Shown here: piece by piece, positions 1 through 64,000 of the stretch
Layout: every line of letters begins with the position of its first letter
How positions within the stretch are numbered: the first letter of the stretch is position 1
Origin: Gyrodactylus bullatarudis
Taxonomy: Eukaryota; Platyhelminthes; Monogenea; Gyrodactylidea; Gyrodactylidae
Assembly (NCBI GenBank): GCA_012064415.1
Contig: SSNU01000052.1
Location: 312,403-376,402 of the forward strand
DNA length: 64,000 nucleotides
Reading direction: 5' to 3'
Notes under the pieces: model-generated
The model's input: only the letters and a program-made list of their open reading frames with translations
What the model was told of the DNA's origin: nothing
The model's database searches: none
Position numbers and translations under genes: made by a program

Positions 1-868
1 AATTTTCGATACTCCTGATATAGCATTCAATAGAGAATTGAAAGCTGATTTCAATTATATAATAACCAATTTTCTAAAATGCCAGAAAAAAAAATCAAGT
101 TGCATTTTTCTGATAAAAGTGATTGATAATTACTATACTACTTAAAAGTATTTTTAGAGGAACGTACTAATGAAATTCAATTTGAAAATTAAAAATGTTC
201 TAAATATATTTTTTGAAGTTTTTCAATTGAGAATATGCTTAATAGAATCAGAAAAATTCAGGGATTAATATTATGTATTGTATTTGAGAAAATTGAAAAA
301 TTTGTTTAAATCGAGCAATTTATCAAACTGAGAAAAATTTCAACATTTGTGAAACACATAAAATATCAAATAATCCGTAACTATTCTGGTGGCTGAAGTT
401 GTTCTGAGTTGTTATAAGTGTGTTTTAATATTAGATCAGTTAGTACTCTTATTAAAAGCATCAGAAATATCAGTTCGGGATATAATTTCTGTTTTTATCA
501 AATAGCTAAACATTTTTAAGAATGAAATATTCTTAATAGAGAGTTTCAGGGATGTTTAATTATCTTATAAGTCCAATAATGTAATATAATATTCTATTTT
601 ATTCGGATTATTCGCAATAGTTATTTGCGTTCATAATAACCACTGAAGTTTTGTAGACTCGATTAGGAGTAGCTTTTTCTAAAAGTTCGACTGCCATCCG
701 TTTAACATTTAAAATGAAATGAAAATTTTATTGAACAATACATATGTTTAAAATTATCATTTTCAAATAGAAATATTATTAGAAAATAATTTTTGTACAA
801 AAACATGAATTAGAATTCTATGTTTATAAAAGAAATAAATGAATCTTCATTGTGAGACTTGATGAATT
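1..868. other. AT-rich intergenic stretch, no gene seen
   Basis: I see no convincing coding frame, RNA gene or terminal repeat here. Short AT-rich homopolymer runs only. The first recognisable sequence is the PLE tail that follows. Confidence 0.5.
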
Positions 869-1236
869 ATAAATTTAAAAGAGTTGATGCAAATAAGATT
901 GGGAACATTACGGATTAGCCAATAGCATTTATTCATTAGGAGTTGACCAATTGGAGTTGAGTTTGTTCATACTCTCCGGGCTGTGAGGAATCCGTCTATT
1001 TTTTGATTACCGGTTGGTAATCCTTTCCTCTGTTTCCCCGTCTTTTTGTGTTGCTTAGGCGATATGGAGAGGTTTCTTTTTCGGGTAGTAGTGGGGGTCT
1101 GTACTTCTGGTTGGGAAAGATATCTTTTTCGATCATCAAGGCTTTTATTTGGTTCCTGGTTGCCAGGGAATCGTAGGCTTGTTTGAATGTTTGTATTTGG
1201 GCTTTTGCAACAAGAGGAAGTATTATCAACTAATGT
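869..1236 (-). pseudogene. PLE family A C-terminal tail and 3' flank, fragment
   Basis: Read on the minus strand, this begins with a TLVDN-like stretch also present in the PLE-B tail. It continues through DDRKRYLSQPEVQTP and a basic KQRKGLP segment, and ends FLTARRV-stop near 972. The same tail, ending FLTAPRV, lies at 8102-8347 and 38000-38078, so this is a third copy of one family. The 3' flank keeps the TATTGGCTAATC-type CCAAT stretch, but the ribozyme expected further downstream is not recognisable. It stops at about 1236, exactly where a PLE-G fragment begins on the opposite strand, so the junction is a rearrangement or a nested insertion. Only the disordered tail is present, so no enzyme activity is expected. 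Confidence 0.75.
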
Positions 1237-2318
1237 TTTAGATTTGTTGCACTAATGTTCCATTATCTTTTCAAAACACTGTTTTTATTCAAAAAGACGG
1301 GATAGCCATGGGTTCACCTCTAAGTCCTCTTTTAGCTGATATCTTTCTAGGATGGTTAGAAATGACTAAAATGTCTGATACTATCAATTCTTTCACTGAT
1401 GTTTACATCAGATATGTTGATGACACGTTTATTCTAATGAAACCCAATGTTATTACAGACAATTTTTTCTCCAAAATGAACTCGTTTCATCCTAATATTA
1501 AATTTACCATGGAGAAAGAATCTAATAATTCTTTGAGTTTCTTAGATGTAAAACTAACCAGAAAAGAGGATGGATCAATTACAAGAAATATTTACAAGAA
1601 GAAGACTGATAACGGCAAATATCTACATTATGCCAGTTTTAGTCCTATTTCACACAAAAGAGGTTTAGTAATTGGTCTAGGCAAGAGGATTAGAAGAATA
1701 GCAAGTCCAGAAGAATGGCCTAATGAGATAGAGAATTCAAAATTATGCCTAATGGAAAATGGTTACCCAGCCAGATTTGTGGACAAATTCATCAATAGAA
1801 CTGATATCACAGTTGATGAAACAAACAACACAGATGAGGCTGTGAAGACTACAGTTTTCATGAAGCTTAATTTTAAAGGTGACGGTTTTAGTAATGATGT
1901 TAGGAAAAGACTGGTTAATCTCATAGATCAACATTACGATAATATACAATTGAAAATTGTATTTAAAACACAGAGATTATTCAGTTTGATCCATAAGGAT
2001 TCACTTAAACCTGAAGAGAATACTCTATTGATTTACAAATTTCAATGCACTTGTGGGGCTTCATATATAGGACGGACTATAAGGAAACTTGCTACAAGAT
2101 CCAGTGATCATTTGAAGAAAGACACAGCGATTACAAGACATCTTAAACAGGAGAATCATGCTGCCTCAATTTCAAATTTTTCCATTCTTTATAAAAATCC
2201 TGGAGACGACAGCATAGATGTATGGGTCAAAGAGAAATTCTTTATTAACTTATACAAACCAAATCTATGCGTTCAGAAAAATTATTCATACAATCTTCAA
2301 CTACCCTGGCCGATATGA
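1237..2318 (+). pseudogene. PLE family G reverse transcriptase/GIY-YIG endonuclease, 5'-truncated
   Basis: This encodes the C-terminal half of a Penelope-like RT joined to a GIY-YIG endonuclease, enzymes that copy element RNA into a nicked target. The frame enters at ICCTNVPLSFQN, upstream of the first ATG at 1308. It contains RT motif B (DGIAMGSPLSPLLADIF), the catalytic YVDD, and LSFLDVKL. The endonuclease part has CTCGASYIGRT followed by R and DHL, then the conserved KEKFFINLYKP. The stop is at 2316-2318. The RT fingers and palm motif A are missing, so the copy is dead. It is closely related throughout to the longer copy at 54095-55864, but here motif B is intact. The protein ends soon after the endonuclease, with no long S/T/P-rich tail as in family B. 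Confidence 0.93.
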
Positions 2319-2471
2319 GCTTTTTCACTTTTCTCTCCATTTCTGCTATTTATTGGAGAGTTTTGGTGTTTTTTCAGCTCATATTTTATTCTATTTATTT
2401 TCCTTCTTTTACTATTTCTTTGAGAATTTGTAAATTATTATATTCATTGACCTTTTTAAATTATATCATTT
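2319..2471 (+). other. PLE-G 3' untranslated/pLTR sequence
   Basis: AT-rich sequence between the PLE-G stop codon and its ribozyme. The same sequence follows the stop of the second G copy on the minus strand (53945-54094), including a TATTGGAGAGTTTTGGTG block, so it belongs to the element. Two short open frames here are not supported by the second copy. Confidence 0.7.
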
Positions 2472-2517
2472 TAAAAGTGACACTACTGATGATCCTTTTA
2501 GAAATGTACATCTAGTG
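2472..2517 (+). ncRNA. Hammerhead ribozyme of PLE-G (copy G1)
   Basis: The core CUGAUGA (2486-2492) and GAAA (2501-2504) are followed by UGUACA and the cleavage dinucleotide UC (2511-2512). Stem I is CACUA (2481-2485) with UAGUG (2513-2517), five perfect pairs. Stem III is the loopless palindrome AUGUACAU, which cannot close on itself and suggests dimerisation. There is no ordinary stem II. Instead UAAAAG (2472-2477) can pair with CUUUUA (2495-2500) just before GAAA. The second G copy has UCAAAG/CUUUGA at the same positions, a compensated change. Hammerheads in PLE pLTRs are established knowledge; the upstream pairing is my inference from these copies. Confidence 0.85.
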
Positions 2518-2555
2518 ATTTAATATATTCTCTTCCTACTATTGAATTTTGAATT

Positions 2556-2693
2556 ATGAACTCTAGAGGATTCTCGGACGTTTATGAAAATTTACGTGAA
2601 TATTTTACTCGTAATTCCCATGATAGCAGACATGATTTTAAATATTTATTTTTAGAAGAATATTTTAAACTAAGGTCTTATAGAATCAACTGA
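2556..2693 (+). CDS. PLE-G N-terminal peptide in the pLTR
   Basis: A 45-codon frame starting 39 nt after the predicted ribozyme cleavage site. It begins MNSRGFSDVYENLREYF and continues FTRNSHDSRHDF before a TGA stop. The position and the NLREYF core match short peptides after the other ribozymes (EEIRQLM in B, DEVRQYY in E). PLE pLTRs are partial tandem repeats, so this is most likely the beginning of the element's ORF repeated at its 3' end, not an independent protein. Confidence 0.6.
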   Translation: MNSRGFSDVYENLREYFTRNSHDSRHDFKYLFLEEYFKLRSYRIN

Positions 2694-2992
2694 AACTAAT
2701 AGATAAATTATAATAAAATTATCTTTTTAACTAACATCAGAGTAAGCTTTTTCATTCATCAAGATTTCAAAAAACATACATGACTAATTTATACAGTTGC
2801 AGACTTTACCTCCAAATTGTGATTCAGTCTTCCAACCCATAGATGCAGGTATAATCATTTGAATGCGTCGTCTTCTTGAGGAGGCCAGATTATCACGGGG
2901 CATCAAACTCCACGAAATTAAACTAAATTTGAACTTGAAAGAATGTCTATATATCACGAAAAAAGCCTAGAATGATTTCGATCCCAGTACGA

Positions 2993-3055
2993 TCAAAAAT
3001 TTGACTGAGATAAATGTTCAGAGACATTGGTTTTAAGCTGAGCTACCGATGACAT
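2993..3055 (-). CDS. PLE-H N-terminal peptide after ribozyme
   Basis: A 20-codon frame, MSSVAQLKTNVSEHLSQSNF, lies 36 nt downstream (minus strand) of ribozyme H1. It fits the pattern of other post-ribozyme N-termini (…N..E.L.QSN…). It is interpreted as the start of a PLE ORF cut short by 5' truncation of the neighbouring copy. No PLE enzyme domain is found next to it. Confidence 0.5.
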   Translation of the reverse strand: MSSVAQLKTNVSEHLSQSNF

Positions 3056-3090
3056 GAGTAAATTAGAAATAAGAAGATGCCAGATTATTT

Positions 3091-3140
3091 CACAAATAAA
3101 GATCTCTATTTCGGGCATACTCATCAGTGTGATACATGCC
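3091..3140 (-). ncRNA. Hammerhead ribozyme, family H (copy H1)
   Basis: Minus strand: CUGAUGA (3127-3121) and GAAA (3112-3109), with stem I CACA (3131-3128)/UGUG (3094-3091) and a near-palindromic stem III AUAGAGAUCUUUAU. The upstream pairing segment GGCAU (3140-3136) complements AUGCC (3118-3114) just before C-GAAA. A TATA-like ATTTATAT lies directly upstream on the same strand and an ATG peptide downstream, the usual pLTR order. The same GGCAU/AUGCC pair is kept in copies H3 (60760-60804) and H4 (23469-23515), although their cores have decayed. Confidence 0.75.
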
Positions 3141-4606
3141 ATATAAATACTGGTTTTACAAGAGAGAATAGAGATGATGTTATTGGTTGAAATTTCAACT
3201 CAAAATGTACATTTGGTTAATACCTGTTACCAGGTAAGAAATGTTGAATTTATAGATTTGTACAGTTTCAAGGGACAAAGGTAATTATGATTATAATTTT
3301 TAAAAAGTTTTTCAATAGTGTTAAAAATAATAATGTATGATAATTGTCATTGATTATTGTGTTGCCGAGAAAAATCAAAAATTGCTTCAGCAGTGTGAAG
3401 TTTATCAACAAGCCTAATGCTAAAAATGCTTTAAACCTGAATAATAAATTTGTTGCGTAATTATTTAAAAGCAGAGAAGAATAATGGACTTCTTGATGAA
3501 TTGAAAAAACTTCTATATGGCAGAAAATTGAGAGGAATAAATTAAATGATACTTTTGATGAATAGACAAATTGAAATTTTTTTCTTTAGTTAAGTAAGGT
3601 AAAAGTTTGAGTTAAAGTTAAGAATAGAGACTGTGGAAATGATTGAATCTTGGAATACTTTATTCTGATTGGTTATTGTGTTTCTCTAAAGAGAGCAGAG
3701 AGGTTTGAATATAAAAATGAGTGGAAGAGTATTCATCCTGTGAGCCATCATGTGTGTAATTAACTGTAGTTTATCCAATTAGTGAACAAAATAAGCAAGA
3801 TTCAAATGATCCAAAGATACAGGGTGATTAGGTTTAATCAAATTTTATGTTTTTTTCAAAAATTCGAGAAATCATAGAATTTTTCATAAAAGTAATAGGT
3901 ATTGAAATTGCATTTCAACTGAACTTTATACGGAGCATACATCCAGCATACACACGGTAGACACGGAAAGTATGTAAAAAATCAAAGTATTATATTCCAT
4001 GTAAATCCGAGAAAGGGGCAGAGAGGTAAAGAGACCCGAACCCCTATTTATTTTTCATCGAACTTTGTACGTACCAAGTTGGATTCATCCAACTTTATCC
4101 TTTCTTCAAACTTGGTACATAACATATTTTTTGTTGAGTGAGTCGCTTGAACACGCCTCGTTAAAATGTCAAGTTTGAAAATGAGATTGAAGAGAAACTC
4201 AATTTCCTTTGTCTCGAAATTACAAGAAACGTGTAGTGACGAGAATATATAGGAGTACGAGTGTTTAAACCTAGACCTACACCGTTTAATAATGAACAAT
4301 ATTTATTTATAATGTTGCAAATTTATTTACGCTCTATTCCATTATTCATATGTTAAAAATTTCTTCGAATATGTTGCGGATAGAGTTAGCGATATTTATA
4401 TGATCTTAAACATTATTTCAGAATGACACTTACCTTTTTTTGTTGTTTCTGAATGATGTTTTCGATTTTAGATGTTATGAGTGCAAAGATAATTTAAATA
4501 TGAATTCTTTTTTACTAGTAAACTTTTTGGAAAAAATTTTTAAAAATTCTTAGTTCTATCGATCCAAAGATTCACAAATACATGAGCTTTTTTTCAATTT
4601 TCATTC
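3141..4606. other. Non-coding stretch with no assigned gene
   Basis: I recognise no gene. At 3665-3720 a CTGATTGG box is followed about 50 nt later by a TATAAAAA stretch, which resembles the CCAAT-plus-TATA layout of the pLTR promoters here, but no ribozyme follows. At 4048-4299 an 83-codon minus-strand frame ends in a twice-repeated TKFEE/TKFDE-like segment; I cannot assign it and do not call it a gene. Confidence 0.4.
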
Positions 4607-4614
4607 AGTTGAGT
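4607..4614. repeat. Left 8-bp target-site duplication of the Merlin element
   Basis: AGTTGAGT lies directly before the terminal GGCTAAAC. The identical octamer follows the right terminus at 7171-7178. An 8-bp duplication is the expected size for the Merlin/IS1016 superfamily. Confidence 0.9.
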
Positions 4615-5208
4615 GGCTAAACAAAAGATGAGCCTAAAACCTTATAATCGTTAATATATCCCTTGTAAGTAGTTATGCAATATAAAAATATAATATTAAT
4701 ATTTTTAATAAAAAGCATTGAATACTCACAACAGTTAATTTATTGACAACATGAATTTACATCAAACTTTCTAGAACTAGTTCAGCAATAATTCCTGGAT
4801 CAAGATCAATGTTCATCTGAATACTTGAAGACAGGCCAGTTTTAATCCAACACAAGTATATTCGATCCTCAAATACCACTAAAATTAAATTTAATACTCC
4901 AATATATGATTAAGTTATGTCATTGACATTACTAGCAAATTTTTTGAAAATGCTTCTGGTGTAAACAAAACAAAAAGTGCTATTTTTTATTTAAATTAAC
5001 TCAACCTCTATACAACCAAAAAGCCTTTTCATTTTTAAGAAATTGATGAAAAAAAATTTAAAGATTCTTGTACATTTCGATCCAATCTAATTTTATTTGA
5101 AAAATTAAAATTTATGAGTTGAAATAAGAACATTTTTGATTATAAATCTTTGAAAATCTGAAAGAAATTCCAGTTCAAAGTTTGATCCAAAATTGGCTTT
5201 ATTTTTTT

Positions 5209-5625
5209 GGCTAAACTTAAGATCAGCCTAACACCCTATAATCGTTAATATATCCCTTGTAAGTAAGTATGTGATATAAAAATATAATATAATTAATTCA
5301 TACTTTTAATAAAAAGCACTAAATACTCACACAAATTAATTTATTGACAACATGAATTTACATCAAACTTTTTAGAACTAGTTCAGCAAGAATTCTTGGA
5401 TCAAGATCAATGTTAATCTGAATACTTGAAGACAGGCCAGTTTTAATCCAAAATAAGTATATTCGTTTCTCAAATACCAATAAAGTTACATTTAATACTC
5501 CAATAAATGATTACGTCATGTCATTGACTTTACTATCAAAATTTTTGAAAATGCTTCATGTGTAAACAAAACATATATTTTAAAGTGCTGTTTTTTATTA
5601 ACTCAGTTTTATTCGCCTCTTTATT
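5209..5625. repeat. Extra inner copy of the Merlin terminal repeat
   Basis: Begins GGCTAAACTTAAGATCAGCC and follows the outer left repeat through the ATTTATTGACAACATG and GACAGGCCAGTTTTAAT blocks. It is in the same orientation as 4615-5005 and inverted relative to 6769-7170. It could derive from an older nested Merlin copy or from a duplication of the left end. Confidence 0.85.
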
Positions 5626-5811
5626 ATTTATTTGAATACTCACAGATATGTTATATTTTCCAATTGACTTGAATTTTTAGTGTTCATATCTAAAACTTTT
5701 AGACTGAAAGGTTAATTCAGAAATCAAAACTAAGCTATGTTTCAATCTCTATCTAGTTAACTCAAATTTTATACAGTTTATATTTTAAACATTCAAGTTG
5801 ATTAAGAATAT

Positions 5812-6728
5812 TTATTCAATGGGATAAAGTTGATGCATAATTTTCAGGAACTCTTGCATCCTATTCTCTTTATAAAAATGTTTAAAGAGAAATTCAGAAA
5901 TATAAGATACAATTAAATCTCCTCTCTTATTTCTAATATCCTTAAACATTCGTTTGAATGTTCCCCAAATGGCTTCGATTCTATTAGTATGAAGTCCTTC
6001 GTTGTTGACAAATTCATTCTTATGACACACAGTGGATCTTGAGTATCCATACTTCTCCAAGCCCGCATTTCCTTTCCATTCATCACAGACTATATGCGAA
6101 CCTGGAGCAATGTGCTTTCGAACTAAAGCATGAAGAGTCGATTTGTCTCGCTCTTCAACGATCTTCATGAAGATATTGCCATCTTAGTCAACGCCGCCGA
6201 AAATCCATACTTGTGTGGCAAGTTCTCGGCCTCTGTGGTATTTTCTTCTCACGACATGAGTTTCGTCCACTTGTACCTCTTTGGCAAAGCCACCAACGAC
6301 AAGATCTTGATTGAGGAATCGCTCAACAAAGATGTCCTGAACAAAATTTGTCCAGTCTATGGCTGTTGGAACCGATATCTTGACTATGTCACAAATTAAA
6401 TCCAGATTCGTAGCTGATTTTAGAACCATATATATAATAGATAAGATCTGGACAAACGCCAATTTAGATCCGGCAAAGAATGTTCCTGAAACGAATTAAT
6501 TTAAAAAACCTACCGGTTCGAATGCTAATAAATTTTCTACACTTATTATAGAAAAACTCATATTGGTCGACGGCCTGGGATTTCTTGTTCAGCTTCATTA
6601 TCTCTCCACAAGTATGCTTGCGGTTAGAAGCTATTAATTCGAGACATTAAATTGACGATATTAAGTTTATCAACATTTTCGAAGAATATATCACTGATGG
6701 GATGATTGAAGATGTTTTGTTCGGGCAT
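5812..6728 (-). pseudogene. Merlin/ISXO2-like transposase, interrupted
   Basis: A DDE transposase of the IS1016/ISXO2 type. From the ATG at 6728 a first segment (MPEQNIFNHPISD…) is followed, after a frameshift, by HTCGEIMKL and YEFFYNKCRKFISIRTG, the zinc-binding N-terminal domain of the family. After a further frameshift FVQILSIIYMVLKSAT begins the helical part. The catalytic acids are visible: EVQVDETHVVRRK (first D), HIVCDEWKG (second D) and HTNRIEAIWGTFK (E). One in-frame TAA (6184-6186) separates the first and second acids. Two frameshifts and a stop make it inactive. It ends at 5812 inside the element, with both termini intact. Confidence 0.92.
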
Positions 6729-7170
6729 GATGAATTTCGAATAAATGAAAATTTTATTGTCTTCTATTGAGTTAACTTAAATAAAAAACAGCACTTCAAA
6801 ATATATGTTTTGTTTACACATGAAGCATTTTCAAAAATTTTGATAGTAAAGTCAATGACATGACGTAATCATTTATTGGAGTATTAAATGTAACTTTATT
6901 GGTATTTGAGGAACGAATATACTTATTTTGGATTAAAACTGGCCTGTCTTCAAGTATTCAGATGAACATTGATCTTGATCCAGGAATTATTGCTGAACTA
7001 GTTCTAGAAAGTTTGATGTAAATTCATGTTGTCAATAAATTAACTGTTGTGAGTATTCAATGCTTTTTATTAAAAATATTAATTAATTATATTATATTTT
7101 TATATTGCATAACTACTTACAAGGGATATATTAACGATTATAAGGTTTTAGGCTCATCTTTTGTTTAGCC

Positions 7171-7178
7171 AGTTGAGT
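7171..7178. repeat. Right 8-bp target-site duplication of the Merlin element
   Basis: AGTTGAGT directly follows the terminal GTTTAGCC, matching 4607-4614. Confidence 0.9.
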
Positions 7179-7384
7179 AATCTCAAAATCGATCAGGATC
7201 ATCTTATTGTTTAATTTGATAGCTATATCTTTATATGGTTTCAAAACAAAAGGGAAAATTTTAGCCTATTTGCTGATCCAAGCAATGAAATATCAGACGT
7301 AATTAGGATTTTTGTACGAATGCTTCTTTATTAAAAAATGTTCACTTAAATGACGGTTCAACTTTAGTTTCAACTTTGTTATAT

Positions 7385-7830
7385 TTCTAAGTTGGTTAGA
7401 CCTTAAAAAATGCCTGGAACAGTTTATTCTTTTACTTGTGTTTACACCAGATATGTTGATGACACTTTTATATTTTTGAGACCAAACGTATCATCATATG
7501 ACTTTTTTTATACGAAAAAATGATTTTCATAGTCTTTTGGACAGGAAAGTTTCCTGAGGTAACTAGAAATGAAGACTACTCAATCAAAGAAACATCTTTT
7601 AGAAAGGGCTGATTTCTATCTGCATTTTGCTAGTTGTAGTCTACTTTAAAACTAAATCCTCTATAATTCATTCGAATTTTAAAATAGTTTACATGTGGTT
7701 GGTTCATTAATTGACTTTGATAAAATAATAAGAAAAATAGCATGCTCTGAAGAAATTCCCAGGGAAATATAGGATTTGAAATTATGTTGGATGAAAATAG
7801 GGTATTCTCATGAATTTCGGGACAATTTTA
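7385..7830 (+). pseudogene. PLE family G RT remnant, heavily decayed
   Basis: Pieces of the G family RT can be followed in several frames: LSWLDLKK, then CVYTRYVDDTFIFLRPNVSS (motif C intact), then EVTRNEDYSIKETSF, ADFYLHFAS, and finally IIRKIACSEEIPREI with LKLCWMKIGYSHEF. The order matches residues about 268-415 of the copy at 54095-55864. Frameshifts and stops occur throughout. Neither the endonuclease nor the N-terminal half is found next to it. Confidence 0.85.
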
Positions 7831-8101
7831 GAATACCGAGCACGTGCAATGATACACTTTTTCATATACATACAACATTATTCTAGCACAAAGTCAACAA
7901 ACGCATATTATAGTGATTTACGGTATCTTTTCCAAGTATTATTTCAGTAATGAGCGATGCATTTAGTTTAAGTTGCATCGATTTGATTGATGAACTCCGT
8001 TTTATAAAAAGATATCAATTTTGAATTGGAATTATTGCCAAAATTCTTCGAATATATTTGTTTCGGATTTTTGAGCTTGCTGACTCGAAGTCATGCTAGT
8101 T

Positions 8102-8347
8102 TTAAGATCTAGTTGCAAATCATCAAATAAATCTGACTCACAACACCCTAGTAACCAAATGCCTGCTGTACCCCACGATGATCGAAAAAGGTATTTTTCT
8201 CAGCCAGAAGTACAAGCCCCTACTCCATCACGAAAAAGAAATCTGTCGACATCACCTAAGCAACAAAAAAGAAAGGGGAAACAGAGAAAACGATTACCAA
8301 CTAACAATCAGACAATAGATGTATTCCTCACAGCCCCAAGAGTATGA
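8102..8347 (+). pseudogene. PLE-A C-terminal tail with PIP-box-like end
   Basis: Only the tail of the PLE-A protein is present, in the frame that ends at the TGA at 8345-8347. It contains DDRKRYFSQPEVQAPTPSRK, then a lysine/arginine-rich run, then NNQTIDVFLTAPRV. The DRKR-FSQP block matches the family B tail (DRKRLFSQPGMQ). NQTIDVFL resembles a PCNA-interacting peptide (Q-x-x-hydrophobic-x-x-aromatic-x), with N at the first position. RT and endonuclease domains are missing because of 5' truncation. Confidence 0.75.
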
Positions 8348-8381
8348 GCACACTCAACCCCCATTGGTCAATCTTGGATGA

Positions 8382-8438
8382 ATAATTGCTATTGGTCAGA
8401 TTTTATAATGTTCCTTAAACTTGCATGTATATAAATGT
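8382..8438 (+). promoter_or_regulatory. PLE-A pLTR promoter-like region
   Basis: A GCTATTGGTCAG box (inverted CCAAT) is followed by the TATA-like TGTATATAAATG at 8427-8438, just upstream of ribozyme A1. The same layout recurs in the B, C, D, F and H pLTRs. A start site 25-30 bp below this TATA would fall inside the ribozyme. The promoter role is inferred from position and motif only. Confidence 0.45.
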
Positions 8439-8445
8439 ATCTAGA

Positions 8446-8496
8446 GTTGGTGTTTGGTCTGAAGAGAACCGACGAAAATAAAGCTTTATTCAACAA
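8446..8496 (+). ncRNA. Hammerhead ribozyme, PLE-A (copy A1)
   Basis: CUGAAGA (8459-8465) and GAAA (8474-8477) flank a segment containing ACCGAC (8468-8473), which complements the upstream GUUGGU (8446-8451). Stem III is the palindrome AUAAAGCUUUAU, followed by UC. Stem I, UUGGU with AACAA, has one mismatch; the A2 copy has ACCAA and pairs perfectly. The order X, stem I, core, X', GAAA, stem III, stem I' is the same as in every other family here. Confidence 0.75.
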
Positions 8497-8524
8497 TAAT
8501 CTTTCGTTCGTTCTTAACACTAGC

Positions 8525-8596
8525 ATGAATTCGAGTCAGCAAGCTCAAAATTTTTTTGAGGAAATCAGGCAATTGTTGTCTTCAAATGATTTATAA
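8525..8596 (+). CDS. PLE-A N-terminal peptide
   Basis: MNSSQQAQNFFEEIRQLLSS starts 33 nt after the predicted cleavage site and stops after 23 codons. It matches MTISQRPQNIFEEIRQLMSQ of family B closely, so both are the beginning of the PLE ORF carried in the repeated pLTR. It is probably not translated as a separate protein. Confidence 0.65.
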   Translation: MNSSQQAQNFFEEIRQLLSSNDL

Positions 8597-9300
8597 TTTC
8601 CCAAGACTAGAAAAATAACAGTACTTTTTTATTTAAATATGAGTATTATAAAAAAATCTTACTGTAGTGTGTTCTAATTTCTAAATTTAGATTCTTTAAA
8701 TAAGAATTTAAAAATTCTAGGATAAATTTCTTTCATACAGGGGAACTATGTGCTGAGTGAGATCATTAACCATTCGTCAACTAATGTCTGCTAAAACATC
8801 AACTAATAAAACAAATATATACTAAAATACAAAGAATTAAAAAAAATTGAATTTTATTAGCTCTCTCTGTTGATAAGGATGGGGTGTAGTGGTGATTACT
8901 GGTTTCCACCATAGGTGGGAGATAGTGATATAAAAAATATACAAAATATTGTTACTTTCTCAAGTTATGATTATTGATGTACAAATTTAAGAATTCTATG
9001 TAATTTTATTAAATTAAATTACTAAATATTTCGAATATTACAAAATAAATATACCGTTTTATCGAGATTTTTCTCCTGATTTAAACTGTCTAATTTATTT
9101 TAGGTATCAATATCAAAACGGTTTAAATTAAAGGAATAAAATAAATTAAAACCGAAATTTTTTCTGAAAAAAAAAGAATTTTCTTCTACTAAGTAAAAAA
9201 GGCTAGTTGACTACCTCCAAAACATACAAGATATTTATGTGAAAGTGAAAACGTATGTGAATGTGTTTTCAAAACTGGTAAATTGATATACCATGTAAAA
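8597..9300. other. Non-coding AT-rich stretch
   Basis: No gene or repeat boundary recognised. A G-rich patch with TGGTTTCCACCATAGGTGG around 8908 is a short imperfect palindrome. Confidence 0.4.
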
Positions 9301-9566
9301 ATGGACCCAAAAACATTCATAAAACGTATGGAAGGCCGTAGTTGGACGTTTTTCAATGAGAGAGTTAACCTGCTCTTAGTAAGTTTTTTAAATAACTATT
9401 CAATCACTAAATAATAAATTTTAATTACTATATATAGAAAACAAAATCAAAACCCACACAGACACCACGGCATGTTTACACAAGGGTTAAGATAATCGAA
9501 GATAAAGATGGATATCGACAAATAGACGCAAGAGACGCTCCCGTCGAAAAACTCCAGAAATTTGAG
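9301..9566 (+). CDS. Candidate two-exon host gene fragment, unrecognised
   Basis: Exon 1 (9301-9378) starts at an ATG with AAAATGG context and reads MDPKTFIKRMEGRSWTFFNE…, ending at GTAAGT. A 59-nt AT-rich intron ends TATATAG (9437). Exon 2 (9438-9566) continues in phase 0 with KTKSKPTQTPRHVYTRV… and DGYRQIDARDAPVEKLQKFE, ending at GTAATT, a possible second donor. The composition and charged, globular-looking sequence are unlike the surrounding AT-rich background. I do not recognise the family and found no further exon. It may be a real gene start, a captured gene piece or a pseudogene. Splicing is predicted from consensus sites only. Confidence 0.45.
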
Positions 9567-10619
9567 GTAATTATAAAAAATGATTGAATATAATTTTGTA
9601 GAGAAAAAAATTTTATTCAAGATTGTCGAAAAAAGCTTAAATCTCTTTTTCAGTTTTTTTCTTACGAGGACAGTTAATTGGATAATACCTATAATACGGT
9701 AACCATTCGATTCCTTATCTATTCTTCTTTTTATTGATACTAATTTTGTTGCTATATTATCAATAATATCCGATAAAAAGGACATTTCACAACTTAAGAC
9801 CCAGAGAATTGTGCATATTTGTGTCTATAACTCAGCTTCTGGACGGTGAATTTAAATTTAAAGGCAAGATTCGGAATCAGCATGAAATTTCGCACCAGAA
9901 ATGCATTGTCTGGTAAAAATCTCCTCGAAATAACTTTCGCATAACCACACGTTACTTAGATGATTATCTCAGAGATTCAACTTCTGACAACGCTGCTTCT
10001 GTGTGAAAATTTTAAATATTACGCAAGATTTAATTGAAACAACTTATAAAAACAGAAGCGAAGATTCAAAATTATAAATGTATAAAATTAGCTTCGCAAT
10101 AAAAAGAATAAATATGATTCTTGTAAATAAAAAATAAACAATATTCGAAAATTGAAAACGTTTTTGAAAATACAGTATTTTTCTAAGGGATATTATTCAG
10201 ATTTAATAAAACATTAACTTTGCCTAGGAATTTCATCTGTCACAAGAAAGAAATTATGACAAAAATTTAATCAGTCGTAAAATTTGAGATTCTGGTAGCA
10301 AAATATATTTGGAACCTTGGGAAATTGTAGGGGGAATGTTGCTCGATTCTGATTGGCGGACAAATACTCAATTTCTATTGGTCTATTATTCATGAGATTT
10401 GAGGTAGGAATGATATATAAGTAACGTCTACTTGCACATTCACACAACTCTCGTCACTTTACAGAGCTTTTACCTATAATTCAATCGGACGAATTGCGGA
10501 CATATACAGCTTTAAAATACGGGAAGCCGTGGTCATCCATCTAGCCTTGTTCAATTCACTTATACTGTTGTGCTTTAAGAACATTTAATCATCAATACTC
10601 AAACCAATTTAGTCAGCAG
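9567..10619. other. Non-coding stretch with a promoter-like patch
   Basis: No gene recognised. At 10350-10430 a CTGATTGGCGG box and a CTATTGGTC box precede GATATATAAG, a CCAAT-CCAAT-TATA arrangement on the plus strand like that of the pLTRs here. No ribozyme core or long frame follows within 100 bp. A 112-codon minus frame at 9447-9785 overlaps the candidate exon on the other strand and is taken as a shadow. Confidence 0.4.
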
Positions 10620-11001
10620 TTATAAATTTAGAAATCTTTGATCTGTGGACATTTTCTCAAAAATTTCGTTTGGAACTTCAAATAAATCAGATTCGATCCG
10701 ATATGTACAAGAACCCTCTGAGGTTCCTCCAGTTTCGCAAACAAAGTCTTCTCCATCTAACTTGATAGCTTTAACGTCAAATGGAGAGTCTGTGGAGTAA
10801 GGTCTCTTTTTAGCCTCTACTTTCAAGGCCAAGAAAGTGTCTCTCAAACGTTTTTATGGTCTGCTATACTATAATCTCAATAGTTTATACTAACCTTTCG
10901 TACTCAAGAAACGGGAAGAGAGTTACGTCATTCTCGTCAAGAGTGAAACTATTACTGCTGCCTGGAATGTAATCATTATTTTCAAATTTTTCAATAGTCA
11001 T
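10620..11001 (-). CDS. Candidate two-exon gene, unrecognised product
   Basis: Minus-strand model: exon 1 (11001-10895) starts MTIEKFENNDYIPGSSNSF and reaches TLFPFLEYE. A 52-nt interval beginning GTTAGT and ending TTTGAG can be removed. Exon 2 (10842-10620) then continues RDTFLALKVEAKKRPYSTDS… to EKMSTDQRFLNL and a TAA stop, about 109 residues in all. The protein is acidic and hydrophilic with no membrane segment. I cannot name a family. The exon join is inferred from splice-like consensus and frame only. Confidence 0.35.
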
Positions 11002-11271
11002 ATTATGACTCTTCTCCTGCTCTATAAAATAGTGAAGCATACGGTCTTATTCTTGTCGCATACACATGATAGTTTATTATATAAAGGCTCTAGAGCAGAT
11101 TTAGATCTTTTCAAGCCTCTCCTTTCAGAAATCAAACATTCAAAGTTCAGTTTTAAAGTTTTGATAGTGAATGGTTCAATGCCTATTTGCCTGTAGATCA
11201 ATCCTTTGGAAGACACTTATAGTGTCTTTGTTAACGTTCAGTGATTTAGTCTTATACTGCCAAAGTGTTTT

Positions 11272-11406
11272 CTAGTATCTAAATACATTGCCATTAGTAG
11301 GTAACTTATCTTGCCAGTTTTCATCTGGTTTGTCAATATTTTCATAATATTCATCACTTGTATAGCATGTAGATACACTAGATTTAGCGTTAACTTCTGA
11401 AAACAT
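11272..11406 (-). CDS. Short acidic frame upstream of the candidate gene
   Basis: A 44-codon minus-strand frame, MFSEVNAKSSVSTCYTSDEY…, ending NGNVFRY. It lies upstream of and in the same direction as 10620-11001 and has a similar acidic, non-repetitive composition. It could be an upstream exon or an unrelated relic. Between the two, a 64-codon frame (11022-11216) reads LNFECLISERRGLKRSK. No family recognised. Confidence 0.25.
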   Translation of the reverse strand: MFSEVNAKSSVSTCYTSDEYYENIDKPDENWQDKLPTNGNVFRY

Positions 11407-13634
11407 ATCTAACAACTAAAATTAATTCTAATGAGCTGTATTTATTGAAACAATAAAAATATAATGAAAATATTTATTTCTATGTTAAACTATAGGGGAA
11501 TTCATAATTATTCGATAAGACTATTTATGGAATGAAATAATGAAGAAAGGCTTATAGATGTAAAATTTCTGGTTTTTAAGTACTAAATACTACATTCTAA
11601 AAGGTGGTCCGATTTTAGTTCCAAAAATTTCACTCATTACATCAATACGTTCAATCATAAATACTGAATTGTAGGGCCTAAAATACATATTTTGATTACG
11701 TCATCGATAGGAAAAAACGAGGGTCTGTCTAGAATCATACTTTAAAAATATCTAAATGAAAATTTGAATGAAGCCTACACTTAAGTATCAAATTCTGTTT
11801 ACCAAAGAATCATTGGAAGTATTATTATTCTGACCATAATAATTTTATCTTCATTATTCGACTTGAAATAGCTGATACATTAGCACCAAATATGGTTTAA
11901 TCATTATATTTTCTTACAAGAAACTCAACATTAGTAGTAAAGTTTTAAAAAACTCGTATGAGAGAATATTAATGGTTCTTTTGAATACATCTTTGATTTG
12001 ATAGTATTGATAATATTCAATATATTTCTCCTTCATCATCTCTCCTGAATTTATACATTGAAAACGTTTATATTTATGATAAATATGTAAATGTTGGAGC
12101 TCTTCATCACCCTTTCATGCTTAGAACATGAATTTTCATATGTAACATATGCATATTTTATATTGATTATCAATAGCTTACTTTTATAATTGTTTCCTTA
12201 ACAGATAAATTAAAATTTTTCACATTAAAAAGAGCAAAGTTGTAATACATTCAAATTTATCTTTAGAAAAGAACAAATGTAAAATAGGCTAATAAATTGA
12301 AATTAGGGTGTCAATGATAATTAATCTATTGAAATACTGTCATGTTTTGATTGCGGAATAACAAGGACACGAATTTAAGGTTGAAGTATATGATAGATAA
12401 TTACAGCGTCTAATTAAAATTTTTCAACACCAGAAATGATTCTTATCTTCTTAGGTCTTCTTTTTTTCTGATGCTTTCTATGGGTGAAATTGAGCTGATT
12501 TTTAAAATATGAAGATCACAAAAATTGATTTTGGTTTTGGAAGCACATTTTAATTTCCTATTCTAGAAAATGTATTTGACTGAATTGTCAACAATTTTTC
12601 CTTCGTGTATGATAGCTGCAATCATAAAGCTACTATGCAGAAATAATAAAGAAAAGTACAAATGCTAAAATTAATAAATTGTCGATAAGCTTGAAATTAA
12701 ATCTAGAATTAAATGTCATCCAAAATTATTGTTCAAACAAGTTTAGATACGATATATTATTTTAAATTGCCAATCAATTAAAATTATAAATATTCTATTA
12801 AATTAAAAAAATCCTTTTTCAGGTTTTAATGATCAAGTAAAATTTTAACTTCATCTTAAATTGAATCATATCTACCTTAATCATCAGACTACCTTATTAC
12901 AAAGAGACATTCCTCTTGCATCTATCAAAGCCCCATATTAGCCTTTTATAATGAGGAAAATATGAGAAAAGCCTTATTTGTTTACTTCATGAAGTAAATG
13001 GCAATCACCTTCAAACATCTCATTAGACTACAACTGTTGATAAGCATGATAAAAGTCATTAAAAAACACGAGTATGAAGCTACTTGGTTGGTTTTTAAAC
13101 CAATGAGAGATGATTTTAAAGTAGCAACCAATCAGAAACAAGCTTAGGAGAAGACTAACACTAGGACCAGTGAGGTATAAAACGATGTAAGATTTAATTT
13201 TTTTCCATAATGAGCAATGGATCGGAGATTATAACTGTATTCCAGATTTACTATTTTATCAGTTTTGCAAAATTTCCTTTGCCCTTGTACCCTAAATACT
13301 CAATAAAGATCAATAATTACTATATTCTTATCTTATTAAAATGTTAATACAATGCCTTAAAAAACCTAGGCAATTTGTTTTCTATGAAAACAAAGATTCA
13401 ATGCTCAAACTAATAACTTCTAGGGAACAGTCAGATAGACTAATTCATTCATGACTTTGACTAAAAGCATCCAGTTTATTAAGAGTTTAGTAGTTTATCA
13501 AGGGAGTTTTGATATTCCCTAATTCATTACTTTAACTTGAACATATAAACTTAGAGCCATTAATAATAGCTTTAATAATAAATAATAATTTTTTTACAAA
13601 GATTATTTTCTATTTTGTATTATTAACTTATTTT
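11407..13634. other. Non-coding stretch
   Basis: No gene recognised. A patch at 13090-13180 has two CCAAT boxes (AACCAATGAG, AACCAATCAG) followed by GTATAAAACG, a promoter-like layout similar to the pLTR promoters, without a ribozyme. The rest is AT-rich. Confidence 0.4.
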
Positions 13635-13800
13635 CCATTTCAATTCAATTGGATAAATTTCACTATATCCAGTTACTCCAAAAGCCAAAATAATTGAATA
13701 CTCTGAATTTGACTTAAAATGACAGCCATCAACAACGATCATTGGTGTAACAGTGTTTGAAAGGCCAACGTTTTCTTATATAGCCTCTCAATAATTGATA
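13635..13800 (-). pseudogene. Possible MULE transposase core fragment
   Basis: Minus strand reads NVGLSNTVTPMIVVDGCHFK, then YSIILAFGVTGYSEIYPI. This resembles the start of the MULE/MuDR catalytic domain, where a conserved VDG(C/T)H acid motif is followed by GVDxxxxxxPIA. Stops occur upstream. It adjoins the Ty3/gypsy relic that follows, on the same strand, so the boundary between the two is uncertain. It might belong with the MULE-type element at 16324-16975, but nothing here proves that. Confidence 0.4.
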
Positions 13801-14720
13801 ATCTCTGTCCGTTGACTCACTGCGTTCATCTTGTGAGACTCAGCTTCCACTGCATAACATTTCAGCTTCTTTGGTGCAATTTTGGACAATAGGTCAGCCA
13901 ACTTCATATACTGTCTCTGTCTGTAAAGAATCTTGATGTCACATTCCAATACCTCCTGCTGCTAGTGCCTCTCTTTCAATGCTGGAATAATTCTTACCGG
14001 CAGGCAATAGCACCCTACTGCCTACATCTCCACCAAATGTCACCAGATATGTTCTTTCATGTTCACCTAAAATGTGCCGCGTCTGAGTCGTTTATGGTTT
14101 GCTAGCCCTTTGCTAAAACTGCTTGCAGAATAAACTGTAATGCCTTTTATAAGCTCTTGGATACGAAGGCAAATTAAGCTCCTCTTCATTGTAGCTGGAT
14201 CTTGCCGAAGTCCTTTTCCACTGAGCAGATGACCCAAATATTTTACCTTGGTATATCCTGTAACATTATGTCCATGGTCTCTTGAAAGATTGCTGGCACT
14301 GCTTAATAAATAATCATCTACATGTGTTGCCACACATGTTAATTTCTGGTTCTCCTATTCTAATTCAATTTGATGATATGCATCCTTCAAATTTAAGACA
14401 GTGAAAAGCTTGCTGCCTCTCAATTCATGCGCTATATCCTCTATCTTAGGCATCACATAGGACTTGACATTTCTGATTATTCTTGGGTGCTTCGATTCTA
14501 CAACCCGTTCATGCTGCCTTCTGAGCAGATATAATATTAATTTAACTCCCTGAATCTGTCAAAAACTTAACTTCCGTATTATTTATCCTCAATCTCTGAA
14601 AAGCCAATTCAGAATTCGGCGAGTAATTAACACCATCATCTTTATTTTCAAATCTCTTTGTTCAACCTCTGTGTTGTTCACTGCCCTGCATACTTGCTTA
14701 ATATAAGGCAATCCCTGGCC
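13801..14720 (-). pseudogene. Ty3/gypsy pol relic with internal deletions
   Basis: Minus strand, in order: SELAFQRLRINNTEVKFLTD, where TDSGS is the expected protease active-site motif in altered form. Next comes MPKIEDIAHELRGSKLFTV and LNLKDAYHQIELE (RT motif A), then a short bridge straight into ATHVDDYLLSS (the YxDD box with H for Y), VKYLGHLLSGKGLRQDPA, and RVLLPAGKNYSSIERGALAA of RNase H. The RT segment between motif A and VDD (motif B) is deleted, as is the stretch between protease and RT. Several stops occur. LADLLSKIAPKKL follows at about 13890. It is a dead fragment. Confidence 0.85.
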
Positions 14721-15518
14721 CAGCGTAATTATTAAACATGATAAAAACAAGCGAAATTTCAAGTGTTTTGTCTTACTTAAAATTTATGACTTTATCAATA
14801 TATCTAATGATCATCGAACACTTATTTCGATTGAATGGTTCATTTAAAAAGTTTTCGAACTCAATAAATCTTCAATTTTGGCGTACAACATATACACTGG
14901 ACAAAAATCACACAATGAACGTAACAGATATAAATCTTAGAAAAAATCTATTTAAATTATTCTTAGAATAGAATCTCACGCTGTGTTCTTCTGAACAGCA
15001 TACCTATATAAGACATGTTTTTCTTAGTTTTTATCGGAATTTTATTTTATTACATAGCCTAAAATTATTCAAAAAGAAATATATATAAATATTGGCTTGA
15101 AGATGTTTCGTCAAGCTATATGTTGTAACATCTATCAAGAACCGAAATATTCTGGTTGATAGCTACGTCTTTGTCCAGTGTTGATTGCCCAATTAGACAT
15201 TACGCTTTCTACCTCCCTCACCATTCTGATACTGCTTATTAAAGAGAACTAATTCGATTAGTAATTACCCTTAACTTTTCTGTACTTACTTTTTCATTTC
15301 AAATTATAATTATTACTGGGTTAGAGGACAGAATATACGCCTACCAGATATAACATGTGATGCCCAAATTTTTCCTCAAAAATTTGAAATTATTGACAAG
15401 CTAAATGGGAGGAAGGTGACTTTTTTGGTCTTAAAAATAGCTGAAGCCTAAAAAAAACAACAGAAATCCAACCTTGTGAAATACTTTGGCAACATCTTAT
15501 TTCAATCCAACATTTAAT
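14721..15518. other. Non-coding stretch
   Basis: A 77-codon plus frame at 14738-14971 has no recognisable motif and the composition of the AT-rich background. I see no terminal repeats or RNA gene. Confidence 0.4.
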
Positions 15519-15870
15519 GCAGTGCAGGAGCACTTGGAGGGTAAAAATAACACTGCTGATGTAAAAAACCTTAGCATCCTATTTCCCTAGTGATCCTCTA
15601 AAGACGAAAGCCTTACGCAAACAAATCCTGTTCAATAAGTTAGGCCTGACAGGAAAAATCAGGTTTCAAAAAGCTTGATAGAGTTTCAACGTTAGTTCAA
15701 TTTTTTTTTAATTTTTAGACCTACCTAGAAACCTAATGCAAGCAAAGTTGGAGTGATAATTGAAAAAAATGAGTGAGTAGTTGAAACTACACCTCCCCTG
15801 AATGATCTCTAGTCTTCTGCCTCTGTAAAAATTACAACTGAAAATAAAACAAATAACAGGTGACAATTAT
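15519..15870 (+). pseudogene. PLE endonuclease end and tail, D-like relic
   Basis: The plus strand reads AVQEHLEGKNNTADVKNLSI, matching the end of the GIY-YIG domain (family B: SIQEHLRETHHPAGLENFKI). A stop and shift follow, then KALRKQILFNKLGLTGKIRF, which matches ELATQLGFTGKKRF of the D copy at 34750. Next VVETTPPLNDL aligns with VVESTSQCNNL of D. Frameshifts and stops show decay. No ribozyme was found downstream. Confidence 0.7.
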
Positions 15871-16323
15871 GATTTATAAAACAGGGGGAAAATGTACACT
15901 GAAGCTTTGAAATGCCTAGTATAGGAGTGTGTTACGACACAAATTCTCGTATTTTATTATATACTTTTAATATACTATTTAGAATAAATATGTATGATAT
16001 ATGAGTACGTATGCCTACGTTTATTGCAGCATGAATTAATGATTTAGTAGAAAATACAATACATTATTAATGTAAAATTCGTCTAATTGTGACACTTGAA
16101 AAGAAGTAAGAAATCTAAGATCACCTCTACCTCTTTCATTTACGGAAACTCTAACACGGACAGAGTCACCAGTTTTCAACTTCAGCTAAGCTTTTTTCTA
16201 GAGAACATCTTGTTAGTTTGTTTCAAAAGATTTTGATGGCATTTCAAGTCTTTATTCTCGAGTTGTTTCAAATGGGAATCCATGTCATTATCAAGATTGA
16301 ATCTAACTGATTTATAATTATAA

Positions 16324-16975
16324 GGGTTAATTCCAAAAATCACCCCAAAGGAGAAAATTTTCCAAAAATCACCCCTTCATCAATTTCAGCTCTTTAACTT
16401 ATATCATTTTTAAATAACAGTAATTATTCTTAATTTAAAGTTTTCCTCTCTATTTTTTCATCACAATTATCTCCCTCAATACTATTAATTATAACCAATT
16501 AGCTGATAAAATTAGTTTTAATATTTTTTACGAACCATAAATTAATATATTCGGGGTATAGTAATTTGTGACTCATTCATAGAGTGATGGAGGGGTAGGA
16601 GAAAAATTTATAATTTGATGAGATTATCATTGAGATATTCGTTATTATTCGAAACATGTCTTCACTAACGGTCGGTCTCAGTTACAAAACCAAAGAACAA
16701 GTGAAAGGTTTTGTCATGGACCACTCAATCGCTACTCAGAAGTCATTCAAAGTGAAGAAAATTACAGAGAAAGCTTACATTTGGAAATGCAAAGATTGTG
16801 AAGCTTTCATACGTTTTAGTGCAAAAAAAGATAGACGATTCAAAAGCTGAAAATAAATGTAATGAAATTTAGTGTTCAATATAATTATTGCTTGTTATTT
16901 ATAAAAAGTATTTTCTTTTGAAAATTTTCGGGGTGATTATCGGAAATTTTTGGGGAGATTTTTGGAATTAACCCC
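16324..16975 (+). mobile_element. Short MULE-type element with terminal inverted repeats
   Basis: The left end GGGTTAATTCCAAAAATCAC and the right end, which ends GGAATTAACCCC, are inverted repeats with a second inner repeat of the same AAAATCACCCC block. AATTATAA flanks the element on both sides (16316-16323 and 16976-16983), an 8-bp duplication compatible with a MULE. The interior holds one frame (16656-16850) that looks like a MULE DNA-binding domain. The catalytic domain is absent, so the element is non-autonomous. Confidence 0.7.
16656..16850 (+). pseudogene. MULE-type DNA-binding domain, truncated
   Basis: A 64-residue frame: MSSLTVGLSYKTKEQVKGFV…, then SFKVKKITEKAYIWKCKDCE and FIRFSAKKD. 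The pattern of K-x-E-hydrophobic-K-x-F-V, followed by a basic strand and a W-K-C-x-x-C zinc-like pair, resembles the N-terminal domain that precedes MULE transposase cores. It stops soon after, where the core should begin. Either a deletion derivative or a stand-alone domain; derivation from a MULE is the simpler reading. Confidence 0.5.
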
Positions 16976-16983
16976 AATTATAA

Positions 16984-17320
16984 TTATATAAATAAACTTC
17001 TACCTCGATTATTATAAAACTCTTGAGTTTCATTTTAATCAAATTAGAATAAATAAAATCTGAATATATAATTTTAATATTTATTTATTACTGATTCTAA
17101 TGATTCTATTGTAAAATATACTCGTTCATTCATTCATTCGTTATTAAGTCATTCTTAGTATTAATTTTACAAAAGCATATAAGTTGATAAGATTTGGCAC
17201 CAATTAAATGTCAAAGTCGACTTTGAAAAGAAAAATGATGTTGTCTTCAAAATTGATGAAGTGATCATTTTACACGGAAATCAAAAAAGTGCCAACAATT
17301 TTCAAACAATTACCAAGGAT
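16984..17320. other. AT-rich stretch, one unassigned frame
   Basis: No named gene. At 17215-17320 a frame reads VKVDFEKKNDVVFKIDEVII…HGNQKSANNF up to the insertion site of the PLE-B module. If the module and one duplication are removed the frame runs on only briefly. Unassigned. Confidence 0.3.
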
Positions 17321-17393
17321 AGAATAGTAAATTGCGGGACATTAGCTGCCTTATTTCCTGAAAGATATTCTGAGGTTGCTGACCATCAGTCAT
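17310..17393 (-). CDS. PLE-B N-terminal peptide (minus strand)
   Basis: Minus strand reads MTDGQQPQNIFQEIRQLMSR and then runs into the target sequence at 17334. The PQNIF(Q/E)EIRQLMS core is shared with 20668-20742. It begins 32 nt after the cleavage site of ribozyme B2. The forward arm at 17550-17570 repeats its first nine codons. Confidence 0.65.
   Translation of the reverse strand: MTDGQQPQNIFQEIRQLMSRNLLFYPW
17321..17334. repeat. Target-site duplication, left, of the PLE-B ribozyme module
   Basis: AGAATAGTAAATTG occurs here and at 17571-17584, flanking 236 bp of PLE-B sequence. Confidence 0.9.
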
Positions 17394-17570
17394 GCTGGAT
17401 AGAAAGACGAGAGGTTTTTTGAGGTGAATAAAAACTTTTATTTTCGTCGGCTCTCTTCAGACCTTACACCGACTTTTGATAAATATATATACATACAAGA
17501 AAAATAAAGCACAGTACAGTCTAAAAACCTCTCGTCTTTCTATCCAGCATGACTGATGGTCAGCAACCTC
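17335..17570 (-). mobile_element. Solo PLE-B pLTR/ribozyme insertion with inverted arms
   Basis: A 236-bp insertion between 14-bp duplications. From the left it carries, inverted, the N-terminal peptide region, ribozyme B2 and a TATA-like stretch. It then ends with a forward copy of the start-codon region, so that 17367-17417 and 17525-17575 form about 50-bp inverted arms. No RT sequence is present. This is the smallest complete PLE-type insertion in the window and shows that the ribozyme-containing pLTR can be inserted alone. Confidence 0.85.
17422..17473 (-). ncRNA. Hammerhead ribozyme, PLE-B (copy B2)
   Basis: Minus strand: GUCGGU (17473-17468), AGGU, CUGAAGA, then GCCGAC before GAAA, then AUAAAAGUUUUUAU, UC and ACCU (17425-17422). 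Stem I is AGGU/ACCU and stem III is nearly palindromic. GUCGGU pairs with GCCGAC over six positions (one U-G). Copy B1 has GUCGAC instead, still pairing through G-U. TATATATA lies just upstream on the same strand. Confidence 0.8.
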
Positions 17571-17584
17571 AGAATAGTAAATTG
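17571..17584. repeat. Target-site duplication, right, of the PLE-B ribozyme module
   Basis: AGAATAGTAAATTG, identical to 17321-17334. Confidence 0.9.
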
Positions 17585-17623
17585 TTTTAATGTGTTAAAA
17601 TCACTATTATTTTTTGAACCAAT

Positions 17624-17761
17624 ATGAAAAGGATAAACGAAGACGAAAAACGTGTCATTCAAAGTTTGCTGCAATCAAATTTGACTTTAAGAGAGATAGC
17701 TCAACACACAGGAATATCTATAAAAACTGTTAGTCGTACAGCTAAAGTACCCAGTTTTTGA
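17624..17761 (+). CDS. Small helix-turn-helix peptide, possible transposase N-terminus
   Basis: A 45-residue frame: MKRINEDEKRVIQSLLQSN, then LTLREIAQHTGISIKTVSRT and a stop shortly after. LREIAQHTGISIKTVSR is a textbook helix-turn-helix of the kind at the N-terminus of Tc1/mariner and IS630 transposases and of resolvases. No catalytic domain follows before PLE-B begins. It is probably the 5' stub of a DNA transposon cut by the PLE insertion. A free-standing DNA-binding peptide is possible but unsupported. Confidence 0.5.
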   Translation: MKRINEDEKRVIQSLLQSNLTLREIAQHTGISIKTVSRTAKVPSF

Positions 17762-17899
17762 ACCAAAATTTTTAAAAAGTGAATCGCCTGCTTGTAATAT
17801 ACGAAAAAGTCTGCCCCTTTTGACCAATCAGGAGTCACAAAGGGTTTGAACAAACTAAAGGGGGGAAAAGTCGGAAAATAACTTCAAGGAAGCATTTAA

Positions 17900-20464
17900 C
17901 ATTCTAAACTGTTTTCTAGGAAACATTGCCGAACTTCTTCAAATATAATAGCTTCCTCAAAAGAACTCCGCGAGCGTTTCGATACCGTTCTCAACGATGC
18001 AAGAGTTCAATATAAACAACATAAAATAGACTTTCCCTACCTGACCTCAGACCACTACCAGGCCCTGTCAGCGCTCCGAAAAAACCCAGACGTACTGATA
18101 TGTGAACTTGACAAAGGTACTGAAATAGCAATTGTCAATGCGGAAGAATACCAACGCAAAGGCAGAGAGCTCATCTCTGACCCAAAAATGTTTAGACAAA
18201 CGAACAGTAGTGAAGTTGACAAGAGGGCCAAGAATTTCTTCGTATCAGTAAACAAAAAGATCGACTCGCTTTCGGAAAAGCAAATCATTTCCTCCAGGAC
18301 AGCCCGTAACCTCTGCCCAAAAGGACCCGGACCCTGTTTACTCTACCTACTCCCAAAAATCCACAAAGGAACCGATGACCTGAAATTCAGACCAATCCTT
18401 GACATGACTCCCAGTCCCCAGCACGGATTAGTTCAATGGCTTGCAGATGCTCTCAAACCCCTGAGAGACTTTTTATGCCCTCACTCTGTAATTAATGCCT
18501 CTGATTTCATTTCCAGACTCCGAAACAAGAACCCGTTCGAGGGGCAGATGGTCTCGTTAGACGTGACCTCCCTCTTCACCAACGTCCCACTTAGAGAAAC
18601 AGTTCAATTCATACAGGACAAACTAACGGAACACCCAGACCTCATAGAAACCGACCCCGAGGCAACGAACAAAATACCTCCAAAAGTTCTATGCTCCTTG
18701 ATCCATATGACAGTCCAGAACATTGATTTCAGATTCAATGGCTCCTACTTCCGACAAATAGATGGAGTAGCAATGGGAACCCCCCTCGGCCCAATCCTTG
18801 CAGACATCTTCCTCGCGAGCCTTGAAACCACGAAAATGGCAAAAATCATCAACGAGTGTTACCTATACATCCGATATGTTGACGATACCTTCCTCATGCT
18901 GAAAGAAGACCAAGACCCTGACGCTATCCTAGCTGAACTAAACTCAATGCACCCCAGGTTGAAATTCACCATGGAAGTAGAAAAGGACAACAGTCTCAGT
19001 TTTCTTGACGCCAAAATTCAAAAATGCACAACCACGAAAACCTTTAGCTCAAGTTTACACCGTAAACCAGGGATCCCTACCCAGTACATGCCCTTCACCA
19101 GCTTCAACCCCACAGCGACAAAAAGATCCCTAGTGAGATCCGAGTTCCTAAGGATCAAACGAGTTGTGTCAACCCACTTACAAGACGACGAAAGGAAACG
19201 CACAACTGAATTATTCCAGTCCAGCGGATTCCCAAAAGAATTCATCCGAAAACATGCAAGGATCAAAGAAAAAGACATTACAGCAACAGATGAAAAGAAG
19301 GCTCTAATCCTATCCTTACCGTTCAAAGGTGACGTGCCCAATACAATACTCAGAAACAAACTAAGCAAAATCACAGCGGACACGTTTCCCGGGTACCAAA
19401 TCCGTCACACCTCGAAAACCACCAAGCTACTGAACGATCGAAATAAGGACCGAGTACACTGGCTCAATAGGAGAAACGTCGTCTACGAGTTCAAGTGCTC
19501 CTGTGGCCTATCCTACATCGGAATGACGACGCGTACCATTGGCGAAAGGGGCAAAGAACACCTAACAGCGAACAATAAGACCTCTTCAATACAAGAACAC
19601 CTGAGGGAAACACACCATCCAGCAGGCCTTGAGAACTTCAAAATCAGATATATGGCGGACCCGAAATTCAGTAAAGAAAAATCAAAAACGATCCTGGAAA
19701 TGGCTGAGGCCAAACTTGTCAACGAAGAGAAACCAGCGCTCTGTGCTCAAAAACTCCTGGGGAGACAACTAGGATTCACTGGCACGAATTACCACAAAGC
19801 CCATAATATCATCAAGAAGGTCTCAAAACTGACTGCAAACTCAGACACAAAAATCCCTTCAGGTTTATCCTTGGCTCATACAACACCTACCTCAACATTA
19901 GTTGATAAATCTCTCTCCAAGAATAAACCCGGTTCCTCCACCCATCCTGACGACAAAAAATTGAACGATTCCACATTGAGACCCCTAATAGCCTCAACGC
20001 AACGCCCAGTTGATGATCAATTGACGACCATTCCCACAACACCAGAATCCCACTCAAAACCTCCCCGAGTGTGTGTTGATCAGACTTTCACACCCTTGCT
20101 CTGCTCGACTCAATTCACAGCCCAAAGCGATATGATCAAGGTCCCACCCAACAACTCCACCAAAATACAACACTCAACTCCAATCCCAGACATGGCAACC
20201 TCGATGGCAACAGAAACTCAAACCTCAACATTAGTTGATAACCTACCCTCCACAGGCTGCCACGTCACACAAGCCCCTACCCCAGCAACATCCAATGATC
20301 GAAAAAGATTATTTTCTCAACCGGGAATGCAAGCCTCTACTCCCATTCGAAAACGAAACGCATCGACATCATCCCAACAACCCAAAGCGAGGAGAAAACG
20401 AGGGACGAAGGCAGCAACGGGTACCCAGCAAATCCACAAATTCTTCACAGCAAACAAACAGTGA
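17900..20464 (+). CDS. PLE family B reverse transcriptase/GIY-YIG endonuclease
   Basis: An open frame of about 854 codons, the longest in the window. It is continuous from 17900, with the first good ATG at 18188 (numbering below). RT motifs: FRPILDM (68-73), palm A MVSLDVTSLFTNVPL with D125, motif B QIDGVAMGTPLGP (190-202), motif C YIRYVDDTF (227-235) and LSFLDAKI (270-277). The endonuclease begins VVYEFKCSCGLSYIGMT (431-447), with R and EHL following and EMAEAKLVNEEKP later. The last 200 residues are S/T/P-rich and end RKRGTKAATGTQQIHKFF, PIP-box-like. All catalytic residues look intact. The N-terminal domain upstream of 17900 is missing, so the insertion is 5'-truncated. GC content is clearly above the surroundings. 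Confidence 0.95.
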   Translation, partial: HSKLFSRKHCRTSSNIIASSKELRERFDTVLNDARVQYKQHKIDFPYLTSDHYQALSALRKNPDVLICELDKGTEIAIVNAEEYQRKGRELISDPKMFRQTNSSEVDKRAKNFFVSVNKKIDSLSEKQIISSRTARNLCPKGPGPCLLYLLPKIHKGTDDLKFRPILDMTPSPQHGLVQWLADALKPLRDFLCPHSVINASDFISRLRNKNPFEGQMVSLDVTSLFTNVPLRETVQFIQDKLTEHPDLIETDPEATNKIPPKVLCSLIHMTVQNIDFRFNGSYFRQIDGVAMGTPLGPILADIFLASLETTKMAKIINECYLYIRYVDDTFLMLKEDQDPDAILAELNSMHPRLKFTMEVEKDNSLSFLDAKIQKCTTTKTFSSSLHRKPGIPTQYMPFTSFNPTATKRSLVRSEFLRIKRVVSTHLQDDERKRTTELFQSSGFPKEFIRKHARIKEKDITATDEKKALILSLPFKGDVPNTILRNKLSKITADTFPGYQIRHTSKTTKLLNDRNKDRVHWLNRRNVVYEFKCSCGLSYIGMTTRTIGERGKEHLTANNKTSSIQEHLRETHHPAGLENFKIRYMADPKFSKEKSKTILEMAEAKLVNEEKPALCAQKLLGRQLGFTGTNYHKAHNIIKKVSKLTANSDTKIPSGLSLAHTTPTSTLVDKSLSKNKPGSSTHPDDKKLNDSTLRPLIASTQRPVDDQLTTIPTTPESHSKPPRVCVDQTFTPLLCSTQFTAQSDMIKVPPNNSTKIQHSTPIPDMATSMATETQTSTLVDNLPSTGCHVTQAPTPATSNDRKRLFSQPGMQASTPIRKRNASTSSQQPKARRKRGTKAATGTQQIHKFFTANKQ

Positions 20465-20539
20465 AGAAGCCGATCCCATTGGTCAACAACACGAACAGAA
20501 TCCCCATTGGTCCGAAACAAATGAATAATTGCTATTGGT

Positions 20540-20580
20540 CAAGACAGCCCTTTCATGTTCTTGTAATATATATATATAAC
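20540..20580 (+). promoter_or_regulatory. PLE-B pLTR promoter-like region
   Basis: CTATTGGTCAAGAC (CCAAT box, inverted) is followed by the TA-rich AATATATATATATAACTG about 10-25 nt upstream of ribozyme B1. Same arrangement as in A, C, D and F. Promoter function inferred. Confidence 0.4.
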
Positions 20581-20587
20581 TGCTCAA

Positions 20588-20639
20588 GTCGGTGTAAGGT
20601 CTGAAGAGAGTCGACGAAAATAAAAGCTTTTATTCACCT
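20588..20639 (+). ncRNA. Hammerhead ribozyme, PLE-B (copy B1)
   Basis: GUCGGU (20588-20593), stem I AGGU (20597-20600), CUGAAGA (20601-20607), GUCGAC (20610-20615), GAAA (20616-20619), palindromic stem III AUAAAAGCUUUUAU, UC (20634-20635) and stem I' ACCU (20636-20639). GUCGGU pairs with GUCGAC using one G-U and one U-G pair. It lies 123 nt after the PLE-B stop codon, in the pLTR of an apparently recent copy, so it is a good candidate for activity. Confidence 0.82.
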
Positions 20640-20667
20640 AACCTCTTTCGTCGTTCTAACTACCAGC

Positions 20668-20742
20668 ATGACCATTAGTCAGCGCCCCCAAAATATTTTC
20701 GAGGAAATAAGGCAATTAATGTCTCAAAATAATAGATTCTGA
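20668..20742 (+). CDS. PLE-B N-terminal peptide in 3' pLTR
   Basis: MTISQRPQNIFEEIRQLMSQ and four more codons before TGA. It starts 33 nt after the cleavage site. Together with the copies in A, B2, E and G it defines a conserved post-ribozyme peptide. PLE-B ends at this point and abuts the inverted start region of a family C pLTR. Confidence 0.65.
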   Translation: MTISQRPQNIFEEIRQLMSQNNRF

Positions 20743-20788
20743 TTTAATGAAAAATTCATTGTAAGGATTGGAATAAAAGTGAATGATT

Positions 20789-20836
20789 AGTAATAAAGCT
20801 TTTATTTCACCGGTTCTCATTAGACTCTTACACCAG
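20789..20836 (-). ncRNA. Hammerhead ribozyme, family C, core mutated
   Basis: Minus strand: CUGGU (20836-20832), AGU, CUAAUGA, GA, ACCGG (20814-20810), U, GAAA, UAAAAGCUUUAUU, ACU. CUGGU pairs with ACCGG over five positions. The core is CUAAUGA instead of CUGAUGA, a change at an invariant G that should abolish cleavage. Stem I is only AGU/ACU. A relic, but the upstream pairing is preserved. Confidence 0.6.
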
Positions 20837-20988
20837 CTAGATATTTATACAAAATTAATAATAAAATAGGGATCCTCTGATAGGTTCAATCACCTCCTGG
20901 ATTTTATAAAGAACATTTTGTGATGTGGTGGAGATAGTATAATGATAGGGCGTCTTTCTTCTCTTTAGGTAATGATCTAACGATTTTC

Positions 20989-21028
20989 ACAAGAATGAGG
21001 TCTATTTCGGACATACTCACCAGCTTGT
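20989..21028 (-). ncRNA. Hammerhead-like motif, family H (copy H2), decayed
   Basis: Minus strand: stem I ACAAG (21028-21024) with CUUGU (20993-20989), core CUGGUGA, then GUAUGUCC-GAAA. The core A-to-G change and the loss of a clean upstream complement to AUGUCC indicate decay. GAAAUAGA and the stem order match H1. Confidence 0.5.
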
Positions 21029-21183
21029 CACATTTCATATTTAAAAGTTTTTTTTTGCTCTATAGCATATTTTTCATTGGCCTTCTTTTAGAATACATAG
21101 TTTGTCAAGAGAAGATATAAGTTTTTGATATTAAAGTTTTGCTCGTATTAACATTTATAAATGGAATTAATAATATGAGGGGT

Positions 21184-21545
21184 TTAAGTGAGTTTACAAT
21201 AAATAACTATAATTAGGTGCAAAAAAGTTATTGGGCAATTATTGGGAAGAGTAAGAATAGTTTGTGGTGTAGGAATGTTGCTCGTTGGTTTTACCCTTCT
21301 TTCAATTCTAGTGGGCCATAGAAGTTTGTCTAAATTGACCACGTTTTTTATGGATGCACAAACTTGCTCTTCTGTTTCATTGACTGTAATCTTGTCAACT
21401 ATCTGGGTCTCAGGATTCTGGGTTGAATTGCAAATGGGTAGATCCTCGAGAATCTTAGCAATTTTTGCTGTGTGAACATTTACTTTCCAGTGATGTGCAG
21501 TTTGGTTGCCAACTCCTTCTGCTTGCAAAGATCAGTCTTCAAAAC
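21184..21545 (-). pseudogene. PLE family C protein tail
   Basis: Minus strand begins KTDLCKQKELATKLHITGK in one frame and continues, after a frameshift, with KIAKILEDLPICNSTQNPET and VNETEEQVCASI. This aligns with the D copy (KQKELATQLGFTGKK, KVAKLLAESPVASSTQ, EQVVESTSQ). It is the post-endonuclease tail of a PLE. No RT or endonuclease domain is attached. Confidence 0.65.
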
Positions 21546-21916
21546 TCTAATGATGTGGGACTCCGCCTTGAAAATGTATTAACTAATGTATTTAACTACT
21601 TTTCTTTCAAGTGATTGAATCCTTGTTTAAATCGGGAATTAATTTCGTTGTTTTGGCAGGTACCTGAAGCTTATGACCAGGAAATCCTCGTTTGGTTATT
21701 TCAAATAATTATTATTGAGTTTTTGATGTGCAACATCTCCTTTAAACGGTAACTTTAGATAAATTGGGGTTAATTTTTCTACCTTTGCATCAGTTATCAC
21801 GCGTATATTGGAAATCTTTGAAATGAAATAAGAACTTCAATTTTTCCAAAATTTTTATTACCTGATAGGAAAGCATTATCCCATTTACAATTGCAATGTG
21901 CATTTTATATTTTATA
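21546..21916. other. AT-rich stretch without a recognised gene
   Basis: No domain, repeat boundary or ribozyme core recognised. Confidence 0.4.
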
Positions 21917-22342
21917 TTATATAAATATTGGCTCGATCACAATTCTATCGAAACAAATAATTGGCGAATATTTATCAACACTTTTTATTATCGATCCGAT
22001 CCGACCACGAAACGTATTTGGTCCGCTATATTTTCCATCAATTTTTTCAAAGAAATTCATTAGCCGTTCAATAATATGGATTTGACAGGGATCCCACATA
22101 ATTGATCTCTGTAATCGTGTTTCGATTTCTTCTATTGATCCACACAAAACTCCAGTATTTGTAGGTAGACCTATCCATATCAAAATATATTCGATACCGA
22201 GACATATTGAGATGCAATATAAAACGGTATATATATCGACTCCGTGTCGAACCCATTCAATAATACCGAATATCATATCGAGATTGTTCAATATATACTC
22301 GATATTAGGCGTAGAGATTTTATTAACCCCTTCACCTTTCAC
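21917..22342 (-). other. 141-codon open frame, unrecognised
   Basis: The frame starts MKGEGVNKISTPNIEYILNN and contains GIEYILIWIGLPTNTGVL and DGKYSGPNTFRGRIGS. It is less AT-rich than its flanks, with many CGAT/ATCG steps. It is hydrophobic in the middle with a more polar end. I see no catalytic motif and no partner. It may be a transposon relic, a captured sequence or chance. Confidence 0.25.
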
Positions 22343-22772
22343 AAATTTAAATACAGTCCATTGGATGGATAACGCCTCGAAATAAATTTACAAGCTTATA
22401 AATCTGTTACTTATACCTCTCTGCCCCATTTTCATTGACCAATATAATATTCAAGTATTATTCTGACCAATGAAATTTCTCAAGACTCTGTAGATAATTG
22501 AACATCATTTTATAGAAAATTTTCTATTCTTTCTCATGGTATAAAAAAATCCTTTATAGCTAAAATACAATAACTTCGTTATCCATGATGTTTTTGAGAC
22601 TTACACACATTCAATAGAGGATAAAAATTTACGTCTCGTGACCAAGTTTCATCATAGTTATTCAAAAATTCGCTGAATAATAATGATTTTAAGTTTGATC
22701 CAAAAAATTAAAAAAATGAAATATCAGATTCTAAACTCGTATTGGAGGTTAAAGAACAACAAGCGTATATTT

Positions 22773-22815
22773 GAGTGATAAACATTATATTTCGCCGGGT
22801 CTCTTGTATTACATG
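22773..22815 (-). ncRNA. Hammerhead-like motif, family E, decayed
   Basis: Minus strand keeps GAGACCCGGCGAAAUAUAAUG, UUUAUC and ACUC, identical in layout to ribozyme E at 39974-40021, followed by the same AAATATACGC. The CUGA core is replaced by ACAAGA, and the upstream CCGGG is lost. Inactive remnant. Confidence 0.5.
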
Positions 22816-22904
22816 TGATTATGTACGATTACGAGGAGCAATAACTTTACAAATATGTAAATCAAAATTAAATTAAATGTTGAAGTTTTGAATTTACTGT
22901 TATC

Positions 22905-23415
22905 TTAATAGACATCTATACACTGGAAAGAAATCGGTCAGAGAACACCTGGGAGAATTTCCGGAAAAGGTTGCCTCATCAAATTTTGAAATCCTTTACA
23001 AACAACCAGGGAAAAATCTGACAGCTCCCAAGACAGCAGAGGCTCTATTTATTGAAAAATAAAAGTCTAATTTGTGCATCCAGGAAGAAATTAGTTAATT
23101 CAAAACCTTCAACAGATCCAAACCAAGAAAAAGAAATATGGCGGAAGGAAACCAAGATCAGAAATAGATAACCAGATATTTTTTCTCAAAACAGTTCAAA
23201 AATCAAAGTCAAACCATTATTTTTCAAAACCCTGTTTATCATGATCTATTCCATTGAAAGACCACAAACAAATGTACAAAGAACTAGTATACACACGCAC
23301 ATGGTAACTCTCCCACCATCAAATGTACTCGCATAATACCAACACCAAGAAAACCGCAGAGAAGTACCAAAAGAAGCACACACGCACTCACCTCTGAGGA
23401 GGTGAACAAAAAGAA
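22905..23415 (+). pseudogene. PLE family H endonuclease end and tail, decayed
   Basis: Plus strand: TGKKSVREHLGEFPEKVASS, NFEILYKQPGKNLTAPKTAE and ALFIEK-stop-KSNLCIQ, the distal half of a PLE GIY-YIG domain (compare SNFSILYKNPGDDS…KEKFFINLYKPNLCVQ). A tail with PTPRKPQRSTKRSTHALTSE and NKKKGQPD follows at 23340-23430. Stops interrupt it. It is on the strand opposite to the E fragments on either side, so this block is rearranged. Confidence 0.7.
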
Positions 23416-23468
23416 GGGCCAACCAGATTAATTTTCATCATTTCTTGTTATTCTTTGTATTTAAATCT

Positions 23469-23515
23469 GGCATTTAAAAGCTGATAAGTATGCCACGAGA
23501 TATATAATATTGTTT
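23469..23515 (+). ncRNA. Hammerhead-like motif, family H (copy H4), decayed
   Basis: GGCAU (23469-23473), AAAAG, CUGAUAA (23481-23487), AUGCC (23490-23494), then GAGA in place of GAAA. The pairing GGCAU/AUGCC and the 16-nt spacing equal those of H1, while the core carries two changes. It follows the PLE tail in the same orientation, linking the H ribozyme to PLE coding sequence. Confidence 0.5.
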
Positions 23516-23929
23516 TTTTAGACTAAGAATTCTCTTTACGTGCAATGAACTTTTGTTACGAACCTACTTTTTTATTGTTGAAATCTTTACTTTATATCAT
23601 GTAGTAAAGTACTTTCCTCCATATATCGAGTTTTCAAACTCCTCAACAATAGCTTGCTTCCGTTCATTAGTGTGTTTAATGTTTGAAAAAAGAATCGAAA
23701 GTTAGGATACTTATTAAAGGTTCAAGCAATTTTATTGAACTATGAGAGTCTTACTATAGAATAGAACCATCTTTAGATAATGTATGTACATCATTTACAT
23801 ATTTCTGTGTTGTGAATAAAATTCACATTTAAGTCATCTATTGTTCCCTTTTCATTTGACATTTTAGTAAAGTTTATGCTTATCTATATCCTCCTCATGA
23901 TGTTAGCTTGAAAAAAACAATGTTTTGAT

Positions 23930-24080
23930 TAAAAAGCCTTTTGAACAATAATATTGCCAAACTTCATCAAGAATATTTTCGTTTGGACCTAAACTAATAA
24001 GGAAGGTTAGAGGAAACTAAGGTATATTTGAGCCTTTTCTATTATTCTCAAGGTTTTTTTACGGTAGACCCCTTGGGCTC
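23930..24080 (-). pseudogene. PLE family E start region, decayed
   Basis: Minus strand from about 24075: GCTCAAATATACC, TAGTTTCCTCTAACCTTCC, then ISLGPNENILDEVWQYYCS with the ATG changed to ATT (23998-23996). The intact counterpart is at 40021-40187. Only the post-ribozyme part of the pLTR survives. Confidence 0.65.
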
Positions 24081-24566
24081 CCTGAAAAAGTTGTTATTTT
24101 GTATATTTAAAATGCAATAAACCTAGGCATACTTACTCATGAATCCTACATATTTACTTATCAGGATACAATGTTATCTTCAACAGAGGTTCCTAAAAGC
24201 AATATAACAAAATGCGTTTCAAAAATTAATTCATTGTATCGACGAATCGAAACTTTTACCTCTATTCACAAAATGTGTGAGTTGAGATTGAAAAATTAAC
24301 AATTTGTCGTACTCAATACTTACACAGTGTTGTTTCTTAAAGGTGATAAATGAGATAGTTATTATTCAGAAATTGAATAAATTTCCAGCCAAATAGAAAA
24401 AAATTCTCCAAGGATTGAACCACTATTGTGCTTCTTATTTTGCTTGGTTTTGGTTGCCAAGGATTTTTTTCATTCCTATATGCATCTTCTTCATTTATCA
24501 TTCTTCACTTATTTGTAGGGCTTCAGATTAAAATTTCATATCAAAAGAAAGGTATATATGTTACAA
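24081..24566. other. AT-rich stretch with no assigned gene
   Basis: Nothing recognised between the PLE-E fragment and the Tc1 element. Confidence 0.4.
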
Positions 24567-24707
24567 TATAGTGGTCGAATTAATATGTGGGCCACTTCAA
24601 ATATTCTAAATTCTCGATTTATTTTAAACAATATTATTTTCAAATTAACACTGTTAGATGCACAAGAAAATTTTCTATCAAATTATAATTGAATGAATTT
24701 TTCTATC

Positions 24708-25608
24708 NNNNNNNNNNNNNNNNNNNNNNNNNNNNNNNNNNNNNNNNNNNNNNNNNNNNNNNNNNNNNNNNNNNNNNNNNNNNNNNNNNNNNNNNNNNNN
24801 NNNNNNNNNNNNNNNNNNNNNNNNNNNNNNNNNNNNNNNNNNNNNNNNNNNNNNNNNNNNNNNNNNNNNNNNNNNNNNNNNNNNNNNNNNNNNNNNNNNN
24901 NNNNNNNNNNNNNNNNNNNNNNNNNNNNNNNNNNNNNNNNNNNNNNNNNNNNNNNNNNNNNNNNNNNNNNNNNNNNNNNNNNNNNNNNNNNNNNNNNNNN
25001 NNNNNNNNNNNNNNNNNNNNNNNNNNNNNNNNNNNNNNNNNNNNNNNNNNNNNNNNNNNNNNNNNNNNNNNNNNNNNNNNNNNNNNNNNNNNNNNNNNNN
25101 NNNNNNNNNNNNNNNNNNNNNNNNNNNNNNNNNNNNNNNNNNNNNNNNNNNNNNNNNNNNNNNNNNNNNNNNNNNNNNNNNNNNNNNNNNNNNNNNNNNN
25201 NNNNNNNNNNNNNNNNNNNNNNNNNNNNNNNNNNNNNNNNNNNNNNNNNNNNNNNNNNNNNNNNNNNNNNNNNNNNNNNNNNNNNNNNNNNNNNNNNNNN
25301 NNNNNNNNNNNNNNNNNNNNNNNNNNNNNNNNNNNNNNNNNNNNNNNNNNNNNNNNNNNNNNNNNNNNNNNNNNNNNNNNNNNNNNNNNNNNNNNNNNNN
25401 NNNNNNNNNNNNNNNNNNNNNNNNNNNNNNNNNNNNNNNNNNNNNNNNNNNNNNNNNNNNNNNNNNNNNNNNNNNNNNNNNNNNNNNNNNNNNNNNNNNN
25501 NNNNNNNNNNNNNNNNNNNNNNNNNNNNNNNNNNNNNNNNNNNNNNNNNNNNNNNNNNNNNNNNNNNNNNNNNNNNNNNNNNNNNNNNNNNNNNNNNNNN
25601 NNNNNNNN
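24708..25608. other. Assembly gap (901 N)
   Basis: A run of N that begins exactly inside the left inverted repeat of the Tc1 element and ends within its transposase. Any frame spanning it is an artefact. Confidence 0.99.
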
Positions 25609-25795
25609 TGATAATGAAATTGATTATATTGATTGGCCAGCTAAAAGTCCGGACCTTAATCCTATAGAAAACTTATGGGGACTTTTATCTCAGAGAGTTT
25701 ATGGGAATGGGAGGCAATTTCAAAACATCGATGAACTCAAGTGTGAAATTTTAAAAAAGTGGTCCGAATTTACTGAAGATGATGTGAGACTCTAA
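25609..25795 (+). CDS. Tc1-like transposase, C-terminal part
   Basis: The visible residues are DYIDWPAKSPDLNPIENLWG, then LLSQRVYGNGRQFQNIDELK and a short end at VRL-stop. WPAKSPDLNPIENLWG is the diagnostic Tc1/mariner motif that holds the third catalytic acid (E of IEN) of the DD34E triad. The frame ends somewhat early compared with typical Tc1 transposases, so a 3' frameshift is possible. The N-terminal two thirds lie in the gap. Confidence 0.9.
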
Positions 25796-26088
25796 AATAA
25801 TACATATAAATTAAAAATATCACCTAACCTTAGTTGTTTTGAGCAAATAATGATCAATATAGCAGAAATAAAAAGTGAACCACATATTTTTTCGTTTTGA
25901 TTTTCAATGAAAAATAGTATTTTTACCTTTATAGGGAAATATACGATGATAGAAAAATTCATTCAATTATAATTTGATAGAAAATTTTCTTGTGCATCTA
26001 ACAGTGTTAATTTGAAAATAATATTGTTTAAAATAAATCGAGAATTTAGAATATTTGAAGTGGCCCACATATTAATTCGACCACTATA

Positions 26089-28739
26089 TATTCTTAAAAT
26101 TAGTTTTTATATAAATATCTTAGTATAATCTTGAAACCAGTATATCCTTAAAATAATTAAAATTTTAAGAATATCCTAATCTCGTACTGGGCTTGTCAAG
26201 TTTGTCTTTTTTCTTATTCAAAACTTTCAAGATAATATCACTATGGAATTGGTCACATTTATTTTTTACAATCCTCCGAAATCAAAACAACGAATCAAAT
26301 AAAAATTTGACAGGCTTCGTTAAAATCATTTTTTTGTGTTTTATCACGTTATCGTCTAGTCAAGTCAAAGTCAGAAGAAGCAAGAGCAAGAGAAGCTTTC
26401 GAAAAATATTTGGAGGATTTGGTTTTTCAACCAGCTTTTCTCTCTGTTCTGAAAACCATTTAAATTTATAATTTTTCTGCAATATCATCAGGATTCAAAG
26501 TCTTATAATGAATTATTTTGAAAATGAGGTATTAAAATGATACTTTATTATAGCATGGTATTTTTCTTCATGTCAATAATCTAAATTTACAATTTTTTGA
26601 GGCCTAGAGCTGATTTTCATCGTTTAGCAGTTTGCTGAGCTCAAAAATACCTCTGTCAAAGTAATTCGTGTAATTATAAAAAGAAAAATCTTTCATGTAA
26701 TTCTAAGTGCCATCATTTCCAAATGAATAAAATTTCGATTTAGATAGGGTGAGGGTTACAAAAGTTATCACCTCATATCTACCTCATAAATTTTATATAA
26801 AATTATATAGTTTGAGTCAAAATTCTTTAAAGTGAATAACAGATTTCACACTTGTGTGAGTCACAGATTCTCTCACAAGTTATAAAGATGTTTAACTGCC
26901 TTTCAGATTTTATATTCAGTAGAGAAAAAAGAAGAAGTATGTTTCTCAATTTCATCAGATATTTTTTTGTGTTATAGCTGATTGCGTAAGTACTAATAAT
27001 TAATCTCACGAACAGTTTTAATGGTCAACTGAAGGGGTGCATTGCATTTTTTCCAATTTCTTTTCTCATACACAGGATTAAGTTTAAAACTTTTACAGAC
27101 GATAAAAGGAGCAAAAGATTTTTGATAAAATATAATACAAGATATATTTTATTGAAATACTATCTTAACCAGTAGAAAGAGGGAGGGGGGTTGATTGAGT
27201 AATTCTTTTTTGAATTTTCCAATTATTCTAGGCTAATCAAAGATTGAGGCCCTACTTACTTAAGCTAGTAAATATGATGATTGGAATTTTGTAAAAATTA
27301 TTTTTTTGCGATAATATTTAGATTCAGGGAGGATGAGCAAAAAATGATAAGGAAAAGGTGTTTTTTTTGAAATTACCATTTTCAAGTTTTCTCGGATTAA
27401 TTAAGTGGTATTTCAAAAATACAAACAATCACAAAAAAATAGTATAAGTTATAATCTCAAATCATTCCGTCCAATAACAGACTTTCATACTCCTGGACTT
27501 TAACAATTTGATGATGCAGTGTTAAGCACATGATTATTATTAAATGATGTTCTTATTCTTATCGTTTGTTTCAAGAAATCTTATCCAAAATTTACGAACC
27601 TTAAACTTTGATGGAGAATTATCATATCCAGATTGAGTAAATCAAGGTAATTTGAGACTTGAATCATTGTGTATAGAAATTTAGAGCAAATTATTTTAAC
27701 AATTCAAATGAATCAGAAGTAGGTCCTTGGCGTTTGGTCTTGTTGTAGCCTCTTTTTGTCATGTCATCAATTTGTTAAAATGAAACTTCGTTGAAGAAAA
27801 TACACTCTATATTGCAATTCAGTGTCTACACAAACTATAGGGGGCGGCGAGAACCTTTGAATTTTATTTGGATTATATTATGAGTACATTCCTATCTTCA
27901 TATTAACTAGCTTCAGTAATGAATATTTAAAAAACGAAAAATCTTATCATATTCGAAGAAAATAATTATGAGTGAGGATTTAATTCATCAATGGTATATT
28001 GCATGAATATTACACCTAAATATAATTCATGCTCTAATTAACATACAGGTGCTATTTTATTCTATATAATAAATTGAATAAATAAATAAGATTGAAGAGA
28101 ATATTAAAATAAAATAAGATCAATCGAGGAGAAAAATATTATTTTCTCTCATCTATTTGGCTCTTCGCCCTTTTTATGTTACGAGGAAAAGATCTTTTAT
28201 AATGTTCATTCGTTTCCGGGTAGGAACAATAGAAATTATAGAAAATGTATCTAATAATGCATTTATCGGCTTTATTAAATTTTGCGTCAAAAATTTTTGG
28301 CAAATGAGATAATCAAAGAATATCATGAAAAGTGCGGCCACGGAGGACGGAAGGCTACCAAGTATCAGGTAGAGTCAGTATTCAGACTCTACCCCTGTTA
28401 ACATATGAATACTGATTATAAAAATAAATAGGAAACCTTCCATTGGTTCATTTCCATATTGAATCTAGTGCAATGGGGGGAAAAGTTGGAGACATTGCTC
28501 TGGGCCTTTTGATTACTCTTGTCTTTTTAGAAAACTATCAATCGGTAACTGCCCACTGTGTCTCTCAGCAAAACTCAAACTTACTTGCCTTTTCTTGCAT
28601 GAATCATTATGATTCACCTGGTATAATATCAAACTCTGTTTCATTTGTGAATTTGACATTCGGATGAATCGTATTTAACATTTGGCTAGTTTTACTAAAA
28701 TTTATGTCTTTTTCTACCAATAGGAATTTATCATCTGAT
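26089..28739. other. Long AT-rich stretch, no firm gene
   Basis: No confident gene. At 27690-27850 the minus strand reads CIFFNEVSF, then TKRGYNKTKRQGPTSDSF after a stop, which weakly resembles an IS630/Tc1 transposase around its second acid; too short and broken to call. A 14-bp G-rich/GC patch at 28336-28350 and a nearby inverted GTAGAGTC/GACTCTAC pair (28374-28394) are unexplained. Confidence 0.35.
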
Positions 28740-29300
28740 TATCTGCTGCATTGGATCCTGTTCAAGAGATGCGAGAAACATGTCAGCAGTTGGAACGATG
28801 GGCTTCTCATTGCGACTCCGTCAATATGTCTGTAAAATTGTCCTTCAAATTGAGGTATGTTGTATACGTGGGATATATATTTAATCTTCAGGATATAACA
28901 AGGTAGATGTTGATTACCGTCAAATATATGAGATCTTCTACTACTTGAGGTGGAATACTACATATAGAAAGATATTTAGAAATTTGGTTCATTATGAATT
29001 CTAGCGTCTCTTTGACTGGAAAATTTGTGAATAAAAAGAATACATGAGATGAGATCATTTTGCTATTTAAAAAATTGGCATCTCTGTGCTTCGAAACGAC
29101 ATCTCTTGAGTTACTGAATGTTCACAAACCTGATTCCTCAAGGGCAACAGCTTTGAGTTCAACCATTTGACGAGGAGATGCTGCTGGCTGGCTGACATGT
29201 CAAGGATTAGTCTGTAAGCAGTAAGCATAACGTTGAACACTGAACAATCACAATCTGGAGGGGAGGCTTTTTCAAAGACAATTTTCAAAAGGGGGTGCAA
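28740..29300 (-). pseudogene. PLE reverse transcriptase relic (B/D-like)
   Basis: Minus strand: RLILDMSASQQHLLVKWL and LPLRNQVCEHSV (29215-29090), matching the PLE-B stretch RPILDMTPSPQHGLVQWL…CPHSV. About 300 bp further, FEGQFYRHIDGVAMRSP (28860-28790) is motif B with G changed to R. The palm A and YVDD boxes are not recognisable. Order and strand agree with one decayed element. Confidence 0.8.
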
Positions 29301-29583
29301 CTCAAGAAGAATTTAGTTATATGCATTTCTAAATGTCACTCGCAAATAAATTGTTGAAATAAAAAATATAGGATTTATAATTTAATTATATATATTCATC
29401 GAGTCATATTTTACAAGTAAGGTATTTTAAACAAATAAAGCACAATGGTATAATCAGAAGAGGTGTGAGGTTTCATATCAAAAAGTTATAAGAGCATATA
29501 TCGGTCATATATTTTGTAATAGGTCATATTTTTTAAAAGGCATATGATATAGTAAAAGGATATAATCAATTTGGTACAAAATT

Positions 29584-29708
29584 AAAAACAATTTATATAA
29601 TGTTAATTATGATGAACATATTTAAAGTGTTTAGCTGTAATTGCATTTTCAATTAAAATATATTATGTCGAGATTCTCGAAAGTTTATTCATCTTTACAA
29701 CTAAATCA
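29584..29708 (+). repeat. 5' LTR (3' part) of a Ty3/gypsy element
   Basis: This 125-bp segment matches 31902-32025 closely, ending TTTACAACTAAATCA in both. TGGTGACATGGCGAAC follows immediately (29709) and is a plausible tRNA primer-binding site. The true left LTR boundary is not clear; similarity may extend to about 29567. Confidence 0.75.
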
Positions 29709-30480
29709 TGGTGACATGGCGAACAAGCTTTACAGTGAATTGCATGGGAGAACTTCGAGTTGAACCAGATCTCGCAAAAGACTTCTTTCAACGGATTGAA
29801 GTTATAATCGATGCCTACAAAGTACCTGCCCTTGAAACAAAAAATTTGGTCAGATTTACCACTTCCTATACGCAGACTGCGCATTGCGCTGGGCCACACC
29901 AAGTTTGATGACATTAGTGAGATCAGAAAAAAGTACATAAGTTGCATTGAAAGAAATTCTTCAATGGCAATCAAGAAGGCTAAATTCAAGTCAGCCAGGC
30001 AAAGTTCTGAGGAGTCGTTAGAGGATTTCCTCAATAGACTCAGGAGGCTAGCTAACTTAGCTGGGTGCAGTGAAGATGAAATGGCTAATCAAATTTGCTT
30101 TGGCATACAGGATCTCAAGTTGAGATCCAAACTTTATAAAACTGATAAAATGAAAATTAAAACTGTCAGGTCCATTATAAATAAGTTTCAATCAAACCAA
30201 GAAATTGATGAATTCATCAGACAAGAAGGGATTATCAGAGTCAATAAGGTTGTGTCCAAAGGGAAATGTTGGAGACGTAACAGAACAAATCACAGGGCTT
30301 AAGACTGTTTCCACAAAGGGTCAAAGTGTAACACATGCCAGAAATCTGGACACTCGTCTTACATGTGTGAACGTGGTGCAAAGTCTAATCACCGACAGAA
30401 GAAGAGATATAAAGTGAATCAGATGGAGTTCGAGAATATTTCATCTGAGGAGCTTAGTGAAATTGAAGTAAATAAAAAGA
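29700..30480 (+). pseudogene. Gag-like region with CCHC zinc knuckle
   Basis: The region starts in one frame (LRVEPDLAKDFFQRIEVIID) and shifts near 29910 to a second (FDDISEIRKKYISCIERNSS). SLEDFLNRLRRLANLAGCSE is the usual retrotransposon gag helix. After a stop at about 30302 and a frame change, CNTCQKSGHSSYMC forms one C-x2-C-x4-H-x4-C zinc knuckle, which binds RNA in Gag. The coding region then runs directly into RT without a protease. Confidence 0.8.
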
Positions 30481-30497
30481 AGTTTATAAGTTTATAA

Positions 30498-31520
30498 GTG
30501 TATAAATTTATTCATTTGCAAAAGAAGGTCATTCCAAATTTGGAGGACATCACAAGAGAATTTGTAAATTGTGAATTCTATTCTGTGTTGGATTTAGAGA
30601 ATGCATATCATCAAATTAAGTTGGATGAGAAATCTCAAGAACTGACGTGCATAGCCACATTAGGATATTTTGCTTTCAAGAAATTACCTTTTGGAGTCTC
30701 GTCTACTACAATCATATTTCAGGAAGTCATGGAATAAAGTTCTCAGGGTGTCAAAAACTGTAGAGTGTTCCAAGATGACATTCTAATAGGAAGCAAGACC
30801 GAGGCACAGCATGATGAAGTAATGAAGGTAGTATTGGTAAGGCTGTCTAAATATGGCTTTAAAATCAATAATGCGAATTCGCAAATTTGCAAAAAAGAGG
30901 CCGAGTATTTAGGAGTCAAATTATCACTTAACAAGATTCAACCTCTTAACAAAAAGGTTTTGAAGCTGCAAGAGCTCAAGATGCCTGCCAACAAAAAGGA
31001 ATTAAGATCCATCATGGGCAGCTTACGTCACTATGGGATGTTTTGCAAGAATTTCGCGATGAAGGCGGAACAGATATACAGGTTACTGAGTTCGGGAGTT
31101 GCATGGAACTGGACTCAGGAGCACGAGAAAACAATAAAGTCCATTCTGGTTGAAATAGAGAAAGGAATAGTAGTTCCTTACAATATCGACCGACCTTTAT
31201 ATCTTAGCACGGATGCATCCTTGCAGGGTTTAGGATTCTGTCTATCACATGATGAGAGAATGGAACAGGTCGTGTTCTCAGGCAGTCGAGTTCTCAGACC
31301 AGAAGAGAAAAACTACAGTAACATCGAGAGAAAGGCGTTAGGCATAATTTATGCTGTACGCAAAAGTCACAAGTTTCTGGCTGGAAGAAAATTGTTTATC
31401 CAAACTGATTATCAACCACTGGAAGTCTTTTCAAAATTTAGGAAAAAGAAAGTTTCCTCTAGAATTGAAAATTGGCGAATTGATTTGCTTGAATATGATT
31501 TCATAATTAAATATTAAAAT
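30498..31520 (+). pseudogene. Ty3/gypsy reverse transcriptase-RNase H, one stop
   Basis: IPNLEDITREF and YSVLDLENAYHQIKL (RT motif A), LGYFAFKKLPFGVSS (motif B), a TAA at 30735-30737 with a local frame change, then RVFQDDILIG (motif C with F for Y), YGFKINNANSQICKKEAEYL, and the thumb/connection. RNase H follows: YLSTDASLQGLGFCL, KNYSNIERKALGIIYAV and IQTDYQPLEV, with D, E and D in place. The frame closes at 31517. One interruption is enough to inactivate this copy. Confidence 0.92.
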
Positions 31521-31890
31521 GGAGAACTCATGTGTTTTCCGGATCTGTTGTCAAGGTTTTCGACTCACGAGGATGAAGAAAATACAAGCGGTAGTTCAGA
31601 TGGATGAGAATTTGTTGGATAAAATATACAAATCAAATGAGAAACGCTACCTAACTTTGAAGAAATATATAAGCAAAGATTGGCCTAAGTATGTCCCGGA
31701 GAACATGAGGGAATACTCAAAAAAATGTATGCATATACGATAGAAAAAGGCATACTTCGTTTTGAAGGCAGACCGGTGGTTCCTCATGATGTTAGATCTG
31801 TGGTTCTTAGCAGGCTACATGATCAACATCAGGGTCAGACTTTAACCACGGAATTGACTCGAAAATGGGTCTACTGGCCATTTGGTGCAA
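31521..31890 (+). pseudogene. Ty3/gypsy integrase N-terminal zinc-binding segment
   Basis: A spacer frame (31519-31743) is followed by EKGILRFEGRPVVPHDVRSV, LSRLHDQHQGQTL and RKWVYWPFGAN-stop. LHDQHQG and VYWP are hallmarks of the H2C2 integrase N-terminal domain. The DDE core is absent, replaced directly by the 3' LTR segment. Confidence 0.75.
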
Positions 31891-31901
31891 ATTGATTATT
31901 T

Positions 31902-32025
31902 AAAAAAATTTATATAATTTTAATTATGATGAACATATTTAAAGTGTTTAAATTTACTTTTATTTTCAATTAAAATATATTATATCGAGATTCTCGAAAG
32001 TTTATTCATCTTTACAACTAAATCA
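31902..32025 (+). repeat. 3' LTR segment of the Ty3/gypsy element
   Basis: Matches 29584-29708 including TCGAGATTCTCGAAAGTTTA and the terminal CTAAATCA. Followed by GCATATTTATAGG. Confidence 0.75.
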
Positions 32026-32361
32026 GCATATTTATAGGTCATATTTATACATAATATATACTTTGCATAGAATACTATACCTAATATAATTGACCAATCA
32101 CATTCATTCTTTAATTTCCCATGATTGAGATTTTGATTACATTATGCAGCGTGCTATATTATTTTAACCATGCCAAAATCTCCAACACCATGTACCATAT
32201 AATTAACGAGTTTTATCGAATCCTTACCAAATCCTAGAATCTTGAACGGGATATTTATTTGTAATATTTGATGTTGCACTGCCAACCAACACAAATCATT
32301 TCTTAATTTATTAACTTTGACTCATAAGTAGTAGGGGAATTTTAAAAGTCATATTATTTAA

Positions 32362-33190
32362 CCCTTAAAGACCAAAGCCATTTTTTGGAAAAATTTGAGG
32401 TGGCTCCTCACCAATTGTCTCATTTAAACATGGTCTACCTCTTTCAACTGGATTTGATCCAGATATAATCAAAGAATGAGCAAGATTTACTCAAAATTTT
32501 CGTCTAGGTCTAACACTTTTTGCGGCAATACCCGCATTAAGATGGCTCTCTTAGAATATTATGTAAGTATTGATAGTAGCACTAACAATTGTTTGCCAAA
32601 AAACATAAATTCTACTTTTTTGATTTGTAAGATGGCCTATACCTAGCTGTGATTGAATCGTAAAGATCGACTCCTCCCAAGTACTTTTGAAATTCAATTG
32701 TTGAATACGGTTTGATCTTATAGATGAAATCCTTTTTCTGCAAGCGCTGTAGATAGAAGTATAATTGAGAAAAAGTTAGCAGCAAAGATTTTGTAATTAT
32801 GATAGGGCTTCGAATGCCTTATTTAGTTCATGACTACAGATCCACCAACTCCAAATACTGACTTTTCTCTATCTGAAGTCCCTTGATATGACTCAAAGTC
32901 ATGAAGGTATCCAAAAAATATTCATCTTGCCCACATCTTAATTCTTAAAGGATAGGGCTTTCCATTAATATATTAACCCACAGGAAAAAAATTACCTTTA
33001 GTTGGTATCATCATTTCAATTGTATTCTTTTGAAATAAGTCCAACCAAGGCCTGATTTTCCAAAACTTGCCTTAGCATGTTTCAACATCTACTGTATCGT
33101 TATCAACAAAGTGGAGATTTTTGATGAGCTTTTGTCGTCTGTTTCTTGACACATTATCGGCAATTCGGCTAATTCACGTATCCCTGTCCA
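32362..33190 (-). pseudogene. piggyBac-like transposase relic
   Basis: Minus strand, with frameshifts: a segment around 33120 with LHFVDND, then MMIPTKGNFF and GKPYPLRIKMWA, then YLHDFESYQGTSDREKSVFG and VGGSVVMN, PYHNYKIFAANFFSI and FQKYLGGVDLYDSITARYRP, followed by SKKVEFMFF. These are the successive landmarks of the piggyBac/PGBD domain, including the D of VDLYD. TTAA at 32358-32361 followed by CCCTTAAAGACC looks like the element's end and target site. The other end was not found. Confidence 0.8.
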
Positions 33191-34496
33191 AGTACATCTT
33201 ATTCGCGAGTAGCCTAATAATTATGAATATTTTTCAGGTTTTTGCTAATTATGCATAATCAGCAGGAAAACTTGCAGTTTATGTTTTATCACAAAATTAT
33301 CCAAATCCGTTATACAAGATATTTAAAACTGATGGATAGAGGTGAAAAAATGATTTATTGGGGGTAAAAATCACATACAAATTTTAGAGAGTTTATTTAT
33401 CTAATCTTAATATTAATTTTAAATTATTCATTATATTAAATTAACTATAAACATACAAGTTGCAACTTGGATAGATAAGAAAAAATTAAAATTTAAAAAG
33501 AACAAAAATCTTAAGTAGCATGTTTGAAAAGATAATTTCTAATTTTTCGAAAAATATTTTGCTTAGAGTTATCATTCTCCATCATAAATACTTTATCACT
33601 CAAAAGTGGTCACTGAGACTTCAAAATATAAAATATATATACATATATTATAATGATTGACTCACCTTTTAACACTTGATTTGTCTCTTCAATTTCAGTT
33701 TCCAAATTTAAAATTGCTAAAAGTTTCGTGAATTCTCTTGTATTACCACAAAATACATCATAAAAAACAAAATTTGTCATCTTATTATGCATTATTGAAA
33801 AAATATGAAAATACAAGTATTTCTTTATGCCAAAGATTTTTATTGCCCAGTGGTTACCTTATTCGTTTTCTTGGTTTTCGAGAATTCTGAATCTGAAGCA
33901 TTTATAAGATAGTTACTGTTTAAAATGTCCTAATTGCAAAAGCAGGAGTCAATAAGTCTTACATTTTTAAATAATTTTATTCTGGTCAATCTTTATAATT
34001 AATGCATATATTTTATATTTTGAAGTCTGAGTGATTAATTTGATATCCCTTGTCAGTAGGTACGTAATTTGAAAATACAATATGATTAATTTATGTTTTT
34101 ATTAGAAAAAATTAAATATTCGCTCAATATAATCAATTTATAATTAAATTTTAGATGTCATTGGATCAACCTTTAGATTAAACAATAGCAAATCTTGGTT
34201 TTTTTTCAAATCATTAAGAGCCAATGGGATTTGTTGGATGAGTAAATTCAGTTTTCTTAAATATGATTGGTACCCAAGCATATATAGTTACTGTGAAAGA
34301 TGATGCAAAGTATTTCACGCATAAGGATATCTATTTCGAGCTGTCATCAAACTGGGTACGGAAAGCTTGGTTTCATTCGGAAAATGTAAGCCCAAAGAGA
34401 CAAAGTGGTCTGGAAAAAATCTACATTATTTTCTTAAAAATATATTTTTCTATGAAGAGAACTTACTTCTTTCGCCTGAAAAGTTAAAATTTATAT
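33191..34496. other. AT-rich stretch, no gene recognised
   Basis: Short open frames (33610-33816 minus, 34263-34487 plus) have background composition and no motif. Confidence 0.4.
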
Positions 34497-34568
34497 TTAT
34501 ACTTTCTTGTTTTTAACTGTTTCCAATGAAGAATTCATTGTAAGGATTTAGAAGACAAGTGAATATTT

Positions 34569-34619
34569 AGTGATAAAGCTTATATATTTCACCGGATCTC
34601 ATCAGACTCTTACACCGGC
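34569..34619 (-). ncRNA. Hammerhead ribozyme, PLE-D
   Basis: Minus strand: GCCGGU (34619-34614), AGU, CUGAUGA, GA, UCCGG, U, GAAA, an imperfect AU-rich stem III containing AAGCUUU, UC and ACU (34571-34569). The core is canonical. CCGG upstream pairs with CCGG before GAAA, extended by a G-U. Stem I is short (AGU/ACU), consistent with reliance on the extra pairing or on dimerisation. Confidence 0.78.
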
Positions 34620-34749
34620 TAGATATATATACAATTTTAAAACAGATAAAATGTTTAATAAAATCATCTGATTGGTTCAATCGGATTTGAGCACAATAGA
34701 GCACAAGGGGGGGAGGGATTTCAATTCAATTGGTTGTTTGTCTCCAGGA

Positions 34750-35290
34750 TCATTGTTTCCTCCTAACGTATCTATCCATCGTTGGTTGCCCACTTAGATT
34801 TTTACGTTTTCTGCCCTTCTTAGTGATTGCAGGTGCAGGTTTCTTACCATTTCTATTTCCGCTAATTACAGGTTGAGAGATGATTAGATTATCAACTTTC
34901 GTTGACTTTTCTGAGTTTTCACTTTTTCTCTCATTTGTACTTGTTACTAGGGAAGAGGACTGTAGATTATTGCATTGAGACGTAGATTCAACTACTTGCT
35001 CATTTTGTTCACTAATTGGATTGACCACATTATTCTCTGCAATTTGGGTTGAGCTAGCAACAGGACTCTCTGCTAATAACTTTGCAACCTTTGATAACTT
35101 TTTCTTGTTCGTAAACCGCTTCTTACCTGTGAAACCCAATTGTGTAGCTAATTCTTTTTGCTTGCTTAGATAATATATCCCACAGGAATTTCTTATTTGG
35201 TAATGAATTAGCCGATGTCGCTGAATGTTACAGCTCATTAATGGACCCCACTGAGACTGGTACGAAAGAAACTCACAAAGCATTTAGAAA
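34750..35290 (-). pseudogene. PLE-D protein tail ending in a PIP-box-like peptide
   Basis: Minus strand: KQKELATQLGFTGKKRFTN, KKKLSKVAKLLAESPVASS, a polar S/T/N/E-rich stretch, then PAPAITKKGRKRKNLSGQ and the end QPTMDRYVRRKQ-stop. The first part matches the family B post-endonuclease segment (GRQLGFTG…KVSKLTAN). QPTMDRYV fits the PCNA-interacting consensus Q-x-x-(I/L/M)-x-x-aromatic-x and follows a basic patch, as many PIP boxes do. The first 45 residues of the open frame do not look like PLE. RT and endonuclease are absent. Confidence 0.7.
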
Positions 35291-35314
35291 TAATCTAAGT
35301 ATACATATGTGATA

Positions 35315-35359
35315 GACATATACGCACGTTTCGTCCTCTTTTGGACTTATTAATATGCC
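35315..35359 (-). ncRNA. Hammerhead relic with a conventional stem II
   Basis: Minus strand: GGCAUA (35359-35354), UUAAUAA in place of CUGAUGA, GUCC-AAAAGA-GGAC as stem II, GAA, ACG-UG-CGU as stem III, A, then UAUGUC (35320-35315). Stem I GGCAUA/UAUGUC pairs over six positions with one G-U. Only the core is changed, at three transition positions (C to U, G to A, G to A). It is the classical fold, unlike the pLTR ribozymes elsewhere in the window. Confidence 0.5.
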
Positions 35360-35779
35360 GCAACCTTAGACCTCTCGTACTGAAATCCAATGCTTAATCC
35401 ACTCATTTAACATCCCATGCAACTTCTATATCCTCTACTACCTAAGCACCTAGAACGAAATATTTATAGTTAACCTTTCACTAATTATAATTAATTAAAT
35501 AATTCATGATGTAAATTGATAAAATCTCAAGATTAAGCTAATAGGATAAATACATAATAAGTTGAAAATTGGGAGAGAAATAAATTTATTTCATGATCAC
35601 TGTATTGTAATCCTTTTAATTGAGTGGTCTGAATCAGATAAACAATTAATAATAATAAGTTATTAATAACCTATATGTATATTTGTTTAAAACGATATTA
35701 TGATAAAACACAATATAAAATAATTAATTTGCATTTAACCTCATCTCCACTTGTTTTCACTTCCTTCATTAAAACATTA

Positions 35780-36420
35780 CCAAAGATGAGGCTGAAATTG
35801 ACAAGGTCAGGGCAGTATACCTTAGTGAGTATGATTTGGATGATGTGTCATGGCCAGGTTTTGTAACAGCTATGAGAAAGTATATTTGCTTAGTTCCCTT
35901 TATGTTGTCACCCAGAACCGCTTTCTCTGACATTGATAAGGATAGATGACCTTTCAAAAAATACATTGAGGCTCTTATGGAGGCTGCTGCAGTGGTTTCG
36001 GACGAACAGATTAATACCCAAATAATGAGGGGCTTGGATAATCACAAAATCGTTTCAGAGTCAATGAATTGGATGAGGGAATGTCGCTAGAGGTGGTCCT
36101 AAAGAATGTAGAGAAGAAGGCCTTTGAGATAAAGTTCTATAATGAAGTGGCAAGAAGCAAGCACATAAACCCAATGAGCATCCTGAAGTCAATGCTATGA
36201 TCTCTAGCACGAGGTACTCGAGGAAGAATCCGTTCTGTTTGACATGCAAGAAAAATTAATATCACCCAGAGTGTATCAAAAAGTGCGCGACGAGTCGAAA
36301 TTGTAAGAAGAAAGGCTATTATTCAAGTGATTGCAAGAAGTCTCAAATTAATGAAGTAGAGCAAGTATTGGTAGAAAACAATCTATCGGAAATTTCAATA
36401 AAGCACAATGCCCTCTATTC
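35780..36420 (+). pseudogene. Ty3/gypsy gag relic with zinc knuckles
   Basis: Frame fragments include DEAEIDKVRAVYLSEYDLDD, KYIEALMEAAAVVSDEQIN and MRGLDNHKIVSES, then SLEVVLKNVEKKAFE. A cysteine-rich patch follows: CLTCKK…YHPECIKKC and CKKKGYYSSDCKK (36238-36345), one or two decayed CCHC knuckles. Several stops. It leads into protease/RT remnants in the same orientation. Confidence 0.7.
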
Positions 36421-36439
36421 CTATGCTTGTCCTTATAGG

Positions 36440-37015
36440 AATATTTTGAGATAGGAATCAATGCTGACGAAAAGATTAAGGCTCAGTTTTTTGTTGATAA
36501 TGGTAGCTTGGTTAACTTGGTTCCTAAATGGTTTGTGGAGAAACATCAGCAAATACTATTCATTCATTGACCTTTCAGATGCCTATCATCAAATCGAGTT
36601 AGAGAAAGATTCTAGATACTTAACTTATATCTACGCATTTGGGGTATTTTCAATTCACTGAGCTGCAACTTGGATTGTCAGCGGCACCCAGAAGGCAAAG
36701 TCGAGAGCCCTAGCAGGAATACCTAAAATGACGGTGTTTCAAGATGATATCATCATTGGTGGACGGATGGTGGCTAAGCATAATGAGGTTTGTAACATGG
36801 TTGGTGATAGTCTAAGAAGGTATGGTTTCAAAGTTAACCTTCAGAAGCTCCAGAAGTGCAGTAAACGTATTAGATTCATGGGTTTCATCATTATTAATGG
36901 CAAAGTCTTACCTGATCCTGATAAGACCTCAAGAATTAAAGAGCTTGGCACACTAACAAATAAGAGTCGGTTACAGAGTCTTTTAGGTATGCTACAATAT
37001 TATGCTATGTGAGCT
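36440..37015 (+). pseudogene. Ty3/gypsy protease-RT relic
   Basis: EIGINADEKIKAQFFVDNGS and LVNLVPKWFVEKHQQ form a retropepsin-like site in which the expected DTG/DSG reads DNG. The sequence then jumps into FIDLSDAYHQIELEKDSRYL (RT motif A), and after a shift MTVFQDDIIIGG (motif C, F for Y), YGFKVNLQKLQKCSKRIRFM and LPDPDKTSRIKELGTL, ending at 37012. The connecting part between protease and RT is deleted, as in the copies at 14 kb and 30 kb. No RNase H or LTR is found. Confidence 0.85.
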
Positions 37016-37019
37016 ACTA

Positions 37020-37330
37020 AAGTCGTTCTGGAAATAGTCTTCGCATATGTCGAATCCAAGAAACTATTAATTTTCCAATTGAAGGGAAAAACATAAAATC
37101 AAGGAATCAAATTTACGATTGATAAATTCTGAGATCTAGAGATCCATTATTAAGAATTTTAGAGACCTTGAAAATTGTTAGAAAAATCTATCTTGGGACG
37201 AGGGCAAAAGACCATCAGAAGTTTTATGAATCAATGTGAAAATTCTTCAATAAAATTTGCTCATTAAATTTTTAGAGCAAATTTTCAGAATCAAATTCAT
37301 ATTCATAAAACTAAAACTAATTCTTTTTGA
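37020..37330. repeat. Repeat shared with 41240-42200
   Basis: GGAAATAGTCTTCGCATATG and CTTTTGCCCTCGT-region blocks, including ATTGATAAATTCTGAGATCTA and TAATAAAATTTGCTC-like ends, recur around 41246 and 42030-42170. The second site flanks a LINE 3' piece, so this is probably a decayed portion of the same LINE on the minus strand. Confidence 0.45.
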
Positions 37331-37794
37331 AATAAAATTGTTTTTCAATTATCTTTTGTTGAAATCCATATTTTCAACACTTGTAAAATATAACTGAATT
37401 AACGATTGCAATCATCATTTCTTGAATATTTGTAACTCATCTTGAAAATATCAACAAACTTTACTGTATGGAAAATCAAGATATAAATAATTGCTGAAAG
37501 CTTCAGTAGATGTCAACAGACATCGAAATTTCCTCATAGAAGAAATAAAAGCAGGCTTCAAATCATCTTCATCTTTAGCAGCTGAAATTTTTATATTAGC
37601 TATTTCGAAGTAATCAATATTAAAAATTCAATACTATTTTATCGGGATAAGTTCGTTAGTCATGGCTTACATTTACATATTTGAAATTTTTGTTTTGTTC
37701 TCAGATGAGAAGGATCCAGCTAGAAAATTCTGACAAAGTTTCGATTTTAGAAAAAACATGTTGTCTGAACAAGGCATAGTTTTCAGCTATTTTT
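37331..37794. other. AT-rich stretch, nothing recognised
   Basis: No motif or repeat boundary found. Confidence 0.4.
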
Positions 37795-37850
37795 TGTTTT
37801 GAGCTTGCTGACTCGAAGTCATGCTAGTGTTAAGAACGAACGAAGGATTA

Positions 37851-37901
37851 TTGGTGAATAAAGCTTTATTTTCGTCGGTTCTCTTCAGACCAAACACCGA
37901 C
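37851..37901 (-). ncRNA. Hammerhead ribozyme, PLE-A (copy A2)
   Basis: Minus strand: GUCGGU (37901-37896), UUGGU, CUGAAGA, GA, ACCGAC, GAAA, AUAAAGCUUUAU, UC, ACCAA (37855-37851). Stem I UUGGU/ACCAA and the upstream pair GUCGGU/ACCGAC are both perfect, and stem III is a perfect palindrome. The best example of the A family. Confidence 0.8.
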
Positions 37902-37999
37902 TTTAAATATATTTATATACATGCAAGTTTAAGGAACATTATAAAATCTGACCAATAGCAATTAATCATCCAAGATTGACCAATGGGGGTTGAGTGTGC

Positions 38000-38262
38000 T
38001 CATACTCTTGGGGCTGTGAGGAATACATCTATTGTCTGATTGTTAGTTGGTAATCGTTTTCTCTGTTTCCCCTTTCTTTTATTTGAAAGGATTGAATTAA
38101 CGTCTTTGCTCTGATCCAGGACTAAAAAAGTGTCATCTAGATACCGTGCGTACAATCGGGCTTCTGCAATGAGAGTGTTCATTTCACGAGATTCTAGAGA
38201 GGCAAAAATTATGTCAGCCAAAAGTGGACCAATTGGACTTCCCATTGCGACTCCGTCTATCT
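38000..38262 (-). pseudogene. PLE-A RT palm fused to tail by deletion
   Basis: KQIDGVAMGSPIGPLLADII, then FASLESREMNTL and ARYLDDTFLVLDQSKDVN (motif C as YLDD), then directly NKRKGKQRKRLPTNNQTIDV and FLTAPRV-stop. Everything between the RT palm and the tail, including the endonuclease, is missing. The frame is kept across the junction, but the product would lack both catalytic domains. Confidence 0.88.
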
Positions 38263-39033
38263 GCTTGATTTTTTATTCGATGTAAACTTGACAAAAACTC
38301 ATGTATTTTAGGGTTATTTGAATCAGAAAATTAGATAGTTGATTGAAATCATATACTTTAAAGTATATTTCAATATTCAAAAATTGGTAGTAATTGGAGA
38401 AAAACAATTAAGCTAAAAGAAGATTCAGTTTGCGTATTGATACATTTAGAATAGATAAAACGTACAAAAATCCTTAAAAGTTATTATACTCATTATAATC
38501 CTGTTAATTATTGGATGTTTTTCCATATACTCAGACCAATTCATGTGTTTGACTCAGAGTCTTATTTACAAACTACTTTTATTTCGAGCAAAAATAATCA
38601 AAAAATTCAAAACAAATTACAAATCCCTAAAGACAGCTTCATTCATAGGCTGATGATTTTTTCTTTTCCATTTCATGATGTAGTTCATTGAATTTAAAAA
38701 TCTTCAAGCCTTTTAAAAGGATCCCCTTTTGACCCATTTTAATTCCATTCTATAGAAGAGAAATTAAAAAAAAATTCTTTCCTTTAATCAGTGTTTTCTG
38801 CATCTTTTTGCGCACAAAACCAGTGCAGACGATATGATTTCAACCAACTTAAGAAAAACAATGAATGAATAAACTAATTGGTAAGAGAGCATCTTAAAAT
38901 TATAGTTTTATAATCAAAGGTTTGTATTATGAAATGCATGACAAATGTATTGATGTTCTTCCTCGCTTTACTCTAGTTGGACGAAAATTTTGGCTATGAT
39001 CTCATGAAAATTGTAATGGGTTTTTGATTAAAC
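38263..39033. other. AT-rich stretch, no gene recognised
   Basis: No supported coding frame or repeat. Confidence 0.4.
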
Positions 39034-39085
39034 TGTTCTACCCCTGATGAAGACATGTGAAACTCATCACATTCGAAGCGTTTGG
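39034..39085 (+). ncRNA. Possible hammerhead of the small PLE type
   Basis: CUGAUGA (39036-39042) is followed by a hairpin GA-C-AUGUG…CACAUUC as stem II, then GAAGCGUUU, where GAAG replaces GAAA and stem III would be the two-pair G-C/G-U. Stem I complementarity (CUACCC with GGAGUG) is weak. No PLE coding sequence is adjacent. Confidence 0.35.
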
Positions 39086-39973
39086 AGTGATCAAAATGTA
39101 TGAGAATACTAACTAAACCTTTTTGTCAAAATTAAAAATATTCTTTAAGTTTTTTCAAAAAATTATTCAGACAAAAAATTTTTAAGTTGTTTTTCCTTGG
39201 ATTGAATTTGATAGAGCTCTGTGAGATGGTCTATTCTACACTATTTCTAGTTGAATATCTTGCTCTGACTTTGATCCAGAATCCAATGCTTCGGGGGCTT
39301 CCAATAATACCTAAAATTGCTAACTTTTTGATTTGTTTAAAGAGGACCGTTAAAATCGATATTAGAATCATAAACAGTGTGCTTATTTTTATTAGGTCTA
39401 ACTTCACCTGATCTCTGCTGACTTATTCCAGGTTATTCTAAGGAAACATAGGCCAAGAATAATTGGCTCAATTCATCTCTGTTAAAGAACCATGAAAAAC
39501 ATTAAGATATGACATAAAATTCCGATTTCCTGATCATTTTCACTACAATAAAATCAAGGAAATTTCAATAAATCAAAATCCCCCCAAAATGGCGGATCTT
39601 TAGAAAATGTATTGGCGATATTCAGCTTTTTTGTATAATTGTGATCCTGACAAACTTCTTCTGGCCTCCGTCCCACATTTAAATGATCAAAAATCTTCAG
39701 CTCAAAAATAAAAAATGGGATTTTTGCGCTAAATTGAAATTTGAAAAATGACCATATTTTCCAAACTTTTCAGTATCTGGATTCCGGAAAAATTGTCCCA
39801 AAATGGCATTTTTTTTGTGGACAACAAAAAATTGATCAGTTCATAAAAAGGCAGAAATAATTAGTTGTGAGAAGATTCTTTCACGTTGACAACTCACTTT
39901 CTCTCCTAGTGAGGGCAAAAATACAATCAAGAAATGGATCAATGGAAGCCAGGGAATATTTTGCATTGTAATA

Positions 39974-40021
39974 CCGGGGTAGAGTCTGGAGAGACCCGGC
40001 GAAATATAACGTTTATCACTC
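39974..40021 (+). ncRNA. Hammerhead ribozyme, PLE-E, one core change
   Basis: CCGGG (39974-39978), GAGU (39982-39985), CUGGAGA (39986-39992), GA, CCCGG (39995-39999), C, GAAA (40001-40004), UAUAACGUUUA, UC, ACUC (40018-40021). Stem I GAGU/ACUC and the upstream pair CCGGG/CCCGG are perfect. The core A of CUGA is G here, which should weaken or abolish cleavage. Confidence 0.7.
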
Positions 40022-40052
40022 AAATATACGCTAGTTTTCTCTAACCTTCCTT

Positions 40053-40187
40053 ATGAGTTTAGAACTAAACGAAAATATTCTTGATGAGGTTCGACAATAT
40101 TATCGTTCAAATGAATTTCCCATTCTCATCGAAAACAGTGCTATATCTTATGATACATGTCTAATGCATTGGGATACTGGATTATAA
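40053..40187 (+). CDS. PLE-E N-terminal peptide
   Basis: MSLELNENILDEVRQYYRSN continues for 24 more codons to TAA. It starts 35 nt after the cleavage position. DEVRQYY corresponds to EEIRQLM in A and B and to ENLREYF in G. The decayed copy at 23930-23998 shares the first 20 codons. Confidence 0.65.
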   Translation: MSLELNENILDEVRQYYRSNEFPILIENSAISYDTCLMHWDTGL

Positions 40188-41240
40188 TTTTACTTTTAAA
40201 TGTAAACATTTTTCCCTCTGATCCTGTAGTTGATGAAAAATACACGGGATCAAATGATTTATCTAAACTAAATTCTTGATTAAGCATTATCATTTATAAA
40301 GTAAACTAAACTTTGGTACGTATAAACAAAAGGTGTAATTAAAAAAGGCAATGTGAATAGGTTTCCAGACACCGATGATAAGTTTGGAGTTATCAATTCC
40401 TTCTTTCTTTGATACCAAATTAGAAGGATAAATATCACTCTGATAATTTTGTTTCATGTTTGAAACTATAGAATTTATTCATTAATAATAAGACTAAAAC
40501 AGAATTTGCAATATTACATTTTTTTCTTTCAAACTAGATCATTCGAAGCTCGATTTACACCCCTTCACTATGTGATCCAGAACCCTGATTTTGATCGGTC
40601 GCTTACAGGTAGGCCTACATAAAACAGGTTTTTTTAGAGTACCTTTGAAGAGAAACTTTAATTTTCCTAAGTAAAAGGAAATTGTCTTTTATGTACTCAG
40701 ATGCTTTTAAACTCTCTAAAACCTCTCTGAACATCGCAATAAAGCTAAAAAAACTCAATTTTCGTACTTCTAAAATATACCCTTAAAAACGCGAGTTAAA
40801 CGGAAAACTGAATTCCGCGATATATTAAGCTCTAATTTCTTCGGACTGGGGTGGCCATCGAGTTTCGGTTCTGACTGTATTTTGGAGACTTTTAGAAAAA
40901 TTTTCTACCATAGATCGGCCTAAAAAGCTCTTTTCGTTTAATATTCCCATTGCTTAGTTCGATATAAATAGCATGTCTACCTCGAGGTTCGTTTATCAAG
41001 ATTTAATGATCACAAGATAAAGGGAATGATTTGTAAGATCTTTTTTAGAATATTTAATTTCCTTGCATAATGATAAAAAGTAAATTTTGACCATCGCCTC
41101 ACTAGGAAGTCAACAAAAATTTCAAAGTCAAAGTTCAAAAGATGGCTATATTCAGAAATCAAAAATTACATACTGTTTTTAGATAATTATAGGGTTTATT
41201 CAACCTTGGTTCGGATAACTCTTCTCGAGAATTTTAATAC
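40188..41240. other. AT-rich stretch, no gene recognised
   Basis: No supported feature. Confidence 0.4.
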
Positions 41241-41429
41241 TAGTCTGGAAATAGTCTTCGTATATGCCGAATCCAAGAATTTTTTAAACATAATTGAAGA
41301 AAAAAACATGAAAATAAGAAAAAAAAATTTTTTGTTAGAAAAAGTTCGCATTTTTGAAAATTAAGTATAAAAAATCTGATATAGAATAAAATAAATACAT
41401 ACACATCTGAATAAAAATGGAAAAATCAG

Positions 41430-42010
41430 GTTTAATGTTTAGAGTCAATAATGAGAATGAGAATAGTCTGAATATTAATTCGATTCGTCACCTGGTTAGT
41501 GGATGGGAGAATAAAGGAGAAATTTCGAGTAGTCAATTTTAGATCTGATATGAGCCAAAACTGATTCAAGATCAGTAAGGTTCTAAAAATCAGATAAGTC
41601 AAAATTAGCAGTGAGACAATTAAAGCAAAATAATAGAACTTCGAAATCATAGGATATGTTTCTTAAATTATATTTTTTAGTAGAAATAGAAGAAGATTCA
41701 GAAAATTTCTTAATGATAAAAGCAAATCTACGGACCCAAAGTGGATTTATACCAGATATAGCTATAAGAGCATTGTAAGAGTCTATATTGGGATATAAAG
41801 AATGTAAAAAATTATACTGAATGCGTTCAATCATCAGAGATTGAGCATAATTCAGATTAGGTTATTAGGGGGCAAGATAATCAAATAATGGTAATATTAA
41901 AGCTTTGTAAGCTTTAAGTCGTAAGTTAACTGTTTTTGAGAATTTTTTATTGTTAAGATAAGTTAGAAAAAGGATCAATTTTTAAATTATCCTTAACACT
42001 GAAACCCAGG
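41430..42010 (-). pseudogene. LINE 3' end (post-RT region), decayed
   Basis: Minus strand: LRLKAYKALILPLFDYLAP, then SLMIERIQYNFLHSLYPNI, DSYNALIAISGINPLWVRRF and a frame end with LIDSKH. The pattern AYKALILPLFDY…IERIQ.NFL…L..RR corresponds to the region after the RT palm in CR1/Jockey-like LINEs (compare YARPTVEYCSAIW…IQKRFLK at 62300). Stops interrupt it; EN and RT are not present. Confidence 0.6.
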
Positions 42011-42200
42011 TCCAAACTAAAGGAGATTGATAAATTTTGAGATCTAATGATCCATTATTTAAAATCTAGAGACCTTGAAAATCGATCTGGGGTCAAGAAA
42101 TTGAGAGAAGTCAAAAGATTATCAGAAGTAGTGTGAATTTATGAAAAATTTATTTAATAAAATTTGCTCGTTAATGTTTTAAAGGCAGAAACCAATTTCA

Positions 42201-43619
42201 TTTGAATTGATTCTGTATTCTTTATCGGATCATTTCTTTTTCTACAGCTAAAACTAACTAAAAAGGAATACAATTGTTACTTTATACTTGATTCTCTTGA
42301 ACAGATATCCTATTCATTGGAACATTGTTATAAAAACTTGTATTAGCTCTTTCATCTTTTTATGAATTGTTGAAAAGACATTAACCTTTTATCGGTATGG
42401 TTGCTAAAATATATAAGATGACACAGATTTGCCTTTATTAATAAGATCCTTCTTTCAAAAGCCTCATAAATCTTAGGAAATAAATCATTTCAGAGAGAAT
42501 CAAAGGGTTTCTTCCTCAATGAAATTCGTGTATTATAATCATTGTTATTAACCCTGAAACAGAAGCATAGATTCCATTATTCATGTATTACAAAATGATA
42601 AGTTATGTGTTTTATTTAGCTCAACCGTAAGCCATTGAGAATTATACAAGCTGAAAAACACCCGAAAACTCAACAACTAATAACAAAGCAATATCAATAT
42701 ATCAAATAAACCAGGGTAGTACATTTAGGAGAATATGTATGGTTCTTCTAATACAGTATTTATGAACAAAAGTATTCTTGGTCCTTTTTCTTAGTCCTAA
42801 GTTTTCCGATTGTTCTTCCAAATCAAGTTGGACCACCTTATAAATTAAGAGAGTGTTTTCTATAGGCTTGAGCAAAGTTAGATTTCATATGGACATAGTA
42901 ACAACCAATGAGCACAATTTTTAGCTTAGTAGGTTTAATATCTTGTGATTTGAAGCGTTTTTTCACAGCGTTGAAATAATATATTTAATTGAAATCATGA
43001 TTTTGGTGACTAGAGATATGTGCTATAGTGTTGTATAATCTGTAATTCGATGTGAAGAAGTCATACATCTTGTCTTACAGACTCAGCGTGATTCAAGTGT
43101 TGGAATTTCAATGCTCATAGCCTGGTTCGATCTTCCACCCCTTTATACTGAAAACTCGTAAAAAAGACAACGCGTCAATACCTGCCATTCATGTTTAGAT
43201 TATTTCTTTCTGAGGTCTTATCTGTAAGGCAAGATGTGTGATTGAATTAGAGATGATACAAGACTATTACGCTTCTCCCTAATAACCAATACTCTTAATA
43301 CTCTTATTACTCTTAATAATCTGTGTGTTTCAAATACAATTTCAATACAGAAGTTGAATTCCACAGAATATCTTATCTGAAACCTTTTTTTTATTTCCAA
43401 AAGGAAGGAAAGGGAACTCCATCATGTGCCATCACAGTAACATCGTTCACGTTATTCATGCAATGCATTAGATTTTCCTATGTGATTAAAAAAAATAATT
43501 CTCATATGGTTTTGAAGGTTTAAAAGAAGTAAAATTTTATTCTTACCTGAAATGTAGTCAGTTGATGTTGGCTATTCAGTTCTTCTTAGCCCTTCTAGTT
43601 CCGATGAAGCTAGTTGGTA
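42201..43619. other. AT-rich stretch, no gene recognised
   Basis: A tandem TACTCTTAA/ATTACTCTTAATA microrepeat lies near 43290-43320. Nothing else supported. Confidence 0.4.
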
Positions 43620-44290
43620 TACAGATATTCTCGATGAATTTGGGAGTTCATGAGTTTTACAAAAATCTCATTTTTTCATCAAGGTATCGAGATTTTTGAA
43701 AGATTTTTGGTAACTGATTCAAAATTTACTCTTCTACTGAAAATTTTAGAAACATTTTAAAATTCGAGATGGCGTGATTTTTTAATGTTTTTAAACTTTG
43801 AGTTGAAAGTTTTTTTGATTTCAAGGTCTGAGAGGAATCATACGCTATTTTTCAGGATCATCATTAGACTAAGAAAATATTTACACTTACTCATTTTTTT
43901 GAAAAAACACACCATTTACGTGCGAAAGACTACTTCCTATTTTTCGATCATTTTTACTGCTCGGAAATTGATAAACTAGGGTGATCCAAGATCATGCTAA
44001 AATGAAGGGTTTTTACAAAAATAAATTAATGAAGTATAAATATTTTCTTTATTTAATGACGATCCTGAAAAATAACGTTTAATTTCTCTCAGACATTGAA
44101 ATAAACAGAAATTTTCAACTCAAGTTTAAAAATTTGCGCCATCTCGAATTTTGAAATGTTCAAAAAGCCTTTTTTTCAAAATTTTTTTTCTCAAATCATT
44201 AAAATTTTGAATCAAGTGCCAAAAAATCTTTCAAAAATTTCGATACCTTGATGAAAAAATGAGATAGTATTTCCACTAAAATCTCAACAT
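43620..44290. repeat. Foldback (inverted-repeat) element, family FB
   Basis: The left part (TTACAAAAATCTCATTTTTT…TCGAGATTTTTGAAAG…TTCGAGATGGCG…GAGTTGAAAGTTTTTTTGAT) returns inverted at 44050-44290 (GGCACTTGATTC-side, CGCCATCTCGAA, TTCGATACCTTGATG). Each arm is about 240 bp and moderately diverged, with a short centre. Non-coding. Related arms occur at 47260-47640, 50930-51570, 53030-53110 and 60826-61484. Confidence 0.7.
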
Positions 44291-47259
44291 TTTTCCCCGG
44301 AAGAACAAAAATATTTTTTGAATCCCATCATGTTAGAATAAGAATAATTCGAAAAATTTTCAGTCAGTGTAAAAATTGGCAATTTTTTAAATTTCGAAAA
44401 TGTCCTAGGCATTATTTTTCACTTGGCTCAATAGTTGAAATAATGAGATATAAGGACGATTTCGAAATTAATGTGTTCATTTTTGTAATGTTTTCAATCA
44501 TTTTTAACTCGATACGTTTGACAGATTTCCCAAAATCTGATATCGCTGTAAGTCAAAAACCTGTCATACATACAAATCTCACAATTTACAACATCTGGAT
44601 TAGGTCGGGAATCGATGATCTAACATCAAGGACTCAAACATGAAACCGAAACATCAATTTTTATTGATTTCGGAATGATAGGTGGTCAAATTTTCAGAAT
44701 CAAATTTGATCAAAGTAACCGTGTTGGAGTTTCTTTTTCATGATTCTTTTTAGCGCTTGAAAATCAGCGAGATTTTCGACAATCCAAAATCCTTCAGCAA
44801 TTCAATGGTCATCGTATCTCTTGTGTAGTTATGATCATGGAAACCTTTTCACTTTAAAATTTAAAAAAAAGTTATGAAATATGAAAATTTTTGATAAATT
44901 ATCACTCAAAAATATATTTTTCTTTAACCCTTTATATTCCATTGTTTCACCAGTGGAACACAGCACTTTCTTCAGCGATAATTTGAACTGAAAAGATACT
45001 TTCTTCCCTTCTCATTTGAAAAGAAATCTATTAAGCTACAAAATTATTTACTATTAATAAAGATAGCTTTTCACCAAAGAAGAGCGATTTTTTGAAAACA
45101 TAGTCATTTGTTTTAAAAATATTTAGAAGGTATATTTGAAACATTTTGAAACCTAAAAAAATAAAAGAGTTTTTCGAGCTTTCCTTATTGATAAGATCAT
45201 TCATTTTTGGCTCTTTTTTAGAGATAGATGAAAATTTTCGACGCGGCTCTTTTGGTTTTCAATGGATCGAAGTCTCAATTCACGAATGGGCTTGATTTTA
45301 CATCAAAATATTGAATCATTTTTCTATAATCTTTTAATTTTAAAACTCTTTTTCATTCTCTCATCGTTTAAATTTATTTGTTTTAAAGAAATTTATGATT
45401 TATAGCGTTTGAGAAAAACAAATTGATTTATTTCAATTCATTTTAAAGATTTATTGATTATTCATATACCCGAAAGAAAACAAGCTTGAGAAGATTTTAA
45501 TACTGTATTTATTCAGGGTTAATTCATCACCATTAGGGATAGATTTTGCAAATTGTCCATCACACCAGATTCTTCCACTGGATTATTTATCAGCCTATTA
45601 CTATTTATCTTAGTCTCTGGAAATACTTTGTTTAACACCCAATCGATAGGAAATCTATTAATTTTTTGGAATACGAAAAGTTCTCATCTTTATATTTCGT
45701 CAAAAAAGTGCTATACTTATCCAAAAAATAATTTTTTTTAAAACGTTTTCTTGAAAACCTTCCTCCCAGGTCGAATTCGAATTCAAGTATGCAATTTCCT
45801 GAACTCTATCTGCTAAATCTTTTTACATTGGATCTAAAATTGGATCATTTTTTGATCGATAACTAAAAATAATTGCGTTAAACCGACTGTTTATTCTTAA
45901 TCACACATATCAAAAGACAAAATATTGAATGTGATTCAGGAAAAATTTTTTATCTGGGACTTTAAGGCTCAACTAGAAGCAAGCTCTATTCAACACAGAC
46001 AAAACTAGAGATTAAAGATTTCCAAGTCAGTAACTAGCAGAATGCTCAAATTAGGGCTAAAATTCTTTCTAGTTTCCAAACAGTTTCCAATTGCTTGTCT
46101 CATTTGTATGAGTCTGTGGTTCCATGATAGGAATAAGAGCTTTGAGGAATTTTTGAGAATACGTACAATTATTTAGTGCATCTTTTTAAGATGAAATTTA
46201 GTGAGGTAAACACTTCTTCAATTCATTTTGTAGCTTTGAATTAGCAGAGGAGAAAACCTCCAAAGTACAAAGGTAAATTACCTTGGAAATGTAACGTTAT
46301 TTTATTCAACAAATGGAATCATGCTTAATATCTGCTGTGTTAATGGTTGGTAAACATTTGTTTGTTTTTAAGAATGCTACAGTTTATTCCTAGCTTCAAA
46401 AAATTCAATGTTGTCTCCAAGATCTAGCATTAAAGATGAAAGTTACTATTTGTTCTTATTTCATATATCATTAGAAATCATTCTAAGAATAGAATTAAAT
46501 TATCCAAGAAACAGAGTTAGCTGAGATTTTTTGATTTGTTGGAAACTTCTCTACATTTGTAAATACATTTGTAAAATTCAGTAGAACATGGACATTTTAC
46601 ATTACAGTATTGAGTATGTAAAATTGATCACTAATTGAAGATTGGTCATACATCATAATGTTTCCAATTACCGTAAAGTACAAAAATAAATGAATTTTTG
46701 TGACAAAAACTTTTTTTTTGTTTTGTTAGAATGAAAAATATATTTAAATGTATAAATGTGTACAGATAGCATGAAATATAAAAATAAAATCTGGTTTGAT
46801 TTTGGCAATTTAAATTGATAATACAATCTGAGTTCATGGAGCAAATATAAAAATTGAAAATAAACAAATAAGCCTTTCGAGTAAATTCCCTGATCATTTT
46901 GGGAACCTTAATGTTGATAGGAGTAAAGAAGACTCTTAGAATAGTCTTATTTAGATCTTATATGTGACATAGCAACTTTAATATTAGTAGGGTCACTACA
47001 TTCAGATATTTTGTATTTATTTTCTATCATGGTGTAAGCTGATAGTAAATAATGTTTCGAATAAGATGGATTTCTAAGGTTGTAGGAGTTTTCAGACATT
47101 TTAGCTGACTTGATAAAATTTTTAACAAGAATGGCGTATCTTCGAATCCATGATTCGAGGTTTGTGTTTTCTGATTGTATTTGAGATGAACAAAGTAGGA
47201 ATGATTAAGAATCGGTCAGGACTATTTTTATTTTTTCAAGAAAGAATTGACGCCAAATT
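44291..47259. other. AT-rich stretch with partial FB repeats
   Basis: 44640-44900 carries pieces that resemble FB elements (AAAATCTTCAG/TTTTCAAG blocks). Open frames here have background composition and no motif. Confidence 0.35.
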
Positions 47260-47640
47260 CCTTCTTTTGAAATTCCAATGGATTTGAGTGGGGAACGGAA
47301 GTTTATCAGAATTAGAATTAGTCAAGAAAGCCAATAAGTTATAGAGAGATCCGCCAATTTTGAAGGATTTTGATTCATCGAAATCTCATTTATTTTCAAG
47401 TAATCGATATTCATCTCCGAAACAGAAATGAGGTATCAGATCAGATGTAGCATGTAATTTATTTTCTTTAAATCTCCAAAAATCGAGATTTTTGCACCAA
47501 ATTCTAATTTGAAAAATGGCCATATTTTTTAAGAACTTTTTTTGTTCAAACGGTAAAAGTAAGCATCATTATCAGGATTCCAAAACATCTTCACGAAATT
47601 CGAAATCTTGATGAAAAAATAGAGATTTTTGTAAGAATCG
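47260..47640. repeat. FB-family repeat, diverged copy
   Basis: Contains GACGCCAAATTCC, ATCGAAATCTCATTTATTTTC, GGCCATATTTTTTAAG, AAACGGTAAAAGTAAGCA and TCTTGATGAAAAAATAGAG, all present in the FB copy at 50930-51570. Non-coding. Confidence 0.55.
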
Positions 47641-47989
47641 TAGATTCTTATTAATCTGGTTTACTCTTTATTTTCTTTGTATTTTACTATGCCATGTCAG
47701 AGGCTGATGAGTAGGGTTCTTTAGATAGTTTTAGGTTCCTATCCGTCTGAAAAAATCCGAAAAGGTACCGAAAATAAAATTATGAAAACTAGTATCAATT
47801 TTCGATTATCTTGTGAGATATTTTGTTTGTCTTGAATTCAAATTAGAGTTCACAAAGCTAAGATATTTGATACCTTCTTCTTTGCAAGAACCATTCCTAA
47901 GGTTATCTAGGATCTTCACTGGACCTATTTATCAAGCTTGTGCGATAAGTAATGGGACTGATTACAAAAAACTGATTTTATTGAAAAAA

Positions 47990-48600
47990 ACTTGAGAAAG
48001 ATCAATTGGATATCAGTGAAAATAGGTTTCTGATTAATAAAGACATGTCTCCTAAAGAATTTGTAGTTTTCTAATCCCATATTCTTGCTTGCCCTGGTAC
48101 TCCAAAACCATCTATACATCGCCACTTTAGATTTGGTAAATCTTTGGATAACAAACCCAAAAGACTTGAAGTCGTTTTCACCTCCCGTATTCCTTATATG
48201 ATATAAGTTATATCTCAGAGAATGATAGAGGCCAAAAGACGTAAGTTGAAAATATTTCCAGTCCAAGATCCGAATTAACTATTTTAACCATAAACCTGAA
48301 TCTAATTATAAGCCTTTATCCTTTTTTTATGCCAATGTTATGTCCATTTTCACAATTTTTGACATGTTAAAAAAATTTATTACATTCAATAACTTTGATA
48401 TCATACTCCTGACAGAAACTTGGTTGAACGACTCATGTCTTTATTCATAAATAACTATTCCTTTATTAGATGCGATCGTAAGAGGGTGGTACTTTAGTAT
48501 ACATTAAAAACAACATTAAATTCCAAATTATTGCTATTGATAGTCTTTCTAGTAAGATAGAATACATTGCATTTACCATATCATCCGGTGATATTACTTA
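47990..48600 (+). pseudogene. LINE ORF1 end and ORF2 start, broken
   Basis: The first part reads PGTPKPSIHRHFRFGKSLDN and KPKRLEVVFTSRIP, typical of the C-terminal domain of CR1-like ORF1 proteins (…RLGK…RPLKVVF…). After a frame change, FYANVMSIFTIFDML, FDIILLTETWLND and GGTLVYIKNNIKF represent the start of an APE-type endonuclease with its TETW motif. Several stops and shifts. Confidence 0.7.
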
Positions 48601-48601
48601 T

Positions 48602-50740
48602 TTGATCATTTGTATTTATCGTTCTCCCCTTTCACGTAAACCTGATGATATTCTCCTTGTCAATAAGTTAAAGCGTATCATGGATCTTAACCTACTCCCA
48701 TTCGTAATTGGTGATCTTAATCTACCTAAAGAAAATTGGAATTTTCCAAAGAATTTCCTTGCTAGATTTTTTCATTACTGTGGAATCAATCAGATTGTTA
48801 GCCAACCCACTCACAAAGCCACTAATAATATTCTTGATGTAATACTGAAGCCTGACTTTTTAGATGTGTCATATTGTTCCCTTGATATTATATCTGGTAA
48901 AGATCATTACTCCTTATTAGGATATATCGATATTAATCCTGATCAGTCTGTTATTCTCTCAAAGAACCTAAAAATCCTAAACTTTGAACTTATTTCTTCC
49001 CTCTCAAAATACTACAATGAATATCTTAACATTAGCCTATTTTTGTACCATATTATTAAGCTGTCTACTAAAACTATTCCAACGAAACCAACAAGATTGT
49101 ACTGTTATTTTAAATACAGACAAATCATGAAATTTTACCATTCCTATGTAAATGGTCATAGTCTTTCTCAGATGAAATTTAAAATTCTGAAACTCGATGA
49201 TAATTTTAAAGAAACAGCCAAGGAATTAAAAATTATTCAATCTATTAAACAGTCACCATTTCTTGATAATTATTTTAAATTTAAAGCTAATAATCCATTT
49301 TCAATTGCTTTTGATCCAGATTCTATTAATATTTTCTTTAATTCATCCTACACTGAACGAACTTTTTTTCCCTTATTCCAATTCATTGTTCCTAATCATC
49401 AATATAGATTTATTAGTTATGACCAATTTATTGAAATCATTAATAAACTTAAACACCAAGAAAGTGAAGATACTTATAACATATCAATCAAAATTATAAG
49501 AAACTGTTCCCCTAATTTCAAATACCTCCTGTATACTTTTTATTATTATACCATTTTTATTAAATTTTCTTTACCAAAAGAGTTACTATTAATCAAAATT
49601 AACCCTATCCCCAAGAACAAATCTCCTGAATCCGTAAATGATTTTCGTCCTATTTCTTTGTTGGCTAAACTAGCTTGTATTTTGGACTCAATAATTTTAT
49701 TCTTATTGAAAAAACACATTAATATTTATCGAATTGATCCAACTCAACATGGGTTTATCAACTCTCGTTCAACTGAGACCAATCTGCTAGCTTTCTTTTT
49801 CCACATTCAAGAATGTAAATCCTTAAATATTCTTAATTTAGTTATATACACTGATTTAAAAAAAGCATTCGATTTTATCTCTTTCAGCTCCATTATGAAT
49901 GTTCTATCAGATTATGTTAATGATTATAACCTTTTAAATGTAATCAACTTATTCTTATCGTCTCGATCGCAATATGTCTCTATCAATAACAAAAATTCGT
50001 GAAATTACCTCTGGTGTCCCCCAGGGAAGCCGTATTGGTCCATTATTATTTTTTCAAAAATCCAATCAAATATTGACAATATTAAACTTTTCAAATTTGC
50101 TGACGACTTGAAAATTTGTTTTTCGTTTCCTGACAATGCTGTTGATACCGATCTTGTTATGAACTTTATTTCAAAATTGCAACAAGACTTGTCCTATTTT
50201 TCTTTACAAATTAACTTTGGAAAGTTTTTACCTTATTCCTTTTTCTCATCCTTCGAATAATATATATGATAATATTATTATCCAATTTTTGAAAGATAAT
50301 TTTTAGTTCGTGATCTTGGTCTTGAATATGATTACAACTTGCGTTTCGATAATTACATAAAAACGATTGCTGATATTTTTGCTGCAAGAACTCTGCACAT
50401 CCACAGGACTGCAAAAACAACCCAGCTAAAAATTTTCCTCTCTAAAACATATGCTCGACCTGCGATTGAATACTGTTCTGCTATTTGGAGTCCCTCTGCC
50501 AATGTCTTTTGTTCTTGAAACCATTCAAAAACGGTTTCTCCGTTTATGTAACATTCCATCATACGGGTTCGCAAAAATGAGGTTTCTGAGACACCGAAGG
50601 AACTACAGATGTCTCAAGCTTGCTATTGACAACATTCAATGTCTTTGGAATACGAAACTAAATCTAATTTTTTCGAATTCATATTAGTTCTGAAGGATAA
50701 AATTTTTGTTCAAGTTGGAGTCCCATTACTTATCGCACAA
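48602..50740 (+). pseudogene. CR1/Jockey-like LINE ORF2: endonuclease and reverse transcriptase
   Basis: The open frame 48602-50002 includes PFVIGDLNLPKENW and NILDVILKP of the APE endonuclease, GKDHYSLLG in place of SDH, then INPIPKNKSPESVNDFRPIS, IDPTQHGFINSRSTETNLL and VIYTDLKKAFDFISF (RT motif A with D). It stops at 50000-50002 and continues in other frames with EITSGVPQGSRIGPLLF, KLFKFADDLKICFSF (the FADD box), LGLEYDYNLRFDNYIK and LKIFLSKTYARPAIEYCSAI. The order is complete through to the C-terminal IQKRFLRLCN. LINE-type target-primed reverse transcription is the family role; this copy is disabled by shifts. Confidence 0.9.
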
Positions 50741-50929
50741 CCTAAGTAATTAACTTTGCATATGATGAATAGAATTTCAATACGGATTTGTCGGTCCCAT
50801 TCTTTTCTTAGGTTTCTGATAACCGAAAAATTTGCTATAGTTTTGCTACTTTTCTTTTTGGCAAAAAATGCTCACAATTTTGCTATGTTTATCAAGAAAT
50901 TTGCCCTATTAGTTTCTGCCCTAATAATA

Positions 50930-51570
50930 GTGAAGTTGGGAATCTATGATTTTTACAGAAATCTCGATTTTTCATGAAGAATTCGAATTTGTTAAAGACT
51001 TTTTGGAATTCCACTCATATTGCTCACTTTTACCATTTGAAGAAAAAAATTCTGAAAAAAAAATATTTTAAAGAAAAATTCTCATTCGGCGCCAAAATCA
51101 CATATTTTCGAACTTTGAGCTGAAAATTTTTGTTGATTTTAAAGTTGGAAGTGAAAAATTTATTTTCAGGATCAAGATTAGATAATAAAGCTGATTGGAA
51201 CCGTCAAATTATCGACAGTTTCCCCATTTTCGAGAGATTTTGAATGATCGAAATTTCATTGATTTTCAAGTACTGAAAATGATCAAAAAATCGAAATTCC
51301 GCTCCCAAACGATAATGTGATTATGCATAAGATCAGAATCAGTTGAATTGATTTTCTTGTCTAATCTAAATCTTGAAAAAACTCAGCCTCCCACTTTCAA
51401 ATCAACAAAATTTTTCAGTTCAAAGTTCGAAAAAATGAGATTTTGGCGCCATATGGGAATTGGAAAAATGGCCATATTTTTCATACAAATTATTTTTTTT
51501 CAGAATTTTTTTCTTCAAATGGTAAAAGTGGGCAACATGAGTAGGATTGGAAAAAATCTTTGAATCTGAA
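50930..51570. repeat. Foldback element, family FB
   Basis: Left arm about 50937-51190 (TTGGGAATCTATGATTTTTA, CACTTTTACCATTTGAAG, GGCGCCAAAATC, TTCGAACTTTGAGCTG) and an inverted right arm about 51355-51570 (CAAAGTTCGAAAAAATGAG, TTTGGCGCCATA, CTTCAAATGGTAAAAGTG). Non-coding, able to form a long imperfect hairpin. Confidence 0.75.
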
Positions 51571-52132
51571 TAATCCTACTGATGAGTATCCAAACACTTA
51601 TTTCTCACACTCTTTTATTACTTCTACATTTCCATATTCTTATTCTTGCTATCTTTGATCCCCACTAAGCTATAAGCCCATAAATAAATCATGAATGTGA
51701 ATAAATTATTATCCACTGAATTCGCGTCAGAGAAATGTAAATCATTGAGGAATCTACAGAAGTGTAGGAAAGGATAAATCCATGTTTATTTCAATGCCCT
51801 TTCTACCTCCTAGACTACATGGGTAACCTTGCTTAGGAATTTATACCAAGTTTTTGTATTATCACGAAAAAAAACAAAGTTTCATACTGAAATATTTTCA
51901 TGGCTTTACCTCTGAGAGGTTTTAGATATAAATTTTTTTTGAAAAGGTTATGAAATTCCATAGAGATCAGATTTTGCATTGGTTTTATTATGGCTGTTTC
52001 TTCTGTTTGTGTACTTCTTATATTCTAATAGGGATTTTTAAAAAGAATACTGAAGAATTCAAGCAAGACATCCACACGGTATTCTAGTGTGAGAACTAAT
52101 TTGAAAATGGGAATTTATGGTATTAATTGGAC
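51571..52132. other. AT-rich stretch, no gene recognised
   Basis: No supported feature. Confidence 0.4.
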
Positions 52133-52492
52133 AAAAATTACTTGAATCACTCATCGATATGAAAAAACTACTCTTCAAGTATTTAAATATGATCCCACCA
52201 AATTTCGCTTCAAAATACCTTTCCATGCTTCAAGAATAGGATAAACAAAATTGTGAAAATATTTTTAATTTAGAACGTTTTTTATGGTTTTACATTTATA
52301 ATTATAAATTGAATTCACATTATTTCTTAACATAAAGTTCTAAAAATTACTTGAATCACTCATCGATATGAAAAAACTACTCTTCAAGTATTTAAATATG
52401 ATCCCACCAAATTTCGCTTCAAAATACCTTTCCATGCTTCAAGAATAGGATAAACAAAATTGTGAAAATATTTTTAATTTAGAACGTTTTTT
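52133..52492. repeat. Two 151-bp direct repeats, period 209 bp
   Basis: 52133-52283 and 52342-52492 are identical as far as I can read, beginning AAAAATTACTTGAATCACTC. A 58-bp spacer separates them. The spacer's end (GAATTCACATTATTTC, 52311-52345) recurs inverted at 52571-52616 and again near 53270-53300. A recent tandem duplication within an older inverted repeat. Confidence 0.85.
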
Positions 52493-53898
52493 CATCTATC
52501 AAAATTGTAACATTCATGAAAAATAAGAGAAATTTCCTTGAAAAAAATTTTTTTTAGGGATTTAAGTCATTTTTACAACTTTATGTAAAGAAATAATGTG
52601 AATTCAAGTTAAATTTATAAAAATTTGAATATTTTCACAGTTTTCAACACCAAGTTAAAAAGATGAAAGTTTGGCGCTAACTCAAGTGTTGGCATAATTT
52701 TCATGATAATTTTTTTCAGATTCATATCATAAAAAGTCTAGATCATATTCGAATTTTTTGAAAAAAAATTGAGAGCATTGTAAAATACATAAACTCACTA
52801 ACCTCATTTATATGAAAACTTGATGCTTTTCTGAACATTAATTCAAGTAGACTATCGTTGAAAACACTTGGAATTCATTTACTAAATTCTTGAAAGGGTC
52901 GGATCCACAAAAGTAATGAGTCCATGGATGCGGTAACGCCAATGCTTCTACCGACCCTTAAGTGAAGGAAATCTTTAACAAATCATAGAAAAACAGATTA
53001 TTGCGTTTTTTAAGTACTATAAATTGATATGAACTTGGGAATCTATGATTTTTACAGAAATCTCGATTTTTTCAACAAGAATTCGAATATGTCTAATCTT
53101 GATCCCGAAAAATCTCTAGAATAAGATGAACAAAAATGTGAAAATTTTCAAATTAAAAACCTTTTTTGAACGGTCAAAATTGTAATTTTCATAAAAAATA
53201 AGAGAAATTTCATTTTCAACTATAGAAAAAACAATAATTAATAGATTATTTTGGCAAATTTTTTCTAAGAAATAATGTGAATTCAAGTAAAAATTATAAA
53301 TTAAAAAAATTAAAAAAGTTTTAAATTGGAAAATTCTCACACTTTCGTTTATCTTTTTCGTCCAAGAAACTCTTTGCTTAGGTTCAAACCCTTCTACACC
53401 GGGCACTCTCTTCTTCTATGGGTTATGTTGATAAATTTCTTCATCAAGGTGTCAATAAACACACTCTTTTTTGGTTATAACTTGTAACCACAACATGAAT
53501 CTTTCATCTAAAATGAAATCATGATCATAAACATGAAAGACCGCCCTTTTCCTCAAATGAATTTGCACAAGATGTTTTCTATATGCAAGCAAAAGTATAT
53601 TTTCAATCATTATAAAGCAAAAATTTTAATATTATAAATGTGAAAAAGATATTTTTAGAATTATATACTACATTTATAGTCTGTTGGACAGGATATTTTA
53701 CAGATACAGATTTTGAGATTCTTAAATAACACAATGAGTGGAAAGCTAATCTATATTAACCCTGTCGAGACGATAAGTGAATCGAGAAATAGACTCAAAA
53801 CTGAGATAACACGATTCTAATGGGAACTCTATTCAATAAGGTTTCTATTGAATTTCCCAACTACTCATGATTGGAAAAGTAGAAAAAGGATATATTAA
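52493..53898. other. AT-rich stretch with FB-like and inverted repeats
   Basis: 53030-53110 repeats an FB arm end (CTTGGGAATCTATGATTTTT, ATCTCGATTTTTTCA). 53130-53300 resembles 52480-52630. No coding sequence supported. Confidence 0.45.
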
Positions 53899-53944
53899 CA
53901 CCAAATGTACATTTCTCAAAGGTTCATCAGTAGTGTCTCTTTGA
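53899..53944 (-). ncRNA. Hammerhead ribozyme of PLE-G (copy G2)
   Basis: Minus strand: UCAAAG (53944-53939), CACUA, CUGAUGA, AC, CUUUGA (53921-53916), GAAA, UGUACA, UU, UGGUG (53903-53899). Stem I CACUA/UGGUG keeps five pairs through one U-G. The upstream pair UCAAAG/CUUUGA is perfect and differs from G1 at paired positions on both sides, direct evidence that this helix is maintained. Stem III is again the loopless palindrome AUGUACAU. Confidence 0.85.
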
Positions 53945-54094
53945 TAATGATAAAAGTTAAAAGATGAATGAAAATAATAATTTACAAATTATGAAAGAAA
54001 TAGTAAAAGTTGACGAAAAATAGAATAAATGTAAGCTGAAAAAACACCAAAACTCTCCAATAAATAGCAACAGTGGAGAGAAAAGTGAAAAAGC

Positions 54095-55864
54095 TTACAT
54101 AGGCCAAGGTAGTTGAAGGTTATAGGAATAATTCTTTTGAACACATAAGTCTGGTTTATATAAATTTATGAAGAATTTCTCCTTCACCCAAACGTCTGTA
54201 CTGTCATCACTCGGGTTTTTGTATAAAATTGAAAAATTCGAAATTGAAGCCTCATGCCCTTCCTGTCTAAGATGCCTAGTTATCGCTGTATCTTTCTTAA
54301 GGTGATCGTTCCCTCTAGTTGACAACTTTCTGATTGTACGTCCTATATAAGAAGATCCGCAGTCACATTGAAATTTATAAATCAATAGAGTCTTCTCTTC
54401 AGGTCTCAGTAAATCTTTGTGAATCAAATTGAACAATCTCTGAGTTTTAAATACAATTTTCAATTGTATGTTGTTATAATGTTGATCGATGAGATTTGTC
54501 AACTTTCTCCTTAAATCATTACTAAAACCATCTCCTTTGAAATTAAGTTTCATGAAAATTGTGGTCTTCTCAACTTCATCTGTGTTTTCAACGACATCTC
54601 TATCGACTGGTAAGTTGATAAATTTGTCCACAAATTTATTGGGATACCCATTTTCCATTAAACACAACTTCAAATTCTCTATTTCCTTTGGAATTTCTTC
54701 TGGACTCGCTATCCTTCTTATCCTCTTACTCAATCCAATTACTAGACCAACTTTATGTGAAATAGGACTAAAACTAGCAAAATGCAGATATTTGCCATTG
54801 TCCGTCTTTTTCTTGAAGATGTTTCTTTGAATTGAGCCGTCATCTCTTCTAGTTAGTTTAACGTCTAGGAAACTCAGAAAATCATTAGATTCTTTTTCCA
54901 TAGTAAATTTAATATTAGAATGAAACGAATTCATCTTTAAGAAAAAGTCATCTGATGATACATTCGGTTTCATCAAAATAAAAGTGTCGTCCACATATCT
55001 GATGTACACATCAGTGAAAGAATTAATTGTTTCAGACATTTTATTGAGTTCTAACCAACCTAAAAAGATATCAGCTAAAAGAGGACCCAAAGCTATACCG
55101 TCTTTTTGGATAAACACTTTGTTTTGAAAAGATAGAGGAACATTTGTACAACAAATCCTGATAAGGTCTGTTATTGCCTTACTCTGCATTTCAAAACCGT
55201 TATGTTCATCGATAAAAGAACTGATGATAGTTAAAGTTTCTTCTATAGGCACATTAGGAAATAAAGAACTAATATCTAAAGAAATCATCTCTTTTGTACT
55301 TATGTTTAAATCCTTAACTTTTTCAACAAATGAAAATGTATCTCTTACAACATATTTAGAATAATGTTCATGGATTGGTTTCAATATATCAATCAACCAT
55401 TTAGCTAAATTATGTTGTGGACATGACGACATATCCAATATCGGCCGAATCGGGAAAATTTCAGGAACATCTCCCTCAACTATTTTATGAGTCTTAGGAT
55501 GTAAGTATAATCTACACATCCTGGTATGTTTTTTTGCTATAAAATCCCTAGTTCTATCGGAAATTATATCTCTATCAAATAACCCCTTAGCAATTCTATA
55601 CATGAAACGTTCCATGGATTCAATTTCTTTATAATATGAAGATCTATCTCTCCCAGTATTCTCAAATTTACTTTCATCCGAAAGGAAATCTAACCCTGCC
55701 TTATAATAATCATCCTTATACATAATTACTATACCTTTTCCATTGTCAGGTTTTGTTAAAAAAATACTTTCATTAGATTTTAGTTCTTTAAGTGCTTTAA
55801 AATGTTTATTAGTAAGTAAACTAGATTTTAATGGTTTACGATCAAAACTTCTATAAATAGTCAA
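54095..55864 (-). CDS. PLE family G reverse transcriptase/GIY-YIG endonuclease
   Basis: An open frame of 589 codons (no ATG; it opens at a TTG and probably continues from upstream, in-frame residues SQPWSSKLDLL preceding it). LTKPDNGKGIVIM (37-48), IRPILDMSSCPQH (139-151), palm A EMISLDISSLFPNVPI with D197, motif B, YIRYVDDTF (288-296), LSFLDVKL (330-337), then the GIY-YIG module FQCDCGSSYIGRT (498-510) with R and DHL following, ending LPWPM. Motif B reads DGIALGPLLADIF where the G1 copy has DGIAMGSPLSPLLADIF: four residues are deleted in a conserved RT block, so RT activity is doubtful. It ends right after the endonuclease, without the long tail of B. Confidence 0.92.
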   Translation of the reverse strand: MTIYRSFDRKPLKSSLLTNKHFKALKELKSNESIFLTKPDNGKGIVIMYKDDYYKAGLDFLSDESKFENTGRDRSSYYKEIESMERFMYRIAKGLFDRDIISDRTRDFIAKKHTRMCRLYLHPKTHKIVEGDVPEIFPIRPILDMSSCPQHNLAKWLIDILKPIHEHYSKYVVRDTFSFVEKVKDLNISTKEMISLDISSLFPNVPIEETLTIISSFIDEHNGFEMQSKAITDLIRICCTNVPLSFQNKVFIQKDGIALGPLLADIFLGWLELNKMSETINSFTDVYIRYVDDTFILMKPNVSSDDFFLKMNSFHSNIKFTMEKESNDFLSFLDVKLTRRDDGSIQRNIFKKKTDNGKYLHFASFSPISHKVGLVIGLSKRIRRIASPEEIPKEIENLKLCLMENGYPNKFVDKFINLPVDRDVVENTDEVEKTTIFMKLNFKGDGFSNDLRRKLTNLIDQHYNNIQLKIVFKTQRLFNLIHKDLLRPEEKTLLIYKFQCDCGSSYIGRTIRKLSTRGNDHLKKDTAITRHLRQEGHEASISNFSILYKNPSDDSTDVWVKEKFFINLYKPDLCVQKNYSYNLQLPWPM

Positions 55865-55947
55865 AAGATCAAGTTTGGATGACCATGGCTGAGAATTCTA
55901 ATATTGACCTAAGTTTTAATAAATTTTATTATAAAACTAATTTTAGA

Positions 55948-56370
55948 TCATTTTTCACTGATTCGGAGATCAAGTTTGAACTTCTCTGTATTAGAGTCAT
56001 CCTTGCGATTATTAGATAGACCCAGTTCATACATTAAACGTTCAAAGGCTGCTTTGTCTTCAATTTCATTCTTACGTTTGGGGATACAAAAATTTGGGCC
56101 AAGAGATAGGATTTCTTTTTGCTTCTTTGATAATTGAATATCTGTGAAGTTGAAGATTCCAGATTCATGAAAACGAAGACTTTTCCCAAATTCTTTGAAC
56201 AAAGATTCATATTTTTGGTTCATTAAAATTTCTCCTGATTCAACAAAGAATCGTAGCAAAGCATCATTGAATTCAGGGTCAATTTCTAAAAGCACCATTT
56301 TATTCGCGATGAAATTTAATAAAATTTGGGATCTTTCTTCTATAATCTCAAGTAAAATAATTATACGCAA
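55948..56370 (-). pseudogene. PLE-G N-terminal domain, separated by a frameshift
   Basis: Minus strand: LLEIIEERSQILLNFIANKM, FGKSLRFHESGIFNFTDIQL and SKKQKEILSLGPNFCIPKRK. L-S-L-G-P-x-F-x-x-P is the conserved N-terminal element of PLE proteins. It ends at a TGA at 55948 and the RT frame resumes about 30 codons later in another register, so one or two indels disrupt the ORF. Upstream sequence stops matching at about 56390, the 5' truncation point. Confidence 0.8.
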
Positions 56371-56604
56371 AAAAAGATTATCAGATCATTGAATGGATAA
56401 TATCCATTGGATATTAATCCTGCAGTTGATGATTAGAAATAAAAGGAATCTTGAGTCAATTTCACACTTGAGTAGCTCTAATATTTTATACCTTTTAGTC
56501 CTAAAAAGATTAGCCAATAAGAAATCATATACTTGCTATTTTGGCCATTGGGCCATTTTGGCATTTGTAATTGAATTTCACCATTTTTTATTTTATTAAT
56601 GAAT

Positions 56605-56874
56605 AATAATCACGAAATTCTTTCAGATTTGGATCAATTCGATCAGTTCCTACATTGAATCATGAATTTAGTTTCAACTAGAAAAAGGCAGAAATTCCAT
56701 CATCTCATTAACGAACTATTTTTAGACAGGAAGGATATCGTTAATTTTCCCTCCGAAAATATTGATGATAACCTATTGTTAGGGATCTTCTGTAACTGTT
56801 CCCTTCGTCTGTTTAATATCCACCCTTCTACATGGGATATGATTTACATTGCCTTTTCTCACTCAGTTAGATAA
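56605..56874 (+). other. Unassigned open frame with one stop
   Basis: MNNNHEILSDLDQFDQFLH-stop, then in the same frame MNLVSTRKRQKFHHLINELF and DDNLLLGIFCNCSLRLFN, ending HSVR. The first part resembles the small acidic/polar N-termini after ribozymes only loosely. I cannot assign it. It lies between PLE-G and the piggyBac element. Confidence 0.25.
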
Positions 56875-57015
56875 ATAATTTCAATTTTAAAATATTATGG
56901 TAATAATAATAACTAGAGCCTCAAAAAAGATTTAAGAATATGTAAAATATTTATTGTTTTTTAAGGTATTATTTTAATACTCTATTGCGAATTTACCAGA
57001 AAAATCTTAATAAAA

Positions 57016-57019
57016 TTAA
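57016..57019. repeat. TTAA target site, left, of piggyBac element
   Basis: TTAA directly precedes CCCTCGCCCT; the matching TTAA is at 58871-58874. Confidence 0.9.
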
Positions 57020-58870
57020 CCCTCGCCCTATACCGGGGTCCATATGGCCCCCAATCGATTTTGAAATTGAAATTTTGATTCTGTTTCAATAGTTAAGCAA
57101 ATATTATTTTTTACTAATCCCTAAGATACTATCAAAGAATAAATACATATCTTTTCTAATGTCATCCTGTGTTTATTTGCTTAAAAATATTATTTCCAAA
57201 AAAGCATGTCACTTTCTATCAGAGGGGTCCAGGTGAAAAAAGAAAACATTTGGCTAAAAAAAGGATTATATCAGTCATATCTTATCACATCTACTATTTT
57301 ATCAAATCATGACTAGCAAGCAGACGTTCCTGAGAGCCCTAGCATCTCCTTGTTTCTTGAATCTGATGCATCGTCGGATCCTGGTTATCAAAGTTCGAGT
57401 GATAGTGAAGAAGATGATTCATTAGAGTTTGAAGAAGATGACTTCGAGGATTCCGAACAATCTGATGAAATTCTTGATGTTTCTTTCGAACCTTCAATAA
57501 GCTCCAAAGATGGTCTTATTGAGTACTCTAAGGTACCACCAGTTCTGTCAAGAAATCTGAGTCATAATATATTCCGAAGCGTTCCTGGACTTACACAACA
57601 TTCAAGAGGCAAAGTATCCGAAAGAGAATTTTTCGAACTATTCATCGATCCAATGATGATAAAGGATATTGCAAAATTTAAAAATAAATACACTAAACTT
57701 CCTAAAAAATGTATTAGAGTTAAACCGGGCGGTAAGGACTTTTTGCCTGATTACTTATGAGTAGGAGTATGAAATTTATATTTTTTCAGAAACCAGTTGA
57801 CATTTTGCTTGACCATAAATGAGTTATTTTTCATTATTTCGAGCCGAAATTTCAGCATTGGCTTAATCTTTTCATGTTTTATCTTTATGCGAATTTTTAT
57901 TCAGTTTGCTTTAGCCAAAACAAAGTTAAAATTTTTTCGTTCAATCATCATGAAATTAGCACCAATCGACACAGAATAAAAAGTTATCTAGGCTCCTCAA
58001 ATTTAGGGCTAAAATATTATTTCATCTAAGATATATAAAGGTTCAAAGACGAGATTTTTGAGTCCTTTTTACTCTATTTTGTATACCCCCCACACCCAGT
58101 CCTCAAAAGTCCAAAAGAAAAGAATTGTTTTTGTTTGTACAGTAGAGTAAGCAAATCTCATGATGTGTGATTGCCGAAAAAAGGGGGTCTTTAGAACTTT
58201 TTACCCTAGGAGACCCCATATGGATGATGACGTCACCCAACATTAGTCTTGAATGGGAAAAATGAAAAAAACTTGAATCCAAAACTTTTTACAAAAATCT
58301 CGTCTTTGAACCTTTATATATCTTAGATGAAATAATATTTTAGCCCTAAATTTGAGGAGCCTAGATAACTTTTTATTCTGTGTCGATTGGTGCTAATTTC
58401 ATGATGATTGAACGAAAAAATTTTAACTTTGTTTTGGCTAAAGCAAACTGAATAAAAATTCGCATAAAGATAAAACATGAAAAGATTAAGCCAATGCTGA
58501 AATTTCGGCTCGAAATAATGAAAAATAACTCATTTATGGTCAAGCAAAATGTCAACTGGTTTCTGAAAAAATATAAATTTCATACTCCTACTCATAAGTA
58601 ATCAGGCAAAAAAGTCCTTACCGCCCGGTTTAACTCTAATACATTTTTTAGGAAGTTTAGTGTACATTGATTTCAAAAATTCAAATAAATCCAAAATCAC
58701 TTCGCAAGAAATTTACAAATGGCTCAGAATATCTATTTTTATTGGGGTCAAGAAACAGAGAAATAGAGAATTTTGGCAAGATCAAAAATGCTATCAATTT
58801 ATGAATAATATCAAGTCACATTCAAGATATTGCTATCTAATAAAATGGCCCGAAACAGAAAGGGCGAGGG
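57020..58870 (+). mobile_element. piggyBac element, deleted, with nested foldback insertion
   Basis: Terminal CCCTCGCCCT (57020-57029) and AGGGCGAGGG (58861-58870) flanked by TTAA on both sides: the piggyBac signature. Without the 973-bp foldback at 57690-58662 it is about 876 bp, too short for a full transposase, and only an N-terminal coding portion remains. It therefore depends on transposase from elsewhere. Confidence 0.92.
57690..58662. mobile_element. 973-bp foldback element with 371-bp arms
   Basis: Begins CACTAAACTTCCTAAAAAAT and ends in its reverse complement, flanked by TA (57688-57689 and 58663-58664). Arms 57690-58060 and 58292-58662 are nearly identical (a one-base difference in a T run), with a 231-bp single-copy centre. 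No protein is encoded; the identical 60-codon frames in both arms are a by-product. A TA duplication suggests mobilisation by a Tc1/mariner-type transposase. A transcript would fold into a very long hairpin. Confidence 0.92.
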
Positions 58871-58874
58871 TTAA
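58871..58874. repeat. TTAA target site, right, of piggyBac element
   Basis: TTAA follows AGGGCGAGGG. Confidence 0.9.
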
Positions 58875-60759
58875 GTAAATCGAATAAAAATTTAAAAGAT
58901 AAATTAATTCAAAAAATTGAGATAATTTAAGAATTATTATCTTCAAGGTTATTCTTGAGTTTAACAAGTTATTAAATCATTTCTCTACCTCAAAAACTCG
59001 TGATTGAGTTTATTGTAATCATGCGATAATAATGTAAACCTAATTGACATAAAGATGAGAATTTACTATTTTTACAAAAAACTCGATATTTTTCTCCGAA
59101 TTCACAGAATAAAATAATTTTTTGAATTCTATATGGCATGAGCTTAATACTTTTCGCTTTTTCTACTTTTGAACCCAAAATTTAATAAAATATTCTCTAC
59201 AAAATGACTTAATCATTCTTTTTTCATTATTAATGCGTGAAAGTCATCCTCCATTATGTCATTGTCCATTATCCCCACAATATCAAACGGACATGATAAA
59301 ACAACAAAATTAACCATGAATCCCCTCTTGATGATAACTTATCATTGATAAATATTACTATTTTTGAAGATAAAAATTAAGAAACTCATTGAATGGCCAA
59401 GATATTCCGGTTTTTATGATTGCGTAGTAAAAATTCATTGAAAGTTGAGCGGCGATTTGAAAAATTTTGGATTTTTAAAACGAATGACATAATGGAGAAT
59501 CATTTTCGACACATTCTTCAATACAAAATAATGCTTAGAATTGATGATTCTATCAGAAAAGTTGGTCCTAATATGAGGTTAAAAATTTCACCCTAGCATT
59601 TACATTAAAAGAATTAAGATAAAAGAAAGTATCTAAATTTCAAAAGCTTTTTCCCGAACTCTTATAAATCAAGTTTAATCATCGGCCAAATCATCAGCAA
59701 ACAAATAAAGGGTGTATTCAACACCACAAGTTTGATTTTCTTCTCATACTTGACTCTGAAAGAGATGATACATTTGAGCAGTATTCTCATAAAAAATATA
59801 TTTGCACTACATTTATTGATTCTTGTCAAAATATTTGTTCTCTTGATGAAAGTTTTTTTCTCAATTTAAAAGTTGTATCTTCATTTTTTTTAAATTAGAG
59901 ATACTCAAAGAAATTGAAGTTGTCGTTAAAGTTAATGAATATATCCCTTCTTTTATTCCTAAGGAAAGCAATTTTAAAATGATCAAAAGATGCCTTCTCA
60001 TAATTGCTAATTAGAATTTATAGTTAAGCCTGGGTAGAACGAGAGTAATTTGAAGATAACGTTACTTGGGGGAAATTTACCAATTATCAGTGTTTTCAAC
60101 AGATTAAGAAACTCTTTGATTCATTATACTAGCTTTACTAACTCGATACTTTCATCCACAAAAATAAATTGAGAGTCGAACATACCATCCGATAACAACC
60201 TAATTGCAATTTACTAGAAATTTATTTAAAAATCTCCAGATAATCGTAATCAGTAAACCGAATGAGTTTAAAATCTCACAATCAATGAGATATAAGAATC
60301 ACAAAAAGGATTCCAATTTGATAGAAATCAGGCCATATTTTGTATTTAAAAAAGGCGACAAAATTCAACATTATCAATGATTTTATTCATCTCAATTTTT
60401 TTAACATTAAAATTTCGGATCCACATAGGACAAAAATTTCGAATCTTGGAAAACTTGTCATTATCTAGAAATTGAAAAATTTTTATGGCTCGATTTCCTA
60501 CAATACTAATGGATAACTCTGAACTTCTTTGGCCTTGTATCAATTCTCTGAAATCAACAAAAATATTGATAATGTTGTTCGCTTGATACTTAACGAATAT
60601 TCAGTCACCATTTCGGCTTATGATTCTGAAAAACCTCTTTTGGCCACACTTTCACTTTTGAACCAATAATAAATCTCAAAGTTCAAAAAAAGAGATTTCT
60701 GCGTTAAATTGAAATTTGAAAAATTAGCATATGAGAAAGGCGATGCCTGATAATTGGAG
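58875..60759. other. AT-rich stretch, no firm gene
   Basis: 59050-59180 and 60640-60730 contain FB-like fragments. Around 59725-59890 a broken frame reads FDFLLILDSERDDTFEQYSH and SCQNICSLDESFFLNLK, which I cannot assign. Nothing else supported. Confidence 0.4.
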
Positions 60760-60804
60760 AAATAAGTACTTTATTTCAGGCATACTCGTCATTCTTTACA
60801 TGCC
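60760..60804 (-). ncRNA. Hammerhead-like motif, family H (copy H3), decayed
   Basis: Minus strand: GGCAU (60804-60800), AAUGACGAGU, AUGCC (60783-60779), U, GAAA (60777-60774), AUAAAGUACUUAU. The leading C of the core is lost. GGCAU/AUGCC and its spacing match H1, and a TATATAT stretch precedes it on the same strand. Confidence 0.5.
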
Positions 60805-60825
60805 ACTATATATACATATATAAAG

Positions 60826-61484
60826 CTAGTTAATATGAAGATGGGAATTTATGCTTTTTACAAAATTATGAATATTTTCACCAAGAAATCGAATTTGATT
60901 AAGATTTTTTGGAATCTAGATCGTGGGTTCCACTTTCAGGATCTGAAGAAAAAAAAATTTGAAAAAAATCAAATTTTAAGAAAGTAATGGCATATTTCAA
61001 ATCTAGCGATGACGCCAAATTCCCATTTTTTTGAACTTTGAGTTAATAATTTTTGTTGATTTAAAAGGGAGAAAGTGATCAAAAGTTGATTTTTAGGATC
61101 ACAATTAGTCAAAGAAACCGATTATGACTATGAAAATTTCAATGGACTCGCCAATTTCCAGAGATCTTGAATCATCAAAATTTCATCGATTTTCAAGCAG
61201 TGAAAATGCTCAAAAAATCAAAATTCGATTTTCACAAGAAGAGGGGCGGATTCTCAAAATCTGAATCAGCATATTTGATTTCTTTGACTAATCATGATCC
61301 ATCGCTAGATTTGAAATATGCCATTACTTTCTTAAAATTTGATTTTTTTCAAATTTTTTTTTCTTCAGATCCTGAAAGTGGAACCCACGATCTAGATTCC
61401 AAAAAATCTTAATCAAATTCGATTTCTTGGTGAAAATATTCATAATTTTGTAAAAAGCATAAATTCCCATCTTCATATTAATTA
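60826..61484. repeat. Foldback element, family FB, well-preserved arms
   Basis: The left arm, 60829-61009 (TTAATATGAAGATGGGAATT onward), matches the right arm 61300-61480 in inverted orientation with few differences, including GGAATCTAGATCGTGGGTTC/GAACCCACGATCTAGATTCC. A second, weaker inner palindrome fills the centre. TAG/TTAG flanks are ambiguous for a target duplication. Confidence 0.85.
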
Positions 61485-61498
61485 GGTGTAGATAAAAA

Positions 61499-61850
61499 AT
61501 GATCGTAAACATATCCACCATTAAAGAGGAAATTAATAATTATTATAATCACCTCAAGGACAATAATTTTCTCCAGTACATCATTTGGATTCCAAAAAAT
61601 CCAAAACATATTCGAATTCTTAATGAAAAAAATTATAGATTCTCAACTTCATATCAAAGAATTAAGAATATTTCTATTCTTAATCTGTCAAAGAAAAATT
61701 GTAAACTTGCTTATCACGCATGTAACTCATTGTTTTTCTACTAAGGAAGGAAATTTTCCTTATTTTGATAATTATAAAAACCTCATTAAAATATTGGAAA
61801 GGGAATTCCTAAGCTTAATGTCATTCAAGTTGAATATTTGAAATCTAATC
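61499..61850 (+). other. Unassigned open frame
   Basis: An 81-codon frame containing LQYIIWIPKNPKHIRILNEK and KNCKLAYHACNSLF. No family recognised. It could be a decayed LINE or PLE part, but I find no motif. Confidence 0.2.
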
Positions 61851-61944
61851 ACGATGAAAAATTCTTCAACAAGTGTACCAAAACAATCAATAGTTGAAAA
61901 TCTCCTGTAGTTTTCTATATATGATTGAAACTTTAGCCAATTAA

Positions 61945-63003
61945 TATTAATATTAATCTTTATTGTCTAAATTATATCATACAAATGAAAAAAGGAAATT
62001 TTTATAGGTTCTCTAAATACTTATACAACTCTTTTTTGGAAAATGAAATGTTTTTTCTTGTCAGTTCATTAAAGAGACTGGGAAGTCTATCAAAAAAATA
62101 TAAAGTTTTCAATGAGTTATTGATAGGTCTCTGAAGTTTAATATTCTTGTTACGTAAGACTCTCTGGTTCAATTTCGCATTCCAAAGTGAGGAGATATTA
62201 TCATTAGCAAGTTTTAGGCATCTAAAATATCTTCGATGTCTCAGTAACTTGATTTTATCGAAACCACTCGAAGGTCTCGAACTCAGTTTGAGGAATCTTT
62301 TTTGAATTGCATCAAGGATAAATGAAGTAGAAAGTGATGCTGGACTCCAGATAGCAGAGCAGTATTCCACTGTTGGTCGAGCGTAATTCGTAAATAAGAA
62401 AATCTTCATCTTGTAAGTTTTGGCAATTCTATGAATATGTAAAGTGCGCGCTGCAAATAAATTGGCAATGGATTTAATATATTTATCAAAACGCAAGTTA
62501 AAGTCATATTCCAAGCCAAGATCACGAACCATAAATTTTCTCTTAAAAACAAAATTGTCAATGCCAAGATTAAAATTCGTTGTTGGACTAAGAAAGGGGA
62601 CAAGATAGAAACTTTTATCAAAATTAATTTTTAGGGAACACGAGTCAAGTATTTCTATTAAATCATTTATGAATGAGGTAACAAGTTCATTATCAACATA
62701 ATTATTAGGGAATGAAAAGCAGATTTTTAAGTCATCTGCAAATTTAAACAGTTTAATATGTTCATTGTTGGATCGAATTCTTGAAAAGATTAAGTTGAAT
62801 AAAAGTGGACCAATACGACTCCCCTGAGGTACCCCCGAGGTAATCTCGTAGGCTGAAGAGGATTTATCATTAGAGGATACAAATTGATATCTGCATGAAA
62901 GGAATAAATAGGTCACATTTAACAAATTTTTGTCACAAACATATTCAATAAGAATATTCATAATAGATGAAAAAGAAATAGAATCAAATGCTTGAATTAA
63001 TGA
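61945..63003 (-). mobile_element. CR1/Jockey-like LINE, 5'-truncated
   Basis: Minus strand: truncated inside RT at about 63003, coding to 62002, then a short 3' end with AATAAAG and a microsatellite-like ATTAATATTAATATTAAT tail (61962-61942). The same family as 48602-50740. The 5' truncation point meets the PLE-F tail. Confidence 0.88.
62002..63003 (-). pseudogene. LINE ORF2 C-terminal half: RT palm to end
   Basis: AFDSISFSSIMNILIEYV, EITSGVPQGSRIGPLLFNLI (motif B), HIKLFKFADDLKICFSF (FADD box with both aspartates), FMVRDLGLEYDFNLRFDKYI, NYARPTVEYCSAIWSP, IQKRFLKLSSRPSSGFDKIK and HRRYFRCLKLANDNISSL, ending KKELYKYLENL. The reading frame is uninterrupted, so the copy is younger than the one at 48602. 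The open frame extends upstream to 63168 only by running antisense through the PLE-F tail. Confidence 0.92.
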
Positions 63004-63009
63004 TTGAAC

Positions 63010-63188
63010 CAAAAATTTTATCAGAACGAATGGATTCCTAAAGTGCAAAGAGGGCCCAAGTCTGGAGAAGAAACGGAAGTAAAGCCGCCTAGAAACAGGA
63101 TTTTCAACTCGTCCCCCTCCCTGAGCAGCGAACCTTTGAACCAATGGAAGGGCAGAAAAATAATGCAACCTACCTATATAAATTTAGT
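63010..63188 (+). other. PLE-F tail and pLTR promoter-like region
   Basis: GC-richer than its surroundings, like PLE-B. It contains AACCAATGGAAGG and a TATA-like CCTATATAAATTT (63171-63183) just before ribozyme F. Coding frame uncertain; fragments such as SLEKKRK and RLETGFSTRPP suggest a decayed basic tail. Promoter role inferred from layout. Confidence 0.45.
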
Positions 63189-63237
63189 CCGGGATTAGGT
63201 CTGATGAGACCCGGCGAAATAAAACCTTTATCACTTA
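63189..63237 (+). ncRNA. Hammerhead ribozyme, PLE-F
   Basis: CCGGG (63189-63193), UAGGU (63196-63200), CUGAUGA (63201-63207), GA, CCCGG (63210-63214), C, GAAA (63216-63219), UAAAACCUUUA, UC (63231-63232), ACUUA (63233-63237). Stem I UAGGU/ACUUA has five pairs with one G-U, and stem III a four-pair stem with a small loop. The core is fully canonical, and CCGGG/CCCGG is perfect with a 16-nt spacing. The best candidate for a cleaving monomer. Confidence 0.87.
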
Positions 63238-63264
63238 TTATTTGCTTGTTCTCAAATCTCCCCC

Positions 63265-63309
63265 ATGAGTCTAGAATCGAGTAATAAAAATGTTATCCTT
63301 TATTGTTGA
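63265..63309 (+). CDS. PLE-F N-terminal peptide
   Basis: MSLESSNKNVILYC then TGA; the first residues match family E (MSLELNENIL). It starts 32 nt after the cleavage site. The element ends or is disrupted soon after. Confidence 0.5.
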   Translation: MSLESSNKNVILYC

Positions 63310-64000
63310 TGCGAAAAGATTCAAGTAGAATTCTCTTAAGCAATTCTTCCATTTATTTCACTATATTTAATAAACAATTATAGAGGTAAATATTCCTGGG
63401 CGACTAACTAATAGAGAGATAGATTTTGCAAACTATGGATTTCTAGCCATAGTCAGAATACAAATGGGCTAGAATTTTTGTCTCCTTATCATTTTTAATA
63501 GATTGTAAATGAAGTCTTATGAGTCAACTATTTCTTTCGAATCATCAGGCCAACAGAAAATATTCCCTTGAGAAAAATCATGTATGAATACATGGCCTAA
63601 AAAAGTGAATATTCTTTAGAAGGTTCTAAACCAAATGAAATGACGAGCTCTAATAATTCTGAACTACATTTTAGCACAGGGACACTTGATATAATTTTGA
63701 GAAATTAATGTAATATTGACAAGGTGATTTGCTCTCACCTAAATCTAGTTGACATGAAGAGGTTGAGTTAAACTATCTGGTTCCAAGAAAATTCGGAATC
63801 GACAAAAATTTTGAGCTCAAAAGTTGAAAAAGTAGACATTGGGCGTATTTCCGAGATTCAAAACAACTGCCCAATTTTGGCCAGATTGATTTTTTTCAGG
63901 AATTTTTTTTATTTTACCACCTAATAGCCTCATTTTATCATAGAATTTAGAAAAATTAATTTTTTTACTGATTTTCCGGGGAAAAACATTGAGAATAGTA
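63310..64000. other. AT-rich stretch with an FB-like piece
   Basis: 63780-63950 resembles part of an FB arm (AAATTTTGAGCTCAAAAGTTG and TTTTTTTCAGGAATTTTTTT). No gene seen. Confidence 0.4.

What the first reader, a model, noticed from the sequence alone, without database searches (positions are those of the whole stretch)
2472..2517. Covarying upstream helix: a pseudoknotted hammerhead architecture shared by all pLTR ribozyme families
In most pLTR hammerheads here the 8-nt segment between CUGANGA and GAAA cannot form a normal stem II. It instead complements a segment 5' of stem I at a constant 16-17 nt distance: UAAAAG/CUUUUA (2472, G1), UCAAAG/CUUUGA (53939, G2), GGCAU/AUGCC (3140, 60804, 23469), GUCGGU/ACCGAC (37901), GUCGGU/GCCGAC (17473), CUGGU/ACCGG (20836), CCGGG/CCCGG (39974, 63189). 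Order X, stem I, core, X', GAAA, stem III, stem I' makes X-X' cross stem I, a pseudoknot. Two copies of one family changing both sides is strong evidence. Hammerheads in PLEs are known (Cervera and De la Peña; Luense, Weinberg and Breaker); whether this helix has been described I cannot say.
Basis: partly seen in the sequence, partly recalled or inferred. Interest (0 to 1): 0.85.

Follow-up and report, generated by a model that had tools for sequence, protein, structure and literature searches.

The report
Pseudoknotted hammerhead ribozymes in flatworm retrotransposons
Thousands of tiny self-cutting RNA motifs in the Penelope-type jumping genes of a fish-parasitic flatworm appear to hold their shape with a short helix made by an upstream strand, in place of the usual second stem; a similar trick is known from another hammerhead form, but here it is simpler.

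Summary
In Penelope-like elements (PLEs) of this Gyrodactylus-like genome, the 8-nt segment between CUGANGA and GAAA pairs with a strand just 5' of stem I. One pattern for this core finds 3817 copies (reversed control 23), and the segment is almost always exactly 8 nt. In 53 copies of one superfamily, pairs 3-7 covary beyond all 1000 replicates of a tree-aware null, about as strongly as stem I. All 16 recurrent segment types pair with their own upstream strand (0 of 10,000 permutations do as well). A normal stem II is not available. Low-copy variants of one family are mostly uncompensated.

The architecture is not new in kind. A pseudoknot that replaces helix II, with an 8-nt segment, is known from the pseudoknot hammerhead (Weinberg 2015; crystal Zhan 2024), and I found copies in viral contigs. 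New here: no helix IV, a link of about 1-4 nt to stem I, often palindromic stem III, and a home in animal PLEs, whose hammerheads reviews call minimal and without tertiary contacts. The key PLE paper (Luense 2017) could not be read, so priority is uncertain. Cleavage was not measured and only one genome could be tested. Verdict: new variant of a known kind.

The parts
2472..2477 (+). X, upstream pseudoknot strand UAAAAG (copy G1)
   Evidence: sequence; covariation
2481..2485 (+). stem I 5' strand CACUA
   Evidence: pairs with 2513-2517; stem I covaries
2486..2492 (+). hammerhead core CUGAUGA
2493..2500 (+). 8-nt segment in place of stem II; nt 3-8 (2495-2500, CUUUUA) pair with X
2501..2504 (+). 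GAAA (G12 A13 A14 A15.1)
2504..2511 (+). palindromic stem III AUGUACAU
2512..2513 (+). predicted cleavage site (after C17 at 2512)
   Evidence: hammerhead rule; inference
2513..2517 (+). stem I 3' strand UAGUG
1242..2318 (+). PLE open frame 5' of the ribozyme: reverse transcriptase plus C-terminal YIGRT GIY-YIG-like motif
   Evidence: RVT_1 24.1 bits, below Pfam cut-off 29.6; motif
53939..53944 (-). X UCAAAG (copy G2)
53916..53923 (-). X' segment ACCUUUGA; CUUUGA pairs with UCAAAG
54095..55897 (-). PLE open frame 5' of G2: reverse transcriptase plus GIY-YIG-like motif
   Evidence: RVT_1 28.8 bits, just below cut-off 29.6; motif
3136..3140 (-). X GGCAU
3113..3120 (-). X' segment GUAUGCCC
37896..37901 (-). 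X GUCGGU
37874..37881 (-). X' segment GAACCGAC
17468..17473 (-). X GUCGGU, inverted ribozyme copy upstream of the PLE frame at 17900
17446..17453 (-). X' segment GAGCCGAC
17900..20464 (+). PLE open frame (RVT_1 above cut-off, YIG-type motif; named relatives mostly flatworm proteins)
20588..20593 (+). X GUCGGU, 3' of the PLE frame
20608..20615 (+). X' segment GAGUCGAC
63189..63193 (+). X CCGGG
63208..63215 (+). X' segment GACCCGGC
34615..34619 (-).
34591..34598 (-). X' segment GAUCCGGU
8446..8451 (+).
8466..8473 (+). X' segment GAACCGAC
60804..60804 (-). core-mutated copy (AUGACGA core), X/X' GGCAU/AUGCC kept
23469..23469 (+). core-mutated copy (CUGAUAA core, GAAA also changed), X/X' kept
20836..20836 (-). 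core-mutated copy (CUAAUGA core), X/X' kept with G.U
39974..39974 (+). core-mutated copy (CUGGAGA core), X/X' CCGGG/CCCGG kept

Best explanation
These are pseudoknot hammerhead ribozymes in Penelope-like elements. Stem II is cut down to at most one base pair (X' nt 1 with nt 8, the 10.1-11.1 pair). The loop, nt 3-7 of the 8-nt segment, forms a 5-6 bp helix with a strand X lying about 1-4 nt 5' of stem I. That helix sits where stem II would be, next to and parallel with stem I, and locks the core for cleavage after position 17. Stem III is short and often palindromic, so the active form may be a dimer in which two transcripts share stem III, each keeping its own X-X' helix. Shown here: the covarying pairing, its register, the fixed 8-nt length, the PLE frames beside three copies, the palindromes. 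Inferred: RNA folding, the place of the helix in three dimensions, cleavage, dimer form, a role in processing PLE transcripts.
For: N8 occurs 961 times with GAAATGTAC, against 6 for N2-7 and 23 for N9-30, both with GAAATGTACA. Tree-aware null on 53 copies: pairs 3-7 score 1454 against a null maximum of 633, stem I 1-4 scores 988 against 704. Of 13 registers only the proposed one has raised pairing and the largest score; the next, offset 8, scores 623 with 2 of 1000 replicates reaching it and no raised pairing. Sixteen recurrent X' types: own-X score 5.44, swapped 2.63, 0 of 10,000 permutations. Duplex energy -4.50 own, -1.87 shuffled. The crystallised PK hammerhead (a designed construct) has helix II replaced by a pseudoknot and the 8-nt segment GACUGGAC. 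Viral contigs with that motif: 12 of 15 rows (9 of 11 distinct upstream strings) carry CCAG upstream. Others showed for a type II hammerhead with one-base-pair stem II that its 6-bp pseudoknot is needed, with compensatory rescue (PMC3088659 passages).
Against: No cleavage data. Of 15 low-copy GUCGGU-family places fetched, none has a Watson-Crick compensation, 4 keep a G.U and 11 are broken; one further copy, L032, is compensated. L008 and L019 have lost X. The X-to-nt-8 pair and the 1-8 pair are not supported by covariation in the superfamily tested. No helix IV. A single-pair G-test reached E < 0.05 for one helix pair only. The null model is my own script, not R-scape.
Confidence: 0.85

Rival explanations
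1. X is a true replacement for the 5' strand of stem II: nt 8 of X' pairs with the first base of X as the 10.1-11.1 pair, giving 6 bp, and nt 1-2 only bridge the deep groove. This would break block C and lie outside the six published block orders.
For: Six-bp pairing including nt 8 in the UAAAAG, UUAAAG, UCAAAG, UUUAUG, UUGAAG and GUCGGU types. Types with A/A or U/U at 1-8 (4 of 16) have no standard closing pair. Ideal A-form geometry gives 10.4 A across 6 bp, within reach of 2 nt (helix parameters and strand sense recalled).
Against: The nt-8 pair shows no covariation in the superfamily. 12 of 16 recurrent types can form a 1-8 pair. The crystal of the related form has G10.1-C11.1 paired.
Confidence: 0.25
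2. X and X' pair in trans, between the two strands of a dimer or between neighbouring copies, rather than within one strand.
For: Often palindromic stem III (20 of 33 distinct segments hold a palindrome of 6 nt or more, shuffled 29%); PLE hammerheads are reported to cleave as dimers (title of Luense 2017, not read).
Against: X-X' spacing within a copy is nearly fixed at 16-17 nt, which pairing in trans would not need.
Confidence: 0.12
3. The complementarity serves something else, such as reverse transcriptase or endonuclease recognition of the element's terminus.
For: A ribozyme copy also lies in inverted order 5' of a PLE frame; a PLE study found cleavage not needed for insertion in vitro (PMC11167929 passages); four core-mutated window copies keep the pairing.
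Against: The paired strand is exactly the hammerhead's stem II site, with fixed length 8; most of the listed window copies have an intact core.
Confidence: 0.06
4. Common descent plus low complexity creates apparent complementarity by chance.
For: AT-rich genome; families are related.
Against: Tree-aware null and register controls; permutation.
Confidence: 0.01

Closest known systems
Pseudoknot-containing (pistol-like) hammerhead: Weinberg et al. 2015 (not held), crystal Zhan et al. 2024, PMC11300833 (passages and Methods section read)
   Same: CUGAUGA, then an 8-nt segment (GACUGGAC in the designed crystal construct), then GAAA; the inner nt form a pseudoknot helix with an upstream strand and replace helix II; order X, helix I, core, X', GAAA, helix III
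   Different: There X is in the loop of helix IV, followed by an A-rich linker that makes a triplex; here there is no helix IV and X is about 1-4 nt from stem I. There the pseudoknot is 4 Watson-Crick pairs with A:A and G:A caps; here 5-6 Watson-Crick or G.U pairs.
Type II hammerhead with loop I pseudoknot and one-base-pair stem II (Perreault et al. 2011, PMC3088659, passages)
   Same: Pseudoknot between a loop and a flanking tail takes over from a stable stem II; authors report pseudoknots in about 40% of hammerheads and in all three types
   Different: There loop I pairs with the 3' tail of stem II; here loop II pairs with the 5' tail of stem I (type I order)
Minimal type I hammerheads of PLEs and Terminons (Cervera and De la Pena 2014; Luense et al. 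2017; neither held)
   Same: Location in PLEs, type I order, very short stem III, dimer behaviour reported
   Different: Reviews (PMC6155905, PMC7761336, passages) describe them as lacking helix III or the tertiary interactions; a PLE hammerhead of Anolis is said to have stem II and loop II (PMC11167929, passages)
Non-circularly permuted hammerheads, types SGC, CSG, GCS (Eckert et al. 2023, PMC10085705, sections 13 and 15)
   Same: Pseudoknotted connectivity; in type SGC stems I and II are joined by a short linker
   Different: Their blocks C, G and S stay intact and are reordered; here block order is C-G-S (type I) with an extra upstream strand
Classical Sm-alpha-like type I hammerhead (Rfam RF00163)
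   Same: Same core; occurs in this genome too
   Different: Has a real 4-bp stem II (GUCC/GGAC); several copies lie beside tRNA-like sequence

Membership tests
Hammerhead ribozyme | CUGANGA and GAAA core, A15.1-U16.1, H17, stem I pairing | tested here: met
   stem I covariation
Hammerhead ribozyme | self-cleavage | not testable with these tools
   no assay
Hammerhead ribozyme | stem II hairpin of 2 bp or more | tested here: not met
   2-7 pair possible in 9 of 75 unique rows, with 1-8 as well in 6, and in 2 of 16 recurrent types; no covariation
Pseudoknot-containing (pistol-like) hammerhead | helix II replaced by a pseudoknot between the CUGANGA-GAAA segment and a strand 5' of helix I | tested here: met
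   pairing and covariation; the fold itself is inferred
Pseudoknot-containing (pistol-like) hammerhead | 8-nt segment closed by G10.1-C11.1 | tested here: inconclusive
   length 8 met; standard 1-8 pair possible in 12 of 16 types, not covarying in one superfamily
Pseudoknot-containing (pistol-like) hammerhead | helix IV around X and an A-rich linker | tested here: not met
   X ends 7-8 nt before the core, mostly taken by stem I, so no room for a 3' strand of helix IV; viral-contig copies have room for it and many show it
PLE-associated minimal hammerhead | lies by a PLE reverse transcriptase / GIY-YIG frame | tested here: met
   three frames in the window, X starting 123, 150 and 153 nt 3' of the stop codon; not tested for other copies
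PLE-associated minimal hammerhead | short stem III, dimer | tested here: inconclusive
   short, often palindromic stem III; dimer not testable
Eckert permutations SGC, CSG, GCS | non-circular order of blocks C, G, S | tested here: not met
   order is C-G-S; block definitions
Rfam Hammerhead_1 (RF00163) | match at gathering score | tested here: not met
   no match in the window; no hammerhead match for nine PLE loci up to E 5

The most novel reading that the evidence does not exclude
The PLE hammerheads that the literature calls minimal and without tertiary contacts are, as a class, pseudoknot hammerheads whose stabilising strand lies just outside the usual motif boundary. Constructs that start at stem I would cut it off. 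The animal form has no helix IV and arose independently of the form seen in viral contigs.
Probability: 0.35. Interest if true: 0.75.

Novelty: new variant of a known kind. Interest (0 to 1): 0.58.

Why it matters
Reviews state that PLE hammerheads lack the contacts that make natural hammerheads fast and that their role is a mystery. An upstream pseudoknot strand would supply those contacts, explain why stem II could be lost, and mean that assays or motif searches that begin at stem I see a crippled ribozyme. A related form is reported as more than ten times faster than the extended hammerhead under the same conditions (PMC11300833). The genome gives at least 16 natural X/X' types for testing.

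Tried and rejected
Rfam gave no hammerhead match for the PLE copies. PLE reverse transcriptase was not confirmed in viral contigs, so no second animal species could be tested. A normal stem II (1-8 and 2-7) was tested and rejected. Pairs at nt 8 and nt 1-2 were tested and not supported. The forward test on low-copy variants mostly failed and is reported as such. The single-pair G-test had one pair below E = 0.05 (-12/6, E = 0.0025; the largest null value, 76.3, slightly exceeds the observed 76.1); I then used the helix-level score, chosen after seeing that result. Two further patterns in viral contigs found nothing.

Limits of samples: the 53 sequences were fetched partly for diversity of X' and partly as rare variants, so they are not a random sample; the 100 rows are the first in contig order. 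The 16 recurrent types are X' seen 3 or more times in those rows plus 97 ribozyme copies parsed (the two overlap), each represented by its commonest upstream strand, best of three registers. In one search the stem III segments come from a parse that prefers paired ends, and many loci were fetched by TGTAC, so the palindrome excess is only suggestive.

Full report
What was checked. The window lies in a 77.3 Mb genome. The genome's mitochondrial COX1 is 89% identical to a cluster named after a Gyrodactylus, so the host is a Gyrodactylus-like monogenean flatworm. Open frames 1242-2318 (+), 17900-20464 (+) and 54095-55897 (-) carry a reverse transcriptase match (the second above, the other two below Pfam's cut-off) and a C-terminal YIG-type motif. 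Named relatives of the 854-aa frame near the top of the list are mostly flatworm proteins at 30-36% identity. X of a sense ribozyme starts 153, 123 and 150 nt 3' of these three stop codons.

The motif. A simple core pattern has 18 matches in the window, 4.7 expected, largest shuffle 12. One search finds seven intact hammerheads with stem I of at least 4 bp, all with exactly 8 nt between CUGANGA and GAAA (an eighth hit, at 63548 on the minus strand with 7 nt, is probably chance). At 2472-2517 the order is X UAAAAG, UGA, stem I CACUA, CUGAUGA, UC CUUUUA, GAAA, palindromic stem III AUGUACAU, C17, stem I UAGUG. 20601+, 34605- and 8459+ were not on its list.

Abundance and length. The pattern CTGANGA-N8-GAAATGTAC has 961 matches in the genome and 0 for the reversed pattern. 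N2-7 gives 6 and N9-30 gives 23, both with one more fixed base. Other families: 667, 915, and 400 with 1 control match; these patterns overlap in part. The general pattern gives 3817 against 23. So a fixed 8-nt segment is the rule. A hairpin stem II is not available: nt 2 and 7 can pair in only 9 of 75 unique rows.

Unbiased pairing test. Of the first 100 hits, 63 have all five pairs 3-7 at one of two registers. Among 75 unique rows it is 38, against a shuffled mean of 7.8 and maximum of 18 in 2000 shuffles. Some misses look like chance matches or decayed copies. Mean duplex energy is -4.50 kcal/mol with the row's own X' and -1.87 on shuffling. Sixteen X' types seen at least three times have a mean helix score of 5.44 with their own X (range 4.5-6) and 2.63 with other types; no permutation of 10,000 reached the observed sum. 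14 of 16 score at least 5, and so do 29 of 240 swapped pairs.

Covariation with relatedness taken into account. For 53 copies of the TGTAC superfamily a tree was built from flanks that leave out the ribozyme. Changes were re-placed at random on the tree 1000 times. At the proposed register 258 of 318 cells pair (0 of 1000 replicates reach this, 1 of 1000 in the repeat), and the double-change score is 1454 (null maximum 927, 733). Among the 12 other registers none has raised pairing; in the score, offset 8 reaches 623 (2 of 1000 replicates as high) and offset 0 reaches 378 (16 of 1000), far below 1454. For nt 3-7 alone: 225 of 265 cells, score 1454 against a null maximum of 633. Stem I 1-4 as positive control: 190 of 212, 988 against 704. 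Pair 6 occurs as AU, GC, UA and CG (27, 11, 4, 4 of 53). Pair 8, pairs 1-2 and the stem II pairs 1-8 and 2-7 are not supported there. A single-pair G-test had been weaker: of the helix pairs only pair 6 reached E < 0.05 (0.0025).

Results against. A forward test on low-copy variants of the GUCGGU family mostly failed. Of 15 places fetched (L360-L374), none has a Watson-Crick compensation, 4 keep a G.U and 11 are broken; one earlier copy, L032, has GUUGG with CCAAC (1 of 5 CCAAC copies). In the same call L376 has CCAGG with CCUGG where its relatives have CCGGG with CCCGG, while L375 and L378 do not form the full helix. This fits decay of dead copies, but it is not support. L008 and L019 have no X.

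How it works. The likely fold is a pseudoknot hammerhead. In the crystal of the known form, helix II is replaced by a 6-bp pseudoknot helix, with a G10.1-C11.1 pair in its short stem, coaxial with helix III and next to helix I; its rate was 16 per min (PMC11300833, passages and Methods section). Its 8-nt segment, in a designed construct, is GACUGGAC. In viral contigs the exact motif CTGANGAGACTGGACGAAA is in 15 stretches; 12 of 15 rows (9 of 11 distinct upstream strings) have CCAG upstream, many inside a small hairpin with an A-rich linker. The PLE form keeps the 8-nt loop and the upstream strand but has no helix IV: X ends 7-8 nt before the core, most of which is stem I. Twelve of 16 types can form the 1-8 pair. 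For the rest a 6-bp helix with a 2-nt crossing is sterically plausible on ideal A-form geometry (parameters and strand sense recalled). Perreault et al. [quoted passage not shown]

Dimer. Twenty of 33 distinct stem III segments (copies with stem I of 4 bp or more) hold a perfect palindrome of at least 6 nt, against 29% in shuffles. The parse prefers paired ends and many copies were fetched by the word TGTAC, so this is only suggestive. Centres such as GUAC, GCGC, ACGU, AGCU, GGCC and GAUC differ but remain self-complementary, as expected if two strands pair. This fits the dimer claim in the title of Luense 2017, which I could not read.

Built-in contrast. The same genome has 34 matches to a classical hammerhead with a true GUCC/GGAC stem II. 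Several of the 16 loci fetched lie next to a tRNA B-box-like sequence, as in Sm-alpha SINEs (B box and Sm-alpha are recalled), and the one tested matches Rfam Hammerhead_1 below its cut-off.

Known or new. Reviews call PLE hammerheads minimal, lacking helix III or tertiary contacts (PMC6155905 and PMC7761336, passages). Eckert et al. list six block orders and assume unbroken blocks (PMC10085705, sections 13 and 15). Ten searches of the open-access library, seen as listings, and passages or sections of nine papers showed no description of an upstream pseudoknot in PLE hammerheads. The two primary PLE papers and Weinberg 2015 are not held. Weinberg 2015 and Luense 2017 share authors (reference lists), so the upstream helix may have been seen by them. 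I therefore file it as a new variant of the pseudoknot hammerhead, with priority uncertain.

Noticed in passing
L381-L396 (34 places): Classical hammerheads with a 4-bp stem II, several beside tRNA-like sequence (B-box-like GGTTCAAATCC just upstream), in the same genome.
   Followed up: partly
L401-L415: IMG/VR viral contigs carry natural pseudoknot hammerheads with a helix IV hairpin and the 8-nt GACUGGAC segment; in L406 stem III is palindromic too. Hosts not checked.
   Followed up: partly
17422-17475 and 20586-20639: Inverted ribozyme-bearing repeats flank the PLE frame 17900-20464 (54 nt, 96% complementary); several ribozyme copies in the genome lists also come as close inverted pairs.
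   Followed up: no
stem III of many copies, e.g. 2504-2511: Stem III centres differ between families but stay self-complementary, which a hairpin loop would not require; points to a dimer.
   Followed up: partly
57740-58060 and 58292-58612: Perfect 321-bp inverted repeat with a 231-nt spacer.
   Followed up: no
62005-63183: Reverse transcriptase frame without the PLE C-terminal YIG motif on the minus strand, starting 6 nt from a ribozyme on the plus strand.
   Followed up: no
24708-25608: Run of N; the six-frame open frames listed there are an artefact of it.
   Followed up: yes
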